A stretch of DNA of 64,000 nt from Costertonia aggregata. Its GTDB lineage: Bacteria; Bacteroidota; Bacteroidia; Flavobacteriales; Flavobacteriaceae. The stretch is from assembly GCF_013402795.1 (NCBI RefSeq), contig NZ_CP058595.1, positions 3,760,001 to 3,824,000 of the forward strand, in the 5' to 3' direction. Numbering within the stretch: the stretch's first letter is position 1; every line of letters starts with the position of its first letter. Below, piece by piece: positions 1-64,000 of the stretch. The notes under the pieces are model-generated. The model made no database searches and was not told the origin of the DNA. It was given only the letters and a program-made list of their open reading frames with translations. Position numbers and translations under genes: made by a program.

Positions 1-69
1 GCCAATCAATTAAAAAATGAGGAATTATTAAGGATTGCCGCTAGGATGGAATCTAATCGAAAAGACTGA
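1..69 (+). CDS. C-terminal end of an unidentified protein (partial)
   Basis: An open frame enters from the left edge and stops with TGA at 67-69, giving a 22-residue tail ending in ARMESNRKD. The next gene starts 9 bp later on the same strand. The fragment is too short to identify. It is listed because the frame is open, same-strand and tightly spaced to the following lipoprotein gene, which suggests the accessory cluster continues to the left of the window. Confidence 0.35.
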   Translation, partial: ANQLKNEELLRIAARMESNRKD

Positions 70-78
70 ATTAATCTG

Positions 79-564
79 ATGTACAAGATTTTTAAAATAC
101 TAGCAATAACAAGCACCTCTCTATTTATTATTTCCTGCAAGAAAGAAAACGACTTGGTAAAATTAAATAATTACGTGGTCGACAGAATTTGGATTACGGA
201 AAATCAAAACCAATATTATTTCTCAAGTGAAGATGACAAAGAATATTCCTGGTCTACGCTAAGAAAAACTGGTAACGGAAATGGACTTGATGATTGGACA
301 ACTCCATTTTCAATAGCAAGGGGAAATCCGAAATCAAACCCATATAAATCAAATACTTTGAATCCTGAAGGATGGACTTTTTCTGATTTTTTCAAAATTC
401 AGGGTGACACATTAATTCTCCAAAGAGAAGAAGATATAAATGCGGAAGATTTGATGATTTTTCATCTTGAAAAAGGAAAAGATACAATCATAGGAGTTTT
501 TTCTTATAACGCGCTTCTAGTGCGCAATAAATATGGAAATCGGATATGGAAATCGAAAAAATGA
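79..564 (+). CDS. hypothetical lipoprotein
   Basis: A 161-residue protein with a lipoprotein signal: a short charged N-terminus, a hydrophobic stretch at residues 5-19 and a lipobox ending in IISC with Cys20, followed by KKEND. It should be lipid-anchored to the inner or outer membrane facing the periplasm. The mature part is polar and rich in Trp, Asp and Asn, with no domain that I recognise. It is A+T rich, like the two other genes up to 2.65 kb, and unlike the housekeeping genes from 2.8 kb onward. A large structured inverted repeat begins 19 bp after the stop, the same arrangement as in the next two genes. Function unknown. Confidence 0.7.
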   Translation: MYKIFKILAITSTSLFIISCKKENDLVKLNNYVVDRIWITENQNQYYFSSEDDKEYSWSTLRKTGNGNGLDDWTTPFSIARGNPKSNPYKSNTLNPEGWTFSDFFKIQGDTLILQREEDINAEDLMIFHLEKGKDTIIGVFSYNALLVRNKYGNRIWKSKK

Positions 565-582
565 AATACGTTTACTAACACG

Positions 583-691
583 GTGTATAATTAAGTGCGG
601 GCGGAATTTCAAGCTGGAAATTCCTGCAATCAATTATCTTTAGTCTCAGGCGGACATTTTCCGTTGGAAAAGTCCGCAACTAATCATACAC
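583..691. repeat. structured inverted-repeat element A
   Basis: Two 18-nt arms at 583-600 and 674-691 are inverted repeats with 15 of 18 positions complementary. They enclose two further hairpins: 603-624 (perfect 8-bp stem GGAATTTC/GAAATTCC) and 651-676 (stem CGGAC/GTCCG extended by TTTTCC/GGAAAA with one bulged A). The element begins 19 bp after the lipoprotein stop. Its right half, 652-690, is closely matched by 1588-1626 in element B, and its right edge CATACAC-GAAAC recurs at 2768 after element C. It looks like a folded recombination or transcription-end structure placed after each accessory gene; no biochemical role can be assigned from sequence alone. Confidence 0.65.
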
Positions 692-716
692 GAAACGATA
701 ACGAAACCCTTTAAAA

Positions 717-827
717 TCACTCCAAAACTTGGGTAATGCACTCCAATAAACATTGCCCTGACGCATAAGGTACTATGGCGTCATCAGTACCGTGAAAAAT
801 AACCACAGGGCAAGTCACACCATTCAT
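717..827 (-). pseudogene. decayed copy of the 3' end of the alpha/beta hydrolase gene
   Basis: This segment matches the 3' end of the intact hydrolase gene (2801-2995) closely, including the stop codon and the region coding for the catalytic-Asp segment, but lacks about 83 bp corresponding to 2831-2913. The similarity extends past the stop into flanking sequence: 685-720 matches 2768-2804 including CATACAC and AACGAAACCCTTTAAAATCAC. It is therefore a truncated duplicate of the hydrolase gene end plus its downstream border. No intact frame remains. Transition differences relative to the intact copy suggest the duplication is not recent. Confidence 0.8.
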
Positions 828-849
828 AGCCGGATTGTTATTTTTTTAT

Positions 850-985
850 TTGCGCAACTGTTTTCGTGATTTTATTACAAGGGAAGAAACGGTTTTAGAA
901 AGCTGTTGTTTATGCGGCTGATGTTAAAAAACTTAGGGTGTCAAATAGTTAATTATTTGATTTCAACATTGAAATTATCGAATTT
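850..985. repeat. direct repeat, copy 1 (upstream of first membrane protein)
   Basis: The core at 863-936 (TTCGTGATTTTATTACAAGG onward) is repeated at 1662-1750 with about 12 bp of indel difference. Weaker similarity extends to about 985. Both copies sit between a structured element and the next accessory gene. Neither has an intact reading frame: one frame gives residues like DFITREE followed by a stop, another gives AADVKKLRV after an in-frame TAG. It may be a decayed gene fragment or a shared leader of the modules. Confidence 0.6.
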
Positions 986-1032
986 TAATATCAGAAAATA
1001 AAAATTGTTGAACTCATTTTATTTAAATCGTT

Positions 1033-1500
1033 ATGTATAATTTTGAAAATAAAATGTGGAAAAGAAATTGGTTCTGGATTATAGTTTCCCTCTTACTTTT
1101 CTTGACTTGTTATTTTCTAACGGTTGGACTTGTGAATAGTGGACTGATGGACACGACCAGAATTTTTATACTGGGTAATTTTATAAGCGTTCCAAACTTC
1201 TATACCTTTTTCACCTACCTACCTCTAGTGTTTTTTACCTTATTTCTTATTAAAGTCATTTTGGACCGATTAAAAAATCGAAACTCAAATAAGATTTTGG
1301 TATTCTTTACTTCGTTTTTTATTGTTCAAGTGACTTACTTAACTCTCAAAATCAATTGGATTAATGAAACAAATTCGCTGGACGAGAATACAATCAAACT
1401 TTGGCAGAACATTTTACATATTTCTTTGCCAATACAGTTTTTTCTAATTTGTGTTTTGGTAATTGTTAGCTGGAAAGGGGGAAAACGAAGTAGAACCTAA
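1033..1500 (+). CDS. hypothetical integral membrane protein
   Basis: A 155-residue protein with about four hydrophobic segments (roughly residues 13-33, 42-75 as a long or double segment, 87-106 and 127-147). The N-terminus is short and basic-aromatic (MWKRNWFW) and the C-terminus ends in a basic KGGKRSRT tail, predicted cytoplasmic. No family that I recognise. It is A+T rich and flanked by the repeat copy upstream (850-985) and by structured element B, which starts 11 bp after the stop. The start at the first ATG is preceded only by A+T-rich sequence, so a start at residue 8 (KMWKRN) is also possible. Confidence 0.6.
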   Translation: MYNFENKMWKRNWFWIIVSLLLFLTCYFLTVGLVNSGLMDTTRIFILGNFISVPNFYTFFTYLPLVFFTLFLIKVILDRLKNRNSNKILVFFTSFFIVQVTYLTLKINWINETNSLDENTIKLWQNILHISLPIQFFLICVLVIVSWKGGKRSRT

Positions 1501-1510
1501 AAAACTATAT

Positions 1511-1650
1511 ACAATACGGGCTATAATTCAATGCTAGATTCTAACTAACTTGAGACTTTGAAACAAACAAAACAACTGGATTCCGCACGACATTTTCCGT
1601 TTGGAAAGTCCGTAACGAAATCATCGCTAGGCCATTAATTTTCGTTGTTT
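1511..1650. repeat. structured inverted-repeat element B
   Basis: It follows the membrane-protein gene by 11 bp. Outer arms at 1522-1537 and 1625-1642 are imperfectly complementary (AATT-AATG-CTAG blocks). The core 1588-1626 (GACATTTTCCGTTTGGAAAG and flanks) is nearly the same as 652-690 of element A and folds into the same hairpin. The remainder of B differs from A, so this is a family of related, divergent elements rather than a recent copy. It occupies the first part of the 390-bp gap between the two membrane-protein genes. Confidence 0.55.
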
Positions 1651-1800
1651 GTACAGCTATATTCGTGATTTTATTACAAGGGAAGAAAAGGTTTTAGAAA
1701 GTTGTTGTCAATGCCGCTGATGTTAAGGTACTTCCTGTTAAAAACTTAAGATAAACCAATAGCCGATTGCTTGATTATGATTTTAAAATCCCCGAACTTG
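1649..1800. repeat. direct repeat, copy 2 (upstream of second membrane protein)
   Basis: Second copy of the repeat at 850-985. The best-conserved part is 1662-1750. It directly follows element B and precedes the gene at 1891, so the order element, repeat, gene is the same as in the preceding module, except that there the hydrolase fragment is interposed. No intact frame on either strand. Confidence 0.6.
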
Positions 1801-1890
1801 GTTAACCGTACGATAAAAATCATTTAAACGAATTTTATCTTAATCATTGGCAATAATTTGCTCAAACTCAATTGAACTTATTGGTAATAT

Positions 1891-2646
1891 ATGTTTATAG
1901 AAAATAAATTAATAAAAACAATTCTACCTTTTATTGGAATCACTTTAATAATTTGTGGCTATTTAAAACTATCAATTTTCTATGGCCATTTTGATATTGA
2001 GATTTACAATTATTTAGAGTTTACAGAAATATTAACTCTATTTATGCCAAATATTATCAGGAATATAGGAATCATTGCGATTGCTTTTTTTATTGTTTAT
2101 CTGCTAATTGGGAATAAGGATATCGAACGAAACACAATGCTACATAATGCTATAGTGGAATCAAATACATTTTGGAAAAGGTTAAAATTATTATTTAAAT
2201 TAAATCCACTTTTAGCTTGGTTGTCACTTTTTGTTATCATTATATCAATTATATATTCAATATGGTTCCCTGAAAAGTTAGAAAGTTACATTTTGAGCAG
2301 TATAGTTATTCCAGCAATGTTCTTTTTCAACATATTGGATTTTGAGTTTAGAAGAAAATATAAATTATTGAATGACAAGAAACCTAATTCTTCACGTTCG
2401 AATTTAGCTTTTGTTATTTTTCTATTCTTGATATATACTGTTAATTCTACATATAAAGAGATTAAACAGGTTCGAAAAACAAACAAAAAAATTGAATTTA
2501 CTTATCAAGGTAAATCTATAAAAACTAGTAAACAGGATTTTTATTTAGGTCAAACAAAAAATTACCTTTTCATAAAAAACTTCGACAAGAAAAAAGTCTC
2601 TGTTTATAAAATGAGCTTGATTACTGAATTCGAAACATACGATTAA
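1891..2646 (+). CDS. hypothetical membrane protein with C-terminal soluble domain
   Basis: A 251-residue protein with about five hydrophobic segments (about residues 11-30, 48-71, 107-126, 131-148 and 170-184), then a C-terminal soluble part of about 65 residues rich in Lys (TNKKIEFTYQGKSIKTSKQ and a following KNYLFIKNFDKKKVSVYKM strand pattern). The tail looks like a small beta-rich domain on the membrane anchor. No family that I recognise. Strongly A+T rich. It is followed after about 34 bp by inverted-repeat element C, the third repetition of the gene-plus-element arrangement in this region. Confidence 0.6.
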   Translation: MFIENKLIKTILPFIGITLIICGYLKLSIFYGHFDIEIYNYLEFTEILTLFMPNIIRNIGIIAIAFFIVYLLIGNKDIERNTMLHNAIVESNTFWKRLKLLFKLNPLLAWLSLFVIIISIIYSIWFPEKLESYILSSIVIPAMFFFNILDFEFRRKYKLLNDKKPNSSRSNLAFVIFLFLIYTVNSTYKEIKQVRKTNKKIEFTYQGKSIKTSKQDFYLGQTKNYLFIKNFDKKKVSVYKMSLITEFETYD

Positions 2647-2679
2647 TATAAAACTGATGCCAACAATATTGATAAAATA

Positions 2680-2762
2680 TAGCTATTAAAAGCTTTTCGA
2701 GAGGTTTTTGTTTATTTAAAAAGTACACAAAATCCGAAAAGTTAGTGTATTTTTATAGGCTA
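2680..2762. repeat. structured inverted-repeat element C
   Basis: Arms at 2680-2699 and 2735-2762 pair in two blocks: TAGC-TAT-AAAA (2680-2691) with TTTT-ATA-GGCTA (2750-2762), and CTTTTCG (2693-2699) with CGAAAAG (2735-2741). The right border 2768-2800 (CATACACAAAAC then TATAACGAAACCC) matches the border after element A and leads directly into the hydrolase stop codon. It may also end transcription from both sides, since the genes converge here. Confidence 0.45.
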
Positions 2763-2800
2763 CGTTTCATACACAAAACCTATAACGAAACCCTTTAAAA

Positions 2801-3598
2801 TCACTTCAAAACTCGGGCAATGCTCTCCAAATATTCCGGGAATTCAATCAAGTTGTTATGTCCGCCACCTTTTATGGTAAATATTTGTTTTTGAGCGTGT
2901 GGGACGGCTTCATATAAACTTTGCCCCGACGCATAAGGTACTATGGCGTCATCGGTACCGTGAAAAACAACCACAGGGCAGGTCACACCATTCATGAATT
3001 CATGGGATTTTAGCTTGTATTTCATCAACAGGTCTACCGGCAAAAAAGGAAATCGGCTTTTGGCAACATCAACCAAACTGTAATAAGGGGTTTCCAAAAT
3101 AAGTTGTTTGGGTGCGTTTGTCGAGGCCAGTTGGGTCGCAATGCCCGTCCCCAATGACCTACCATATAGGGTAATCGCCTTTTCATCATAAGTTTTTAGG
3201 GCATACGCATAAAAAAGTTGTGCATCGGCATGTAAGGCAGCTTCACTGAGTTTCCCCGTGCTTTTCCCATAAGTACGGTAATCCATTATAATGACGTCGT
3301 AACCCTGTTGCACAAAAAACTGGGCTATCTCGCCCCAACGGGAAAGGTCGCCCGCATTACCATGAAAATAGAGCAAAACCCCTTTAGGGGCTGTACCCTT
3401 AAAATGCAAGCCGTTCAATACCGCACCATCCGGTGCGGTCAAATTGAATTCATGGTGGGGTACCGCAAACGAATATTGATAATCCTGTGGCAGTTTAGAA
3501 GGTAAAAAAATGAGTTTTTCCTGTAAAAAATAAAGCATGACTGTTATGAGTAGGTAAAATATTAATAGGTTACGGGCAATTTTCTTAAACCTTCGCAT
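2801..3598 (-). CDS. membrane-anchored alpha/beta hydrolase
   Basis: A 265-residue serine hydrolase of the alpha/beta fold (S33/Bem46-like). One N-terminal membrane segment (residues 10-25) anchors a catalytic domain that probably faces the periplasm. Visible motifs are the oxyanion turn FHGNAGD (about 78-84), the nucleophile elbow GRSLGTG with the Ser at about 148, the Asp in HGTDDAIVPY and the His in GGGHNNL. Substrate unknown; relatives are annotated as esterases or peptidases. Its start overlaps the end of the upstream paralogue by 14 bp, so the two are co-transcribed. The last 200 bp of the gene and its downstream border exist as a decayed second copy at 685-827. Confidence 0.85.
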   Translation of the reverse strand: MRRFKKIARNLLIFYLLITVMLYFLQEKLIFLPSKLPQDYQYSFAVPHHEFNLTAPDGAVLNGLHFKGTAPKGVLLYFHGNAGDLSRWGEIAQFFVQQGYDVIIMDYRTYGKSTGKLSEAALHADAQLFYAYALKTYDEKAITLYGRSLGTGIATQLASTNAPKQLILETPYYSLVDVAKSRFPFLPVDLLMKYKLKSHEFMNGVTCPVVVFHGTDDAIVPYASGQSLYEAVPHAQKQIFTIKGGGHNNLIEFPEYLESIARVLK

Positions 3599-4460
3599 TT
3601 TTTGGTTTTGTAGCGTGCTGTACCGATATGCTGGAGCCTTTCAAATCAACGACTTTTGGTTTGGTCGTAATGATATCGCCCAACATTTTATGGTATGATT
3701 CAAAGGTATTCAAATCTTTATGACCGCCACCTATGATAGTATGTAATGTAGTTTGTTTGGGCTTTATCTTGGATAGTTTTACACTGGTTTTATAGGGAAT
3801 AAGCCTATCGTCGGTACCATGTATAATGTGGATGGGGCAGTTTACATACTTGAGCCATTTGTACGTGGGCATCGGAAACTTGATCAATAATGAAAGTGGC
3901 ATAAAGGGTACATAGCGTTTGGCCACTTTGCTAAGACTGTAATACGGCGCATCTAAAATGAGCATCCTGGGATGGTTCATAGAGGCCAATTTGGTCGCAA
4001 AACCCGAGCCCAAAGAGCGCCCATAAAGAATGATATACTTTTCGTTTACATTTTCCCTTATCTTGTTGTAGACCACCTGTAAGTCTCTTTTGATCGCCTT
4101 TTGCGTTCGCCGCCCGGTACTTTTGCCAAACCCTCGATAATCGACCATGATAACATCGTAGCCGTGCCTGGTAAAATCGACCGCGAATTTGCCCCAACCC
4201 TTTATGCTTTTTGAGTTGCCCTTGAGGTAAAAAACCACTCCTTTGGGTCTTTGGGTCTTAAAACGGAGCCCATTGATAATGGCCCCATCCCTGGTCTCGA
4301 TATTGTACTCCTCAATTTCCTGATTTTCATAATAAAATTCAAAATCCTTGGCCAGCTTTTCGGGTTTGAACATCAAGAAGTCCTGCAAGAAATATACAAG
4401 CGTATTTATGGCCAGATATATCAAGATGATTACGGTAAGAATGTACTTCCAATCGGCCAT
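3585..4460 (-). CDS. membrane-anchored alpha/beta hydrolase, paralogue
   Basis: A 291-residue paralogue of the next gene, with the same N-terminal membrane segment, the nucleophile motif GRSLGSG, the Asp in HGTDDRLIPY and the His in GGGHKDL. The usual HG of the oxyanion motif is replaced here by KG (YLKGNSKSIKGWG), which may alter activity. It has a polar C-terminal extension of about 20 residues ending in KPKNAKV. I chose ATG at 4460 (MADWKYIL): an earlier in-frame ATG at 4505 lies inside the upstream terminator hairpin. First gene of a two-gene unit with the 2801-3598 hydrolase. Confidence 0.85.
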   Translation of the reverse strand: MADWKYILTVIILIYLAINTLVYFLQDFLMFKPEKLAKDFEFYYENQEIEEYNIETRDGAIINGLRFKTQRPKGVVFYLKGNSKSIKGWGKFAVDFTRHGYDVIMVDYRGFGKSTGRRTQKAIKRDLQVVYNKIRENVNEKYIILYGRSLGSGFATKLASMNHPRMLILDAPYYSLSKVAKRYVPFMPLSLLIKFPMPTYKWLKYVNCPIHIIHGTDDRLIPYKTSVKLSKIKPKQTTLHTIIGGGHKDLNTFESYHKMLGDIITTKPKVVDLKGSSISVQHATKPKNAKV

Positions 4461-4489
4461 CGCATTTAATCGGTTTACATACAATGTAC

Positions 4490-4517
4490 AAAAAAAGCGC
4501 CTCATGGCGCTTTTTTA
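4490..4517 (-). terminator. rho-independent terminator of the 4584-5096 gene
   Basis: Stem AAGCGCC/GGCGCTT with a 4-nt loop, followed on the minus strand by a run of T. It lies 67 bp after the stop of the secreted-protein gene and just before the start of the hydrolase pair, separating the two transcripts. Confidence 0.8.
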
Positions 4518-4583
4518 TCTTGTAGAACTGTTTTGATACATCGGTCTTTTAGGATGCACAGCCCGTATACCATCTACCAATGA

Positions 4584-5096
4584 TTATTTTAGGGATTCAT
4601 GACTTTCGACAAAGAGTTCAATTTTTCTGCCCTCATCATTGGTGACTACCAAAGTTTCTACTTCATTGTTGTCTTTGTTCATAATGGTCTCACTTTCCAA
4701 GATATCAAGGTTTTTCCCGTTATCGATAGCAACGATCAAATCGTTTTTGGTGCTCAGCACGGTAAAATCTGTTTTCTCATCGGCATTATAGCTAAACTTG
4801 ATGATTTCGTCAAAGGCATCATCCAAGTCATTGTCCACCTTTACGGTTTTCATGATTTTTTTATTGCCCTGATTTTTTGAATCGTTCTGGATCCCCTCGT
4901 CTTCATCAATATGGGAATATGTACCTAATTCTACTTGGGTATTGACTTTTACCGAGTTCTGTATCGTTTCACCATTTACATTAATTGTATATGTTTTTTC
5001 TACGGTTTCGGTAGATGCATCCTGTACTTGTTGGGCGTTTAAGCTAAATAACGATGCCGTTAATATGAGTGTTGCTGTTGTTTTTATAATCTTCAT
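4584..5096 (-). CDS. secreted hypothetical protein
   Basis: A 170-residue protein with a classical Sec signal peptide (MKIIKTTATLILTASLFSLN, cleavage expected after NAQ or nearby). The mature part is strongly acidic, with repeated Asp/Glu/Asn stretches and beta-strand-like segments (TYTINVNGETIQNSVKVNTQ; VETLVVTNDEGRKIELFV). It has no catalytic motif or membrane segment. Predicted periplasmic or exported. No family that I recognise. It is monocistronic, with its own terminator downstream and 71 bp separating it from dps upstream. Confidence 0.7.
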   Translation of the reverse strand: MKIIKTTATLILTASLFSLNAQQVQDASTETVEKTYTINVNGETIQNSVKVNTQVELGTYSHIDEDEGIQNDSKNQGNKKIMKTVKVDNDLDDAFDEIIKFSYNADEKTDFTVLSTKNDLIVAIDNGKNLDILESETIMNKDNNEVETLVVTNDEGRKIELFVESHESLK

Positions 5097-5167
5097 GTTT
5101 GATTTTTTTCTGGATTTATAATCTTAATCTTAGTTCTATAACATTTCTTTTAGTTTATAGGTTGGCC

Positions 5168-5668
5168 CTAGTTTTGGGAAATCTCTGAAAAATGTTGCCT
5201 TTTATCTTTGTTCCAGGCATCCAACATCCAACTTGTTTTTTCCATTTGTCGAATGTAGGCTCCAATTAAATCAATGGTTCCTTCATCGTTTATTTCATCG
5301 GCCTTATCGACCACTTTTGTCATTTGTTGCAGTAAAATACTGTGGGATTTCAAAAGCTCATCCACCATTTCTTCGTCAATTAGCGTAGTAGCACTTTCTT
5401 TGATTGATGATGCTTCCAAATATTCACTGTAATTGCTCATTGGGTGATAACGCAAAGTCAAAATGCGCTCTGCGATTTCATCAATTTTACCTCGGGCGTC
5501 AACATACATCTCTTCAAATTTTTCATGCAGGTCAAAAAAGTTTTTTCCCAGTATGTTCCAGTGAAAGTTTCTCAGTTTTTGGTAATATATGTGATAGTCG
5601 GCTAAAAGCGTGTTCAATTCGGTTACGACTGGTAATAATTTTTTTTCATCAATATTCAAATAGTTCAT
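5168..5668 (-). CDS. dps: Dps family ferritin-like protein
   Basis: A 166-residue Dps/MrgA-type protein. Family members form 12-subunit cages that oxidise and store iron and protect DNA during starvation or oxidative stress. The Dps ferroxidase signature is visible: N-F-H-W-N-I (residues 38-43) followed by FFDLHEKFEEMYVD (about 47-60), carrying the His, Asp and Glu ligands shared between subunits. The length is typical. No N-terminal Lys-rich DNA-binding tail is evident, so DNA binding is uncertain. Probably monocistronic and stress-regulated; no operator is obvious in the 210 bp upstream. Confidence 0.92.
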   Translation of the reverse strand: MNYLNIDEKKLLPVVTELNTLLADYHIYYQKLRNFHWNILGKNFFDLHEKFEEMYVDARGKIDEIAERILTLRYHPMSNYSEYLEASSIKESATTLIDEEMVDELLKSHSILLQQMTKVVDKADEINDEGTIDLIGAYIRQMEKTSWMLDAWNKDKRQHFSEISQN

Positions 5669-5878
5669 GAATTTGTGTTTTTAAAGATTAAACAATATGT
5701 TTTGAAATGTTGGAGTGAAGTTCTTTTTGTGCCAATAGAGTCTTGGCGTTTTCAGCGGATGCCTGATTAGAAAGAATGTATTTAATTATCCAACACCATT
5801 AATATATGGGATATTCAAAAAAAGTCAAGTGATTTAACGGTCTTTAACGTGTGTTGGGAAGAATTAACATAAGGAACG

Positions 5879-6970
5879 TTAAAGCCAACCCTTTTTTCTA
5901 AAATAAATTAACATAAAAAGCAAGAGAAAAATCATAATGCCCCACACATAAAGATACCCGTGTTCCCAATGCAGTTCGGGCATGTGGTCAAAATTCATCC
6001 CATAAATACCTGCTATAAAAGTCAAAGGGATAAAAATAGAGGCCATTATGGTAAGCACCTTCATGACCTCGTTCATTTTATTGCTCATATTGCTCATATA
6101 CATTTCCATAAGGCTCATGCTCATTTCCCTATAAATCTGAAGGGTTTCGTTAATCTCTACGGAATGGTCCAAAACATCCCGTAAGAACAGTTTGGTGTCC
6201 TTTTTTATCAAAGGGCTTTCCGTATCTATAAGCCTACTGACCAGTTCTTTTACGGGAAATATCCAGCGGCGTACTTTGAGTACTTCTTTTTTAAGTTCCT
6301 GTATTTTTTGCGCAACTTCGGGTTTGGGATTTTCATATACTTGCTCTTCCAATACCTCGATTTTATGATTGATGTGTTCCAACACCGTAAAATAATTATC
6401 AATAATGGCATCCAATAACGCAAAGAACAAGTAATCGGCCCCACGTGTGCGAATACGACCGTGTTTGGTACGTATTCTGGTGCGGACCCCTTCAAAAACA
6501 TCCTCTTTGAGTTCCTGAAACACCAAAACCGTATTTTCCAACAGTACCATGGCCATATGCTCGCTGACCAGTTCTTCGGCATCATTGATATAGAGCATTT
6601 TGAACACCCCGAAAATATGGTTGTCATATTCGTCAATCTTTGGTCTCTGCAAGGTATTTACCGCATCTTCGAGCAAAAGTGAATTTAACCCGAACCGTTT
6701 TCCCAGATTCTCGATATAGGCCTCATCGTTGATACCCACGACATCAATCCATGAAGTGGATTTGGAATCGTTATGTACCAGAATGGCATCAATATCATTT
6801 GTAAAATCCTCGGCAACACTTTCATCGTCATACTCTATGGTATGTACTGTACTTTGGGTTTTTTCCCTATCTCCCAAATAAGTCACGGTACCGGGTGCTT
6901 TGCCGATTTTGTCTTTTGCCCTGGATTTTTTTCTTCGATGTAATGGGTTGGTCATTTTCTTTTTTTGCAT
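5879..6970 (-). CDS. corA: CorA family magnesium/cobalt transporter
   Basis: A 363-residue inner-membrane divalent cation channel of the CorA family. It has a large N-terminal cytoplasmic domain with long helices (the stretch MNKMNEVMKVLTIMASIFIP leads into TM1), two C-terminal membrane segments and the family signature YGMN after TM1 (YGMNFDHMPE). The C-terminal tail is the basic YFRKKGWL. The N-terminus has a basic extension (MQKKKMTNPLHRRKKSRAKD). The ATG at 6970 is the first real start; 6955 is an alternative. Single gene. Confidence 0.93.
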   Translation of the reverse strand: MQKKKMTNPLHRRKKSRAKDKIGKAPGTVTYLGDREKTQSTVHTIEYDDESVAEDFTNDIDAILVHNDSKSTSWIDVVGINDEAYIENLGKRFGLNSLLLEDAVNTLQRPKIDEYDNHIFGVFKMLYINDAEELVSEHMAMVLLENTVLVFQELKEDVFEGVRTRIRTKHGRIRTRGADYLFFALLDAIIDNYFTVLEHINHKIEVLEEQVYENPKPEVAQKIQELKKEVLKVRRWIFPVKELVSRLIDTESPLIKKDTKLFLRDVLDHSVEINETLQIYREMSMSLMEMYMSNMSNKMNEVMKVLTIMASIFIPLTFIAGIYGMNFDHMPELHWEHGYLYVWGIMIFLLLFMLIYFRKKGWL

Positions 6971-7227
6971 TACCAAGTTTTGCCTAAATATACTAAAAGT
7001 GCTATGGAAATATAATAATCGTTCGGTGAAAGGTAAAACCTCCCAACTGGGCCATAGTCACCTTGTTTTCCAAGGTGTTTAAGGGTAAATTGTCTTTTTC
7101 AACGTAATGGGAAATCCTATGGTTACTTAATATTAGAGGATTCCTCGTCGCTTGGCCCCATGAAACGACAAACCAACTTTATAAAATAGTGTCATAAAAA
7201 ATATAGCATCCCAATTAGGCACTTGGT

Positions 7228-8010
7228 TCATTCAAAATCGATTTTATGTAAAATGAGCCCCGAACCAGGTGCCACATAATTTAATTGCATTGTGTTCCCC
7301 TCCTCCAATGATGTTTTAATATCCAAAATACCAAGTTCTCCCCTACCCAGCTGCATTAACGCCCCCATCATCAGCCTGATTTGATAGCGCATAAAACCTT
7401 TTCCGGTTACTTTTAACAGGTAACTTTTTTTAGGGAAAAAATTAGCTTTTAGTATCTTATTTTCCAATATCTCGCAAGAGTCCACCGTTCTCACCAGTTT
7501 TTTATTGGCTTTGGGTTTTGCGGTGTAGGCCCTAAAATCATGAGTACCCTCATAAAGTTTCGCCGCTTTTATCATAAGGTCAATATCAAGTTCGTCAATA
7601 CAATTGGTCAAATAAGAGGCACAGAACGGATGGTTTTTTTGTCCGTAAGAAAAAAGATATAGATACTCTTTTGATTTTGAATCTTGTATAATATTAAAAT
7701 CACTGCTTATGGGCGTACAGTTCAGTACTTTGATGTCCGAAGGGAGGTTTCTATTAAAATCGGTCAAAAATGCATCCATATCCGGTAACGGGTGTTCCAA
7801 AAATATTTCAAAAGCGGTCTGTAATGCAGATACCTTGGCATCGGTCCTACCGGCACCCAGAATTTTGAACGATATATTGGGTAATATGAACTTTAAGGTT
7901 TTGTGAATCATGCCCTCTACCGTTTTTTGACCGGGCTGTTTTTGCCACCCACTGTACCGGAACCCCAAAAATTGAACCTTGATGATATAACAGTGTCTTT
8001 TTTTTTGCAT
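7228..8010 (-). CDS. truA: tRNA pseudouridine synthase A
   Basis: A 260-residue TruA, which makes pseudouridine at positions 38-40 of the tRNA anticodon arm. The N-terminal motif FLGFRYSGWQKQPGQKTVEG and the catalytic Asp in GAGRTDAKVSA are clear, as is the C-terminal FMRYQIRLMMGAL block. The start is ATG at 8010 (MQKKRHCYIIKVQF); the upstream extension of the frame would need a TTG at 8040. The 250 bp between it and corA hold no gene that I can support. Confidence 0.93.
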   Translation of the reverse strand: MQKKRHCYIIKVQFLGFRYSGWQKQPGQKTVEGMIHKTLKFILPNISFKILGAGRTDAKVSALQTAFEIFLEHPLPDMDAFLTDFNRNLPSDIKVLNCTPISSDFNIIQDSKSKEYLYLFSYGQKNHPFCASYLTNCIDELDIDLMIKAAKLYEGTHDFRAYTAKPKANKKLVRTVDSCEILENKILKANFFPKKSYLLKVTGKGFMRYQIRLMMGALMQLGRGELGILDIKTSLEEGNTMQLNYVAPGSGLILHKIDFE

Positions 8011-8132
8011 GGATGCTATGCTTATGATTTGAGATATCAATATTAAGAATAATTAGAGCATCATATTCGGATGTAACGAATTCCTACAAAACAATTTTGT
8101 ACTTTGTAGTTCATTACCCAAAATCAACAGCT

Positions 8133-8954
8133 ATGAATCGCTCTACAACTACTTTTTTGCTTTTTTCGTTTATCGTACTGTTAGGTTGCTCCGCCAATAA
8201 GGATAGTTTTCACAGAAAAGGAGAAACAGTTACGCTGACCTTGAACAAATATCCCCAAGAAAATCAGCCCAATACATTGGCATTTTCTTCCATTACCCCG
8301 TTTTTGGTAGACTTTGGTATTGGTAAGGTAAAACAGATACTGGAAAATGAAGCTGGAAAATTTACGGGTATGTATCAAGCGGAAATAAGTGATTCCAATT
8401 TTTATACAGATGCTTCTTCCAAAGATAGGTCAATGAACTATAGGTCTTTTGTCATCGATCGTAAGGCAGATTTGGGCAAGGGCCCGGAAACCGTTTCCAA
8501 AATGGAATTCAAGTTCAATACCGATGCCAGCAGAACCTTTATCGCTGTACAGCCTGTAGCTTTAAAAATAGATAAGAGCAAAGCCAAGCTTTTGCAAAAC
8601 GATTCAACTTTGGACGTTATCATTGATATACGAATGGTCTCTTTTTGGATCGATATCAACCAAGAGTACAGAACCGCGGAAACTGCGAATACCTCATTTG
8701 TATTGTCGAATATAGAATTGGGAAAGGCGTATGACAGCAATTCCAAATTACTTTCAAAGACTTCGGGCTGGATGTTCCCCATACCCTTGTCCGTTAAGCC
8801 AGACGGTACATTTTTTGGTAGGGGCACATTTAACCTGTATTGCACGGTAACCGAAATAGACGATTACGGAAAACGTATTGAAACTATTAGAAATGCCTTT
8901 GAGACCAATGAGGCTGAAATCAAAGACATATTACTCAACAGCGGTAAAGATTAA
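8133..8954 (+). CDS. hypothetical lipoprotein
   Basis: A 273-residue protein with a lipobox (FIVLLGCS, Cys at about residue 20) after a hydrophobic signal. The mature part is mixed alpha/beta with no catalytic motif that I recognise; its last third, ending in FNLYCTVTEIDDYGKRIE, suggests a beta-sandwich. Start ATG at 8133 is preferred over an earlier in-frame ATG at 8097, because a promoter-like TACTTTG at 8100-8106 lies between them and the signal peptide then begins properly with MNRSTTTFLL. Divergent from truA. Function unknown. Confidence 0.7.
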   Translation: MNRSTTTFLLFSFIVLLGCSANKDSFHRKGETVTLTLNKYPQENQPNTLAFSSITPFLVDFGIGKVKQILENEAGKFTGMYQAEISDSNFYTDASSKDRSMNYRSFVIDRKADLGKGPETVSKMEFKFNTDASRTFIAVQPVALKIDKSKAKLLQNDSTLDVIIDIRMVSFWIDINQEYRTAETANTSFVLSNIELGKAYDSNSKLLSKTSGWMFPIPLSVKPDGTFFGRGTFNLYCTVTEIDDYGKRIETIRNAFETNEAEIKDILLNSGKD

Positions 8955-9119
8955 CAAATACCAAAATCGAGAAAGCCAAAGATTTTTATTTTTTCTCAAC
9001 ACTTTTTTACACATAGCCAACATTGGCAAACCCTTTATCGATTATTTTTAAATAAATAAAAATTCATTCCGTTCTTTAATTTCAAACGTGGATCCCCCGA
9101 AGTCTCTAAAACCAGTGTA

Positions 9120-9602
9120 ATGAAATTGATGTTACGAATTTTTTCTTGGAAGGTTACCTTGTTGATTTCCGTTATTACATTAATATCGTTATGTATTCTC
9201 GGCTTTTACGGTATCTATACGGATAAGTTTTACTTTTTTAAGCTTGATAATTACATCTTCCCGATACTGACTATAGTCCACTTTATATACCTATACGCAG
9301 TTTGGTTCAAAATTACCGAAAATGAATATCCTGATGTTCCCATGAGAAATCTGGAATATTCACTTTATCTTATTTTCCTGGTTTACCTCTATAAAACCGT
9401 AGATTCTGTTTTGGTGGTTACGAGTTATCACGACTTTGAAAACTTTGTTCTGCCATCAACGTTTGTTCCCTTGGGCAATACCACGGTTGGTTTATATGTC
9501 GTCTTGCTTTTTGTGACCTTGTTGACTTTTGGGCACAGGAGAAAATCGGTAGGCCCATATGATTTTTCCAGTTTTAACGAGAATATGGATTCTTGGCAAT
9601 AA
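9120..9602 (+). CDS. hypothetical integral membrane protein
   Basis: A 160-residue protein with four hydrophobic segments (about residues 10-32, 44-61, 76-95 and 121-140) and short loops. The segment YAVWFKITENEYPDVPMRNLEY forms a polar loop between TM2 and TM3. No family that I recognise. It lies 150 bp upstream of the two-component system on the same strand, so a link is possible but not shown by overlap or coupling. Confidence 0.65.
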   Translation: MKLMLRIFSWKVTLLISVITLISLCILGFYGIYTDKFYFFKLDNYIFPILTIVHFIYLYAVWFKITENEYPDVPMRNLEYSLYLIFLVYLYKTVDSVLVVTSYHDFENFVLPSTFVPLGNTTVGLYVVLLFVTLLTFGHRRKSVGPYDFSSFNENMDSWQ

Positions 9603-9753
9603 TTTTTGGTTTTCCTATTCCAATTCTTAGCATTCCTGTAAGGAAAGTTATGCCTTTACGGCTATTACATGCATAACGTTTATTATTTCGTAGTATCAAT
9701 ATAGCGGTCGTGATAGTTATGTGATACTTTTTATTTTTTTTCGTATTGTAATT

Positions 9754-10452
9754 ATGAAGCATATACTTATCATAGAGGATGACCTGGAAATCGTTAGACT
9801 TTTAGAGATTCATCTTACCGACTCAATATACAAAACCTCCAAGGCTATGGACGGAGCCCTAGGCTTAAAAATGGCCTTGGAAAACGATTATGACCTCATA
9901 TTGTTGGATTTGACCCTGCCCACACTTGATGGCGTCGAAATCTGTAAAAAGTTGAGGGCGAAGAAAAATACCCCGGTAATAATGCTCACGGCAAAATCTG
10001 AAGAGATAGACCGGGTTTTGGGCTTGGAAATAGGTGCTGACGATTACATAACAAAACCATTTAGCATTCGAGAGCTCTTGGCAAGGATAAAGGCCGTTAT
10101 GCGGCGAACGGATAGTAAACCGGACCATCAAAAAGACTCTTCCTCGATAGCTGCGGAAGGTCTTCATATAGATGTCGATAAACGCAAGGTCGTACTGGGC
10201 AATCAAAAAATTGAGCTATCCCCAAAAGAATTCGAGCTTTTGGTCCTTATGGCTTCCAACCCTGGTAGAAACTACACACGAACCGAATTGTTGAACATGA
10301 TTTGGGGCTACAATTTTGAAGGTTACGAGCATACCGTTAATTCGCATATCAACCGATTACGGGCCAAAATTGAATCGGATATGACCAATCCAACTTATAT
10401 TTTGACTACATGGGGCGTTGGCTATAAGTTTAATGAAGACAGTATTTTATGA
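9754..10452 (+). CDS. OmpR/PhoB-family response regulator
   Basis: A 232-residue regulator. The N-terminal receiver domain (1-118) shows the acidic pair EDD (8-10), the phosphoacceptor Asp52 (LLDLTLP), the Thr in MLTAKSEE and the Lys in YITKPFS. The C-terminal winged-helix domain carries LSPKEFELLVLMASNPGRNY and ends in TWGVGYKF. It should bind direct repeats upstream of target genes. Start at 9754 (MKHILIIEDD) gives the canonical receiver N-terminus; an upstream ATG at 9721 would add a hydrophobic, non-conserved stretch. Its stop overlaps the kinase start by 4 bp (ATGA), so the pair is translationally coupled. Confidence 0.93.
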   Translation: MKHILIIEDDLEIVRLLEIHLTDSIYKTSKAMDGALGLKMALENDYDLILLDLTLPTLDGVEICKKLRAKKNTPVIMLTAKSEEIDRVLGLEIGADDYITKPFSIRELLARIKAVMRRTDSKPDHQKDSSSIAAEGLHIDVDKRKVVLGNQKIELSPKEFELLVLMASNPGRNYTRTELLNMIWGYNFEGYEHTVNSHINRLRAKIESDMTNPTYILTTWGVGYKFNEDSIL

Positions 10453-11942
10453 GCAAAACCGAAAAAACATTAACGCCCCGTCTGGTAAAAAAGTTATGGG
10501 TAGCTTTTATCCTCATCATTATTTTAATGGGAGCATCCTATATTTTTATTACGGGATATCTCACCAATAAACATAACCAAGCCATTACACAACGTGTAAA
10601 TGCCAAGGTAGCGGAACACGTTATCCAAGAAAAATTTCAAAGTGCATCCCCCTTTTTGCAAGATGGGAGCGTTAACAAAGAACTGTTCGGTGATCTCATG
10701 CACGATATGATGGCGGTGAACCGCGGTATAGAAGTTTATCTTTTAAATAAAACGGGTGACATACAATATTCCGTTGTTTTGGAGCATAATGAAAATGAGC
10801 CTACCAAAACAGTTTCGCTGGCACCTATACAAACCTTTTTAAAAACCAATGGCACCGAGTTTGTAATCGGGGACGACCCCTTAAACCCAGGAGAGCAGAA
10901 GATTTTTTCAGCTGCCCCATTTTCGGTTGATGGCCAAGAGGGCTTTATTTATATCATTTTGGCGGGAAAAGAGTTTGAACTGATCAGTAACAATCTTTTA
11001 GGACAATATTTTACCAAGCTTGGCATTGGTGCTACCTTGTTGACCATGTTTTTTGCGGCTATTATCGGCTTGTTGAGCATTTGGTTTTTGACGAAGAACC
11101 TAAGGTTGATTACGAGGACCGTTCGTAAATTCCAAGAGGGTGATTTAGAGGCGAGAATCGAAAACCCGGAAAGATCGGATATTGAGGTATTCGCACATTC
11201 CTTTAATGATATGGCCGATACGATTGTGAGCAATATGGATAAAATGAAATCTGTGGATACGCTACGACGAGAATTGATTGCCAATGTTTCCCATGACCTA
11301 AGAACACCTTTGGCCATTTTGAAAGGCTATGTGGAAACCCTTCAAATAAAACGGGACTCCTTGACCGAAAAGGAGAAAGATGAATATTTACAGATTACAC
11401 ATGACAATATTGATAAATTATCCAACTTGATCAATCAGTTGTTCGATTATTCAAAGCTGGAAGCGGAGCAAGTAACCCCGATCAAGGAACCTTTTTCCAT
11501 TACCGAGCTTTCCCATGATTTGATAGCCAAGTTCAAGGTCTTGGCAAAACAGAAACAAATAGATCTGCAACTGGATAATCCCGAAGAAAACTGTATGGTT
11601 TTTGCCGATGTTAGTTTGGTAGAACGGGCGTTACAGAACCTAATCGAAAATGCCATAAAATACACACAGCCCAACGGTAAGGTTACCTTGAGCTTGCACA
11701 AAAAAGGAAAAAATATTGAAATTGATATTACCGATACCGGAACAGGCATCCCTACGAACGAGCAACCTTTTATTTTTGACCGATATAAACAGGTAGATAA
11801 AAGTGCCAAAAAACAGGGGTATGGTCTGGGCCTTGCCATCGTAAAACGCATTATGGACCTGCATGATACTACCATAACCGTCTTGAGCAAACCAAAAGAA
11901 GGTAGCTCATTTATTTTCAACTTGCCTGCCTATCAGATATGA
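10449..11942 (+). CDS. membrane sensor histidine kinase
   Basis: A 497-residue kinase that partners the preceding regulator. TM1 (about 15-35) and TM2 (about 184-213) flank a periplasmic sensor region of about 150 residues. A HAMP domain follows, then a HisKA domain with phosphorylated His282 in VSHDLRTPLA and a HATPase domain with the N box NLIENAIKYT, the G1 box DTGTGIP and the G2 box GYGLGLAIVK. The ligand is unknown. A bidirectional terminator lies 20 bp after the stop. Confidence 0.93.
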   Translation: MSKTEKTLTPRLVKKLWVAFILIIILMGASYIFITGYLTNKHNQAITQRVNAKVAEHVIQEKFQSASPFLQDGSVNKELFGDLMHDMMAVNRGIEVYLLNKTGDIQYSVVLEHNENEPTKTVSLAPIQTFLKTNGTEFVIGDDPLNPGEQKIFSAAPFSVDGQEGFIYIILAGKEFELISNNLLGQYFTKLGIGATLLTMFFAAIIGLLSIWFLTKNLRLITRTVRKFQEGDLEARIENPERSDIEVFAHSFNDMADTIVSNMDKMKSVDTLRRELIANVSHDLRTPLAILKGYVETLQIKRDSLTEKEKDEYLQITHDNIDKLSNLINQLFDYSKLEAEQVTPIKEPFSITELSHDLIAKFKVLAKQKQIDLQLDNPEENCMVFADVSLVERALQNLIENAIKYTQPNGKVTLSLHKKGKNIEIDITDTGTGIPTNEQPFIFDRYKQVDKSAKKQGYGLGLAIVKRIMDLHDTTITVLSKPKEGSSFIFNLPAYQI

Positions 11943-11962
11943 ACGGGAAACAATTGCTATGA

Positions 11963-12004
11963 AAAAACCCCTTTCAAATGTAGCCAAATGGAAGGGGTTT
12001 TAAA
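11963..12004. terminator. bidirectional terminator between the kinase and the Shedu-like gene
   Basis: Stem AAAACCCCTTTC / GGAAGGGGTTTT around a loop of about 16 nt, with T tracts on both strands. It lies between convergent genes (stops at 11942 and 12018) and should end transcription from both sides. Confidence 0.75.
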
Positions 12005-12017
12005 TTAAAAGTTAATT

Positions 12018-12770
12018 TTATAAAGTATTATACTGTCTCAAATTAAGAATTTCTTTATGGTGTTTGGTATAAAAATGAAATTTAGCTAGTTTTCTACTAT
12101 TACAGAAATTTTTCCATTCAGAATCCGAAAACGCTTTAAAAAACGGATTTGCCAATTGTTCTTCATAATCTTCGTTTTCATCAGGGAGCCAAGTAAATCT
12201 ATAAAATTGTTTTGATTTTAGCTTATCAGTCAAATAATCAAATGACCTTATTTCGGCTCCAATTTCTTTTGAAATTTGATTTCTTTTTTCGATTTCATAA
12301 GGATTGTTTGTTCTCCTTCCAATAATAATTTTAAATCTCAAATGACTATCTGTAATTACACGTGTAGAAATTGTCGGTAAGTATTTTTTAAACCAGGAAG
12401 GATTGTCGATAAGCCATCTTTTCCAGTCTCTTATTTGTTGGGTAGCTCGATTGAAATCTGAAGTCATTATACCTCTAGAGTTAAAGAGTTTTGCTCTTGG
12501 CCGTTTAATTTCAAATAACTCAAACTTGTTTCCATTGCTAAAACCATCCGAAAGAGTAACGAAATCGGTCTCTAATTCACTCCCAAGTTTCAATTTTGAT
12601 ATAACTACATGACAGTTTTCATTGGCCATGAAAAATCCTGCGTTGTTAGATAGATATGTTTGGTAATGGTTTTCCGTCAAATCTTTATTCAAAAGACTTT
12701 CCCAATCTAAAATGAGATTTTCCTTGAAATGAGAGCTATTAAGTATATTAAACCAGTTATCTACATACAT
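12018..12770 (-). CDS. Shedu-like (DUF4263) PD-(D/E)XK nuclease domain protein, putative anti-phage
   Basis: A 250-residue protein with the order of motifs expected of the DUF4263 domain of SduA (Shedu defence). An N-terminal segment TENHYQTYLSNNAGFF (32-47) resembles the family's E-x(n)-Q-x-FL-x-x-NP motif. It is followed by a PD-(D/E)XK core: Asp69 in LETDFVTL, Glu87-x-Lys89 in FELFEIKRP, and Gln111/Gln112 in ATQQIRDWKRWL. Shedu is a single-gene anti-phage system with nuclease activity. The gene stands alone and is A+T rich between conserved flanks, as expected of an acquired defence gene. The assignment rests on motif recognition; another restriction-like endonuclease family is the main alternative. 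Confidence 0.7.
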   Translation of the reverse strand: MYVDNWFNILNSSHFKENLILDWESLLNKDLTENHYQTYLSNNAGFFMANENCHVVISKLKLGSELETDFVTLSDGFSNGNKFELFEIKRPRAKLFNSRGIMTSDFNRATQQIRDWKRWLIDNPSWFKKYLPTISTRVITDSHLRFKIIIGRRTNNPYEIEKRNQISKEIGAEIRSFDYLTDKLKSKQFYRFTWLPDENEDYEEQLANPFFKAFSDSEWKNFCNSRKLAKFHFYTKHHKEILNLRQYNTL

Positions 12771-12853
12771 TTGAAACGCTATAAATTACTCACTATTTAT
12801 TGTTTTTATGAATTCAATACATTCGAAAAGAAATAGGTTATTTGTTTTTGTTA

Positions 12854-14323
12854 TTAAAGGCCGCTGATATAGCTACCATATAAATCCTTAAACTGGTACC
12901 CATCCTCAAAACGATGTTTGCTGAGTTTTTTATGGGATACCAAACCCCAAAGCAAGAGTTCTTTTAGAAAATAGATATCCGTTTTGGGAAAATCCGGCTG
13001 ATGGTCCTTTACCAATTGATTCAGTTCCGGAATACTGTCCAAGGTACGTTTGTATTCGGCATCGGTAAAATCATCCAAAAGCTCAAAACCTTCGCCTTGA
13101 AAAAACCAATGCAGCAACTCATCGTAGGGTGTTTCCTCGTTTTTACGTTCCAACTTGTTTATCTCGGGAAAATACTGTGGGAATACGGACTTTACGGCAT
13201 CATCGATTAAAATTGCCGCTACACCATCGGCACCCTCTTGTTCCCCTTCGTATACCAATTCTATTTTTCCCGTTATTGCCGGGATAACCCCGAGAAAATC
13301 ACTTAACCGTACCATGGTTTTCTCTGCTCCGGTCAACAGTGCCCTACGCTCCGCTGTACTCAAAAGGTTCTCAAAAGCCGTGATGCTGGTACGGGCACTT
13401 ACCCCACTTTTGGCATCTACATACTCGCTGTTTCGTGCCTCAAAACTTATTTGTTCCAATAGATCTTTGGCGATATCGGGAACGTATACGGCATCGACCT
13501 GCCTATCATCCAAATTGGATTCCTGTTGCGTGATTTTACGTGCCGTTTCAATATCATCGGGATAGTGGGTCAGAATCTGTGAACCAATCCTATCTTTTAA
13601 AGGCGTAACGATACTGCCCCTGTTGGTGTAGTCTTCTGGGTTCGCCGTGAACACAAATTGGATGTCCAAAGGCAGTCGCAACTTAAAGCCCCTAATCTGT
13701 ATATCGCCCTCTTCCAAGATATTAAAAAGCGATACTTGAATACGAGCTTGTAAATCTGGTAGTTCATTGATAACGAATATACAACGGTTGGCACGAGGGA
13801 TCATTCCAAAATGGATTACCCGGTCATCGGCATATGAAAGTTTTAGATTTGCCGCTTTTATTGGGTCTACGTCACCTATTAAATCCGCTACCGTAACGTC
13901 TGGCGTGGCCAGTTTTTCATAAAACCGCTCATTTCTGTGCATCCATGTTATGGGAGTTTTATCTCCTTTTTCCTTTATTGTCTCTATCGCATAGCGTGAC
14001 ATCGGTCGTAGTGGGTCATCATTGATTTCCGAACCTTCTACCACAGGAATCCATTCATCCAATAAATGAACCATCAATCTCGCCAAACGTGTTTTTGCCT
14101 GCCCACGAAGTCCCAATAAATTGATGTTGTGCCGAGACAAAATAGCTCTTTCCAATTCCGGGATTACCGAATTTTCGTAGCCCCAAACCCCTTCAAAGGT
14201 ATCTTCCCCGTTCTTGATTTTTTCCCTAAGGTTATCACGCAGTTCATCCCTAATGCTTTTGGTTTGATAGCCTGCTTTTTTGAGTTCCCCCAAAGTGGGG
14301 ATTTTTTCTTTTTTCAATTTCAT
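12854..14323 (-). CDS. MoxR/magnesium-chelatase-like AAA+ ATPase
   Basis: A 489-residue AAA+ ATPase of the chelatase/MoxR clade. It has Walker A GLRGQAKT (71-78, Lys77), a Walker B variant CIFVINELPD (181-190, Glu187, with Asn in place of the usual Asp), and sensor-type sequence FVFTANPEDYTNRGS. The C-terminal half is a helical lid. Such ATPases work with VWA-domain partners as chaperone-like remodelling machines; the partner here is the gene at 14745-15905. True magnesium chelatase is unlikely, since no bacteriochlorophyll or cobalamin genes are nearby. Substrate unknown. Last gene of a three-gene unit. Confidence 0.85.
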   Translation of the reverse strand: MKLKKEKIPTLGELKKAGYQTKSIRDELRDNLREKIKNGEDTFEGVWGYENSVIPELERAILSRHNINLLGLRGQAKTRLARLMVHLLDEWIPVVEGSEINDDPLRPMSRYAIETIKEKGDKTPITWMHRNERFYEKLATPDVTVADLIGDVDPIKAANLKLSYADDRVIHFGMIPRANRCIFVINELPDLQARIQVSLFNILEEGDIQIRGFKLRLPLDIQFVFTANPEDYTNRGSIVTPLKDRIGSQILTHYPDDIETARKITQQESNLDDRQVDAVYVPDIAKDLLEQISFEARNSEYVDAKSGVSARTSITAFENLLSTAERRALLTGAEKTMVRLSDFLGVIPAITGKIELVYEGEQEGADGVAAILIDDAVKSVFPQYFPEINKLERKNEETPYDELLHWFFQGEGFELLDDFTDAEYKRTLDSIPELNQLVKDHQPDFPKTDIYFLKELLLWGLVSHKKLSKHRFEDGYQFKDLYGSYISGL

Positions 14324-14329
14324 GTTTTT

Positions 14330-14743
14330 TTAATCAAATGGTAATAAATCCGGTTCCAAGAATCTTGATTTTGCTTGTTTAGAATCAAAAATATCGAATC
14401 CGTAATGTGCGTTAATGAGTTCTCTAAAATTATTTTTAAGCCTTGGAAGTTCTCTAATAAAATCTTCAAAAATATTCGACGTTGACTTGAGCATAAAATG
14501 ATAGACCGCCTTGATAGCGGCAACGGTTAGCGTTGAATTATATTTATCTTCCGCTCCCACATGCACTACAAATTTTTTTAATTGAAATTGTATGTTCGAT
14601 AGTGCATTACCGATGCCATATTTTTTGATATGTATCCATGCCAGTCGCAAATGTGCCTCATGGTTGAATAAGACCGGATTTAACTCACAATGCTGAAATT
14701 GTCTTTCAAATTCCAAATCGGATAATTGAAGATGACTTTTCAT
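14330..14743 (-). CDS. conserved protein of unknown function between AAA+ and VWA genes
   Basis: A 137-residue, mostly helical soluble protein. The motifs NHEAHLRLAWIHIKKYG and KYNSTLTVAAIKAVYHFM look conserved, with His residues in each. It lies 1 bp downstream of the VWA gene stop and 6 bp upstream of the AAA+ start, so it is very likely co-transcribed and possibly functionally tied to the ATPase/VWA pair. I do not recognise a named family. Confidence 0.7.
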   Translation of the reverse strand: MKSHLQLSDLEFERQFQHCELNPVLFNHEAHLRLAWIHIKKYGIGNALSNIQFQLKKFVVHVGAEDKYNSTLTVAAIKAVYHFMLKSTSNIFEDFIRELPRLKNNFRELINAHYGFDIFDSKQAKSRFLEPDLLPFD

Positions 14744-14744
14744 A

Positions 14745-15905
14745 TCACTTCAATCTTTTTCTTCTGTTGTTTTCATAATCCTCAAAAATCATTTCCCCCA
14801 AACCTTTTAATCCGGTAAAAAATGCCTTGCCTTTATTGGCTTCGGTAAAATGACGTATGAATTGCATAAGATACGGGTCTTGGGCAATCATAAAGGTGGT
14901 AATGGGAATATGAAGTTTTCGCGCTTGCCGTGCCATGTTGTAGCATTTCTCCACAATATAGTCGTCAAGGCCTACACTATTTTTATAATAGGTGCCATCG
15001 GGCATTCGAAGGCAGCTGGGCTTACCATCGGTAATCATAAAAATCTGTTTGTTGGTATTTCGTTTTCTTCGCAGCATATCCATCGCCAGCTGTAATCCTG
15101 CAACGGTATTGGTATGGTACGGCCCCACCTTTAAATAGGGTAGGTCTTTGATGGGTATGGGCCAAGCATCGTTCCCGAATACCAATATATCCAATGTGTC
15201 TTTGGGATAACGTGTGGTAATGAGTTCCGAAAGTGCCATAGCCACCTTTTTCGCCGGTGTAATCCTATCTTCCCCATATAAAATCATACTATGGCTAATA
15301 TCGATCATCAAAATAGTGCTCATTTGGGCCTTGTACTGGGTGTCTTCTACGACAAGATCCTCCTCACTTAGATTAAAACTACCGATACCGTGATTTACTT
15401 GCGCATTTTTTAGGCTTTCGGTCATAGAGATATGTTCCAAACCATCACCATATCGGTATTCCCTAAAATCGCCCGTATGTTCATCGCCTTGGCCAGATTT
15501 TCCGGTTTTATGGTTTCCGGCACCGCTTCGTTTCAATTTTCCAAAAATTTGGTCCAATGCCCGTTGGCGAATAATACGTTCCATTTTAGCGGTAATCGAT
15601 ATCGTACCGTTACCCGAACCATCGCCTTCTTCGCCCTCCTCTCCCATTTGTCCGCCACCATCTTCAAATTCTTCCCGTATGTATCCTTTTGCCTTTAAAT
15701 CCTCTATAAAATCATCGATAGTGTACTCCTCGGTGGTAAGTACATATTCCTTATCAAGCTCTCGCAACCAGTCAATAGCCTCATCAAAATCGCCAGAAGT
15801 ATGGGTAATGAGTTCCTGAAAAATCTCAAAAAGTTTATCAAAAGGAGTTTGTTCCGGAGCTTCATAGGGCACAAAGCGGAACCCTTTTCTTGTATTCATA
15901 GCCAT
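14745..15905 (-). CDS. VWA-domain partner of the AAA+ ATPase
   Basis: A 386-residue protein. The N-terminal 100 residues are helical and end in an acidic, Gly-rich linker ([20 protein letters not shown]). A von Willebrand A domain follows from about 195, with a complete MIDAS Asp202-x-Ser204-x-Ser206 in MIDISHSM and a second MIDAS loop in MITDGKPS. The arrangement resembles the C-terminal half of magnesium-chelatase D subunits and other MoxR-associated VWA proteins. First gene of the unit, with the unknown protein and the ATPase following within a few bases. Confidence 0.88.
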
Positions 15906-16028
15906 ACTATAAAAATAATACTTTTAACAGCATCTGTATTCGTTTTTAAGAAAACTTAACGCAACTCGGGTAAATGAAAACTTTTAATACTAAATCTGAT
16001 TTGATAATACTATAAATTTGTGGGGATT

Positions 16029-16847
16029 ATGTTAGAGGAACAACTTCAAAGACAATGCATAGGATTCTTAAAAACACCGCCCCTATGGCAAAATAAACAA
16101 TTCAATATTACCCAATTCGTTTTTCCAAAAATCAATGTAGAATCCTTTATACCAAAACCCATACCGAACAATATTAGGTTGGGACATCAAATGGAATATG
16201 TTTTCAGACAGCTCATAGAGCATTCCGAAGCCTACAGAATACTTTTATATAATTTACCCATCAAAGATGGGAAGAGGACTATGGGCGAAATCGATTTTAT
16301 TCTTGAGAAAATAGATTCCCAAGAGCCAATACATATTGAACTTACCTATAAATTCTACATCATAAACACAAAAATATCCGAACCGGTCCATCAACTGATG
16401 GGACCCAACAAACGGGATATGTTTTTTACCAAGATGGAGAAGATAAAGAACGAACAGTTTGGTTTATTACATTCTCCGCAGGGCATACAAGCGTTATACG
16501 ATAAAGGTATAGATCACGCTAAAATCAATCACCAAGTATGTTACAAGGCCCAATTATTTATGCCATACGGTACAGAAACCGCACACATAAGACCTCTGGA
16601 AAAAGACTGCATAACAGGTTACTGGCTAAAATTTGACGACTTTGATTCAAGGGAATTTAAGGGGCTACAATTTTATATTCCCTTCAAATCCGAATGGGTC
16701 GTTATTCCCCATGGGCAGGTATTGTGGAAATCCCATTTTGAGACACTTTTGGAAATAAATCTACGAATGCTCAAAGAAAATGCCCCCATGGTATGGATGA
16801 AAAAGGAGAACGGAGAAATCGAAAAGATCTTTGTGGTTTGGTGGTAA
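16029..16847 (+). CDS. DUF1853 family protein
   Basis: A 272-residue protein matching the DUF1853 pattern: RLGHQMEYVFRQLIEH, then a LPIKDGKRTMGEIDFIL block, then HIELTYKFYI. The GEIDF...E-x-x-x-K arrangement resembles a restriction-endonuclease-like fold, so a nucleic-acid role is possible but unproven. ATG at 16029 is preferred to GTG at 16020. A -7-like TAAATTTG at 16013-16020 would place transcription start only a few bases upstream, giving a very short leader. Divergent from the VWA operon. Confidence 0.8.
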   Translation: MLEEQLQRQCIGFLKTPPLWQNKQFNITQFVFPKINVESFIPKPIPNNIRLGHQMEYVFRQLIEHSEAYRILLYNLPIKDGKRTMGEIDFILEKIDSQEPIHIELTYKFYIINTKISEPVHQLMGPNKRDMFFTKMEKIKNEQFGLLHSPQGIQALYDKGIDHAKINHQVCYKAQLFMPYGTETAHIRPLEKDCITGYWLKFDDFDSREFKGLQFYIPFKSEWVVIPHGQVLWKSHFETLLEINLRMLKENAPMVWMKKENGEIEKIFVVWW

Positions 16848-16910
16848 TACCCCTATAATTAGCACTCTATATTTAGTACCTTTCAGAAAACCAATCTTAA
16901 AACAATCGTT

Positions 16911-18122
16911 ATGGCAACCCCTATCACAAAAAGAATCGAAATTATAGACGCCCTAAGGGGGTTTTCGCTCGCAGGAATCTTACTGTGCCACATGGTAGAA
17001 AATTACATTGGTGCCATGGCCCCAGAAGGTTTTAGCGAAGCGGTTCATGTGGGCACTATTGATTATATTATCGATGGCGCCATATCCATTTTACTACGCG
17101 GTAAGTTCATTGCGCTGTTCTCATTCCTTTTTGGGCTAAGCTTTTTTATACAAATGGAAAACAGTACAAAAAAAAGAATTTCATATAGCGGTAGGTTTTT
17201 ATGGCGATTGGTTTTATTGATGGTGATAGGCTATCTGCATAGCCTATTTTATAGGGGCGATATTTTGACCATATACGCCATACTGGGCATATTCTTGATT
17301 CCGTTTCATAAACTGGGCAACAAATGGGTTTTAGGTTTTTCCGCATTGCTATTTTTAGGAATGGGCAGGTATATAGTTTTTTCCTTAACGCACGGGGCGA
17401 GCATCTGGCCCAATTCTGAGGCAATGACACCTAATGCCCCGAAAGTAGTACAGTATTACGATATATTAAAAAATGGTGGTTTGCACGATGTTTTCAAAAC
17501 CAATGCGATAGATGGACATAAGGATAAGCTAAACTATCAATTTGGAATTTTTGGAAGAGGCTATTTTACTTTTGCCTTTTTTCTGATCGGTCTGTACGTA
17601 GGGCGTACAGATTTTTTTAGAAATTTTAAGCAGAGTGGAAAGTTGATAAAAAAGGTGTTTATATGGTCTATTACGGTTCTGGTAGTTTCTATCGGGGTAA
17701 CGGCGGTCGCGTTCACAAGTTTGGGCGAAAGCCCCAAATTCAACAATTGGACGGCCATGTTGGGGCTTTCAGCGGTTGATATGGCCAACGCGGCAATGAC
17801 CGTCATTTGGATAGCGATTTTTACGACCCTTTATAAAAAGGTCAAAACTAAAAAATGGCTGACTAAATTTGCGCCTTATGGTAGAATGGCTTTGACGAAC
17901 TACGTAATGCAGAGTATCATTGGCACAGCGGTTCTCTACGGTTGGGGTTTTGGACTTATGGGCGAGTTACGGCATTTATATACTTTTACATTCGCCATAG
18001 CACTGATTTTGTTGCAAATTTGGTCGAGCAAACTATGGCTGAACAATTTTAATTACGGTCCGTTGGAATGGCTTTGGCGAAGTCTTACCTTTTTCAGGAC
18101 CTTCCCGATGAGGAAGAAATGA
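16911..18122 (+). CDS. DUF418 family membrane protein
   Basis: A 403-residue polytopic membrane protein of the YeiB/DUF418 family, with about ten hydrophobic segments. The N-terminal signature IEIIDALRGFSLAGILLCHM and the C-terminal DUF418 block GRMALTNYVMQSIIGTAV are clear. Family members resemble acyltransferase-3 type proteins, but the reaction is not established. It lies 63 bp downstream of the DUF1853 gene on the same strand. Convergent with the his operon. Confidence 0.87.
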   Translation: MATPITKRIEIIDALRGFSLAGILLCHMVENYIGAMAPEGFSEAVHVGTIDYIIDGAISILLRGKFIALFSFLFGLSFFIQMENSTKKRISYSGRFLWRLVLLMVIGYLHSLFYRGDILTIYAILGIFLIPFHKLGNKWVLGFSALLFLGMGRYIVFSLTHGASIWPNSEAMTPNAPKVVQYYDILKNGGLHDVFKTNAIDGHKDKLNYQFGIFGRGYFTFAFFLIGLYVGRTDFFRNFKQSGKLIKKVFIWSITVLVVSIGVTAVAFTSLGESPKFNNWTAMLGLSAVDMANAAMTVIWIAIFTTLYKKVKTKKWLTKFAPYGRMALTNYVMQSIIGTAVLYGWGFGLMGELRHLYTFTFAIALILLQIWSSKLWLNNFNYGPLEWLWRSLTFFRTFPMRKK

Positions 18123-18128
18123 GCTTTT

Positions 18129-18158
18129 AATAGATTGCGATGGCATCTATTATTTTTG
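18129..18158 (+). terminator. possible terminator after the DUF418 gene
   Basis: Arms 18129-18138 and 18143-18151 (AATAGATTGC / GCATCTATT, one bulge) are followed by ATTTTTG on the plus strand. It overlaps the hisIE stop codon, and the two genes converge here. The stem is A+T rich, so its strength is uncertain. Confidence 0.4.
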
Positions 18159-18749
18159 CCGTTTCTTCAATACATTTTCAATATCGTTTAATGTAAAACC
18201 TTTGGCTTGTAATAAGATGAGATAATGAAATAAAAGGTCGGCACTTTCATTTAAAAAAAGGTCATCATTATCGTCCTTGGCCTCAATGACCACTTCTACA
18301 GCCTCTTCCCCTACTTTTTGTGCTATTTTATTGATTCCCTTTTCGAACAAGGAAGCAACATAGGATGTATCGGCCTCGGATGAAGTTCTACGTTGTTCTA
18401 TTGTTTTTTCAAGCTCGGAAAAGAAACCGAAATTGGATAGGTTTTCCTCGTTCCAGCAGGTATCACTACCCTTATGGCATGTAGGACCGGCAGGGTTAAC
18501 GTAAATCAATAAAGTATCGTCGTCACAATCGTTCTTAATGTGAACAACGTTCAAAAAATTACCGCTTTCCTCTCCCTTCGTCCATGATCGTTTTTTTGAT
18601 CGGCTGTAAAAAGTCACTTTTTGGGTTTCTTTTGTTTTATCAAAAGCTTCTTGGTTCATGTAGCCCAACATTAGAACGTTTTTTGTTGTTGCATCTTGGA
18701 TAATGGCAGGTATCAGGCCATCAATGTTTTTATCGAAATCTATTTTCAT
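18150..18749 (-). CDS. hisIE: bifunctional phosphoribosyl-AMP cyclohydrolase / phosphoribosyl-ATP pyrophosphatase
   Basis: A 199-residue fusion catalysing the second and third steps of histidine synthesis. The N-terminal HisI part (1-105) has WTKGEESGNFL and the metal-binding CDDDTLLIYVNP...GPTCHKGSDTCW; the C-terminal HisE part has KVGEEAVEVVIEAKD. It is the last gene of the his operon, 47 bp after hisF. Confidence 0.96.
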   Translation of the reverse strand: MKIDFDKNIDGLIPAIIQDATTKNVLMLGYMNQEAFDKTKETQKVTFYSRSKKRSWTKGEESGNFLNVVHIKNDCDDDTLLIYVNPAGPTCHKGSDTCWNEENLSNFGFFSELEKTIEQRRTSSEADTSYVASLFEKGINKIAQKVGEEAVEVVIEAKDDNDDLFLNESADLLFHYLILLQAKGFTLNDIENVLKKRQK

Positions 18750-18796
18750 ATGTTTGATTGTTCGTTCTTCATGGTCTTGATAGGTCTTTACCTATA

Positions 18797-19552
18797 CTAC
18801 AATCGGACAGGAATTTCCTGTCGCTGTAATTCTTTTTTCAAGTCCGTTATTTTTATTTCCTTAAAGTGAAAAACACTGGCCGCCAAGGCCGCGTCTGCTT
18901 TTCCTTCAACAAAGGTGTCCGTAAAGTGCTTTATGGTACCTGCACCTCCAGAGGCGATAATAGGAATGTTCAGTTCGGTCGACAGCTTGGCCAATGCTCT
19001 GTTGGCAAATCCATTTTTGGTGCCGTCGTGATCCATTGAGGTGAATAATATTTCACCAGCACCTCGCTCTTCTACTTCTTTCGCCCATGAAAATAGTTCT
19101 TTTTCCGTTAGCACTTTACCTCCCACCAAATGTACCATCCACTTACCTTCTATTTGTTTGGCATCAATCGCCACTACAATACATTGTGAACCAAACTTGG
19201 CTACCAAATCATTGATCAACTGGGGATTTTTAACCGCCGAAGAATTGATGGAAACCTTGTCCGCTCCGTTCTGCAATAATATATCCACATCTTCAACGGA
19301 TGAAATGCCGCCCCCAACAGTAAATGGTATATTTACTTTTTCAGCAACGTGATAAACCAATTCGGCTAGGGTTTTTCGCTTCTGTTCAGTTGCGGAAATA
19401 TCAAGGAAAACCAATTCATCGGCACCTTCTCGGCTATATACTTCCGCTAATTCCACAGGGTCTCCTGCATCTCTTAAATCTACAAAATTCACGCCCTTAA
19501 CGGTGCGACCATCTTTGATATCCAAACATGGAATAATTCTTTTTGCCAGCAC
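18797..19552 (-). CDS. hisF: imidazole glycerol phosphate synthase cyclase subunit
   Basis: A 251-residue (beta-alpha)8 barrel that with HisH makes IGP and [20 protein letters not shown] at the N-terminus holds the first catalytic Asp; VAIDAKQ holds the second; GGISSVEDV and [10 protein letters not shown] are the phosphate-binding loops. The start codon is GTG at 19552 and overlaps the TAG stop of the DinB-like gene by one base, implying translational coupling. Confidence 0.96.
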
Positions 19553-20070
19553 TATTCTTCGTTTTTTATTTTCAAATCAATACCGTCATAGAACCCCAGA
19601 TCTTTATTTTTTAATTGTTTTACCCAAAAGGCAATCTGTCCAGTATGATAGGAATAATGTTCAACGGCATGGATTATTATACCTATCCCGGAAAAAGAAA
19701 ACCCTTGTACGGACCTGGTTTTTAACAATTGGTCTATGTTTGCATCAAAGACAACCCGTTTTGCGGTGTCTACTGTTTCTTCGAGTTTGCTTATTAAATC
19801 TGCCTTCGTTCCGCTATTGGATGTCGTAAACTCTAAATCTCGATTGCGCACATCTTCTGTCTCACCTAGTGATGAAATGATATATTGGGTGATGTTTCCA
19901 CAAAGATGTAGGATCAAATTGGCAATACTATTTAATGCCTCATTAGGTTTTAACCACATTTCCTCCTCAGACACCTCTAGCAGACTTTTCTTGATCATTC
20001 GGGTGTTTTCATCCATTCGATAAAGCGTATTCTGTACCAGTTCTTCTACTATTTTTTCTTCGTTGCTCAT
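19552..20070 (-). CDS. DinB/DUF1572-like four-helix protein within the his operon
   Basis: A 172-residue helical protein resembling the DinB/YfiT superfamily, which often binds a metal through three His residues: here HLCGN (about 52), [12 protein letters not shown] (about 131-142). The segment [19 protein letters not shown] is the typical helix 2. It is embedded between hisA (4-bp ATGA overlap) and hisF (1-bp TAGTG overlap), so it is co-translated with histidine genes although it has no known role in the pathway. Thiol-transferase or housekeeping detoxification roles known for relatives are only suggestions. Confidence 0.75.
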
Positions 20071-20810
20071 GCTGTCAAAATGTAATTTTCCAACTGTTTT
20101 AGACTGATTCTGTTTTCATAGATCGCTTTTCCGATAATGGTGCCTTCGCAACCAATTTCGGCCAACTTTGGCAACTCATGAAAAGTTGAAATTCCACCAG
20201 AAGCAATTAGCTTAAGTGGTTTTTTAACTTCAAGTGAACCAAGAGAAGCTATTATCTTTTTATATAAATCAAAAGAAGGGCCTTCTAGCATTCCATCCTT
20301 ACTTATATCGGTACAAATTACATATTGAATTCCCTTTTCTTGATAGGATTTTATAAATGGGAGCAATTCTTCTTTTGATTCTTCTTGCCAACCCGAAACG
20401 GCAACTTTTTCATCCAAGGCATCCGCTCCTAGAATTATTTTATCCGAACCATAATCTTCTATCCAACCTGTAAAAGTCTCCCTGTCTTTAACGGCAATAC
20501 TACCTCCCGTGATTTGGTTTGCACCGCTTTCAAAGGCAATGTGCAAATCATCATCCGTTTTCAATCCCCCACCAAAGTCTATCTTTAAATTGGTTTTTGA
20601 TGCGATTTGCTCCAAAACTTTATGGTTTACGATATGCCTTGATTTTGCCCCGTCCAAATCGACCAGATGTAAATATCGAATCCCGTGCGCCTCAAATTCT
20701 TTGGCAACTTCCAACGGATTTTCATTATAAATTTTTTTGGTGTTGTAATCTCCTTTGGAGAGCCGAACACATTTTCCGTCAATAATGTCTATTGCTGGTA
20801 TAATTCTCAT
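20067..20810 (-). CDS. hisA: phosphoribosylformimino-5-aminoimidazole carboxamide ribotide isomerase
   Basis: A 247-residue (beta-alpha)8 barrel for the fourth step of histidine synthesis. [21 protein letters not shown] at the N-terminus holds the catalytic Asp; [31 protein letters not shown] (second catalytic Asp) and ASGGIST follow. It overlaps the next gene by 4 bp. Confidence 0.96.
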
Positions 20811-20833
20811 AGGTAATAATTAGAAATACGAAC

Positions 20834-21430
20834 TTACATTTTTAAAAAATTTCTCAAAATCCGCTCACCTACATCACTACTCTTTTCGGGGTGAAATTGA
20901 GTACCATAAAAATTGTTCTTTTTGAGGGCTGCGCTGTACTCCCCATCATAATTAGACTTGGCAATGGTTTCATCACAGATGGGTGCATAATAACTATGTA
21001 CCAAGTAAATGTGTTCTCCTTCATTCACACTTTCAAACAAACACGATTTCAAATCCGCGATTTGATTCCAACCAATTTGAGGTATTTTAACTCTCCCTTC
21101 GGGGATTGGGGGACTGAACTTTACCACATCTACATCAAATATGCCCAACCCTTCCGTATCTCCCTCTTCCGAGGAATTACACATCAATTGCATACCCAAA
21201 CAGATACCCAAAACAGGTTGCTCTAGGTCAAGAATTATTTTATCCAATCCACTTGTCCGAAGCTTGACCATAGCACTACTCGCCTCGCCCACTCCTGGGA
21301 AAATAACCTTATCGGCATTTCGAATTTCTTCCGCATCATTACTTAAAACAGCTTCAAAACCCAAACGTTGGATAGCAAATTTGATGCTTTGGATATTACC
21401 GGCACCGTAATTGATTATCACAATTTTCAT
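20834..21430 (-). CDS. hisH: imidazole glycerol phosphate synthase glutaminase subunit
   Basis: A 198-residue class I glutamine amidotransferase that supplies ammonia to HisF. The nucleophile Cys is in GICLGMQLM, the catalytic His and Glu in [10 protein letters not shown], and [11 protein letters not shown] is the N-terminal motif. It overlaps the upstream hisB by 4 bp. Confidence 0.96.
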
Positions 21431-22566
21431 AAAACTCCTTTAGTTGAAGGTAAAACCATCTTTTCAACATCACGCTTCACCGACATTTTTATTGACTTTG
21501 CAAAAGCCTTAAAAATAGCTTCGATTTTATGATGCTCATTTTTTCCTTCTGCTTTGATATTCAGGTTCGCTTTTGCGCCGTCAGTAAATGATTTAAAGAA
21601 ATGATGAAACATCTCAGTAGGCATATCGCCCACTTTTTCACGATTGAACTCCGCATCCCAAACTAACCAATTCCGTCCTCCAAAGTCGATGGCCACTTGT
21701 GCCAAACAATCATCCATAGGTAGGCAAAAACCGTAGCGCTCTATCCCTAACTTGCTCCCCAATGCGGTATGAAAAACTTCACCCAAGGCAATGGCCGTGT
21801 CTTCAATCGTATGGTGTTCATCAACCTCTAAATCCCCATCTACTCGAATATCCAAATCCATTTGACCATGTCGCGCCAATTGGTCTAGCATATGGTCAAA
21901 GAAAGCCAAGCCTGTTTTGATGTTGCTCTTACCTGTTCCATCCAAATTCAGCTTTATCTTAATATCGGTTTCATTCGTTTTTCTATGTATTTCCGCCGTT
22001 CGGTCTTGCAACTTCAAGAATTCGTATATCTTCTCCCAATCGTTGTTCTCTAAGGCAATTACAGCATCGAGTTCATCTCGTTTTACCGTGATTTCCTCTG
22101 TACCCAAATTTGTGTTATCATTAATATAAATCCCCTTTGCGCCTAAATTCTTGGCCAATTCCATATCTGTCAGCCGATCTCCGATGACGAAGGAATTTTC
22201 TAAATCGTATTCCTCTGAAAAGTATTCGGTCAGTAGTCCTGTACCCGGTTTTCTGGTTTTTGCATTTTCATGGGGAAATGTGCGATCTAAAAAAACCTTG
22301 TCGAAAACCACGCCCTCATTCTCAAACGACTTTAGAATGAAATTATGGACCGGCCAAAACGTTTCTTCCGGAAAGGCCTCGGTACCCAAACCATCTTGAT
22401 TGGTAATCATAACTAATTCAAAATCGAGCTCCTTAGCGATTTTTCCTAAAAAGGTGAAAGCCTTGGGGTAGAATATCATTTTTTCAAATGCGTCGATTTG
22501 TTCGTCTGCGGTCTCTTTGATTATGGTGCCATCCCTATCAATAAAAAGGACTTTCTTTTTACTCAT
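21427..22566 (-). CDS. hisB: bifunctional histidinol-phosphatase / imidazoleglycerol-phosphate dehydratase
   Basis: A 379-residue fusion. The N-terminal HAD phosphatase (about 1-165) has [10 protein letters not shown] with the nucleophile Asp and MITNQDGLG as motif II. The C-terminal dehydratase (about 190-379) has the metal-binding [10 protein letters not shown] and [12 protein letters not shown] motifs. One base separates it from hisC upstream. Confidence 0.96.
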
Positions 22567-22567
22567 T

Positions 22568-23608
22568 TTAACTCTCTTTTAAAGCCTGAATTAATTTTTT
22601 ATTTTCCTCGGAAGTACCCACGGTAAAACGTAATGTATTTTCACAGAGCGGTTGTGATGACCGATTACGAACCACGATACCTTTATATAGAAGTTCTTGA
22701 TAGCGCAGGTTCGCATCATCGACCTTGGCCAAAACAAAATTCGCATCTGTTTTATAAATCTCTTCAACAAAATCAACACCCTTCAAAACTTCGATCATTT
22801 TATTTCTTTCTTCAAGTATTTTCGAAACCTCTTTCTCAACTTGTTCAATTGCCAAAATGCGTTCCAATGCTTTTGACTGGGTAAGTCCATTAACATTATA
22901 GGGAGGTTTGATTTTATTCAGAATAGTGATAATTTCTTTCGAGGCAATGCAAATTCCCAATCGAATTCCTGCCATACCATAGGCTTTAGACAAGGTTTGC
23001 GTTACCACCAAATTCGGAAAATCTGATAAGTATGAAACCCAGCTTTGCTTTGATGAAAAGTCAATATACGCCTCATCAATGACCACTAATCCAGCAAAAT
23101 TATTTAGCAATTTTATGATGCTTTCTCCGGAAATACTATTTCCAGTCGGATTATTAGGAGAACAAATAAATAGTAACTTCGAATTTTCATCAATAGTATC
23201 TAAAATTGAATCAACATCAGGTTGAAAGTATTTGTTTAGAAGAACTTCCCTATTTTCAATGGCATTGGTGCTTGATAACACCTTGTACATCCCATAAGTT
23301 GGCGGGAGTGATATGATATTATCTTGTTTCGGTTCACAAAACGCCCGGAAAATCAAGTCAAGTACTTCATCGCTACCATTGCCCAATAGAATGTTTTCGG
23401 TTTTCACCCCTTTTTGCATGGCCAATACAGCTTTCAAACTTCGCTGTTGGGGGTCCGGATAACGATTTACTCCGTTCTCAAACGGATTTTCATTAGCGTC
23501 TAAAAAAACCATTTCAGAACCATCGGAGACGTATTCATCACGAGCTGAGGAATACGACTTAAGGCCTTTAACGTTCTTGCGGGTTATGTTTTCTAAACTA
23601 AAACTCAT
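22568..23608 (-). CDS. hisC: histidinol-phosphate aminotransferase
   Basis: A 346-residue class I/II PLP aminotransferase. The PLP-binding Lys is in [25 protein letters not shown] and [10 protein letters not shown] are the cofactor-binding motifs. The start overlaps the hisD stop by 4 bp. Confidence 0.96.
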
Positions 23609-24888
23609 TTTAAACTCTCTAATCTTAACGTGACTGCATTCTTGTGCGCCTGTAAACCCTCTGCCTCTGCCATGACCTCTATGGCATTTCCTATCTTTTT
23701 TATCCCCTCTGTTGAGATTTTTTGAAAGGTCATGCTCTTCATAAAACTGTCTAAATTTACGCCGCTGTACTGCTTGGCATATCCATTGGTAGGCAATGTG
23801 TGATTGGTTCCCGAGGCATAATCCCCTGCACTTTCCGGAGTGTAATTCCCTATAAAAACCGAACCGGCATTTTGGGTATTGTCAACGTAGAAATCTTCGT
23901 TTTCTACGCAGATAATGTAATGTTCAGGGCCATATTCATTTATCAGATCGATAGCAACCTGATCATTATCCACATATATCAGTTTACTGTTGTCAATCGC
24001 TTTTTGGGCAATATCCTTTCGTGGAAGTGCTTCCATTTGTTTTTCAACTTCCCGCTCTACTTGATCAATCATATCTTTTGAAGTAGAAACTAAAATGACT
24101 TGACTATCCACACCGTGTTCTGCTTGACTCAACAAATCCGAAGCTACAAAAGCGGCATTCGCCGAATCGTCAGCAACGACCAATAGTTCGCTTGGACCGG
24201 CAGGCATATCTATCGCTACACCATGTTTCGTCGCAATTTGTTTGGCAACGGTGACATATTGATTGCCGGGGCCGAATATTTTATAAACTTGGGGTATACT
24301 TTCCGTTCCGAAAGTCATGCCTGCAATGGCTTGAATTCCGCCGACTTTAAAGATTTTGGTGACTCCACATAAATCAGCCGTATATAAAATAGCCGGATTG
24401 ATTTTTCCTTCTGAATCGGGTGGTGTACATAATACAATTTCTTTACACCCGGCAATGTTTGCAGGAACCGCCAACATCAATATTGTTGAGAACAAAGGAG
24501 CCGTTCCCCCAGGAATATATAAACCCACTTTTTGGATCGGACGTTTTTCTTGCCAACATAGAACACCTTTAGAAGTTTCTATTTCCACCCTATCCGTTTT
24601 CTGGACTTTGTGGAAACTTTCTATGTTTCCTTTGGCCAGTTGAATGGCCGTCTTTAATTCTTCTGAAACCAAATTGCTGGCTTCTTCTACTTTTAAAGAA
24701 TCAACCAAAAAAGAGTCCACGGTAACCCCATCAAACTTTTGGGTATACTTATGTAGCATTGTATCTCTACCTTCTTGGATCTCTTTGAAAACCAGGTTTA
24801 CAGTATCTTCGATGTCGGCGACGGACTGTGTAGGTCGTCTTAAAACGGACTTCCAATCACTTTTTTTAGGATTATATATTTTATTCAT
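23605..24888 (-). CDS. hisD: histidinol dehydrogenase
   Basis: A 427-residue zinc enzyme that oxidises histidinol to histidine in two steps. Motifs seen are YIPGGTAPL, DMPAGPSELLVVAD, SQAEHGVDSQVIL and GDYASGTNHTLPT, carrying the zinc and catalytic His/Glu residues. Start ATG at 24888 overlaps the hisG stop by one base (TAATG); an in-frame ATG at 24915 lies within hisG and is less likely. Confidence 0.96.
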   Translation of the reverse strand: MNKIYNPKKSDWKSVLRRPTQSVADIEDTVNLVFKEIQEGRDTMLHKYTQKFDGVTVDSFLVDSLKVEEASNLVSEELKTAIQLAKGNIESFHKVQKTDRVEIETSKGVLCWQEKRPIQKVGLYIPGGTAPLFSTILMLAVPANIAGCKEIVLCTPPDSEGKINPAILYTADLCGVTKIFKVGGIQAIAGMTFGTESIPQVYKIFGPGNQYVTVAKQIATKHGVAIDMPAGPSELLVVADDSANAAFVASDLLSQAEHGVDSQVILVSTSKDMIDQVEREVEKQMEALPRKDIAQKAIDNSKLIYVDNDQVAIDLINEYGPEHYIICVENEDFYVDNTQNAGSVFIGNYTPESAGDYASGTNHTLPTNGYAKQYSGVNLDSFMKSMTFQKISTEGIKKIGNAIEVMAEAEGLQAHKNAVTLRLESLK

Positions 24889-25742
24889 TACAACACCATT
24901 TTTTCGATAGGGCAAACTAGAATTCCCTCGGCCCCGGCTTGTTTTAACTCATCAATGACCGACCAGAATTTGTCTTTGTTTATGACCGTATGTACCGAAC
25001 TCCAACCTTCTTCGGCAAGCGGTAGCACCGTTGGGCTACGCATACCCGGTAAAAGTGCTAAAATTTCATTCAACTTATTGTTTGGGGCATTGAGCAAAAC
25101 ATATTTTGACTGTCTTGCCCGTAGTACCGATTGTATCCTAAATTGTAGTTGGTCCAAAATTGTTTTTCGCTCCTCGGATATTTTGGGTGAAACCGCCAAA
25201 ACCGCCTCGCTCTTCAGCATTACTTCAACTTCTTTCAAGTTGTTTTTGAACAAAGTACTACCGCTAGAAACAATGTCGCATATAGCGTCTGCCAAACCTA
25301 TATTGGGTGCTATTTCGACCGAACCGTTGATAATGTGCAAATCTGCGGAAACCCCCATTTTATCTAAATAATTTTTTACCGTATTTGGGTAAGAAGTGGC
25401 TATGCGTTTTCCTTCAAAATCTTTTACCGATTTGTATTTTACCGATTTGGGGACGGCTAAAGAAACCTTGCATTTTGAGAATCCCAATTTTTCGGCTATG
25501 CCGATATCCTCGCCTTTTTCTATCAATACATTTTCCCCGATTATGGCAATATCAACTACCCCATCCCTAAGATATTGTGGAATATCGCCGTTTCGTAGAT
25601 AAAATACTTCCATGGGAAAATTTCGGCTGGAAGCCTTTAATTGGTCTTTCCCGTTATCAATAGAGATGCCACAGTCTTTTAAGATTCCTAGAGAGTCTTC
25701 GTTAAGACGGCCGGATTTTTGAATAGCAATTCTGATGTTCAT
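24888..25742 (-). CDS. hisG: ATP phosphoribosyltransferase, long form
   Basis: A 284-residue HisG, the first enzyme of histidine synthesis. The length and the C-terminal segment (from about residue 210, containing LLALLPGMRSPTVLPL) show the long form, whose C-terminal domain binds histidine for feedback inhibition; no HisZ is needed. The N-terminus IAIQKSGRLNEDS is characteristic. Start ATG at 25742 (MNIRIAIQ), preceded by A-rich sequence; the frame extends further upstream into the hairpin region, but without family similarity. Expression is probably controlled by the leader/attenuator at 25851-25969. Confidence 0.96.
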   Translation of the reverse strand: MNIRIAIQKSGRLNEDSLGILKDCGISIDNGKDQLKASSRNFPMEVFYLRNGDIPQYLRDGVVDIAIIGENVLIEKGEDIGIAEKLGFSKCKVSLAVPKSVKYKSVKDFEGKRIATSYPNTVKNYLDKMGVSADLHIINGSVEIAPNIGLADAICDIVSSGSTLFKNNLKEVEVMLKSEAVLAVSPKISEERKTILDQLQFRIQSVLRARQSKYVLLNAPNNKLNEILALLPGMRSPTVLPLAEEGWSSVHTVINKDKFWSVIDELKQAGAEGILVCPIEKMVL

Positions 25743-25850
25743 ATAGCCTTTTTTATTCCGACCATGAGTCGGATTTTTATAATTTGACAGCAAACTTCTT
25801 CGTAGTTTTTAACAGACTGCCTCATACATGTGAAAATGGCAAAAGTTGTC

Positions 25851-25882
25851 AAAAACAAAACCCGCTTGATTGCTCAAACGGG
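25851..25882 (-). terminator. attenuator terminator of the his operon
   Basis: On the minus strand a 9-bp stem (25882-25874 with 25869-25861, CCCGTTTGA/TCAAGCGGG, one G-U pair) and a 4-nt loop are followed by TTTTGTTTTT. Segment 25922-25929 at the end of the leader-peptide gene can pair over 8 bp with 25873-25880, which is most of the 5' arm, forming an antiterminator that excludes the terminator. It lies 34 bp after the leader stop and 109 bp before hisG. Confidence 0.8.
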
Positions 25883-25915
25883 TCTTAAAATATCTTGTAA
25901 TACTACAATACACTT

Positions 25916-25969
25916 TTACCTCGCTTGAGAGCAAGTATAAAAATGATGGTGTGTATTCGTGTTTTTCAT
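25916..25969 (-). CDS. hisL: histidine operon leader peptide
   Basis: A 17-residue frame, MKNTNTHHHFYTCSQAR, with codons CAC CAT CAT for three consecutive His residues. It lies directly upstream of a terminator and the his operon. In the classical attenuation model, ribosomes stalled at the His codons during histidine shortage leave the antiterminator segment (25922-25929, codons 14-16) free to pair. When histidine is plentiful the ribosome reaches the TAA, covers that segment and the terminator forms. The position, His run, stop codon and alternative pairing all fit. The assignment is from sequence only. Confidence 0.82.
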   Translation of the reverse strand: MKNTNTHHHFYTCSQAR

Positions 25970-26002
25970 TATGTTGTAAAAGTAAAATTTAATTTTTTGT
26001 TA

Positions 26003-26031
26003 CAAAAGAATATTTTGAAAAATCACAAAAA
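26003..26031 (-). promoter_or_regulatory. candidate promoter of the his leader
   Basis: On the minus strand TTTTTG (26031-26026) is followed after 15 nt by TTCTTTTG (26010-26003), close to the Bacteroidota -33 TTTG and -7 TAnnTTTG. It lies 34 bp before the leader-peptide ATG and just after the stop of the SPFH gene. The spacing is slightly short and the -7 has one mismatch. Confidence 0.4.
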
Positions 26032-26038
26032 CGTTCTT

Positions 26039-26854
26039 TTAGTTATTTCCCAATATCAGTGGAAGACCAGACTCTCCACCACCAACTACGATAACCTTGC
26101 TGTTTGGTGATTCTGACAACTTTAAAGTTGCATCAATACCCTTATCCTGTAAGATTTTATCGGTCAATGAGGCACTCAAAATGCGGTTTGCATCGGCTTT
26201 ACCTTGAGCTTCTATCCTAACTTTTTCAGCTTCTTTGGATGCGGTAACCAAGCGGAACTCATATTCCAAGGATTCCTGCTCTTGTTTTAGTTTACGTTCT
26301 ATGGCATCTTTGATCGTAGGTGGCAATGTCACGTCCCTTACCAATATTTCGTTTAGCTGAATATATTCATCGTCCACTATTTTTTGGGTTTCGTCAAAAA
26401 TTTCCGCCTGTATGGCATCCCTTTTACTGGAGTATAGTTGTTCCGGAGTGTACCTACCAACTACAGAACGTGCCGCAGAGCGTATAGTAAACAATAAAAC
26501 ACGTTGTACATAGTCCTCTCCTTTCTCCTGGTGCAATTTTCCCAATTCGTTATATTTTGGTTGAAACCATGCGGAAGCGTCCAACTTGATATCCAGTCCG
26601 TTACTGGATAGTACGTTCATTTTTTCGAACACTTCTTGCTGTCTTACTTCGTAAATATAGACCTTGTTCCAAGGTGCCACAATATGAAACCCCTCCCCTA
26701 GGGGCGGTTCATCGGTTACCACACCACCTCCAAAAGTTTTATATAGCACACCTGCTTCTCCAGAGCCTATAGTGACTGCGGATTTTGATATTAAGATAAC
26801 CAGTACAATAAGTATAAATACTGCCGGAAGGGCAATTTTAGGTAATTTGTCCAT
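26039..26854 (-). CDS. SPFH/band-7 (prohibitin-like) membrane protein
   Basis: A 271-residue protein with one N-terminal membrane segment (residues 8-25), an SPFH domain (about 26-200: AGVLYKTFGGGVVTDEPPLG, LLFTIRSAARSVVGRY) and a helical C-terminus (KLKQEQESLEYEFRLVTASK, EAEKVRIEAQGKADANRIL). Such proteins form membrane-bound oligomeric rings that organise or protect membrane proteases. It lies 12 bp downstream of the VWA membrane protein gene, suggesting one transcript. Confidence 0.88.
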   Translation of the reverse strand: MDKLPKIALPAVFILIVLVILISKSAVTIGSGEAGVLYKTFGGGVVTDEPPLGEGFHIVAPWNKVYIYEVRQQEVFEKMNVLSSNGLDIKLDASAWFQPKYNELGKLHQEKGEDYVQRVLLFTIRSAARSVVGRYTPEQLYSSKRDAIQAEIFDETQKIVDDEYIQLNEILVRDVTLPPTIKDAIERKLKQEQESLEYEFRLVTASKEAEKVRIEAQGKADANRILSASLTDKILQDKGIDATLKLSESPNSKVIVVGGGESGLPLILGNN

Positions 26855-26866
26855 TCTTGTTTCGTT

Positions 26867-28888
26867 TTAAATTAGTCCGTTATATTTTCTGATAAACCAT
26901 TCGGCCGAAAGGGCAAAAACGATTACGGCCAAGAGAATCCGAAAATCAATCAAAGATACGATATTTTCGGTGCTTTTTTGTGTAGGCACGAACTCATTGC
27001 GTGTATTTAATAGAGCGATTAAACTATCTACTTGGGATGGAAAAAAGAGTTTGCCTTCGGTATTTTTTGTCAACCGGTCCAGTGTCGTATAATCTGTTGA
27101 CGTAAATTGCTGTTCCATATCAAAAGCCTCGATAGTAAAACTCCCCGATTTGGAATAATTTTTGTCCTTTACCGCTACCGTAAATGAGTAATCACCATCA
27201 GGTAAGCTACTTAAGTCGGCTTCGTAAAAGTTGCCTTTTAAAAGCATAAGTATTTCTTTACGTATACTATCGTTTTTAAGTGAGATAGCCATAGATGCCT
27301 TGGCATCAAAAATAAAGGCCTCATCAAAAAATGTAGCCGTAATCACTGCGTCGGTATTTCCTTGATAAATAGGTTGGTAATTTATATTCAATCGGTCTTT
27401 TGTGTCATTTTGGGATAGATACAACATCAATTTTCCAAAAAAATCATCAAAATTGGAAAAGTTGGTAGCGTTCCTAAAGCTTTGTATGCGCCATTTCCAT
27501 AAGTTCTCGCCAAATAATATTGCTGATTTTGTATCGTTTTCGTTTATTACCGCAAGCAAAGGCTCGTTCAGTTGTGTTCCCTTAATCTGTTGATTGAGAA
27601 GAATTTCGTGTGACGTTGTAATGGTTATCTCCCCTAAATCACTGGTCAAAGGGGGAAAATCTTGCGTAGAAAACGTGTTTACATCAAAAGAACCGAAGCC
27701 TTGGTTAACAACAGGGAAAACCTCTTCCTCTTGATTATAACTGTTTACCTCTAAACTATTTTGAACGATATTCAAAAACTCCCAATCGGTTTTTGGTCCC
27801 GCCACAGTGAAAGTATTACTCTTTTTTTGTTCAATAAATTGATATATGGACTTGAAAACCGGGTTAGGCTGATAAATGATAAAAATATCCGTTTCCTCAA
27901 ATTCCTTTATAGGAGCAGACGGCTTTTTAATGCTTACCGACCGTTGCTCGTTACTTTCGATAGCTTTTTTCAAGGCACCGATATCGGGGTGCATAATATC
28001 CGAAACAATGGTGATATTCGTTTTTTCATCAATGACCTCTACAGCGGTTCGTTTGGTATTGTTCACCACATTCTTCTCATCGTTGAGCGGTATTACCCGC
28101 ACCTGTATTGATTTTATGCCGACCGAACTCGCATTTAACAAGGTTTTTATGGTTTTACTACTTTCTGTTCGGGATAAGAAGATATTTTCCCGATACACAT
28201 TTTTACCATTGTTGCTTATGATTACCGTAGTGTTTATTTTATTTGTTCCATCATAAACAATAGTTGCTTCAACTGGAAATTTATTCTTGAGAAAAGCATA
28301 CGTATTGGCATTAATTTGGGAAACCTTAATATCTTCATATTGTACCGTGTCACCGATAGCGATGGGATACACAGGAAATTTTAGATTTTTTGAGGAAAAC
28401 CCATAATTATCCCCATAGGTTTGGTTTCCGTCCGTTAAAAGAACAACAGCGGTATTTGTTCCCGTGTAGATTTCATTTATAGAAGCAAGCGACTTGGAAA
28501 TATTGGTACTTTTTTCAGCAAAGCGTAACGAATCCGTAATATTGAGTTCTGAACCAAAACTATAATTTTGCACATTAAAACGACTGCTTAAGGAAGCATT
28601 AAAAATCAATTTTTCCTTTATATTTTGAAGTTCTTGTGCATAGGGTACAATAGATGATGAATTATCTGAAACCACCAAAAGACTGGTCTTTTCTACTGTA
28701 TACTCATTCTTTGAAAATTTTGGGTTGATAAGTAAAAGGAGAAGCCCAAATATGGCTAAAAATCGAAAAAAAGAAAGTAAAACAAATAGTTTTCCTTTAC
28801 GTTTCGTCCCAAAAAAATATTGAAACAGTACAATCCCGATAGCGAATATTGCTGCTACTATAATGAATACTACCGTTTGCGTTTGCAT
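26867..28888 (-). CDS. VWA-domain-containing membrane protein
   Basis: A 673-residue protein with two N-terminal membrane segments (about 5-25 and 34-60) and one near the C-terminus (about 648-665). A VWA-like domain begins about 70 (SLLVVSDNSSSI, a MIDAS-like D-x-S-x-S, and VLLTDGNQTYGDN). It continues into immunoglobulin-like segments, probably periplasmic. Bacteroidota genomes often carry such proteins of unknown role, related in architecture to the Bat proteins. Its ATG overlaps the stop of a 41-residue membrane protein (TAATG). Confidence 0.85.
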   Translation of the reverse strand: MQTQTVVFIIVAAIFAIGIVLFQYFFGTKRKGKLFVLLSFFRFLAIFGLLLLLINPKFSKNEYTVEKTSLLVVSDNSSSIVPYAQELQNIKEKLIFNASLSSRFNVQNYSFGSELNITDSLRFAEKSTNISKSLASINEIYTGTNTAVVLLTDGNQTYGDNYGFSSKNLKFPVYPIAIGDTVQYEDIKVSQINANTYAFLKNKFPVEATIVYDGTNKINTTVIISNNGKNVYRENIFLSRTESSKTIKTLLNASSVGIKSIQVRVIPLNDEKNVVNNTKRTAVEVIDEKTNITIVSDIMHPDIGALKKAIESNEQRSVSIKKPSAPIKEFEETDIFIIYQPNPVFKSIYQFIEQKKSNTFTVAGPKTDWEFLNIVQNSLEVNSYNQEEEVFPVVNQGFGSFDVNTFSTQDFPPLTSDLGEITITTSHEILLNQQIKGTQLNEPLLAVINENDTKSAILFGENLWKWRIQSFRNATNFSNFDDFFGKLMLYLSQNDTKDRLNINYQPIYQGNTDAVITATFFDEAFIFDAKASMAISLKNDSIRKEILMLLKGNFYEADLSSLPDGDYSFTVAVKDKNYSKSGSFTIEAFDMEQQFTSTDYTTLDRLTKNTEGKLFFPSQVDSLIALLNTRNEFVPTQKSTENIVSLIDFRILLAVIVFALSAEWFIRKYNGLI

Positions 28889-29013
28889 TAATTATCTCTC
28901 TTCTCGAAGTCTTCTTTCTTTTTATCCGTTACTCTTTTTACGATGAGATATACAACTGTTGAAAAGATAATCCCATAGATAGAAAAGATAAAGAGAACAA
29001 AAACGTGTTCCAC
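28888..29013 (-). CDS. small single-span membrane protein
   Basis: A 41-residue frame starting with GTG at 29013. Residues 2-25 are hydrophobic (EHVFVLFIFSIYGIIFSTVV), followed by a charged tail, VKRVTDKKKEDFEKRDN, predicted cytoplasmic. The stop TAA shares a base with the ATG of the VWA membrane protein (TAATG), implying translational coupling. The GTG is 6 bp after the stop of the YbjQ-like gene. No ATG is available in this frame. Small proteins of this shape can be accessory subunits; no function can be given. Confidence 0.6.
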   Translation of the reverse strand: MEHVFVLFIFSIYGIIFSTVVYLIVKRVTDKKKEDFEKRDN

Positions 29014-29019
29014 TCTAGC

Positions 29020-29334
29020 CTATTTTAATTTTACGGCGGTACCGTATGCCAACATCTCGGCCGCGCCTTGCATTACTTGAGAGGTGTTGAACCTAACATT
29101 TACCACTGCATCGGCACCAATGCTTTGTGCATCGTCCAACATTCTTTTAATAGCTTGTTCCCGTGATTGTGCCAGTAACTTGGTATATTCCGAAATCTCA
29201 CCACCGACTATATTTTTAAGGCCCGCAAAGATATCCCTACCAATATTTCTGGCACGTACGGTACTGCCCCTGACCGTGCCCAGAGTTTCGGAAATTTCCC
29301 TATTGGCTATATTTTCAGTCGTTACATAAAACAT
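29020..29334 (-). CDS. YbjQ/UPF0145 family protein
   Basis: A 104-residue protein of the YbjQ (UPF0145) family: TENIANREISETLGTVRGST at the N-terminus, then MLDDAQSIGADAVVNVRFNT, and a C-terminal AEMLAYGTAVKL. Relatives form pentameric beta-alpha domains; a metal-binding role has been proposed for some. Start ATG at 29334 (MFYVTTENI) fits the family; a longer frame to 29382 overlaps fabG. First gene of the set leading to the SPFH protein. Confidence 0.88.
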   Translation of the reverse strand: MFYVTTENIANREISETLGTVRGSTVRARNIGRDIFAGLKNIVGGEISEYTKLLAQSREQAIKRMLDDAQSIGADAVVNVRFNTSQVMQGAAEMLAYGTAVKLK

Positions 29335-29356
29335 ACATATGATTTTTAAAATTGTT

Positions 29357-30106
29357 CTAGGTAAGCATACCACCATCCACATTCAACACTTGACCCGTAA
29401 TATACCCTGATAGGTCAGATGCTAGAAACAGACAGGCATTAGCGACATCGGCAGGACTTCCGCCACGTTTCAAAGGGATGCCATCTCGCCACCCCTGTAC
29501 TACCTTTTCATCCAATCTATCGGTCATTTCCGTTTCGATAAATCCCGGGGCAATGGCATTGCAACGAATATTTCTGGAACCCAATTCCAAAGCGACCGAT
29601 TTCGTAAAACCGATCATGCCTGCCTTGGATGCGGCATAATTGGTCTGCCCAGCATTACCCTTTACACCTACCACACTACTCATATTAATGATAGACCCCT
29701 TACGTTGCTTCAACATGGTGCGTTGAATTGCTTTGGTCATATTAAAAACGGACTTAAGATTGATTTCTATTACGGTGTCAAAATCTTCTTCTCCCATACG
29801 CATCAACAAATTATCCTTGGTAATGCCCGCATTATTTATGAGAACGTCTACAACACCATCAAAATCCTCTAAAACTTTAGCAACGAGCTCTTCCGCTTGT
29901 TTAAAGCTAGCTGCATTACTTTTGTATGCCTTTGCTTTAACTCCTTTTGAATTCAGTTCCTTTTCCAGTGCCAAAGCCGGGGCTTCGCTTGAACTGTAGG
30001 TAAATGCAACATTTGCACCATGGTCGGCAAATACCTGGGCTATACCCATTCCTATACCCCTACTTGCTCCAGTGATGATAACATTTTTTCCTTCTAAAAG
30101 TTTCAT
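29357..30106 (-). CDS. fabG: 3-oxoacyl-[acyl-carrier-protein] reductase
   Basis: A 249-residue short-chain dehydrogenase that reduces 3-oxoacyl-ACP with NADPH in fatty acid synthesis. It has the cofactor motif TGASRGIGMG (about 12-21), NNAGITKDNLLMRM, the catalytic Ser in NMSSVVG, Tyr-x-x-x-Lys in YAASKAG and APGFIETEMT. These features are specific to FabG within the superfamily. The sucD terminator lies just upstream. Confidence 0.93.
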   Translation of the reverse strand: MKLLEGKNVIITGASRGIGMGIAQVFADHGANVAFTYSSSEAPALALEKELNSKGVKAKAYKSNAASFKQAEELVAKVLEDFDGVVDVLINNAGITKDNLLMRMGEEDFDTVIEINLKSVFNMTKAIQRTMLKQRKGSIINMSSVVGVKGNAGQTNYAASKAGMIGFTKSVALELGSRNIRCNAIAPGFIETEMTDRLDEKVVQGWRDGIPLKRGGSPADVANACLFLASDLSGYITGQVLNVDGGMLT

Positions 30107-30161
30107 TCGATTTTTGTTTTAAGTCGGTTATCAAATATAAGTCTTGTTTTACAAAAAGGCG

Positions 30162-30199
30162 AAAAAAAATCCCGTTTGCAAAAAAATGAAAACGGGATT
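30162..30199 (-). terminator. terminator of sucD
   Basis: Stem AATCCCGTTT/AAACGGGATT with an 11-nt loop, followed on the minus strand by a run of eight T. It lies 21 bp after the sucD stop. Confidence 0.85.
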
Positions 30200-30219
30200 C
30201 ATAATATGGTTATACTCTC

Positions 30220-31092
30220 TTATGACATGACCTCTTTGACCTTTAGCCCGATTTCAGCAGGTGAGTCAACAACATGAATACCGTGCTCTCGCATAATCTT
30301 CTTTTTGGCCTGGGCCGTATCATCGCTACCACCAACAATAGCACCAGCGTGCCCCATGGTTCTACCCGCCGGCGCCGTTTCGCCCGCTATGAAGCCCACC
30401 ACAGGTTTTTTACTGCCACTTTCCTTATACCATTTTGCGGCATCGGCCTCCAGTTGGCCTCCAATTTCACCAATCATTACGACGCACTCGGTTTCCGGGT
30501 CGTTTATCAACAATTCAACAGCTTCTTTGGTAGTAGTACCGATTATGGGGTCTCCACCTATACCGATAGCGGTCGTAATTCCCAATCCCTGGCGTACAAC
30601 TTGGTCAGCAGCCTCATACGTTAATGTGCCAGATTTGGAAACAATGCCCACATTCCCCTTTTTGAATACAAAACCGGGCATGATACCTACTTTTGCTTCA
30701 CCTGGGGTTATTACGCCCGGACAGTTAGGCCCGATCAATCTACAATCCTTATCCTTCAAATAATCGGATGCTTTTACCATATCCGCGACGGGGATACCCT
30801 CGGTAATGGTTATAATCACTTTTATCCCAGCTGCTGCAGCTTCCATAATGGCATCGGCCGCAAAAGCCGGTGGCACAAAAATGATAGTGGTATCCGCACC
30901 AACTTTTTCTACTGCTTCCGAAACTGTATTGAAAACAGGCTTCCCCAAATGTTCTTGACCACCTTTACCGGGCGTGACACCACCTACAACGTTAGTGCCG
31001 TATGCTATCATTTGTTCGGCATGAAATGTGCCTTCGCTACCTGTAAAACCCTGTACTATTATGTTTGAATCTTTGTTGACTAAAACGCTCAT
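30220..31092 (-). CDS. sucD: succinyl-CoA ligase (ADP-forming) alpha subunit
   Basis: A 290-residue alpha subunit of succinyl-CoA synthetase (TCA cycle). It has the CoA-binding N-terminal fold with [25 protein letters not shown], and the active-site phosphohistidine in [13 protein letters not shown]. No sucC is adjacent; in this group the two subunits are commonly unlinked. It has its own terminator downstream. Confidence 0.95.
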
Positions 31093-31159
31093 GAATTTTT
31101 ATGTTTTGCTGCACAAAAATATAGCTTTGTGCCTAGATTGTAAAGTATTATTAGGAATA

Positions 31160-32092
31160 TTATTTGTCTATTTTTTTCAAAAGTTCGGGTATTTTTTTGA
31201 TGCTTGCCATCTGTTTCATTTTTTCCCTCCAATCCTCGGCTGGAGTCCCAAAATAGTGTTTCCCGCCTTCCAATGATTTAGAAACCCCGGATTGTGCAGA
31301 TATTACAGCTTTTTTACCAATAGTTATTGCACTGGTCACCCCAACCTGTCCCCATAGCGTTACTTCATCCTCAATGACCACACAACCTGCGATACCGGTT
31401 TGGGAAGCTATCAAACATTTTTTGCCGATTATAGTGTCATGCCCTACTTGTACCTGGTTATCCAATTTAGCTCCTTCTTTTATCGTAGTATCTCCCGTTA
31501 CGCCTCTATCAATGGTGCAGCCGGCACCTATGTCAACATTATCCTCTATGATGACCCTTCCTCCTGAAATCAATTTATCAAAGCCTTCAGGCCTGTTTTT
31601 GTAGTAAAAGGCATCGGATCCCAAAACCGTGTTGGCATGTATGGTCACACTATTCCCAATGATACAATTATCGTATATGGACACATTGGAATGTATCAAG
31701 CAGTTATCACCAATTGTAACATTGTTACCTATGAATGTATTGGGTTGTATTACGGTGTTCTTTCCAATTTTTGAAGTATTGGAAATTGCTTTGACCGATT
31801 TTTCGAAAGGTTTGAAAAATTTCGTCAGCACATTGAAATCGTGAAAAGGGTCTTGGGATATCAATAATGCTTTTCCTTCGGGACAATCTACTTGCTTGTT
31901 AATGAGAACAATGGTTGCAGCAGATTTAAGGGCTTTGTCATAGTATTTGGGGTGGTCCACAAAAACAATATCCCCGGCTTCGACTACGTGTATTTCGTTC
32001 ATTCCCAACACCGGAAAATCATCATCACCTACATATTCGGAATTGATTATCGTAGCAATTTGTTTTAGCGTATGTGGCGTATGGAATTTCAT
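31160..32092 (-). CDS. LpxD-like UDP-3-O-acylglucosamine N-acyltransferase paralogue
   Basis: A 310-residue left-handed beta-helix acyltransferase similar to LpxD: an N-terminal uridine-binding-like domain (about 1-100), then hexapeptide repeats (such as [20 protein letters not shown]) and [29 protein letters not shown], then a C-terminal helix. It differs clearly from the lpxD at 34905-35939 (310 against 344 residues) and lies 12 bp downstream of efp. The second copy may have another acyl or sugar specificity; which one makes lipid A cannot be told here, though 34905-35939 sits next to lpxC/fabZ and is the likelier. Confidence 0.82.
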
Positions 32093-32103
32093 GCAGGTTA
32101 GGA

Positions 32104-32670
32104 TTATTCCTTCACACGCTCCATGTAGGAACTGCTACCGGTATCAATTTTAACCTTATCGCCTTCATTTATAAAAAGAGGTACGTTAATTTCCGCACCC
32201 GTTTCCACTTTTGCGGGTTTTGTAGCATTGGTGGCCGTGTTGCCCTTAACTCCCGGTTCGGTATATGTAACCTCTAAAATAACACTGGCGGGCATATCAA
32301 CCGATAAGGGCATGCTGTCCTCGGTATTGAACATGATTTTCACAACTTCCCCCTCTTTTAATAGTCCCGGAGCGTCCAGGGCACTTTCTTGCAAAGTAAT
32401 TTGGTTGTAGTCATCGGTATTCATAAAATGGTAGGTCTCACCTTCGGCATATAAAAATTGATATGAGCGGGTCTCTACACGAACATCATCGATTTTATGC
32501 CCTGCTGAGAAGGTATTGTCCAAAACTTTGCCTGTGGAGACACTTTTCAATTTTGTGCGAACAAAAGCTGGCCCCTTACCAGGTTTTACGTGCAAGAATT
32601 CAATAATCTTATAAATGTCATTGTTGTAGCGAATACACAATCCTTTTCTTATATCTGATGTTGATGCCAT
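32104..32670 (-). CDS. efp: elongation factor P
   Basis: A 188-residue EF-P, which relieves ribosome stalling at consecutive prolines. Three domains are seen: the N-terminal KOW-like domain with the modification-loop Lys in [17 protein letters not shown] (about 33), a middle OB domain ([11 protein letters not shown]) and a C-terminal OB domain ([20 protein letters not shown]). It lies between lpxA and the lpxD paralogue, as in related genomes. Confidence 0.96.
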
Positions 32671-32724
32671 GTTTTATCGTTGGTTGATTTAATACTGATT
32701 ATATTGATATTTGGATTATTTTTT

Positions 32725-33510
32725 TTAATTGTTGCTAAAATACCCCTTCATGATTCCCCGTTGAGAATCCCTAATAAACTGAAGTATTTCATCCCTTTCG
32801 GGGGTAGCTTCCATTTCTGCTTCAATGATTTGGACCGCTTGTGAATTGTTATAATTTTTTTGATATAGGATTCTATATATGTTCTGGATTTCCCGTATTT
32901 TTTCCGAAGTAAACCCCCTTCGCCTTAAACCTACCGAATTTATGCCAACATAGGACATGGGTTCGCGAGCCCCTTTTACGAAAGGAGGCACATCTTTACG
33001 AACCAAAGAACCACCCGTTACAAAAGCATGGCTACCAACTGAAACAAATTGATGTACGGCCACAAGACCTGCAAGGATAACATTATCGCCAATGGTCACA
33101 TGACCAGCAAGTGTGGAGTTGTTGGAAAAGATACAATTATTGCCCACCAAACAATCGTGCGCCACGTGGCAGTATGCCATAATCAGGCAATTTTTACCGA
33201 TTACGGTCTTCATCCTATCCGATGTACCTTTATGAATCGTGGCACATTCCCTTATGGTAGTCCCGTTCCCTATTACGACCGTAGTCTCTTCACCATCATA
33301 TTTTAAGTCTTGTGGCGGGGCCGATATTACGGCCCCAGGGAAAATATTGCAGTTTTTCCCTATTCTAGCACCTTCCATGATAGTAACATTGGAACCAATC
33401 CATGTACCGTCACCAATGGTAACATTATTATGGATTGTAGTAAAGGGCTCGATCACTACGTTTTTTGCGATTTTAGCACCAGGATGTACATAGGCCAAAG
33501 GTTGATTCAT
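32725..33510 (-). CDS. lpxA: acyl-ACP--UDP-N-acetylglucosamine O-acyltransferase
   Basis: A 261-residue first enzyme of lipid A synthesis. A hexapeptide-repeat beta-helix (VHPGAKIAKNVVIEPF; the catalytic His region is YCHVAHDCLVG) is followed by a helical C-terminal domain (GLRRRGFTSEKIREIQNIYR). One base separates it from the lpxC/fabZ stop, in the same transcript. Confidence 0.95.
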   Translation of the reverse strand: MNQPLAYVHPGAKIAKNVVIEPFTTIHNNVTIGDGTWIGSNVTIMEGARIGKNCNIFPGAVISAPPQDLKYDGEETTVVIGNGTTIRECATIHKGTSDRMKTVIGKNCLIMAYCHVAHDCLVGNNCIFSNNSTLAGHVTIGDNVILAGLVAVHQFVSVGSHAFVTGGSLVRKDVPPFVKGAREPMSYVGINSVGLRRRGFTSEKIREIQNIYRILYQKNYNNSQAVQIIEAEMEATPERDEILQFIRDSQRGIMKGYFSNN

Positions 33511-33511
33511 A

Positions 33512-34924
33512 CTACTTTTCTTCTTTTGTTTTAACGATCTGTGCCATTAGCTCCGCTTCGGAAACCAATTTATCATTGGCGTATGCATATGCCTGCATAT
33601 GGCAAATACCCCTACGAATAGGAGATATCAAATCACATTTGAATATTAATGTATCACCCGGGACTACTTGCCTTTTAAATTTTACATTATCTATTTTCAT
33701 AAAAAATGTCAAGTAATTTTCTGGATCAGGTACGGTGCTCAAAACCAATATGCCGCCTGTTTGCGCCATGGCCTCGACCTGTAAAACACCGGGCATGACT
33801 GGAGCTCCCGGAAAATGCCCTACGAAAAAAGGTTCGTTCATCGTCACGTTTTTTACGCCTACTACGTGGGAATCCGACAATTCCAATATTTTGTCCACCA
33901 ATAAAAACGGAGGTCTGTGGGGTAACATATTCATGATTTGGGTAACATCCATCAAAGGTGTTTGGTTCAAATCATATTTTGGAACATTGTTGCGTTTTTC
34001 GGTCTTGATGATCTTAGCCAGTTTTTTAGCAAATTGCGTATTTACGTAATGACCGGGCTTATTGGCGATTACCTTTCCGCGAATTCGGGTTTTGGCCAAA
34101 GCCAAATCACCGATAACATCCAAGAGTTTGTGCCGTGCCGCTTCATTAGGTTGATGCAAAGTCAGATTGTCCAGAATTCCGTTGGGCTTTATCGATAATT
34201 TTTTCTTGTTGAATGCCTTTTCCAGCTTTTTCATGGTAGATTCGGAAATCTCTTTATCTACGTATACTATGGCATTATTAAGGTCTCCACCCTTAATCAA
34301 ACCATGTTCCAAAAGCATTTCCAGCTCATGTAGAAAACTGAATGTTCTAGCGTCCGCTACCTCGGTCTTGAAATCGGATAGGTGTTCTAATGTGGCATTT
34401 TGGGTGCCCAGAACCTTTGTACCAAAATCAACCATAGTGGTCACCTGGTATTCATCGGCAGGGATTACGGTAATTTCGCTACCAGTAGCTTCATCTTTAT
34501 AGGAAAGCACCTCTTTCACAACATATTCCTCACGGGCAGCACTTTGTTCAACGACTCCCGCTTTTTCCAAGGCTTCCACAAAAAATTTTGAGGAGCCATC
34601 CATGATAGGAGGTTCTGAGGAATCAAGTTCAATGAGAACGTTGTCTATTTCCATACCCACCAAAGCCGCTAAAACATGTTCGGAAGTTTGGATTTTGACC
34701 CCGTGCTTTTCCAAATTGGTACCACGCTGCGTGTTCACCACATAATTGGCATCGGCCTCAATAATAGGTTCACCTTCCAAATCAACACGTTTAAAAGCAT
34801 AGCCGTGATTTTCTGGCGCGGGTACAAATTTCATGGTAACATTCTCGCCCGTGTGCAATCCAACGCCGGACAATGTCACCTCTTTCTCAATGGTTCGTTG
34901 TTTTTTAGTTACTTGCTCCACCAT
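33512..34924 (-). CDS. lpxC/fabZ: bifunctional UDP-3-O-acyl-N-acetylglucosamine deacetylase / 3-hydroxyacyl-ACP dehydratase
   Basis: A 470-residue fusion characteristic of Bacteroidota. The N-terminal LpxC (about 1-305) has [24 protein letters not shown]-like [13 protein letters not shown] and the zinc/catalytic [13 protein letters not shown]. The C-terminal FabZ (about 320-470) has [13 protein letters not shown] and [20 protein letters not shown] with the catalytic His and Glu. Start ATG at 34924; it overlaps the lpxD stop by 20 bp. Confidence 0.96.
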
Positions 34925-35939
34925 CAATTCTTTTTTCCAATTCGTTAATTCTATTTATAATTTTCGGTAAGTTTTTAAAATGAACGTATGATTTGTTGTA
35001 ATCACCGTAATTGAGTGCCGGGGAACCTTGTATAACTTCGTCATCCTTAACGTTTCTTCCAATACCGGACTGTGCTTGAATCTTTACCCTGTCCCCTATT
35101 ACGATATGCCCAACGATGCCTACTTGCCCACCGATTAGGCAATGCTTCCCTATTTTGGTCGAACCGGCCACCCCCGTTTGCGCCGCTATGGCAGTGTGTT
35201 CGCCTATTTCAACATTATGGGCTATCTGAATTTGGTTATCCAACTTTACGCCCCTTCTCAGGATGGTAGACCCTAATGTCGCCCTATCAATCGTTGTTCC
35301 CGCACCAACATCAACGTTGTCTTCGATGATTACATTACCGGTTTGCGGTACTTTATCATATTCCCCTTTTTCATTCGGGGTAAATCCGAAACCGTCGGCC
35401 CCAATGATGGCACCACTGTGAATGACGCAATTTTTTCCGATAACCGATTCAGAATATATTTTTGAGCCTGCAAAGACAACAACATTATCGGCAATGGTCA
35501 CATTATCGCCAACATATACATTAGGATATATCTTTACATTATCGCCAATGACTACGTTATTGCCCAAATAAGAGAAAGCTCCTAAATAAAATCCATCCCC
35601 ATACACGGCACTATCAGATGTGAAAACAGGATTTTCGATACCAACCTTGTTATTCTTTACCTGATTGTAGTACTCCAACAGTTTGGAGAAAGATTTGTAT
35701 GCATCATCTACTTTTATAAGTGTTGTATCCAAGGCCTGTTCCGGAACAAAATCCTTGTTGACAATAGTAACCGAAGCTTTAGTGGAATAAATATAGGAAG
35801 TGTATTTAGGATTGGCCAAAAAGGTAAGGGAGCCTTTTTCACCTTCTTCTATCTTTGATAATTTATGCACAGCTATTTCAGGATTCCCATCTACTTCTCC
35901 CTCTAAAATACCTGCAATTTGACTAGCTGTGAATTCCAA
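34905..35939 (-). CDS. lpxD: UDP-3-O-(3-hydroxyacyl)glucosamine N-acyltransferase
   Basis: A 344-residue LpxD of the usual length. It has an N-terminal uridine-binding domain (1-105), a hexapeptide beta-helix (IIGADGFGF with [26 protein letters not shown]) with catalytic His in QIAHNVEIG, and a C-terminal helix. No ATG is available at the expected N-terminus; the frame most likely starts with TTG at 35939 (residues [10 protein letters not shown] when read as Met). First gene of the lipid A set. Confidence 0.94.
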
Positions 35940-35993
35940 TTTTAAAATTTTTTCAAAAGTAAGAAAAATAGTTAAACCTGAATCTTGATCAAG

Positions 35994-37223
35994 TCAAACA
36001 GATTCCTTGGGGTAGCATACGTAATATTTTGTAACCGTTTTAGAAAGTGCCGTTAAATTCAAATGATCAGAAGCCTTCGCTACATCTATAATTTTACCGT
36101 TTTCACGTAAAATATGTATAACCTGTTTTTCATTATTATACGCCCTATTGAAAATGGTACCGCTAAATACAAAATATGAGCTTTCTTCTTTGGATAGGTT
36201 ATATTTTTTCTGAACAGCAATCTTTTTATCTTCCAACTTTTGGGTATCAAAAGGCTTCCTTTTTAATTTAACATGTAGGAGCGTTCTATTCAATATCATT
36301 TGGCATAGCTTTGATAACACCAGGTCGGTATGATGCTGCCAAAGTTTAATGGCCGAAAGCACATCAATATCGTCCAAGCTTGCAAATTTTTCCAAAACAG
36401 ATAGGTCAAAATCTTGCTGTGGGATTTTGGTTTTCATAAAAAATAGGAGTGATTCGCTGCATTGAATGTTCTGCCCGTTTTTAATGAGGTCTTTGGCGCG
36501 CTTTAAAATCCTGATAAGCAATTGCTCGGCTACCAGACCGGTTTTATGCAAGTATACCTGCCAGTACATGAAGCGCCGGGCCATCAGAAATTTCTCAACG
36601 GAATAGATACCCTTTTCCTCAACAACCAGCTGATCATCAACAACATTCAACATTGTGATCAACCGTTCTGAATTAATATTACCTTCGGCCACACCTGTGT
36701 AAAAGCTATCCCGTTTTAGATAATCCAACCGATCCATGTCCAATTGACTTGAAACCAATTGGTTCAAGAATTTTTTGGGATAGTGTCCCGTGAAAATATC
36801 CTTGGCTATCGTTAAACTTCCGTTAAACTTATCGTTCAACGCCTCAATGAAAAGCAAGGATATGGCCTCGTGATTTACGTTTTCGACAATACTATGTTCC
36901 ATGGCGTGCGAAAAAGGGCCATGACCAATATCATGCAGCAATATGGCCGCCAGGGCACCTGTTTCCTCCTCATCTGTAATTGTAATGCCTTTATGTTTAA
37001 GCACTTGAAGCGATTGCCCCATTAAGTGCATACTGCCCAGTGCATGGTGAAAACGGGTATGATGGGCTCCTGGATACACTAAATACGAAAGTCCCATTTG
37101 CGAAATCCTACGCAAACGCTGAAAAAACGAATCTGCAATCAGGTCAAATATGAGTGGACTAGGAATACCAATAAATCCGTAAATTGGATCATTGAATATC
37201 TTTAGTTTGTTTGATTTTATCAA
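35994..37223 (-). CDS. HD-domain phosphohydrolase (dGTPase-like)
   Basis: A 409-residue HD-superfamily protein. Metal ligands are visible in HHTRFHHALGSMHLMG, LLHDIGHGPFSHAMEH (the HD pair) and SQLDMDRLDYLKRD. The layout resembles dNTP triphosphohydrolases and SAMHD1-like proteins, so hydrolysis of dNTPs is likely, not proven. The only plausible start is TTG at 37223 (an in-frame TAA lies a few codons upstream). It precedes lpxD on the same strand, 54 bp apart. Confidence 0.85.
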   Translation of the reverse strand: MIKSNKLKIFNDPIYGFIGIPSPLIFDLIADSFFQRLRRISQMGLSYLVYPGAHHTRFHHALGSMHLMGQSLQVLKHKGITITDEEETGALAAILLHDIGHGPFSHAMEHSIVENVNHEAISLLFIEALNDKFNGSLTIAKDIFTGHYPKKFLNQLVSSQLDMDRLDYLKRDSFYTGVAEGNINSERLITMLNVVDDQLVVEEKGIYSVEKFLMARRFMYWQVYLHKTGLVAEQLLIRILKRAKDLIKNGQNIQCSESLLFFMKTKIPQQDFDLSVLEKFASLDDIDVLSAIKLWQHHTDLVLSKLCQMILNRTLLHVKLKRKPFDTQKLEDKKIAVQKKYNLSKEESSYFVFSGTIFNRAYNNEKQVIHILRENGKIIDVAKASDHLNLTALSKTVTKYYVCYPKESV

Positions 37224-37391
37224 AATCGCTTCGATTTATGTCATATAATTTTCAAAGTTATACAAAATGAGCTTAGAAGTTATGGCTTACGCCACGCACA
37301 CTTATCGGACAGGTACGATATTGGGCAATTTTTCACATCGATAAAAAAGGATTTCATCAAAAAACAACTATTTGGTAATGAACGCAACTAC

Positions 37392-38936
37392 ATGAAAAAA
37401 ATAACGATACTTTGGGTAGACGACGAAATTGACCTGCTCAAACCACATATCATTTTTTTGGAAAAAAAGGGATACCAAGTAATCACCTGTAAAAGCGGAC
37501 AAGAAGCCTTGGACGAAATTCCCGAAACGCAATTTGATATTGTTTTCCTAGACGAAAACATGCCAGGCATTTCGGGGCTCGAAACCCTGAGCGAAATCAA
37601 GGTGTTGGATGCTACCCTGCCAGTGGTGATGATTACCAAAAGTGAAGAGGAATATATTATGGAGGAAGCCATTGGTTCCAAAATAGCCGATTACCTTATA
37701 AAACCCGTAAATCCCAATCAAATTCTATTGTCACTAAAAAAGAACTTGGATAATTCACGATTGGTATCCGAAAAAACCACGGCCAACTATCAACAGGAGT
37801 TTCGTAAGATAGCTATGGACTTATCTATAGTAAATTCGTATCAGGAATGGGCTGAACTGTATAAAAAACTGATTTATTGGGAACTGCGTTTGGAAGAGAT
37901 AGAAGACTCAGGGATGTTTGAAATTTTGGAGTCTCAAAAGACCGAGGCCAACAACCATTTTGGGAAATTCGTTGATAAAAACTATGTGGATTGGTTTACG
38001 AACGGTGACGGCCCGGTAATGTCCCACACGCTTTTTCGGGAATTGGTTCAACCCGAACTAAAGGATTCCAAAACCTTACTCGTGGTCATAGATAATCTGC
38101 GCTATGACCAATGGTTTGCCTTTGAGGATACCCTGAATTCATTTTACAAAAAACGAAAGGAACAAACCTATTTCAGCATTTTGCCCACGGCTACGCAATA
38201 TGCCCGTAATGCCATATTTTCTGGACTCACCCCATTGGATATGGAAAAAAAGCACCCCGATTGGTGGAAGAACGACACCGATGAGGGCGGAAAAAACTTG
38301 CACGAGGCCGATTTTTTGGGCGCACAATTAAAGCGATTGGGACTCAATATAAAATGGGACTATCACAAAATAAGCAGCCTTCGCCAAGGCAAACATTTAT
38401 CACAGAATTTTAAATCGCATAAGGATAGCGACCTTACGGTAATCGTTTACAATTTTGTTGACATGCTGTCACATGCCAAGACCGAAATGGATGTGATCAA
38501 AGAATTAGCGTCCGATGATAAGGCCTACCGCTCGTTAACACAAAGTTGGTTCAAAAACTCCCCTTTGCTCGAAATCATTCAACAAGCACAAAACATGGGA
38601 CACAAGTTGATCATCACCACAGATCATGGCACTATCAACGTTAAACAGCCTTCTAAAGTTATCGGCGATAAAGAAACAAGTTTAAACCTAAGGTATAAAA
38701 CAGGGCGTAGCTTGACCTACAACGAAAAAGAAGTTTTGGCCGCAAAGGACCCGAACCAGATATTCCTGCCCAATATCAATTTGAGCAGTTCGTTTATTTT
38801 TGCAAAAAACGATCTGTTCTTTGCCTATCCCAACAATTACAATCATTATGTGAGCTATTATAGAAATACCTACCAGCATGGCGGGGTTTCGTTGGAAGAA
38901 ATGATTATCCCCTTTATAGTGTTGGATGCACGATAA
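37392..38936 (+). CDS. porX: PorX-like two-component regulator with PglZ domain (type IX secretion)
   Basis: A 514-residue protein. The N-terminal receiver domain (1-125) has the acidic pair VDDE (9-12), phosphoacceptor Asp54 (FLDENMP) and Lys in YLIKPVNP. After a helical linker the C-terminal half is a PglZ/alkaline-phosphatase-superfamily domain with VVIDNLRYDQW, PTATQYARNAIFSGL, ITTDHGTINV and YQHGGVSLEE. This architecture and length match PorX, which controls type IX secretion genes with the kinase PorY and ECF sigma SigP, and whose PglZ domain acts as a phosphodiesterase on oligonucleotides. PorY is not in the window. It overlaps tsaE by 11 bp. Confidence 0.92.
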   Translation: MKKITILWVDDEIDLLKPHIIFLEKKGYQVITCKSGQEALDEIPETQFDIVFLDENMPGISGLETLSEIKVLDATLPVVMITKSEEEYIMEEAIGSKIADYLIKPVNPNQILLSLKKNLDNSRLVSEKTTANYQQEFRKIAMDLSIVNSYQEWAELYKKLIYWELRLEEIEDSGMFEILESQKTEANNHFGKFVDKNYVDWFTNGDGPVMSHTLFRELVQPELKDSKTLLVVIDNLRYDQWFAFEDTLNSFYKKRKEQTYFSILPTATQYARNAIFSGLTPLDMEKKHPDWWKNDTDEGGKNLHEADFLGAQLKRLGLNIKWDYHKISSLRQGKHLSQNFKSHKDSDLTVIVYNFVDMLSHAKTEMDVIKELASDDKAYRSLTQSWFKNSPLLEIIQQAQNMGHKLIITTDHGTINVKQPSKVIGDKETSLNLRYKTGRSLTYNEKEVLAAKDPNQIFLPNINLSSSFIFAKNDLFFAYPNNYNHYVSYYRNTYQHGGVSLEEMIIPFIVLDAR

Positions 38937-39369
38937 TTTAAAGTCACATCAATTGCAAATAATTTATACCGAAAAAGAACTGCCCATACTGGCCAAAGAA
39001 ATAATCGCCCAAACAACCTCAAAGATTATTTGCCTATACGGCGAAATGGGAGCGGGCAAAACGACTCTTGTAAAACACCTCTTAAAAGAACTTGGGGGCG
39101 GTGATATGGGCAACAGCCCAACATTTGGTATTGTAAATGAATATTATGCCATTGATGGCGAAGTATTGGCCTACCATTTTGATTTTTATAGATTGAATCA
39201 CGAAACGGAAGCCTTGGATATAGGTTTTGAAGATTATATAAGCTCAAATGCTTGGATATTTATTGAATGGCCCGAAAAAATTTCCTCGTTCTTGCCCAAA
39301 GAAGCTACTGAGCTACGTATTGGGATTTTGGATGAGACCCGTAGAAAAATAACACTGCTCAACAAATAA
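38926..39369 (+). CDS. tsaE: tRNA threonylcarbamoyladenosine biosynthesis ATPase
   Basis: A 147-residue TsaE, the ATPase that supports t6A37 modification of tRNA with TsaB and TsaD. It has Walker A GEMGAGKTTLVKHL (about 39-52), NSPTFGIVNEY, YHFDFYRL and the C-terminal FIEWPEKI motif. Its start lies within the last 11 bp of porX, so translation is probably coupled, although no functional link is known. Confidence 0.95.
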   Translation: MHDNLKSHQLQIIYTEKELPILAKEIIAQTTSKIICLYGEMGAGKTTLVKHLLKELGGGDMGNSPTFGIVNEYYAIDGEVLAYHFDFYRLNHETEALDIGFEDYISSNAWIFIEWPEKISSFLPKEATELRIGILDETRRKITLLNK

Positions 39370-39520
39370 ATACTGCTCTTTTTGTATAAACGGCTATGGC
39401 GTTTTCAGATTTTTGTATCGTTAGTTGCCCGTTTTTATTGTATTTTTTTCGATGAACTGTATTTTTTTCGATAAAAAGATGGTTTTTTAGGATAAAATGT
39501 ACTATTTTAACGATTAAGGG

Positions 39521-39551
39521 TTTGTGTAGGGTAATTTATTTCCTACATTTG
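39521..39551 (+). promoter_or_regulatory. Bacteroidota-type promoter of the 39587 lipoprotein gene
   Basis: TTTG at 39521-39524 and TACATTTG at 39544-39551, separated by 19 nt, match the -33/-7 consensus exactly. The transcript would start near 39557, about 30 bp before the ATG. Confidence 0.8.
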
Positions 39552-39586
39552 CCTTGGTAATTGTTTTATTTCTAACTAAAAACTTT

Positions 39587-39736
39587 ATGAAAATGACAAC
39601 CAAGAAAATTGTTTTTGCCGTTTTGGCCAGTGTTTCCCTATTAGCAGCTTCTTGTACTTCAAACACATCTGCAGATGACGAATTGTATGAGCAGGGTATT
39701 GATAAAAATAAATTTAAGCACACTAAGAAAATTTAA
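39587..39736 (+). CDS. small lipoprotein
   Basis: A 49-residue protein with a lipoprotein signal: MKMTTKKIVFAVLASVSLL then AASC, with Cys at about residue 23. The mature part is only about 27 residues, polar and basic at the end (DKNKFKHTKKI). ATG at 39587 (or 39593) is chosen because the promoter at 39521-39551 lies between it and an upstream in-frame ATG at 39554. A hairpin terminator follows 19 bp after the stop, so it is a compact monocistronic unit. The strong promoter suggests abundant expression. Function unknown. Confidence 0.75.
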   Translation: MKMTTKKIVFAVLASVSLLAASCTSNTSADDELYEQGIDKNKFKHTKKI

Positions 39737-39754
39737 ACCATTGTAAGAAATTGA

Positions 39755-39787
39755 GAGAAAGGGGCAGTTTTATCTGCCCTTTTCTAT
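39755..39787 (+). terminator. terminator of the small lipoprotein gene
   Basis: Stem AGAAAGGGGCAG/CTGCCCTTTTCT with loop TTTTAT, 19 bp after the stop. The T tract is short and interrupted. Confidence 0.65.
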
Positions 39788-39833
39788 ACTATTTAATTAA
39801 TTTAATCGTTAGGGAATTATATTTTCCTACCTC

Positions 39834-40502
39834 ATGTTAGAAAAGAGCAACAAAAGAAAAATAAAAAAAAAGATAATAATAGAATCTAGTATAGTCTTTT
39901 TTATTGCTATTACACCATTTCTTTACAAATTATACGATTATCTTCCGGAAAACCCTCAAGCTACTATTTCATTTCTAGGCATAACCATTGGTAATAATGG
40001 TTTTCCTGATATATCAACTTTTGTATGGTTTTTAATGGGAAAAATAGTGCCATTGTATTTGCTTGTTTTTTGGTTTTTCACCTCTAAAAATTGGTGGTAT
40101 CATATTTTATTGATTCCGATTGCTATGTATGCCTTTCAAATATTTGAAGTATTGTTTTCTAACGATGACGACATTGATACGGAAAATATATTTTGGCTAC
40201 TACCCGTATGTATGGTGGTAATACCTTTTGTATACTTTATCCGTATTAAATTATACGACAAATATGTCAACGGTATAGATTTGGAAGCCATGGAAGCGGA
40301 ACTAAACGATTTAAAACAAAAAGAGCGATCTAGGGACATAAAAAAGCCAAAAAAATCCGATTTTGAGCAGGATGATTTTGATAACTCCAATACTTCCCCT
40401 CAAGAATCCCTTTCGGATAAGCTAGACCGAGAATTTTCTACGGACAATATCAAAAAACAGTTTACCAAATTTCAGAATACCTTAAAAAGTTGGTTGTTCT
40501 GA
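39834..40502 (+). CDS. hypothetical membrane protein with charged C-terminal tail
   Basis: A 222-residue protein. Hydrophobic segments lie at about 13-32, 62-83, 88-105 and 120-140. A cytoplasmic tail of about 80 residues follows with a coiled-coil-like stretch (EAMEAELNDLKQKERSRD), an acidic/Asn-Ser linker and an amphipathic end (KKQFTKFQNTLKSWLF). No family that I recognise. It lies after the small lipoprotein and its terminator, so it is probably a separate unit. Confidence 0.65.
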   Translation: MLEKSNKRKIKKKIIIESSIVFFIAITPFLYKLYDYLPENPQATISFLGITIGNNGFPDISTFVWFLMGKIVPLYLLVFWFFTSKNWWYHILLIPIAMYAFQIFEVLFSNDDDIDTENIFWLLPVCMVVIPFVYFIRIKLYDKYVNGIDLEAMEAELNDLKQKERSRDIKKPKKSDFEQDDFDNSNTSPQESLSDKLDREFSTDNIKKQFTKFQNTLKSWLF

Positions 40503-40675
40503 TGATTTTCAACCCTTTTTTCCCTTCCCGAGCACTTTGTAATTGATGTTTTTGACCAATTATCACAATCGGTTGTACGCTACCCAATAGTGTTCAATAC
40601 AGTATTCATATAATTAGTTAAAAAGTTGTAGTTTTACTTATAAAGCATTCAACAGCCTTTACCAGTAGATTGTAT

Positions 40676-41875
40676 ATGGATCAACCTTCATCACCTTTTA
40701 GTAAACAACAATTGCTTCCGCAAGAGGAAACTTTAGAGGTTTTACGTCAAAAAGGAGAATTATATATTGGCCTGCCCAAAGAGAACCAATATCAGGAAAA
40801 ACGTATTTGCTTGACACCGGACGCCGTAAACGCCATTGTCTCCAATGGCCATAGGGTACTCATAGAATCCGGTGCTGGCGAGGGTTCCCATTTTACCGAT
40901 TTGGACTACACCAATGCAGGTGCGGAAATCACGAAAGATACCCAAAAAGTATTTTCCTGTCCCCTGGTTCTTAAAGTTGAACCACCCTCTTTGAAGGAAA
41001 TTGAAATGTTGAATCCACAGGCTACTATCATCTCAGCGCTGCAAATCAAAACAAAATCGAAAAAATTCTTTGAAGAACTAGCGAAAAAAAGAATAACGGC
41101 CGTTGCCTTTGAGTATATACAAGATGATGACGGCAAGTATCCTGCGGTGCGTTCCCTTAGTGAAATTGCAGGTATTTCGTCGGTTTTGGTAGCTTCGGAA
41201 CTTATGGCCGCCACGAATAAGGGTAACGGACTCATGTTCGGGAACATCAGTGGGGTGCCCCCTGTTGAAGTTGTGATAATAGGTGCGGGTACCGTAGGGG
41301 AATTTGCTGCTCGTTCCGCTATTGGCCTTGGTGCCAACGTAAAGGTATTTGACAATTCGATCACCAAACTTCGAAACATACAGACCAACCTAAAACAAAC
41401 GGTTTACACCTCTACCATACAGCCAAAAAATTTGATAAAGGCCTTAAAGCGTTGTGATGTTGCCATCGGGGCCACACGCGGAAAGGACAGATCGCCCGTA
41501 GTCGTCTCACGCACTATGGTGGAACATATGAAAAAAGGAGCGGTGATTATTGACGTGAGCATAGATACAGGTGGTTGTTTCGAAACGAGCGAGGTGACCA
41601 CGCACGATAAGCCAACTTTTGAGAAATACGGTGTAATTCACTACGGGGTGCCCAATATACCTTCTCGTTACCCCAAAACGTCTTCAGTATCCATAAGCAA
41701 TATATTTACACCATATTTATTGAAAATAGGAGAAGATGGCGGATTGGAAAATTCGCTTCGATTTGATAAAGGCTTGCGTAACGGTCTGTATCTATACCAC
41801 GGTATTCTTACCAATAAGTCCGTTGGGGAATGGTTTGACCTACAGTACAGCGATATTAATTTCTTGATTTTTTAA
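40676..41875 (+). CDS. ald: alanine dehydrogenase
   Basis: A 399-residue NAD-dependent alanine dehydrogenase, interconverting alanine and pyruvate plus ammonia. It has the N-terminal substrate-binding IGLPKENQYQEKRICLTPDA and an NAD-binding Rossmann motif GAGTVGEFAARSAIGLGA. The sequence also resembles transhydrogenase alpha subunits; the length and single-chain form favour Ald. Start ATG at 40676 (MDQPSSPF), two codons after a TTG. Confidence 0.9.
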   Translation: MDQPSSPFSKQQLLPQEETLEVLRQKGELYIGLPKENQYQEKRICLTPDAVNAIVSNGHRVLIESGAGEGSHFTDLDYTNAGAEITKDTQKVFSCPLVLKVEPPSLKEIEMLNPQATIISALQIKTKSKKFFEELAKKRITAVAFEYIQDDDGKYPAVRSLSEIAGISSVLVASELMAATNKGNGLMFGNISGVPPVEVVIIGAGTVGEFAARSAIGLGANVKVFDNSITKLRNIQTNLKQTVYTSTIQPKNLIKALKRCDVAIGATRGKDRSPVVVSRTMVEHMKKGAVIIDVSIDTGGCFETSEVTTHDKPTFEKYGVIHYGVPNIPSRYPKTSSVSISNIFTPYLLKIGEDGGLENSLRFDKGLRNGLYLYHGILTNKSVGEWFDLQYSDINFLIF

Positions 41876-41985
41876 TCAGGGAATCCTGATTTTGTGACAC
41901 TTGTATTATCGCAGAGCTTTACGGTTTTTATCTCTGAACATAAATGGATTTATTTCTAAAGTTGACCACGCTATATAGGATTCGG

Positions 41986-42012
41986 TTTGTGGCTTTTTAA
42001 ACCTTAACTTTG
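41986..42012 (+). promoter_or_regulatory. candidate promoter of the DUF4258 gene
   Basis: TTTG at 41986-41989 and TAACTTTG at 42005-42012 (an exact -7 match), spaced 15 nt, slightly short. The transcript would start around 42018, close to the ATG at 42030. Confidence 0.45.
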
Positions 42013-42029
42013 TTTGCTAAAATTTGATA

Positions 42030-42410
42030 ATGGCATTTTTAAAGCGTTTGGGGTTTTATTTATTCGGGCTATCCATTGGGATAGTTTTCTTGACCATGTT
42101 CCTAAAAAAAAAATCGGACGAAACCGGGGTGTCATTTTGTTATTTACCTAATTGTAGGACTTTAAAGGATATTCGCTCCAAGCCCATGTCCTATTCGCCC
42201 GAAGTTTCCCGAAAGTTGGTGGACAAAACCCTTGACACCTTGGATATTGCCACAATACTTACCGATGGTGATATAGACTTTGGTAATAGCGATACAAAAT
42301 CGGTTCCCTGTAAAACCTATAAAATCGAGGGAATCATCAATAAAAAAGAAACCATCATCACTGTAAGGAACTGTCCTGACAAAGCGCTTGTACAAGGTAT
42401 TGTTTTTTAA
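42030..42410 (+). CDS. DUF4258 domain protein with N-terminal membrane anchor
   Basis: A 126-residue protein. One membrane segment (residues 4-24) leads to a soluble domain with VSFCYLPNCRTLKDIRSKPM, GDIDFGNSDTKSVPCKTYKI and a C-terminal ITVRNCPDKALV, which fits the DUF4258 pattern. Four Cys in the soluble part could form disulfides if it is periplasmic. ATG at 42030 is preferred to TTG at 42024. Convergent with the proline dehydrogenase gene, with only 13 bp between stops. Confidence 0.75.
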   Translation: MAFLKRLGFYLFGLSIGIVFLTMFLKKKSDETGVSFCYLPNCRTLKDIRSKPMSYSPEVSRKLVDKTLDTLDIATILTDGDIDFGNSDTKSVPCKTYKIEGIINKKETIITVRNCPDKALVQGIVF

Positions 42411-42423
42411 AACCGGCGCGCTT

Positions 42424-43590
42424 CTATATTTTTCTTCTTTTGCGCTCCGCTTTTAACAAAGAAAGCTCCCTACTGGTCTGTCCCGCAACCGAGGTGTTTT
42501 CTTCCGCTCTTCTGATGAGATAGGGCATTACATCACGCACGGGCCCGAAGGGTAGATATTTGGCCACATTATAACCCTTATCCGCCAAGTTGAATGATAT
42601 GTGGTCGCTCATTCCGTATAACTGTCCGAACCAAACACGTTCATCATCATTATCTATCTCTTTTTCCTGCATTAACTGCATCAACTTATAGCTACTTTCC
42701 TCATTATGCGTCCCAGCAAAAATTGAAATCGTATCGAGATTATCCAAGATATAGGCTACAATATCATCAAAATTATCATCCGTGGCTTTTTTGGATTCGC
42801 AAATGGGCGTGGGGTAACCTTTATCAAGAGCTCTGTCGTTTTCTTTCTCCATATATGCGCCTCGAACCACTTTTACACCTATCTTAAAGCCGTCTTCCAG
42901 TGCTTTTTTTTGAAGATTTTTCAGATAATCTGCCCTATCCCAACGGTACATTTGCAAAGTATTGAACACTATGGCCTTTTTCGTATTATATTTTCGCATC
43001 ATATCCTCTACCAATGCATCGGCAGCATCTTGCATCCAGCTTTCTTCGGCATCTATCAACAAGGCCACATCCAAATCATAGGCTTTTTTACATACCTTGT
43101 CAAAACGTGCCACTACCCTATTCCACTCCTGGGCTTCCTTTTCGGTAAGCTGTAGTCCGGAACTCAATTTTTCGAAAAGGGCAAACCTGCCGAACCCGGT
43201 AGGTTTAAAAACCGCAAAAGGTATGGCATCCTTCTCCTTTACAAAATCCAAGACCTTTAGTATCATCTCCAAAGCATTGTCCAACGGGTCTTCTTCATCT
43301 TTTCCTTCTACCGAGTAATCTAAAACCGAGCAAACACCCTTCTCCCACATTTTGTCCACAACGGGCAAACAATCTTCCTCGTTCACACCGCCACAAAAAT
43401 GGTCGAAAACCGTGGCCCTTATCAGACCCTCGACCGGCAAATGGGCCTTTATGGCAAAATTGGTCATTGCCGTACCTATTCTTACCAGAGGCTCGTTGGC
43501 TATCATTTTGAACAAAAAATAGGCACGCTCCAGTTCTGCATCGGTTTTTAATGCAAAGGCGGTTGCGGTATCTTCAAAAATTCTATTCAT
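42424..43590 (-). CDS. proline dehydrogenase
   Basis: A 388-residue FAD-dependent proline dehydrogenase of the PutA/PRODH barrel family. It oxidises proline to pyrroline-5-carboxylate at the membrane. Motifs seen are DYSVEGKDEED (about 96), AVFKPTGFGR, LLIDAEESWMQDA, FNTLQMYRWDRADYL, GVKVVRGAYMEKE and, near the end, YLPFGPVRDVMPYLIRRAEEN. It is monofunctional; the P5C dehydrogenase is elsewhere. Start ATG at 43590 is preferred to GTG at 43605. Divergent from aroB. Confidence 0.9.
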   Translation of the reverse strand: MNRIFEDTATAFALKTDAELERAYFLFKMIANEPLVRIGTAMTNFAIKAHLPVEGLIRATVFDHFCGGVNEEDCLPVVDKMWEKGVCSVLDYSVEGKDEEDPLDNALEMILKVLDFVKEKDAIPFAVFKPTGFGRFALFEKLSSGLQLTEKEAQEWNRVVARFDKVCKKAYDLDVALLIDAEESWMQDAADALVEDMMRKYNTKKAIVFNTLQMYRWDRADYLKNLQKKALEDGFKIGVKVVRGAYMEKENDRALDKGYPTPICESKKATDDNFDDIVAYILDNLDTISIFAGTHNEESSYKLMQLMQEKEIDNDDERVWFGQLYGMSDHISFNLADKGYNVAKYLPFGPVRDVMPYLIRRAEENTSVAGQTSRELSLLKAERKRRKI

Positions 43591-43701
43591 TTTTGTTTTT
43601 TTCACATGTCATCAAAGATAATCCAGAGATTATATTCCATTAACAAAAAATACCCATTATTTTTGTTTCAAATCGACAAAAAAATTGATTCCCATATTGC
43701 C

Positions 43702-44763
43702 ATGCAATCCATACTTACTTCATCATACGCAGTACATTTTAACCACGAGGCCTATAAAACTTTGAATAAGCACCTATCTAGGTCTAATTATTCAAAAATC
43801 TTCGTTTTGGTCGATGAGAATACCCATGAACATTGTTTGCCCATATTTATGGCTCAAATAGATGGGGAATACGATTTTGAAATTATTGAAATCGAAGCGG
43901 GCGAAATAAACAAAAATATTCACACCTGTACCCAGGTTTGGGAAGTATTGTCCGAACTTAATGCGGATAGAAAAAGTGTACTGGTAAACCTCGGAGGCGG
44001 GGTAATAACCGATTTGGGAGGTTTTGTGGCATCTACCTTTAAGAGGGGAATAGATTTTATAAACGTACCCACTACCCTCTTGTCTATGGTAGACGCATCA
44101 ATAGGTGGAAAAACCGGAGTGGACCTAGGAGCCTTAAAAAACCAAATCGGGGTCATAAACCAGCCCGAAATGGTCTTGGTAATCACCGATTTTTTAAAAA
44201 CACTTCATGAACGGCAATTACAAAGTGGATATGCCGAAATGTTAAAACATGGCCTTATACAAGACATAAAATATTGGAATAGACTAAATACTATCCGTAA
44301 TTTCGACAAACTAGATCAAGAGATTTATGATTCCATAGTCATTAAAAACAAAGTGGTGCTGGAAGACCCTACGGAACAAAACTTGCGTAAAATCTTGAAT
44401 TATGGCCATACTTTGGGCCATGCCATAGAATCTTATTTTTTGGATAGTGAAGACGACGAACTCTTGCTACATGGGGAAGCAATTGCCATTGGTATGGTTT
44501 TGGAAACATATCTATCACATAAACTCATGGGATTGTCGCTAAATGATATGCATGCCATCAAAACCGCTTTTGTAAAAAGATACGGTAAGAAAGACATATC
44601 AAAAAATGATATTGATAATATACTGCCACTATTGAAGTTTGATAAAAAAAACTCGCACGGCGAAGTAAATTTTGTACTGTTGAAGACTATTGGCATGCCC
44701 GTTATAGATGTTACCGTACCTTCGGATTTACTAAAAGAAGCTTTTGCATACTACGCTGAATAA
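43702..44763 (+). CDS. aroB: 3-dehydroquinate synthase
   Basis: A 353-residue NAD- and zinc-dependent shikimate-pathway enzyme. It has NLGGGVITDLGGFVAST, NVPTTLLSMVDASIGGKTG (NAD and substrate contacts), MLKHGLIQD and NYGHTLGHAIE plus LLHGEAIAIGM (metal ligands). The frame extends upstream to 43606, but the family N-terminus starts at MQSILTSSYAVHFN (43702), giving the normal length. Confidence 0.94.
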   Translation: MQSILTSSYAVHFNHEAYKTLNKHLSRSNYSKIFVLVDENTHEHCLPIFMAQIDGEYDFEIIEIEAGEINKNIHTCTQVWEVLSELNADRKSVLVNLGGGVITDLGGFVASTFKRGIDFINVPTTLLSMVDASIGGKTGVDLGALKNQIGVINQPEMVLVITDFLKTLHERQLQSGYAEMLKHGLIQDIKYWNRLNTIRNFDKLDQEIYDSIVIKNKVVLEDPTEQNLRKILNYGHTLGHAIESYFLDSEDDELLLHGEAIAIGMVLETYLSHKLMGLSLNDMHAIKTAFVKRYGKKDISKNDIDNILPLLKFDKKNSHGEVNFVLLKTIGMPVIDVTVPSDLLKEAFAYYAE

Positions 44764-44872
44764 CATGTACATATACTAAAAATTGTATTTGACAACTCTT
44801 TGGCCATGCGAATCAAAAAATAGTATAAGTTTAAAGGGAGTTAAGTTAATAACCCAAATAAACCAACCTATT

Positions 44873-45199
44873 ATGATACGTAAACTTGTAGATTATAAAA
44901 AGTTAAGTCATGAAGTTGCTGCCCTTTTAATCGAATCCTACCCGTATGGTTATGGTGATGAAGACCTAATCACTTTCAAAAACACAAACGGGGAATTGGT
45001 AGAAGCCGTAGAGGTACGAACAGACGATACGATATACCTTGTCAAAATAAGCAAAAGTCTCTCTGATTTTATTTCCAATTTTGAAGATACGATAGAAAAA
45101 GAATTGGAATCAAAGCCAAAGCCTATACTGGAAGAGGTAAGCACCGATGATATAGAAAACGAGTTAGAGCAAGAGTTTGACGAGGATGATGATTTTTAA
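44873..45199 (+). CDS. conserved small acidic protein
   Basis: A 108-residue acidic protein. It has an N-terminal helix (MIRKLVDYKKLSHEVAALLI), a YPYGYGDEDLITF turn, a beta hairpin (GELVEAVEVRTDDTIYLVKI) and a strongly acidic C-terminus ending in EQEFDEDDDF. It resembles small proteins found downstream of aroB in this family, but I know no function. ATG at 44873 is chosen; the upstream extension would need a TTG and crosses a non-conserved stretch. Confidence 0.75.
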   Translation: MIRKLVDYKKLSHEVAALLIESYPYGYGDEDLITFKNTNGELVEAVEVRTDDTIYLVKISKSLSDFISNFEDTIEKELESKPKPILEEVSTDDIENELEQEFDEDDDF

Positions 45200-45203
45200 A
45201 ACG

Positions 45204-45719
45204 CTATAAATACCTTTCCCTGATCACATCCCTATGGTGTTTTTGGTGCCCGCAGATGATAAAGCCCAAAGCGGCCACACTCATTTCCGAATCACTTGCC
45301 ATTCCTATTCTCTTTAAATCTTCATCCAAAAAAGAGGCGAATAATGCAATGGTAGATTGCCTCACGGCAATATATTCCCTAATAACGTCATTTTTCTCCC
45401 TATGGGCAGAGTTTGAATTTGGCACATAAAGGTCTTGATCAAAGCCCGGTAAAGGGGTATCGTCTTGTCTTGCAAAACGCAAAGCCCTGTATTGGAAAAT
45501 TCGTTCCGCATCAATAATATGCAACAAAACTTCCACTATGGTCCATTTTCCTGCGTGATAGGCATATTTCCATTTTTGATTGGGTATACTTTCAATAAAT
45601 TTTGGAAAATTGTCTACTTGCTTTTGTAAAAGGGCTAAAAGCTCAACATCGGCCAACTTGTTGATGTACGGTTGGTAGTAACTATTGTAGGTATTGGGAT
45701 GCAGCTCGGATACATTCAT
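45204..45719 (-). CDS. DinB family protein
   Basis: A 171-residue DinB/YfiT-like four-helix protein. The three metal-binding His positions are seen at YHAGKWTIVEVLLHIIDAE (His in helix 2) and GHQKHHRDVIRERYL at the C-terminus, a typical triad layout. Relatives act as metal-dependent hydrolases or bacillithiol-type transferases; the substrate here is unknown. Convergent with the acidic-protein gene, with 4 bp between stops. Confidence 0.88.
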   Translation of the reverse strand: MNVSELHPNTYNSYYQPYINKLADVELLALLQKQVDNFPKFIESIPNQKWKYAYHAGKWTIVEVLLHIIDAERIFQYRALRFARQDDTPLPGFDQDLYVPNSNSAHREKNDVIREYIAVRQSTIALFASFLDEDLKRIGMASDSEMSVAALGFIICGHQKHHRDVIRERYL

Positions 45720-45730
45720 GGCCTAAAATT

Positions 45731-45766
45731 AAAAATTCCCGACCGTAATTGCTACGTATCGGGAAG
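45731..45766 (-). terminator. terminator of the Lrp-family gene
   Basis: Stem TTCCCGA(T/C).../...TCGGGAA with a 14-nt middle, followed on the minus strand by TTTTTAATTTT. It sits 21 bp after the Lrp stop and just before the DinB start. Confidence 0.75.
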
Positions 45767-45787
45767 TAATTTTCTAAAAAGATATTT

Positions 45788-46267
45788 TTATAGCTCGTTG
45801 AAAATGGTATGCATTAATCGTTTTTTATCATTAATGCTTTCTTCCAAAGAGATCATTGTCTCGGTTCTACTGATACCGTCAATATCATCAATTTTAAAAA
45901 TAATATTTTTAGCATGGTTTGTATCCTTGGCTCTGATTTTACAGAAAATATTAAATTTCCCCGTAGTTATATGTGCTACCGTTACATTGGGTATCTGATT
46001 TAAACGCTCCAATACAAACTTGGTCTGGTGCGTTTTTTCAAGGAAAATACCAACATAGGCTATAAATGAATATCCTAGCTTAACGTAATCCAAAGTCAAG
46101 GACGAGCCCCTTATGATACCGGCCTCCTCCATTTTTTTTACGCGAACATGAACCGTTCCGGCAGAAATCAAAAGTTTTTTTGCAATATCCGTAAAAGGTG
46201 TTCTGGTGTTATCAATCAACATGTCCAGAATTTGGTGGTCAACTTCATCAAGTTTTACTTTACTCAT
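45788..46267 (-). CDS. Lrp/AsnC family transcriptional regulator
   Basis: A 159-residue regulator. The N-terminal HTH (about 6-60: DEVDHQILDMLIDNTRTPFT, VHVRVKKMEEAGIIRG) is followed by a RAM ligand-binding domain (FIAYVGIFLEKTHQTKFVLE, ISRTETMISLEESIN). Family members form octamers, sense amino acids and control amino-acid metabolism. The proline, alanine and aromatic amino-acid genes nearby are possible, unproven targets. It has its own terminator. Confidence 0.93.
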   Translation of the reverse strand: MSKVKLDEVDHQILDMLIDNTRTPFTDIAKKLLISAGTVHVRVKKMEEAGIIRGSSLTLDYVKLGYSFIAYVGIFLEKTHQTKFVLERLNQIPNVTVAHITTGKFNIFCKIRAKDTNHAKNIIFKIDDIDGISRTETMISLEESINDKKRLMHTIFNEL

Positions 46268-46372
46268 ACACTAAAATTTTTGACAAAAATAAAAAAATGT
46301 AGAATTAAATTCAATAAAACTTACTTTTTTTTAAAAAAAACGTAAAGATTAAGGGATAATGAAGTAGATAAT

Positions 46373-47503
46373 TCAAATTTTATTCAAAATCTTGCTTAAA
46401 GCCATGTCGCTTTTCACTTCCTTTAAATCTTTTTCTTTTGAGCAGTCATAGACCACATGACCAAAATAATCAGTCAAGTCACCAACGTTTTCAACCATAG
46501 GTTCAAAATGAATTGAATTTTCTTTCAAAATTTCAGTGAACAATATACCTATACTATCTTTTTTACTGTAATTACTGTTTAAATGATTGGCATTTTTAAC
46601 AAGAATGTCAAAGTACTTTTTGTTGTTTTCAGGGATGTCAAAGTAGGATGCTACTAAAAAATCAGTTTCAAAACCATCTTTTATCGATTTTATAGCTGCC
46701 CATAAGGCCCTAAAAATAAATTCCCTAGTTTTTTTTCGGTCATAATCCCTGGGAAAATGACCCGCTTCAAAGAGAATTGTTGGTATTGCTGTCATTTGAA
46801 AAGCATCCCCAACACAATTGGGGTTAAACGAATCATCATATCTGCCCACTTTACCCGGAATTATTTTTTGTAGAGTTTGATTTATGGCTACGATTAGTTT
46901 CATACTGGTTTCCCTAGCTGCGGAAAGCCCCCTGGTTTCATCAAAAGCTGGGGATAAAAAGGAAACCGTTGCGGGTTCTTGTGTTTCACCAACATTGAAT
47001 ATGGTACGTTGATCGTGCAGGTTGAAACAGAAATCTGGTCCAAAATCATCAAAAACGGCTCGTAAAACCTTGCTTTCGGGCTGACTCAAATCTTGGGCAT
47101 CCCTATTTAAATCTATTCCATTGGCATTTGCCCTACTGTAAGCAAAAGCACCATCGGGATTTAAAATGGGGATTATTTTTATGGTAAAATCGTTTTTGAT
47201 TTTTGAAAAGCTATCAAAATCATTATCCAAATAATGCAAAACATCCAAAACTGCCTTTGTGGTTGTAGACTCATTCCCATGCATCTGCGACCACATCAAT
47301 ATTTTTTTTGGTCCCGAACCCAAAGTGATGCATTTTATAACTCTTTTTTGAACTGATGTGCCAATACTATCTAGTTGAAAATTAGCGCTCCATTTTTCAA
47401 GCACGGCATCAATATGTTCGCAGGTCACATAGCGACCATTTATTGATGAAAGTTTTGCCCTATTGTAATTTATATCCAGTGCTGCTATCATCTCTTTATT
47501 CAT
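46373..47503 (-). CDS. M14 family zinc carboxypeptidase-like protein
   Basis: A 376-residue M14-family metallopeptidase. It has zinc ligands His and Glu in SQMHGNEST (HxxE), the third ligand His in FCFNLHDQRT, substrate Arg/Asn region NGIDLNRDAQ, and a likely catalytic Glu in TILFEAGHFPRD. No signal peptide is seen, so it is probably cytoplasmic, suggesting peptide or amino-acid conjugate trimming. The start is ATG at 47503; three TTACAWWTGTAA palindromes lie directly upstream, the nearest 6 bp from the ATG, so it is probably repressed by the divergent XRE regulator. Confidence 0.88.
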   Translation of the reverse strand: MNKEMIAALDINYNRAKLSSINGRYVTCEHIDAVLEKWSANFQLDSIGTSVQKRVIKCITLGSGPKKILMWSQMHGNESTTTKAVLDVLHYLDNDFDSFSKIKNDFTIKIIPILNPDGAFAYSRANANGIDLNRDAQDLSQPESKVLRAVFDDFGPDFCFNLHDQRTIFNVGETQEPATVSFLSPAFDETRGLSAARETSMKLIVAINQTLQKIIPGKVGRYDDSFNPNCVGDAFQMTAIPTILFEAGHFPRDYDRKKTREFIFRALWAAIKSIKDGFETDFLVASYFDIPENNKKYFDILVKNANHLNSNYSKKDSIGILFTEILKENSIHFEPMVENVGDLTDYFGHVVYDCSKEKDLKEVKSDMALSKILNKI

Positions 47504-47508
47504 TTGAA

Positions 47509-47597
47509 TTACAAATGTAATCCTATTGATATTTACAAATGTAACTTGTTTTTCAAAATAAAAATGTTCTTTCCGTTTTGGGATATTACAATTGTAA
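47509..47597. promoter_or_regulatory. array of three TTACAWWTGTAA operators
   Basis: The 12-bp palindrome TTACAAATGTAA occurs at 47509-47520 and 47533-47544, and TTACAATTGTAA at 47586-47597. The first two are 24 bp apart (centre to centre) and the third 53 bp further on. They fill the promoter region of the M14 gene in the A+T-rich gap between it and the XRE gene. Confidence 0.7.
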
Positions 47598-47754
47598 CCA
47601 AAAAATAGTACTGAACATAATATAATATTTAAAATACTTAAAATCAGAAATATGAATATTTTTAAATAAAGTAATACATTAAAAATAATACATTATTTTG
47701 AATTTTCAACCATTCATTAAATAACGATTATGTGTATTTTTGAACTATAATTAT

Positions 47755-47766
47755 TTACAATGGTAA
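47755..47766. promoter_or_regulatory. fourth operator copy over the XRE start codon
   Basis: TTACAATGGTAA differs from TTACAATTGTAA by one base and spans the ATG (47760-47762) of the XRE gene. A bound repressor would block its own synthesis. A -7-like TATTTTTG lies at 47735-47742. Confidence 0.5.
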
Positions 47767-48116
47767 ACAGTCAGGATTTTATAAAACGTTTGGAAAAAAT
47801 ACTCCACTACTACGACCTAACGGCTTCGACTTTTGCCGATAAGGCCGGTGTGCAACGTTCCAGTATTTCCCATTTACTTACCGGTAGAAACAAGCCTAGT
47901 TTGGAGTTTGTGATGAAAGTCGTAAAATCATTTCCAGAAGTTAACTTATACTGGTTGTTGAACGGTAAAGGGAACTTCCCTGCCATTGCATCTGAAACGT
48001 CTACCCTTGCGAAAAAAGCAGAATCCATCAACACAACAACGCCCAAATCCTCAAAATCCATTGAAAAGATTATTGTCTTTTACACCGATGGCAGTTTCAA
48101 AGCTTATGAAAATTAG
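47760..48116 (+). CDS. XRE-family transcriptional regulator
   Basis: A 118-residue regulator with an N-terminal Cro/cI-type HTH (about 6-65: STFADKAGVQRSSISHLLTG, NKPSLEFVMKVVKSFPEV), then a Ser/Thr/Lys-rich linker and a short C-terminal strand segment (KSIEKIIVFYTDGSFKAYEN). It is divergent from the M14 peptidase gene across an operator-rich 256-bp region, and is the likely binder of those palindromes, including its own start. Confidence 0.9.
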   Translation: MVNSQDFIKRLEKILHYYDLTASTFADKAGVQRSSISHLLTGRNKPSLEFVMKVVKSFPEVNLYWLLNGKGNFPAIASETSTLAKKAESINTTTPKSSKSIEKIIVFYTDGSFKAYEN

Positions 48117-48174
48117 CGTATTATTTGTCTAGGACATGCATGTGAATTACCTCTAAAATTCATTATTTTGTACC

Positions 48175-48552
48175 ATGCAAAAAAGACATCTTTTCGTTTT
48201 ATCGATATTCTCAATATTTTTCTCGTGCTACCAGCCCGAACGCAACTGTAAGGACTTTAAAAATGGTACTTTCACCTACACCGCAACAATAGATGGAGAA
48301 GAAAAAACAACCACATTTGTGCGTAATGGCACCGTTGAAATTGATTTTTTTGAAAGTAAAAGCGATACTTCATCCGTAAGATGGCTGAATGATTGCGAGT
48401 ATATTGTAAAAAAAATGAATCCAAAAAACAAAGCCGAGGAGAAATCAATCCACATGAAAATAATGTCGACCACCAAAAATTCGTACACATTTGAGTACGG
48501 CGTCGTCGGCAGCAGCAAAAAAACCATTGGGACAGCCATTAAAACCAAATAA
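48175..48552 (+). CDS. small lipoprotein of the type often misannotated as topoisomerase IV
   Basis: A 125-residue protein with a lipobox ending FFSC (Cys about 18). The mature domain is beta-rich: RNCKDFKNGTFTYTATIDGE, TTTFVRNGTVEIDFF, SVRWLNDCEYIVKKMNP, with two Cys that may pair. Homologues in this family are frequently labelled DNA topoisomerase IV in databases, a name that the sequence does not support. It lies 2 bp upstream of terC on the same strand, so the two are probably co-transcribed. Confidence 0.75.
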   Translation: MQKRHLFVLSIFSIFFSCYQPERNCKDFKNGTFTYTATIDGEEKTTTFVRNGTVEIDFFESKSDTSSVRWLNDCEYIVKKMNPKNKAEEKSIHMKIMSTTKNSYTFEYGVVGSSKKTIGTAIKTK

Positions 48553-48554
48553 CC

Positions 48555-49364
48555 ATGTTCGATATTTTTACAAGTCCGGATGCCTGGATAGCCTTATTGA
48601 CCCTTACTTTTCTTGAAATCGTACTTGGTATAGACAATATCATATTCATTTCAATCGCCGCAGGCAAGCTTGAAAAGAATCAACGCAAAAAAGCGACCAA
48701 TATAGGTTTGGCACTGGCCATGATCATGCGTATAGTACTGCTTTTTGGTATCTCATTGCTCACAGCGATGAAGAAACCTTTTTGGATCATAGATTCGGAT
48801 TGGGTCACAGGCGGTATCAGCGGGCAGGCACTTATACTTTTTGCGGGAGGTTTGTTTCTCCTTTATAAAAGTACCAAAGAAATACATGAAAAAGTTGAAG
48901 ATAGGGGCCACGATGAAAGAGAGGTCAAAAATGCAAGGGGCAATACATTGACAAAGGCCATAGTTCAAATTACGGTCATCAACATAGTTTTTTCTTTTGA
49001 CTCGATACTAACAGCCATTGGCATGACAAACGGAATATCACCCAACCCGAATGATGCGTTGGTATTAATGATCGTAGCCGTAGTGATATCTGTAATTATT
49101 ATGATGCTCTTCGCCAATCCAGTGGGAGAATTCGTAGGTAAGCATCCTTCAATTCAAATTTTAGGGCTTTCGTTTTTGATACTTATAGGATTTATGTTGA
49201 TTGCCGAGGCCGCACACATTGGGCATTTAATTGTATTTGGTAACGAAGTGGGTACCATCCCTAAAGGATACTTGTATTTTGCCATTGCTTTCTCATTAAT
49301 GGTAGAGTTTTTGGATTTACGAATGAAGAAAAACAAAAAACCATCTGAAAGGTTAAGTGAGTAG
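48555..49364 (+). CDS. TerC family integral membrane protein
   Basis: A 269-residue polytopic protein with about seven membrane segments. The TerC signatures are TFLEIVLGIDNIIFISIAAG at the N-terminus and FSFDSILTAIGMTNG in the middle, both with acidic residues within membranes. Relatives help export manganese or load metals into secreted proteins and are linked to tellurite resistance. No ter genes are nearby. It follows the small lipoprotein by 2 bp. Confidence 0.92.
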   Translation: MFDIFTSPDAWIALLTLTFLEIVLGIDNIIFISIAAGKLEKNQRKKATNIGLALAMIMRIVLLFGISLLTAMKKPFWIIDSDWVTGGISGQALILFAGGLFLLYKSTKEIHEKVEDRGHDEREVKNARGNTLTKAIVQITVINIVFSFDSILTAIGMTNGISPNPNDALVLMIVAVVISVIIMMLFANPVGEFVGKHPSIQILGLSFLILIGFMLIAEAAHIGHLIVFGNEVGTIPKGYLYFAIAFSLMVEFLDLRMKKNKKPSERLSE

Positions 49365-49378
49365 GCGTATAAAAAATT

Positions 49379-49644
49379 ATGACATACATACCCGTTATAT
49401 TTTTAATGGCATACTATCTATTTCGTATACGGTCAAGGAGACATTTACAGAATACGATTCAACTCATTATACATAGAAAGCATAATATCAAATGGTTTTT
49501 GAGGGACGATAGAGAGGTAACGTAAACCGTGCCTCGGTTCTCACAACAGTGGCTTTGGGAAAGTATTTAGACCGCTATGGTGCAATTTATGTTCGAAGTT
49601 CAATCAGGGAAGCCTTGAAAATCAACGAGGAACATGCACTTTAA
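49379..49644 (+). pseudogene. frameshifted small gene
   Basis: An ATG at 49379 opens a 48-residue frame with a hydrophobic N-terminus (MTYIPVIFLMAYYLFRIRSR) that stops at 49525. A second open frame overlaps it from 49513 and continues as NVNRASVLTTVALGKYLDRY and on to a TAA at 49642-49644, with protein-like composition. A one-base shift near 49514-49520 joins them into a protein of about 87 residues. Either a frameshift in a small gene or a sequencing error is likely; I do not recognise the family. It lies 15 bp after the terC stop. Confidence 0.45.
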
Positions 49645-49650
49645 GCGAAA

Positions 49651-50607
49651 TCAATTAGGTCTACTAAAAGCCATTTTGGGGTTCTCGTTTTTTTGTTTTT
49701 TGAACAAGCGTTGTTGTTGTTTTACGGTCATGGTACTACCGTCATGGCTCCATCCCGGAGGGCCAAAAATATACATGAGCTTGTCCCCTAATTTTGGAGA
49801 TTTTTTAACATCGTTCCAAATATCCTTGAACTCATGGGTGAGTATGACTATCGGGTTGTGCGAATTTGGCGCGTGAATTACGCCGTATTTAACATCAATG
49901 TCATCATCAAGCTCTTTCCATGTACCGAACATTTTATCGAAGATGTTCAAGAAACCACCATGGTTTTTATCCAAATACTCCACATTTTGGGCATGATGTA
50001 CCTGGTGCATCGTATGCGTATTGAATATTTTTTCCAACCAACCTAATTTCGGAATATAAACCGAATGTAACTGAAACTGCCACAAAGCCTCTATACCCAA
50101 ACAAACCACTACCATCTCCGGAGGAAAGCCAATGGCGGGCATCCACATATAAAATAAAGGTTTATATAAAATAGTGAACCAACCGTTACGAACTGCAGTT
50201 CCTAAATTAAAGTTATCCGAAGAATGGTGCACTATGTGTGCGGCCCAAAGTATACGTATTTCATGATTAGCCCTATGAAACCAGTAGTAGGTAAAATCGT
50301 CTGCCAATTGGCAAAGTAACCATACGAACCAGGCATAACCAAAAGATTCATAGCCCATGATATTGGTTCGTACCCCATTAACCTCGGGATTAAAAAGCTC
50401 ATATACACCTTCAAAAATAACAATAGCTGAAATCACCTTTATTAATGGGGCAATTATTGCGGAGCCTATACCCATGGCACCACTGGCCATTAAATCTTTC
50501 CATTCGTATAAATGGTCGTCACCGTGGGTTTTGCTATACGTAAGTTCTAATAAGATAAATGCAATAAAACAGGGAACGCCGTATACCAAAGGGTTGGTAA
50601 AATCCAT
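49651..50607 (-). CDS. sterol desaturase/fatty acid hydroxylase family protein
   Basis: A 318-residue membrane di-iron protein. About five hydrophobic segments surround the His clusters HRANHE, HIVHHSSD, HTMHQVHHA and a later NHGG. Members hydroxylate or desaturate lipids, using oxygen and an electron donor. The substrate is not identifiable; bacterial relatives act on hopanoids, carotenoids or fatty acids. Single gene, convergent with the broken small gene. Confidence 0.88.
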   Translation of the reverse strand: MDFTNPLVYGVPCFIAFILLELTYSKTHGDDHLYEWKDLMASGAMGIGSAIIAPLIKVISAIVIFEGVYELFNPEVNGVRTNIMGYESFGYAWFVWLLCQLADDFTYYWFHRANHEIRILWAAHIVHHSSDNFNLGTAVRNGWFTILYKPLFYMWMPAIGFPPEMVVVCLGIEALWQFQLHSVYIPKLGWLEKIFNTHTMHQVHHAQNVEYLDKNHGGFLNIFDKMFGTWKELDDDIDVKYGVIHAPNSHNPIVILTHEFKDIWNDVKKSPKLGDKLMYIFGPPGWSHDGSTMTVKQQQRLFKKQKNENPKMAFSRPN

Positions 50608-50749
50608 AATTAAATTAAGTTTGATTCAAATATAGCTATATTCATCACCAATGCATAAGTTGTTGAAACATTAAGCGAAATCTACATGCAATAATACATT
50701 TTAGCTAAACAAATGCTTAATATTTCATGCAACTATACAATAAAATGCT

Positions 50750-53422
50750 TTAAAATAGTTTGGTCTGGCCCTCATCACCTTTATCATCCTCTTCGTTGAT
50801 CTTATCATTTGGCTTGGATTCAACATTGGACGAAACACGCTCCTCGTCAACAACCTCAATATCGTTGGGTTGTTGTTCTTTGGGCTCCTCATATGGAAGC
50901 GGATCAAGTTGATTTATGTTCTTGACCTTGTCCGATGTCAATTGATTACCTAAAGCTTTTATTCCTTTAATGGATATAAATGATTCTAAATCAATATTTT
51001 GATTTGGTTTAGCATCTTTTCCACGGGGTTTGTTGAATTCAATTTCGACAACAGGTCTCCAATCGGTCGAAACCAACTCTAAATATGATTTGGGATGTTC
51101 GGAAATAAAAATTTCCTCTTTCCCTTCGTTTTCTATCGAAAATCGTTTTACGTAATATCGTTCCTTTTCACCTTCCCAGTATATGGCCGATATAGGCTTT
51201 TTGGAGTTCCATTTTTCTAGCACGACCATATCATCGTCAAAATGCATGGTCAACTCTGGAAGAACGGCTTTGGCGACTCCCTTTTGGGAAACGATCAATA
51301 AGCGGTCTTCGCTGGTAAATTCTCCCAAAAGCTCCCCACGCTCGTCAACGTTCAAACGTTGAATGGTATCGTCAAACCATATTTTACGGGGTTTTAGAGT
51401 AGAAAGCCCTTTTTCTTTCAGCTCAATACGCTTTACGGAGTATTTGGTCACTATATTTCCTTTTGATGCTCTTCCCTTTATCAAAACATCGGCAAAATCA
51501 ATATCCCATTTCAATTTTTTAATGCTCCCCACCTGTCGCAGGTTAACGGTCACTACTTCAGCCTCTCCGTTCGGGTTTGCGGAAAAATACAATACGTCGG
51601 TCTGTGGTTTGCCCGTACCAAGGTCATACGGTTTATCCCTAGTGATACTGGTAACATTAAACCTTTTAATATAAGTAGCCCCGCCTTTGCCGTCTTTATA
51701 GATCATATTGTAAATGGTGCGCTTGTCCTTTTTCTTAAACACGGCTACATGTATGATATTTTTACCAACAAATGTTTTGGAATCTACTTTTGTCACCATC
51801 ATTTTACCATCCTTGGTAAAAACGATAATATCATCGATATCACTACAATCGGTAACGTATTCGTCACGTTTTAAGGATGTCCCCACAAAACCTTCTTCCC
51901 GATTTACATAGAGCTTTGTATTGCGGATAACGACTTTAGTGGCCTCAATGTCATCAAAAATCTTTATTTCCGATTTTCGGCCGCGCTCCTTGCCATAAGT
52001 ATCCTTAAGCTTTTTAAAGTAATTGATGGCAAAATCGACCAGATTGGCCAAATGGTACTTTACCTCGGCTATCCGTTGTTCGAGGTTGTCCAAGTTTTCC
52101 TGGGCCTTGCCTAAATCAAATTTGGATATACGTTTGATACGTATCTCTGTCAATCTTATGATGTCATCCTTGGTAACCGCTCTTTTCAAATTTTTGGTGT
52201 GCGGTGCCAGACCTTTATCAATGGCCTTAATGACACCTTCCCAGGTTTCTTCTTCCTCAATATCCCTGTAGATGCGATTTTCAATAAATATACGCTCCAA
52301 CGATGCAAAATGCCATTGCTCTTCGAGCTCACGTAATTGAATCTCCAGTTCTTGTTTAAGCAAATCAACCGTGGCATCCGTTGAACGTTGCAACATTTCG
52401 GTCACGCCTATGAACAAAGGCTTGTTGTCCTCAATAATACAACCCAAAGGAGAAATGGAAGATTCACACGCTGTGAACGCATATAAGGCATCAATGGTTT
52501 TATCGGGTGAAATACCGGATGGCAGATGTACCAATATTTCAACATCAGCTGCGGTATTATCCTCTATTTTTTTAATTTTTATCTTGCCCTTGTCGTTTGC
52601 CTTAAGGATTGAATCTATTAAAGAAGAAGTATTGGTCCCGTACGGTATTTCATTAATTACCAGTGTGTTCTTGTCCTGCTGCGCTATTTTGGCTCGCACA
52701 CGTATTTTTCCGCCACGCATGCCATCGTTATAGTTGGTCACATCAATGATTCCCGACGTCGGAAAATCTGGAAAAAGCTTGAAGCGTTTGCCTTGTAAAT
52801 GTTTTATCGAAGCATCAATAAGCTCATTGAAATTATGGGGAAGAATCTTGGTAGAAAGTCCAACGGCAATCCCCTCTGCACCTTGCGCCAAAAGCAATGG
52901 GAACTTTACCGGAAGGTTTACGGGCTCTTTTTTTCTGCCGTCGTAGGATTGTTGCCATTCCGTTATCTTAGGGCTAAAGACCACCTCTAGCGCAAATTTG
53001 GACAAACGCGCCTCAATATATCTTGATGCGGCGGCGCGGTCCCCGGTCAAAATATTGCCCCAGTTACCTTGGGTATCTATAAGCAGGTCTTTTTGACCTA
53101 TTTGCACCATAGCGTCCGCGATACTTGCATCCCCGTGCGGATGATATTGCATGGTATGGCCAACCACATTGGCTACTTTATTGTAGCGGCCGTCATCCAA
53201 TTCTTTTAAAGAATGCATTATCCTGCGCTGCACAGGCTTAAAACCATCTTCAATGGCGGGCACTGCACGTTCAAGGATTACGTATGAAGCATAATCCAAG
53301 AACCAGTCTTTGTACATTCCGGTCACCTTGGTCAATGCATCATCCTGTGTATTTTCCGATGCTTGACCATCAATATTGGGATTATCATTGTGTGCTTCGT
53401 TCAACTCCTCGTTCTCTTCCAT
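50750..53422 (-). CDS. parC: DNA topoisomerase IV subunit A
   Basis: An 890-residue type IIA topoisomerase A subunit. The catalytic Tyr135 is in AASRYIEARLS; QRRIMHSL and HPHGDAS are the usual breakage-domain motifs. The C-terminal part has beta-pinwheel-like repeats and an acidic tail (NEEDDKGDEGQTKLF). I see no complete GyrA box, and the partner is directly upstream (parE, 25 bp apart), which favours topoisomerase IV over gyrase. It decatenates daughter chromosomes. Confidence 0.93.
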   Translation of the reverse strand: MEENEELNEAHNDNPNIDGQASENTQDDALTKVTGMYKDWFLDYASYVILERAVPAIEDGFKPVQRRIMHSLKELDDGRYNKVANVVGHTMQYHPHGDASIADAMVQIGQKDLLIDTQGNWGNILTGDRAAASRYIEARLSKFALEVVFSPKITEWQQSYDGRKKEPVNLPVKFPLLLAQGAEGIAVGLSTKILPHNFNELIDASIKHLQGKRFKLFPDFPTSGIIDVTNYNDGMRGGKIRVRAKIAQQDKNTLVINEIPYGTNTSSLIDSILKANDKGKIKIKKIEDNTAADVEILVHLPSGISPDKTIDALYAFTACESSISPLGCIIEDNKPLFIGVTEMLQRSTDATVDLLKQELEIQLRELEEQWHFASLERIFIENRIYRDIEEEETWEGVIKAIDKGLAPHTKNLKRAVTKDDIIRLTEIRIKRISKFDLGKAQENLDNLEQRIAEVKYHLANLVDFAINYFKKLKDTYGKERGRKSEIKIFDDIEATKVVIRNTKLYVNREEGFVGTSLKRDEYVTDCSDIDDIIVFTKDGKMMVTKVDSKTFVGKNIIHVAVFKKKDKRTIYNMIYKDGKGGATYIKRFNVTSITRDKPYDLGTGKPQTDVLYFSANPNGEAEVVTVNLRQVGSIKKLKWDIDFADVLIKGRASKGNIVTKYSVKRIELKEKGLSTLKPRKIWFDDTIQRLNVDERGELLGEFTSEDRLLIVSQKGVAKAVLPELTMHFDDDMVVLEKWNSKKPISAIYWEGEKERYYVKRFSIENEGKEEIFISEHPKSYLELVSTDWRPVVEIEFNKPRGKDAKPNQNIDLESFISIKGIKALGNQLTSDKVKNINQLDPLPYEEPKEQQPNDIEVVDEERVSSNVESKPNDKINEEDDKGDEGQTKLF

Positions 53423-53447
53423 AAAAGCAACTTGCTACTAATTTGGT

Positions 53448-55310
53448 TTATAGTTGGTTTTCTTCGATTAAATCAACTTCTACTTTAAGATTATTGATTA
53501 TAAATTCTTGTCTGTCCGGCGTATTTTTTCCCATATAGAACTGCAATAAATTTTCGATGGACATCGCTTTGTCCAACATAACGGGTTCCAAACGAATATC
53601 ATCGCCGATAAAGTGCTTGAATTCGTCTGGGGAAATTTCTCCCAAACCTTTAAATCTGGTAATTTCTGGCTTTCCGCTCAGCTTGTTGATAGCCTGTTGA
53701 CGCTCTTCGTCGCTGTAACAATAAATAGTTTCCTTCTTATTTCTTACCCTGAACAATGGGGTCTGGAGTATGTACAGATGGTTTTCTTTTATCAATTCGG
53801 GAAAAAACTGAAGAAAAAAGGTTATCAAAAGTAACCGAATGTGCATTCCATCAACATCGGCATCCGTGGCGATAACAATATTGTTGTACCGCAAATCCTC
53901 CATAGACTCCTCAATATTCAACGCTGCCTGCAACAAATTGAATTCTTCGTTCTCATAAACGATTTTTTTGGACATGCCGTAAGAGTTCAATGGTTTTCCC
54001 CGTAGACTGAAGACCGCCTGTGTATTAACGTCCCTTGATTTTGTGATCGAGCCAGAGGCGGAATCCCCTTCTGTTATGAATAGCGTGCTATCCAAGCGGT
54101 TATCCTTTTTCATATCGCCCAAATGTACACGGCAGTCCCTTAGTTTTTTGTTATGAAGACTTGCTTTTTTTGCACGGTCACGGGCCAGTTTTCGAATACC
54201 GGAGAGTTCTTTACGCTCCTTCTCCGCCATTATGATCTTACGTTGCAGACTGTCTGCGGTTTCTTGGTTTTTATGCAAGAAGTTGTCTAGATATCTACCG
54301 ATAAAATCGTTGATATAGGTACGCACCGTTGGGAAATCACCACCCATATCCGTAGAGCCCAGTTTTGTTTTGGTCTGGCTTTCAAAAACAGGTTCCATCA
54401 CTTTTATGGCGATTGCTGAAATAATCGATTTTCGGATATCCGAAGCATCATAGGGCTTGCCATAAAAATCACGAATAGTCTTTACGATGGCTTCCCTAAA
54501 AGCAGATTGATGTGTACCGCCTTGTGTAGTGTGCTGCCCGTTCACAAAAGAATGATATTCCTCACTATACTGTGTTTTACTATGGGTGATGGCCACTTCG
54601 ATATCATCGCCCTTTAGGTGTATCACGGGGTACAAAAAATCTTCTTGGTTGTTATTGTCCTCCAATAAATCTTTGAGTCCGTTTTCGGAATGGAATTTCT
54701 CCCCATTGAAATCAATCGTGAGTCCAGGATTCAAATACACGTAGTTTTTGAGCATACGCTCTATATACTCGTTTCTGTACTTGTATTTTTTAAATATGGC
54801 CTCATCGGGAATAAAAGAGACTTTGGTGCCTTTGCGTTTGGAGCTTTCGGCAGGACCTTGTTCTGAAACTAAGTTTCCCTCATTGAACTCTGCAGATTTG
54901 GTTTGGTTGTCCCGAGAGGATTCTACCTTAAAAAAGGATGAAAGCGCATTTACCGCTTTGGTACCCACCCCGTTTAAACCTACCGACTTTTTAAAAGCTT
55001 TGGAGTCATATTTTCCACCAGTGTTCATTTTGGAAACTACATCCACCACTTTTCCCAGGGGGATGCCACGACCGTAATCACGAACACTTACAAGGCTATC
55101 TTTAATACGTATCTCTATGGTCTTTCCCGAACCCATAACAAATTCGTCGATACAGTTATCGATAACTTCTTTCAAAAGAATATATATGCCATCATCGGCA
55201 GAAGAGCCGTCACCCAACTTGCCAATATACATTCCCGGACGTAGTCGAATGTGCTCTTTCCAGTCCAGTGAGCGAATATTATCCTCTGTGTAATTAGATG
55301 TTGTTGCCAA
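53448..55310 (-). CDS. parE: DNA topoisomerase IV subunit B
   Basis: A 620-residue ATPase subunit. The GHKL domain is at the N-terminus ([40 protein letters not shown]), followed by a transducer domain and a TOPRIM domain ([39 protein letters not shown]). The length lacks the GyrB-type insertion, agreeing with ParE. There is no ATG at the family N-terminus; the frame most likely starts with TTG at 55310 ([15 protein letters not shown] when read as Met). Confidence 0.94.
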
Positions 55311-55446
55311 TACGTAGGTTTTTGAAAGTCTCGCTAATATAGGAAGTACGACAAAAAGATAAAACTACGTGCGCTGAAAGTAATTAACAATAATTATAAC
55401 GGTATTGTTGATAGTTGAGTTGCACAACCACCTCAAAAAGGAGCTT

Positions 55447-56541
55447 CTATACATTAAATCGAAAATGCATTACATCGCCGTCCTTTACGATATACTCTTT
55501 ACCTTCTACCCGCATTTTGCCGGCTTCCTTTACTTTGGCTTCGCTACCGTAGGCTACATAATCATCATAAGCGATAACCTCGGCACGAATAAACCCTTTT
55601 TCAAAATCGGTATGAATGACTCCGGCAGCTTGGGGTGCGGTCGCCCCAACAGGGATGGTCCATGCGCGGACTTCTTTTGGCCCTGCCGTGAAATAGGTTT
55701 CCAAGTTCAACAAGGTATAGGCACCACGTATTAGCTTTGCGGAGCCAGGTTCTTTCAACCCAAGGTCTTCGAGAAACATTTGGCGTTCTTCGTAAGTCTC
55801 CAATTCGGTAATATCCGCTTCGGTACCTACGGCCAAAAATATGACTTCCGCATTCTCACCGGCAACAGCTGATTTAACTTTTTCTACGTATTCATTGCCG
55901 GAACCCGCACCATCTTCATCAACGTTGCACACATACATTACTGGTTTATCGGTTATAAATTGTAAGGGCTTCACATATTCGATTCTGTTATCTTTTTCTA
56001 TTTCAATGGCGCGTACCGATATCCCGGATTCCAGTCCCTGCTTTAATTTTAATAAGACCGCTTCTTCTTTTTGAGCTTCCTTGTTTCCTGTTTTTGCCGC
56101 ACGTTTTACTTTATCCAGTTTCTTTTCCACGGTTTCCAAATCTTTCAGCTGCAGTTCCATATCAATGGTCTCCTTATCACGTATAGGGTCGACAGAACCA
56201 TCAACGTGAACAATATTATCATTGTCAAAACAGCGCAGTACATGAAGAATAGCGTCTGTTTCTCGTATGTTCCCCAAGAACTGATTGCCCAACCCTTCGC
56301 CTTTGCTGGCTCCTTTTACCAACCCGGCAATGTCCACTATTTCTACGGTTGCCGGCAAAACACGCTCGGGATTTACCAACGTTTCCAGTTTTTGTAATCT
56401 AGCATCTGGCACGTTTACCACACCAATATTGGGTTCTATGGTACAAAACGGAAAGTTGGCACTTTGCGCCTTTGCATTGGACAAGCAATTGAAAAGAGTT
56501 GATTTACCCACGTTTGGCAATCCTACGATACCTGCTTTCAT
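55447..56541 (-). CDS. ychF: redox-regulated ATPase YchF
   Basis: A 364-residue Obg-family P-loop protein. It has G1 [12 protein letters not shown]2/G3 region [13 protein letters not shown] and [20 protein letters not shown], an altered G4 (NVDE) that gives ATP rather than GTP preference, and a C-terminal TGS domain ([11 protein letters not shown]-like [12 protein letters not shown], then [11 protein letters not shown]). It binds ribosomes and affects stress responses. Single gene between a terminator-separated ferredoxin and parE. Confidence 0.95.
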
Positions 56542-56615
56542 ATTTTAAATTTTATAGGCTTGAGACTTTTGATGAAATCGGCTGCAAATATAGCTTTTAC
56601 CTTTTTATTACTATG

Positions 56616-56643
56616 AAAAAAACCCGAACTAGTGGTCGGGTCT
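56616..56643 (-). terminator. terminator of the ferredoxin gene
   Basis: Stem ACCCGA/TCGGGT with an 8-nt loop, followed on the minus strand by a run of seven T. It lies about 67 bp after the ferredoxin stop. Confidence 0.8.
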
Positions 56644-56709
56644 GTAAACGATAAGGAAAATCAAAGATTTTGGGTACTACGATACTTTAAAAAATGTGGT
56701 ACATGAAAT

Positions 56710-57063
56710 TTAACCTTCGGGGTGCATAAAGGCCTGTTTTTCCAAAAGTTCTTCTTCGGTCTCCACAATATCCTCGTCAGGTACACAACAATCTACCGGA
56801 CACACCGCTGCACATTGTGGTTCTTCATGAAAACCCATACATTCCGTACACTTATCGGGAGAGATGTAATAAATCTCATCGCTTATCGGCTCTTGTACCT
56901 CGTCTGCATTTACGGCCTTTCCACTTGGCAAGACGACCTCTCCATTAAGAGACGTACCATCGCTATATCGCCATTCATCCGCACCTTCATAAATTGCCGT
57001 ATTGGGGCATTCAGGTTCGCATGCACCGCAATTTATACATTCATCTGTTATAATTATAGCCAT
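56710..57063 (-). CDS. 2[4Fe-4S] ferredoxin
   Basis: A 117-residue ferredoxin with two Cys motifs: [13 protein letters not shown] (first C-x2-C-x2-C-x3-C) and [21 protein letters not shown] (second, with an insertion between the second and third Cys as in YfhL/Alvin-type ferredoxins). The spacer of about 45 residues between them is longer than usual. The C-terminus is acidic ([14 protein letters not shown]). It is divergent from the LuxC-like acyl-CoA reductase and could supply it with electrons, though that enzyme normally uses NADPH. Confidence 0.92.
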
Positions 57064-57151
57064 AATTTTTCTTTTTTACCAAACCCTTTCAACAGGCATA
57101 CAACTCATGCGAAGAGAATAGCATCAATAACAATTTTTAATAGAGTATTAC

Positions 57152-57159
57152 TACTTTTG
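57152..57159 (+). promoter_or_regulatory. -7 element upstream of the acyl-CoA reductase
   Basis: TACTTTTG matches the Bacteroidota -7 consensus exactly, 38 bp before the ATG at 57198. No good -33 TTTG is seen at the right distance. Confidence 0.45.
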
Positions 57160-57197
57160 CATAAAGTTAGTGCCTAACACAATTTTCTGCAAATATA

Positions 57198-58259
57198 ATG
57201 AGTGACTTAAAGTCAAGAGTAAAAGCTTTTGTTAAACTTGGTGATTTCCTCGGTAAATTTTGTGAATATGCCGATGGGGTAAATCCAAAGCAAGACGCCT
57301 TATCAACCTTTTTTATGGAATTGGATGAGGTAATCACGCTTTCAGGACATAAGAACGGTTGGTTTACCAAAGAAAACATCTTACACAGCCTCAAAAGTTG
57401 GAGCATTGTGCTTACCGATAACAATATGACTGATTGGCTGGATAATTATACTATTGAAGTCAATAAGGAAAAAACCATAGCAATCATTATGGCCGGTAAC
57501 ATTCCTATGGTAGGTTTTCACGATATATTGTCCGTTTTGGTTACAGGAAACAAGGCCCTGGTGAAACTGTCTTCCAATGATACTGTTTTGCTTCCCTTCA
57601 TGTTGAAGTATTTAACTAAAATGGACACCTATTTTAAAGACAAGCTTATGTTTACGGATGAAAAATTGACAGAGTATGATGCGGTCATAGCCACGGGCAG
57701 CGACAACACGGCAAGGTATTTTGAATATTATTTTGGGAAAAAGCCTAATATCATCCGAAAAAACAGGAATTCGGTCGCAGTATTGACGGGCGAAGAAACC
57801 ATGGAACAGCTTGAGGCCTTGGGCGAGGATATATTTAGATATTATGGTTTGGGCTGTAGAAGTGTTTCCAAGCTTTTTGTTCCAAAAGGTTATGATTTTG
57901 AACTGTTCTTTACGTCAATTTACAAATACAATACCATAATAAATCAACCCAAATACGCCAACAATTACGATTACAACAAGGCGGTGTATTTAATGAGTGA
58001 ATTTAAACTCTTGGACAATGGTTTTTTAATGTTGAAAGAAGACGAGAGCTACTCCTCACCTATTGCGAGTCTGTTTTACGAAGAATATACGTCCTTGGAC
58101 ATATTGAAAAATAAGCTCAAGCATGATGCGGAAAAATTGCAATGTATAGTATCAAAGGGTGTTTCTGAAAATGAAATCGATTTTGGGAAAACACAGTCCC
58201 CCGCTCTATCGGATTATGCCGATGGTGTGGATACTGTTGAATTCTTGTTGAAAATATAA
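57198..58259 (+). CDS. LuxC-like acyl-CoA reductase
   Basis: A 353-residue protein of the acyl-CoA reductase (LuxC) family, aldehyde-dehydrogenase fold. AIIMAGNIPMVGFHDILSVL and VTGNKALVKLSSNDTVLLPF form the cofactor-binding part; the likely catalytic Cys is in GLGCRSVSKLFVP. LuxC converts acyl chains to aldehydes; no luxD, luxE or luciferase genes are here, so the product is unknown. It runs with serC and a serA-like gene downstream and a divergent ferredoxin upstream, a neighbourhood common in this family. Confidence 0.87.
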   Translation: MSDLKSRVKAFVKLGDFLGKFCEYADGVNPKQDALSTFFMELDEVITLSGHKNGWFTKENILHSLKSWSIVLTDNNMTDWLDNYTIEVNKEKTIAIIMAGNIPMVGFHDILSVLVTGNKALVKLSSNDTVLLPFMLKYLTKMDTYFKDKLMFTDEKLTEYDAVIATGSDNTARYFEYYFGKKPNIIRKNRNSVAVLTGEETMEQLEALGEDIFRYYGLGCRSVSKLFVPKGYDFELFFTSIYKYNTIINQPKYANNYDYNKAVYLMSEFKLLDNGFLMLKEDESYSSPIASLFYEEYTSLDILKNKLKHDAEKLQCIVSKGVSENEIDFGKTQSPALSDYADGVDTVEFLLKI

Positions 58260-58349
58260 CGGAATTAGATGTTTGCGCCCCCCTTTTTTTGATTCATTTT
58301 TAAGACCTTTACCAACTATTTGAGAAAATTATTGAACAATCTATTACAT

Positions 58350-59414
58350 ATGAAAAAACACAACTTTAGTGCAGGACCTTGCATATTGCCCCAAGAAGTA
58401 ATGCAAAAGGCATCCGAAGCCATATTGGATTTTAACGGTCTAGGATTGTCACTTATTGAAATTTCTCACCGAAGCAAGGACTTCGTAGAAGTAATGGATA
58501 CTGTCAGGTCATTGGCCTTAGAACTTTTGGGTTTGGAAGGTAAGGGTTACGAAGCCTTATTTTTACACGGTGGCGCCAGCTTGGAATTTTTAATGGTGGC
58601 CTACAATCTACTGGAGAACAAAGCAGGCTACTTGAACACGGGAACTTGGAGCGATAAGGCCATAAAGGAAGCCAAGTTATTTGGAGAGGTAGTAGAGGTA
58701 GGTTCCTCAAAGGACAAGAATTTTAATTACATACCCAAAGGATATGTTGTTCCGAAAGATCTGGACTATCTGCATTTAACTTCCAACAATACTATTTTCG
58801 GAACGCAAATAAAAGAGTTTCCAAAAACGGATTGCCCTTTGGTCTGCGATATGAGTTCCGATATTTTTTCACGCCAACTAGATTTTTCCCAATTTGATTT
58901 AATATATGCTGGCGCACAGAAAAACATGGGCCCGGCAGGCACTACTTTAGTCGTGGTCAAGGAAGACATCCTGGGGAGGGTCTCGCGACAAATCCCATCA
59001 ATGATGGATTATAAAGTGCATATCGCCAAAGATAGCATGTTCAATACACCCACCGTATTTTCGGTTTATGTTTCTATGCTTACTTTGCAATGGTTAAAAG
59101 ATTTGGGGGGCATAGCGGCAATCGAAGAAATAAACGAGAAAAAAGCGAACCTTTTATATTCGGAAATCGAATTGAACCCACTATTCACTGGTTTTGCCAA
59201 AAAAGAAGACCGCTCCTTAATGAATGCTACTTTTAATTTGGCCGACGAGTCATTGACAGAGGTATTTGACACCATGTGGAAAGAGGCAGGCATCAACGGA
59301 CTCAACGGTCATCGTTCAGTTGGGGGGTACAGAGCATCTATGTACAATGCCCTTTCTTTGGAAAGTGTAGGTATATTGGTAGATGTCATGAGTGATCTTG
59401 AACGAAAAGGATAG
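58350..59414 (+). CDS. serC: phosphoserine aminotransferase
   Basis: A 354-residue class V PLP aminotransferase of serine synthesis. HNFSAGPCILPQEVMQKASE is the N-terminal signature; the PLP Lys is in IYAGAQKNMGPAGTT; GHRSVGGYRASMYNA is the C-terminal phosphate-binding block. Start ATG at 58350; an upstream TTG in frame is unlikely. It lies 90 bp after the acyl-CoA reductase. Confidence 0.95.
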   Translation: MKKHNFSAGPCILPQEVMQKASEAILDFNGLGLSLIEISHRSKDFVEVMDTVRSLALELLGLEGKGYEALFLHGGASLEFLMVAYNLLENKAGYLNTGTWSDKAIKEAKLFGEVVEVGSSKDKNFNYIPKGYVVPKDLDYLHLTSNNTIFGTQIKEFPKTDCPLVCDMSSDIFSRQLDFSQFDLIYAGAQKNMGPAGTTLVVVKEDILGRVSRQIPSMMDYKVHIAKDSMFNTPTVFSVYVSMLTLQWLKDLGGIAAIEEINEKKANLLYSEIELNPLFTGFAKKEDRSLMNATFNLADESLTEVFDTMWKEAGINGLNGHRSVGGYRASMYNALSLESVGILVDVMSDLERKG

Positions 59415-59478
59415 TCTTTTCACCCTAATATCTCAAAAAAATGTATACTATTCATTCAACATTTAAATTCTAAATTAC

Positions 59479-60429
59479 ATGCGAATACTCGCTAATGATG
59501 GCATATCGCAATCCGGTATTTCGGCCTTGGAAAAAGCAGGTTTTGAAATTAATACCACAACCGTAGCACAGGCACAGCTTATTGCATATATCAAAGCGCA
59601 TAAAATAGAAGTTCTGTTGGTGCGAAGTGCAACGCAAGTAGGTAAAGATGTTATCGACAATTGCCCCACGTTAAAGCTAATTGGCCGAGGTGGGGTGGGA
59701 ATGGATAATATTGATGTAAAACATGCCCAAGAAAAAGGACTACATGTTATAAATACTCCCGATGCATCATCAGAGTCGGTCGCGGAACTTGTATTTGCAC
59801 ATTTGTATGGCGGGGTACGATTTTTATATGACGCCAATAGAAACATGCCTTTAGATGGTGATAGCAAGTTTAAGCAATTAAAAAAATCTTATGCTTCTGG
59901 CACAGAATTAAGAGGAAAGACCTTGGGCATCATTGGTTTTGGAAAGATAGGTCGCGCTACGGCCAAGATTGCTTTGGGGGTTGGCATGAACGTCAAGTAT
60001 CACGATCCCACGACCGATAATGCTACCGTTGATTTATCCTTTTATGACGGACAATCGATTAGCTTCAATTTAAAAAATTCCAATAAAGAAGCTGTTTTGA
60101 AAGAATCTGATTTCATTACGGTTCATGTGCCGGCACAAAAAGAATACGTTATTGGAAAAAAAGAATTGGAACTTATAAAAAATGGTGCTGGAATCATAAA
60201 CGCCGCACGAGGGGGTGCAATTGATGAAGTTGCCCTAGTAGATGTCTTGGAAAAGGGTAAATTGTCTTTTGCGGGTCTAGATGTATTTGAGTCGGAACCC
60301 AATCCGGAAATTAAAATTTTGATGCATCCCAACATTTCTCTGTCACCCCATATTGGTGCAGCTACAAAAGAAGCCCAGGAAAGGATAGGTTTGGAGCTTG
60401 CCCAAAAAATCATTCAATTGTTAAAATAG
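59479..60429 (+). CDS. serA: D-2-hydroxyacid dehydrogenase, likely 3-phosphoglycerate dehydrogenase
   Basis: A 316-residue NAD-dependent dehydrogenase. The nucleotide-binding motif GIIGFGKIGRATAKIALGVG is central; catalytic Arg is in NAARGGAIDE and His in SPHIGAATKEAQ. There is no C-terminal ACT domain, so serine feedback through ACT is not expected. The position directly after serC makes phosphoglycerate dehydrogenase the likely activity; other hydroxyacid substrates cannot be excluded. Confidence 0.87.
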   Translation: MRILANDGISQSGISALEKAGFEINTTTVAQAQLIAYIKAHKIEVLLVRSATQVGKDVIDNCPTLKLIGRGGVGMDNIDVKHAQEKGLHVINTPDASSESVAELVFAHLYGGVRFLYDANRNMPLDGDSKFKQLKKSYASGTELRGKTLGIIGFGKIGRATAKIALGVGMNVKYHDPTTDNATVDLSFYDGQSISFNLKNSNKEAVLKESDFITVHVPAQKEYVIGKKELELIKNGAGIINAARGGAIDEVALVDVLEKGKLSFAGLDVFESEPNPEIKILMHPNISLSPHIGAATKEAQERIGLELAQKIIQLLK

Positions 60430-60489
60430 CGAATTACACCATATCAATCTTTTTTGTACATTACAAGACTATAACATTAACTATAAGAG

Positions 60490-61125
60490 ATGTCAGGATT
60501 ATTAGATTTATTAAGTAGCCCAATGGGCAAACAACTAATTAGTGGGGTTGCCGGCCAAACGGGGCAATCTACAGATCAAACCGGTAGTGTTCTGAGTATG
60601 GCGCTCCCTGTTTTAATGGGAGCCATGAAAAAAAATGCCGCTACTCCGGAAGGTGCCCAAGGTTTACTAAGCGCATTGTCCAACAACAAGCATGATGGTA
60701 GCATTCTTGATAACCTAGGCGGCCTGTTCGGTGGTGGTGTAGACGATTCGGTCTTGAACGATGGCGCAGGTATTTTGGGTCATGTTTTGGGCAACAAGCA
60801 ACCTCAGGTCGAAAACGCCCTTAGTAGCAAATCGGGTATGGATGCCGGTACTATCTCTACCATCTTAAAAGTTGCGGCACCTATTTTATTAGGCTATTTG
60901 GGAAAACAGACCCGCCAGCAAAATGTTACCGATTCCAATGGAATAGGAGATGTATTGGGTGGATTGATGGGAGGTGGTAAAACGGCCCATAAACAACAAT
61001 CACTCATTGAGTCTTTTTTGGATTCTGACGGTGACGGAAGTATTTTGGATGATGTAGCTTCTATGGCGTTAGGAGGTAAAAAAGGAGGTATTGGGGGCCT
61101 CTTAGGGGGACTATTTGGCAAATAA
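60490..61125 (+). CDS. DUF937 family protein
   Basis: A 211-residue Gly/Leu/Ser-rich protein of the DUF937/YidB-like family. It has an N-terminal MSGLLDLLSSPMGKQLISGV, repeated Gly-Leu-Leu-Gly segments, LLGYLGKQTRQQ in the middle and a C-terminal SDGDGSILDDVASMAL calcium-loop-like motif then GGLLGGLFGK. Function unknown. It has its own terminator, 26 bp after the stop. Confidence 0.88.
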   Translation: MSGLLDLLSSPMGKQLISGVAGQTGQSTDQTGSVLSMALPVLMGAMKKNAATPEGAQGLLSALSNNKHDGSILDNLGGLFGGGVDDSVLNDGAGILGHVLGNKQPQVENALSSKSGMDAGTISTILKVAAPILLGYLGKQTRQQNVTDSNGIGDVLGGLMGGGKTAHKQQSLIESFLDSDGDGSILDDVASMALGGKKGGIGGLLGGLFGK

Positions 61126-61150
61126 TATCCCAAGGAAAATTAATTTCATA

Positions 61151-61180
61151 AGCCATTTGACACAACCAAATGGCTTTTTT
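61151..61180 (+). terminator. terminator of the DUF937 gene
   Basis: Perfect 9-bp stem AGCCATTTG/CAAATGGCT with an intervening ACACAAC loop, followed by TTTTTT. The next gene begins only 9 bp later at 61189. Confidence 0.85.
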
Positions 61181-61188
61181 CGTATCTT

Positions 61189-61683
61189 ATGTTCATGAAA
61201 AAGAGACTAATTAAATTCGCTTTGTTCTTTGGAACAATTATTACCATTGCATCTAGTTGTGGCTCTACAAAAGAAAAGGTAAAACCAGATGAAGTGAAAA
61301 CCGATGAAATCACTTTAAGCGATGAGGAGAAAAAAGCTTTCGAGCAAGTAGAAGGGGATACCATTGTTATTGCAAATGATGAAACCGAATATGAAATAAT
61401 CATTATTGACCCAGGTTTTTTTAATTGGTTGAACAGTATAGCAAGACCGGAGGGTTATTACTCCCAAACCTTTTTGGAGAATAGAAATCAAATTCTGGTA
61501 ATCAATTGGAACCAAAGAGTGCTACAGCCTAGTAGATATGACCCCAACCTTTATTTACAACAAATAGATTATCAACCTGATATTGATTACGGGTATGAAG
61601 TAAATTATAAGCTGTACAATTATTTTATTTTCTTTCAAAGAAAATATAATCAACGCTTAGGGCCTTTTGTACCCCGCATTTAA
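61189..61683 (+). CDS. lipoprotein, DUF6146-like
   Basis: A 164-residue protein with a lipobox (TIASSC, Cys about 24) after a basic N-terminus. An acidic linker is followed by a domain containing YEIIIIDPGFFNWL and SQTFLENRNQILVINWNQRV, ending in a Tyr-rich stretch. This matches what I recall of the DUF6146 family found in Bacteroidota. Start ATG at 61189 or the second Met at 61195. A promoter for the following gene overlaps its 3' end. Confidence 0.75.
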   Translation: MFMKKRLIKFALFFGTIITIASSCGSTKEKVKPDEVKTDEITLSDEEKKAFEQVEGDTIVIANDETEYEIIIIDPGFFNWLNSIARPEGYYSQTFLENRNQILVINWNQRVLQPSRYDPNLYLQQIDYQPDIDYGYEVNYKLYNYFIFFQRKYNQRLGPFVPRI

Positions 61684-61695
61684 CCTTTATATTTG
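61666..61695 (+). promoter_or_regulatory. promoter of the DUF6787-like gene, with palindrome at the start site
   Basis: TTTG at 61666-61669 and TATATTTG at 61688-61695, spaced 18 nt, match the Bacteroidota consensus. Directly after it a perfect 14-bp palindrome, AGCGAAATTTCGCT (61698-61711), abuts the ATG at 61712. The transcript leader would be about 10 nt or less. Confidence 0.75.
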
Positions 61696-61711
61696 TCAGC
61701 GAAATTTCGCT

Positions 61712-62029
61712 ATGAAAAAATTGAAGGAAAGGTGGGAAATCACCTCAAACTTACAGTTAATCATAATATTCATTGTTTTTGCCATCACGGGTAGCTCATC
61801 TGTGTATGTTGCCAAACCATTTCTGGTTTGGATAGGTTTACAAAAAGAGGTTTTCCCAACTACATGGTGGGGGACTGCCTTGTATTGGTTATTACGCATT
61901 TTATTGATTTTTCCGTTCTATCAAATTCTATTGGTGCTGTATGGCTGGCTATTTGGTCAGTTTAAATTCTTTTGGAATTTTGAAAAAAAGATGCTCAACC
62001 GCATGGGATTGGGATTTTTATTAAAATAA
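61712..62029 (+). CDS. small membrane protein, DUF6787-like
   Basis: A 105-residue protein with two membrane segments (about 14-35 and 53-80). N-terminus MKKLKERWEITSNLQLIIIF, a loop LVWIGLQKEVFPTTWWGTAL, and a C-terminal FKFFWNFEKKMLNRMGLGFL. It fits what I recall of the DUF6787 family of Bacteroidota. Start ATG at 61712, because the promoter at 61666-61695 lies downstream of the earlier in-frame ATG at 61667. Confidence 0.75.
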   Translation: MKKLKERWEITSNLQLIIIFIVFAITGSSSVYVAKPFLVWIGLQKEVFPTTWWGTALYWLLRILLIFPFYQILLVLYGWLFGQFKFFWNFEKKMLNRMGLGFLLK

Positions 62030-62068
62030 TTATAATTTTTTTAACAGAGCAAATACTATGTATAGTAG

Positions 62069-62076
62069 TAGATTTG
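62069..62076 (+). promoter_or_regulatory. -7 element of the His-rich protein gene
   Basis: TAGATTTG matches the -7 consensus and ends 7 bp before the ATG at 62084, implying an almost leaderless transcript. No TTTG lies at the right distance upstream; only a T-rich run is seen. Confidence 0.45.
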
Positions 62077-62083
62077 TCGTTTA

Positions 62084-62413
62084 ATGGACTATTTTAAGAA
62101 AATCATAGCAACTTTCGTAGCACTTCTTTTAGTGGCCTCTATAGTCATGCCCTCTGTACTGAAGCTTACGCATGCTTTACACGAGCATGCTGTTTCAAAA
62201 TGTGTGGATATAGACAAATTGCATATTCACGAATCTGAATTAGATTGTGATTTTCAAAAATTTAAGCTAACCACACAGTTTTATTTTGCTTTTAAATCTT
62301 ATGATACATTCGTTGCTATTGTTTCAACTAAAATCAATAGTACCCATTATGACTTTTTGAGCGATAACCAAAAACTTCACTTTGCCTTACGCGCTCCCCC
62401 TACCCTAGCCTAA
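62084..62413 (+). CDS. small exported His-rich protein upstream of a TonB receptor
   Basis: A 109-residue protein. An N-terminal hydrophobic segment (about 5-25) acts as signal or anchor. Next comes a region with HALHEHAVSKCVDIDKLHIH, five His and one Cys that could bind a metal, then ESELDCDFQKFKL. Proteins of this form often precede TonB-dependent receptors in Bacteroidota. The receptor gene follows after 60 bp on the same strand. A role in metal handling is an inference. Confidence 0.7.
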   Translation: MDYFKKIIATFVALLLVASIVMPSVLKLTHALHEHAVSKCVDIDKLHIHESELDCDFQKFKLTTQFYFAFKSYDTFVAIVSTKINSTHYDFLSDNQKLHFALRAPPTLA

Positions 62414-62473
62414 TCCCTTCGTTTTGTGACCTTATTGATTGGTCTATTTTGTGCTAAGTAAACTCAAACTTTT

Positions 62474-64000
62474 ATGAGAACAACCGTTATGGTATTGTTC
62501 CTAAGCTTTTTAACAGCTCCTTTGTGGGGGCAAAACTGTAATTCAATTCTACTGGGAGAGGTTGTCGATTTTCATGACAACACTCCTTTGGAAGGTGCAA
62601 CGATTCTTTTGGTAGGTAAAGAAAAAACCGTTTTTACAGGATTCAACGGAAAATTCAGATTCGAAAATCTGTGCGACGGCATATTGGAGCTTGAGGTTTT
62701 TCACCCTGAATGTAAATCTCAATTTATAACTGTTGATATTAAAGGAGATACCTATAAAAAAATAAGTTTGGAACACCATTTGGAGGAATTGGATGAAGTT
62801 AAGGTTATCGGTGATATTACCGCCGATAAGACCAACTCTGCCCTTGAAAAATCCCTAAAACTTAATACTATCGAACAGTACAGTAGTAAAACATTGGGAG
62901 ATGCACTCAGGGAAATCCCAGGGGTTTCATCCCTAAATACTGGAGCGAACATCGTAAAGCCGACCATACATGGTTTAAATGGCAGCAGGGTCGTTATTCT
63001 TAACGATGGTGTACGAATGCAGGATATGGAGTGGGGAGAAGAGCATGCGCCCAATATAGATATCAATGGTTCAGGTTCCATTTCAGTGGTAAAAGGAGCC
63101 GCTGCACTTGAATATGGCGGGGACGCCATTGGTGGGGTTATTCTGGTCGAGTCCCCAAATGTAACGGAAAAAGACACTTTGTACGGAAAAACCATACTTA
63201 ATGGCGTTTCCAATGGTCGAGGGGGTTCTGTTAGTTCGGAACTCATTAAAACCTATGAAAACGGTTGGTTTTTAAACGGTCAAGGTTCTTACAAACTTTT
63301 GGGCGATAGGGAGGCCCCGGATTATGTGCTTTCCAACACGGGAGTATCCGAAATAGGTGCAAAATTAGGCTTTGGAAAACGGTTGTTCAATACAGGCTGG
63401 GATGTAAAATACTCCTATTACAATGCAGAACTTGGGATTCTCAGGGCCTCCCACATAGGTAATGTTGACGACTTGATACGGAGCATAAACAACAATGAAC
63501 CCGAAATAATCGAGCCATTCACGTACAGCATTGATAGTCCAAGACAGGAAGTTACCCATCATATCGGGAGTTTTAATTTTTACAAAAGGTTTCAAGGTGT
63601 CGGAAAATGGACATTACAATATGATTTTCAAAACAACCGAAGATTTGAATATGATGTACGTATAGGTGACGATAGAGATAAACCAGCGATTGACCTTGAG
63701 CTTGTTACCCACACGGTAACAACCGATTTTAAATGGGATTCAAATGCTACATATACCATAAAAGTAGGTGCTATGGGTAGGTATCAGGATAATTTTGCGA
63801 ACCCCGATACCGGTGTACGAAGATTGATTCCCGATTATGAAAAGTATGATCTGGGCAGTTTTGTGATTGCCGATTACAGGCTTAATGACAAATTACTTTT
63901 GGATGCAGGCTTTCGGTATGACTTTAACCGTATTGATGCAAAGAAATTCTATCGAACTTCACGTTGGGAAGAAAGAGGTTACAACATTGAATTTCAAGAA
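62474..64000 (+). CDS. TonB-dependent outer-membrane receptor (partial)
   Basis: The frame starts with ATG at 62474 and is open to the window end (509 codons). A signal peptide (MRTTVMVLFLSFLTAPLWGQ) is followed by a carboxypeptidase-like regulatory domain (about 27-100: DNTPLEGATILLVGKEKT, TGFNGKFRFENLCDG). The plug domain then begins (LGDALREIPGVSSL, IHGLNGSRVVILNDGVRM, VVKGAAALEYGGDAIGG). Beta-barrel strands follow with alternating aromatic residues. No SusD partner is visible, so a metal or metal-chelate substrate is more likely than a glycan, also given the His-rich protein upstream. The C-terminus lies outside the window. Confidence 0.93.
   Translation, partial: MRTTVMVLFLSFLTAPLWGQNCNSILLGEVVDFHDNTPLEGATILLVGKEKTVFTGFNGKFRFENLCDGILELEVFHPECKSQFITVDIKGDTYKKISLEHHLEELDEVKVIGDITADKTNSALEKSLKLNTIEQYSSKTLGDALREIPGVSSLNTGANIVKPTIHGLNGSRVVILNDGVRMQDMEWGEEHAPNIDINGSGSISVVKGAAALEYGGDAIGGVILVESPNVTEKDTLYGKTILNGVSNGRGGSVSSELIKTYENGWFLNGQGSYKLLGDREAPDYVLSNTGVSEIGAKLGFGKRLFNTGWDVKYSYYNAELGILRASHIGNVDDLIRSINNNEPEIIEPFTYSIDSPRQEVTHHIGSFNFYKRFQGVGKWTLQYDFQNNRRFEYDVRIGDDRDKPAIDLELVTHTVTTDFKWDSNATYTIKVGAMGRYQDNFANPDTGVRRLIPDYEKYDLGSFVIADYRLNDKLLLDAGFRYDFNRIDAKKFYRTSRWEERGYNIEFQE

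Follow-up and report, generated by a model that had tools for sequence, protein, structure and literature searches.

Genes and repeated elements at the locus

The window, a stretch of 64,000 nucleotides of the Costertonia aggregata genome, opens on three same-strand genes, each trailed by a foldable element, with copies of flanking DNA between them and a hydrolase gene to their right. The following features were identified (flank copies carry no assigned strand).

1-700, +: in-window part of cassette A (end of an 84-aa ORF, the gene at 79-564 and element A)
79-564, +: ORF, cassette gene 1; 161 aa, matched by neither Pfam nor PHROGs
577-700, +: element A, attC-like folding site; 90.1 bits, E 2e-16 with a covariance model trained without A
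693-827: partial, internally deleted copy of the hydrolase gene 3′ end, right flank of the insertion
841-934: second copy of the left flanking gene 3′ end (..ILLQGKKRF, then stop), left flank of unit B
1030-1636, +: cassette B, tentative start 1030; proposed start GTTATGTATAAT
1033-1500, +: ORF, cassette gene 2; 155 aa, resembles a membrane protein by eye, no Pfam hit above cut-off
1513-1636, +: element B, probably decayed; 21.7 bits, E 0.054, hairpin core in common with A
1640-1733: third copy of the left flanking gene 3′ end, left flank of unit C
1846-2783, +: cassette C, probable start 1846, a position aligned with the A start in the duplicated flanks
1891-2646, +: ORF, cassette gene 3; 251 aa, resembles a membrane protein by eye, no Pfam hit above cut-off
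2662-2783, +: element C, probably decayed; 16.4 bits, E 0.71, left border resembling element L039 by eye
2801-3598, -: alpha/beta hydrolase gene, right chromosomal flank; Hydrolase_4, E 3.2e-24

The first-pass annotation had described genes followed by inverted repeats and had guessed at a cassette-like mobile unit in Flavobacteria. All three ORFs were present as it gave them and an element lies 12-15 bp past each, the borders being slightly shifted by a covariance model trained on 28 elements from other genomes and none from the window (search space 257 kb). Element A is a clear member of a family of ~125-nt foldable sites and has copies in four other genera that are 87-94 % identical. Elements B and C are weak taken singly (B reached E 0.86 in a whole-genome search) and are probably decayed members of the same family. 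The hairpin core that A and B had been said to share was recovered (653-683 against 1589-1619, 87 %), and a pattern built from it has two matches in the window where chance would give 0.01. Considered as a plain single strand, the + strand folds beyond chance at A (z -3.39) while B (z 0.35) and C (z -0.97) do not.

The right border reported as common to A and C proved to be mostly duplicated flanking DNA, namely the partial copy of the hydrolase 3′ end at 693-827, which is 94 % identical to 2914-2995 and 89 % to 2777-2830. A further copy of the repeat at 841-934 and 1640-1733 lies outside the window on its left, around -396 to -303. One intergenic site has been copied here, and its copies carry three different genes, each with an element. 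We propose that the window holds a secondary chromosomal insertion site between a membrane-protein gene and the hydrolase gene, where the intergenic region would stand in diverged tandem copies, three of them with a different gene and element; among these cassettes A would be well preserved and B and C decayed.

Unit A truly starts at -183, left of the window (G000:C1:3759818), and also holds the 84-aa ORF (-185 to 69) upstream of the gene at 79-564. Its start GTTAGCAAACAT matches the reverse complement of its end GTTAGTAAAC at 9/10 positions plus a fixed A, a match equalled in 6 of 1,000 shuffles of the upstream region. Start-end complementarity alone was at chance level for unit B (699/1,000 shuffles as good) and not above chance for unit C (163/1,000), and the starts at 1030 and 1846 were rejected on this basis alone, having been picked by eye while a scored search favoured other positions. 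The C start was nevertheless kept because it aligns with the A start in the duplicated flanks, whereas the B start, about a dozen columns off the A and C starts in that alignment, remains tentative for this reason.

A family of foldable sites with precise units

A covariance-model search of the kind proposed in the first-pass annotation found the site widespread and placed after same-strand genes. Among the other members of the family searched, 54 of 59 genomes contain it, and 63 of 98 do so overall, so that the elements are not confined to this locus; phylum-wide it occurred in 53 of 296 genomes, and 1.6 Mb of shuffled sequence gave no match. Sites elsewhere form one-directional arrays, with at least 100 matches in each of two genomes. 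The reported lack of a canonical core held as rarity, GTTRRRY being found in 14 of 345 right boxes and the canonical left-box core in 18 of 351, counts for which GTT and AAC themselves served to place the boxes. Predicted energies favoured the bottom strand across the family, in 204 of 212 sites as compared with 118 of 270 controls. Viral carriage was considered as well and set aside, one IMG/VR stretch having the exact 19-base left border.

The start of a unit (GTT plus seven bases) was the reverse complement of its own end (seven bases plus AAC) at 6 or more of the 7 bases in 232 of 291 units, and the longest ORF lay on the strand of the site in 211 of 217 rule-keeping units. Certain regions kept the rule less often (G056a 2/5, G034 5/8, G126 2/4, G185 0/1, G257 0/1 and G143 1/2). 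Pairing between the two boxes of one site was considered as a candidate rule and rejected, occurring in only 15 of 189. A longer R box was likewise rejected as a unique mark and as sole evidence because pairing over 12-13 bp is seen too in two of the six class 1 cassettes with a boundary found (eight CDS compared, two giving no boundary). Two arrays of one genome (G014) contain identical cassettes, for example of 558 and 1418 bp at 100 %, with differing neighbours and G|TT borders, and one cassette carries a toxin-antitoxin. From these traces cassettes appear to move as precise units, and with the spread of the site and its placement after same-strand genes they support the guess of a mobile unit.

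Recombinases and an attI-like site at array heads

A tyrosine recombinase together with an attI-like site stands at array heads, and ten array-type recombinases in 10 genomes each lie within 2.1 kb of a site. The observation that the window has no integrase stands; the recombinase of this genome, a short integrase, is encoded next to an array at a distance of 2.0 Mb. Neither the window modules nor a second site cluster of the same genome (2448474-2471217) has an array-type recombinase nearby, and another genome (G059) holds 21 sites, yet no such recombinase. An array-recombinase profile scored the array type at 386-573 bits and other recombinases of the same genomes at about 182-201 bits or less. 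Integrase and cassettes point in the same direction in 13 of 15 regions.

The additional domain of IntI (I2) is absent from the array recombinases. In an alignment of 19 of them, the region of the extra domain is 43 residues shorter than in canonical IntI, and the KGxKDR-HxLRH spacing was 64 in 19/19 as against 107 in 8/8 canonical IntI ORFs read; in the IntI structure 2a3v, 71 residues are answered by 28 in the array recombinase. None of 99 genomes exceeded the TIGR02249 cut-off. Many array recombinases possess an extra N-terminal domain, for which the top 7 VIA rows with long integrases were XPB (Z 5.8-6.4, rmsd 1.8-2.4, 54-57 residues) and SMARCAL1 HARP gave Z 3.6, all matches to the XPB/HARP fold being under Z 8; Foldseek returned none with E below 0.001, and none of ten scanned matched Pfam HARP.

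The conserved sequence beside the integrase is a putative attI-like site, common to four congeners up to GTATATAACNA|GTT with different DNA beyond and different first units. The shared sequence up to GTT was also identified in G009, G021 and two G040 arrays. The congener G391 has both integrase and attI-like site, yet only one recognisable cassette site in 80 kb. That canonical IntI drives these sites was rejected, no site being near IntI at 26 loci with 22 IntI genes in families with both. A de novo chain search at 14 loci near IntI found no canonical array and was uninformative, reversed controls giving chance chains.

Interpretation and relation to known systems

The modules of the window are very probably gene cassettes of an integron-like system, with a site-specific recombinase as the proposed mover. 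A cassette would comprise one or a few genes and one ~125-nt palindromic site with a bottom strand built to fold, which a dedicated I2-less tyrosine recombinase, XerA/IntI-like and encoded beside arrays, would cut at G^TT. Joined at its two complementary ends, the excised cassette would form a circle. This circle would then insert at other cassette sites, at the attI-like site next to the integrase or, less often, at secondary sites in the chromosome. Catalysis by the recombinase, the circular intermediate and the use of a single strand are steps that we infer from the sequence traces.

The system is integron-like in its working, yet departs from integrons in two defining tests, the I2 domain and the RYYYAAC/GTTRRRY core. 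We lean towards a distinct family of integron-like platforms that is widespread among Flavobacteriaceae and also occurs in other Bacteroidota. It would recombine folded bottom-strand DNA sites by means of a recombinase from which I2 was lost or in which it was never present; in many members an N-terminal domain that binds DNA structures, of XPB/HARP-like fold, may take its place. Such a family would represent either cassette capture that arose a second time or a surviving relative of the pre-I2 state. A tentative alternative is a divergent branch of true integrons with an integrase derived from IntI and its additional domain lost or shrunk. The architecture is the same, 2a3v is among the best structural matches of the recombinase (Z 20.9, rmsd 3.3), and a published survey describes the insertion as incompletely conserved within its integron-like subgroup (PMC8138268). 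However, against 192 bits for the recombinase under the IntI model (cut-off 265), an XerA-type model gives a higher score (196-206 bits), and the site core differs. Canonical IntI also forms one clade (100/100) with the array recombinases outside it (87/78), in an unrooted tree of 38 rows, one of them Xer, sampled by motif with five IntI rows shortened and 7/21 IntI loci and 6/7 Xer loci dropped as having no ORF. The alternative concerns descent and naming and is compatible with the cassette system proposed here.

Transposition of the units, or homologous recombination between repeated sites, as the means of spread in place of a site-specific integrase is very unlikely. The nearest fetched plasmid-borne recombinases outside Bacteroidota do adjoin IS91 transposase genes, and the duplicated flanks of the window, whose origin we infer, would need another process, but GTT borders at both cassette ends, strong recombinases at array heads and an attI-like site ending at G|TT in four congeners ahead of different first units argue against it. 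A role at the RNA level, in which hairpins serving as terminators or 3′ regulatory structures would be carried along with genes by chance, is scarcely credible, for although the elements lie close behind genes (median 15 bp past the stop codon), the strand opposite to the transcript is the more stable in 209/212 sites even with RNA parameters, a strand bias that sets them apart from ordinary terminators, the far start of a unit pairs with its end, and Rfam gave no match at gathering threshold in 12 kb.

Among systems that recombine folded single-stranded DNA, integrons are the best known. The I2 helix is regarded as the innovation behind such recombination (PMC7790495), an idea that an integron-scale cassette system without I2 would make directly testable. 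According to the IntegronFinder 2.0 report, Bacteroidetes proper hold one complete integron (Salinibacter ruber) and otherwise integrases without cassettes (PMC9024848). If the cassette reading is true, a major marine bacterial family holds large, mobile and mostly uncharacterised cassette pools missed by current finders. We found no account of such Flavobacteriaceae arrays in the open-access literature, weak evidence of novelty because the search covered open-access papers only, with bioRxiv outside its scope.

Tyrosine recombinases associated with IS91 on alphaproteobacterial plasmids share 34-39 % identity with the array recombinases over the recombinase core but adjoin IS91 transposase, and two of their loci (L180 and L182) have no such site. 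XerA and Xer proteins are the best sequence and structure matches and have no additional domain either; they differ in lower array-profile scores, and many array recombinases have the extra N-terminal domain. CALINs, described in the same IntegronFinder report as clusters of attC sites without an integron integrase (PMC9024848), resemble the cluster at 2448474-2471217 and the window modules in having no array-type recombinase nearby, although here the sites belong to a new type and a recombinase stands next to another cluster of that genome. Compared with integrons, sedentary chromosomal ones included, the flavobacterial recombinase is without the additional domain, the R box is GTT plus seven bases, lacks the GTTRRRY core and has position 11 as a fixed mismatch, and the integrase is mostly oriented as the cassettes. 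Both systems share the cassette of gene plus foldable site, the G|TT border and complementary unit ends, the bottom-strand folding bias, arrays that can reach 100 or more sites, an attI-like site next to the integrase, the occurrence of a toxin-antitoxin cassette and repeated identical cassettes.

Gene and inverted-repeat modules at the window locus

A large imperfect palindrome lies 12-15 bp after each of three same-strand ORFs in the window, bearing out the modules of gene plus inverted repeat that the first-pass annotation had described. The palindromes were scored with a covariance model trained on 28 elements from other genomes and 0 from the window.

attC-like elements of the window, with covariance model scores
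577-700, element A, 90.1 bits, E 2e-16
1513-1636, element B, 21.7 bits, E 0.054
2662-2783, element C, 16.4 bits, E 0.71

Element A is clearly a member of the site family; elements B and C are weak matches and are probably decayed members. The three window genes gave no Pfam match above cut-off and a PHROGs search with them returned 0 matches.

Three copies exist of the left gene's 3′ end (about -396 to -303, left of the window, 841-934 and 1640-1733; 85-87 % identical) and two of the hydrolase gene's, behind A and behind C. The flanks of A and C can be aligned onward to the unit starts, those of B aligning less well. Copies of an intergenic region thus carry three different genes together with their elements. 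On the right side of A there is AAACG, followed at the border by ATAACGAAAC, and another lone element at 3610822 in the same genome ends in AACCG followed by ATAACGAAAC. This fits an origin by insertion into secondary sites, comparable to the use of attG sites by IntI1 (PMC12901181). Among 37 hydrolase loci of relatives (43-65 % protein identity; not close relatives) none carried an element. Two adjacent, slightly overlapping alpha/beta hydrolase genes, both Hydrolase_4, occupy 2801-4505 of the window on the minus strand.

Distribution of the sites

BLAST with element A gave matches in 20 of 99 genomes including its own, four other genera among them at 87-94 % identity. A wider covariance search, of the kind that the first-pass annotation had proposed, with the model from 28 other-genome elements and at most 36 candidates scored per genome, identified sites (E ≤ 0.001) in 63 of 98 genomes, comprising the genome itself, 54 of the 59 remaining family members and 8 of the 38 from other families of the order. 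Across the phylum at E ≤ 1e-5 sites were present in 53 of 296 genomes including its own, some of them in other classes. Nine complete or near-complete genomes held at least 100 matches (two), 8-49 (six) or none (one). Dinucleotide-shuffled array regions (1.6 Mb) gave 0 matches, compared with 240 full-length sites in 0.54 Mb of real sequence.

The integrase and array of the genome itself are 2.0 Mb from the window locus. A second array-like cluster (G000:C1:2448474-2471217) has no array-type recombinase. Five elements of the genome (locus L080 and G000:C1:1748267-2470436) have an identical or almost identical sequence behind them, (G)TT(G)TCGGAAATGCCCACGGGC.., which seems to be a short cassette, perhaps gene-less, repeated in these arrays. 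One IMG/VR contig (L248:8998-9112) contains the exact left border with phage-like genes around it; the whole-element match is weak (29.7 bits, strong composition bias).

Cassette ends, folding and probable movement

In an integron, the G of one site's GTT is the last base before a cassette, and the cassette closes with its own site; its start and its end are therefore complementary. In the present units, which start with GTT plus 7 bases and end with 7 bases plus AAC, at least 6 of the 7 variable bases matched in 151 of 192 units of a first set (drawn from the 236 full-length hits out of 254), compared with 15 of 189 for the two boxes of one same site; the match per position was 0.70-0.88 versus 0.29-0.55 for shuffled partners. 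The rule is kept in 232 of 291 units of a larger set, is weaker in some regions (G056a 2/5, G034 5/8, G126 2/4, G185 0/1) and outside the family has too few sites to be judged (G143 1/2, G257 0/1). Position 11 is a fixed mismatch: 342 of 344 starts have A there, and 304 of 351 ends have C at the position opposite, which on the bottom strand gives a G-T pair. Unit A starts at -183 and agrees with its own end at 9 of 10 bases and also at the fixed A, a match equalled in 6 of 1000 shuffles; for units B and C start-end complementarity alone is at chance level in the shuffle test.

Predicted folding energies of 212 non-redundant rule-keeping sites in circular form favoured the bottom strand in 204 (DNA parameters) or 209 (RNA parameters), with 4.33 versus 0.58 G-T pairs per site, while random pieces of the same regions showed no bias (118/270). 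All 30 sites tested had a bottom strand more than 2 standard deviations below its own shuffles. attC sites are functional as the bottom strand (PMC2727003); an RNA role of the sites would favour the opposite, top strand. Folding of the window elements, suggested as a check at the outset, held for A (bottom -24.3, top -23.1 kcal/mol) and was poor for B and C in circular form.

An attI-like site is indicated beside the integrase. In 10 of 15 regions a candidate start of the first cassette recognised is 30-120 bp away from the integrase, and G009, G021 and both G040 arrays have a palindrome in common immediately ahead of that point. Four congeners (G014, G391, G389 and G392) have common DNA up to the junction of GTATATAACNA with GTT and differ beyond it, homology between G014 and G391 ending 122-124 bp past the integrase stop; G391 has one recognisable site only in the 80 kb taken. 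Integrase and cassettes share orientation in 13 of 15 regions and are divergent in the window's genome and G001. Two arrays of G014, ~0.5 Mb apart, have cassettes in common, with 100 % identity along 558 and 1418 bp, different neighbours on either side and borders between G and TT. The same genome has a 704-bp cassette pair inside one array and a further 741-bp pair seen in part. Copies of a single ~558-bp cassette make up many of the 92 similar unit pairs, hence these are not 92 independent events.

Pfam assigned 54 families in 100 cassette proteins, sampled from 189 located (192 non-redundant), the families listed including DUF6090 (7 proteins), WapI and SUKH-type immunity proteins, TPR proteins and transporters. 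One cassette protein is a Septu-type PtuA ATPase. The genome's own array encodes a Gp49-like protein and an HTH protein, likely a toxin-antitoxin pair.

The array recombinase and canonical integrons

A motif search identified a recombinase ORF in 14 of 19 regions, missing that of the window's genome, at 543-2521 bp from the nearest site in 13 regions and 8.7 kb in G034. As these regions had partly been picked for a nearby recombinase, a fairer check used a profile of 19 array recombinases in 10 genomes. Ten of the matches exceeded 380 bits, and all ten had a site no more than 2.1 kb away. The remaining 22 reached at most 201 bits; one of these is a gene inside an array, and none of the remainder is near a site among the sites listed. 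In G023 both the sites and an array-type recombinase are absent; G059 carries 21 sites but no such recombinase.

Catalytic residues are invariant in 19/19 array recombinases and the KGxKDR-to-HxLRH spacing is 64 in all 19, versus 107 in 8/8 canonical IntI ORFs of the phylum with both motifs read (7 distinct genes). Residues 178-248 of the IntI chain 2a3v are answered by 28 residues in the G024 integrase. The predicted integrase structure (mean pLDDT 81.5, pTM 0.56) aligned with 2a3v at Z 20.9 (rmsd 3.3 over 255 residues) and with XerA at Z 23.2 (rmsd 14.4). In an unrooted 38-sequence tree canonical IntI form one clade (100/100), with the array recombinases across a branch supported at 87/78. 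The nearest plasmid relatives examined outside Bacteroidota (L180, L182) adjoin IS91 transposase genes. A Persicobacter plasmid within Bacteroidota (L179) encodes a full-length relative at 42 % identity; the 12 kb around it gave no match to the present site family.

Fifteen of 19 array integrases have an N-terminal extension; it is absent from the short ones, that of the window's genome among them. Modelled alone (pLDDT 84.9), this domain had XPB N-terminal domains as its seven best structural matches (Z 5.8-6.4) and SMARCAL1 HARP at Z 3.6, all weak values, and Foldseek gave no E below 0.001. XPB/HARP-type domains bind unusual DNA structures.

Canonical IntI exceeded the cut-off in 57 of 198 genomes of a phylum sample, none of them belonging to the family or order of the window's genome and a single one to its class; this integrase is thus nearly absent from that class and common elsewhere in the phylum. 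The 26 loci around 22 canonical IntI genes held 0 sites of the present type. The literature searched, with incomplete coverage, gave no description of such a cassette system. The system differs from an integron in lacking the IntI domain and, in most sites, the attC core, each of them defining, and is therefore not classed as one. Judged from sequence, this cassette system would nevertheless work like an integron.
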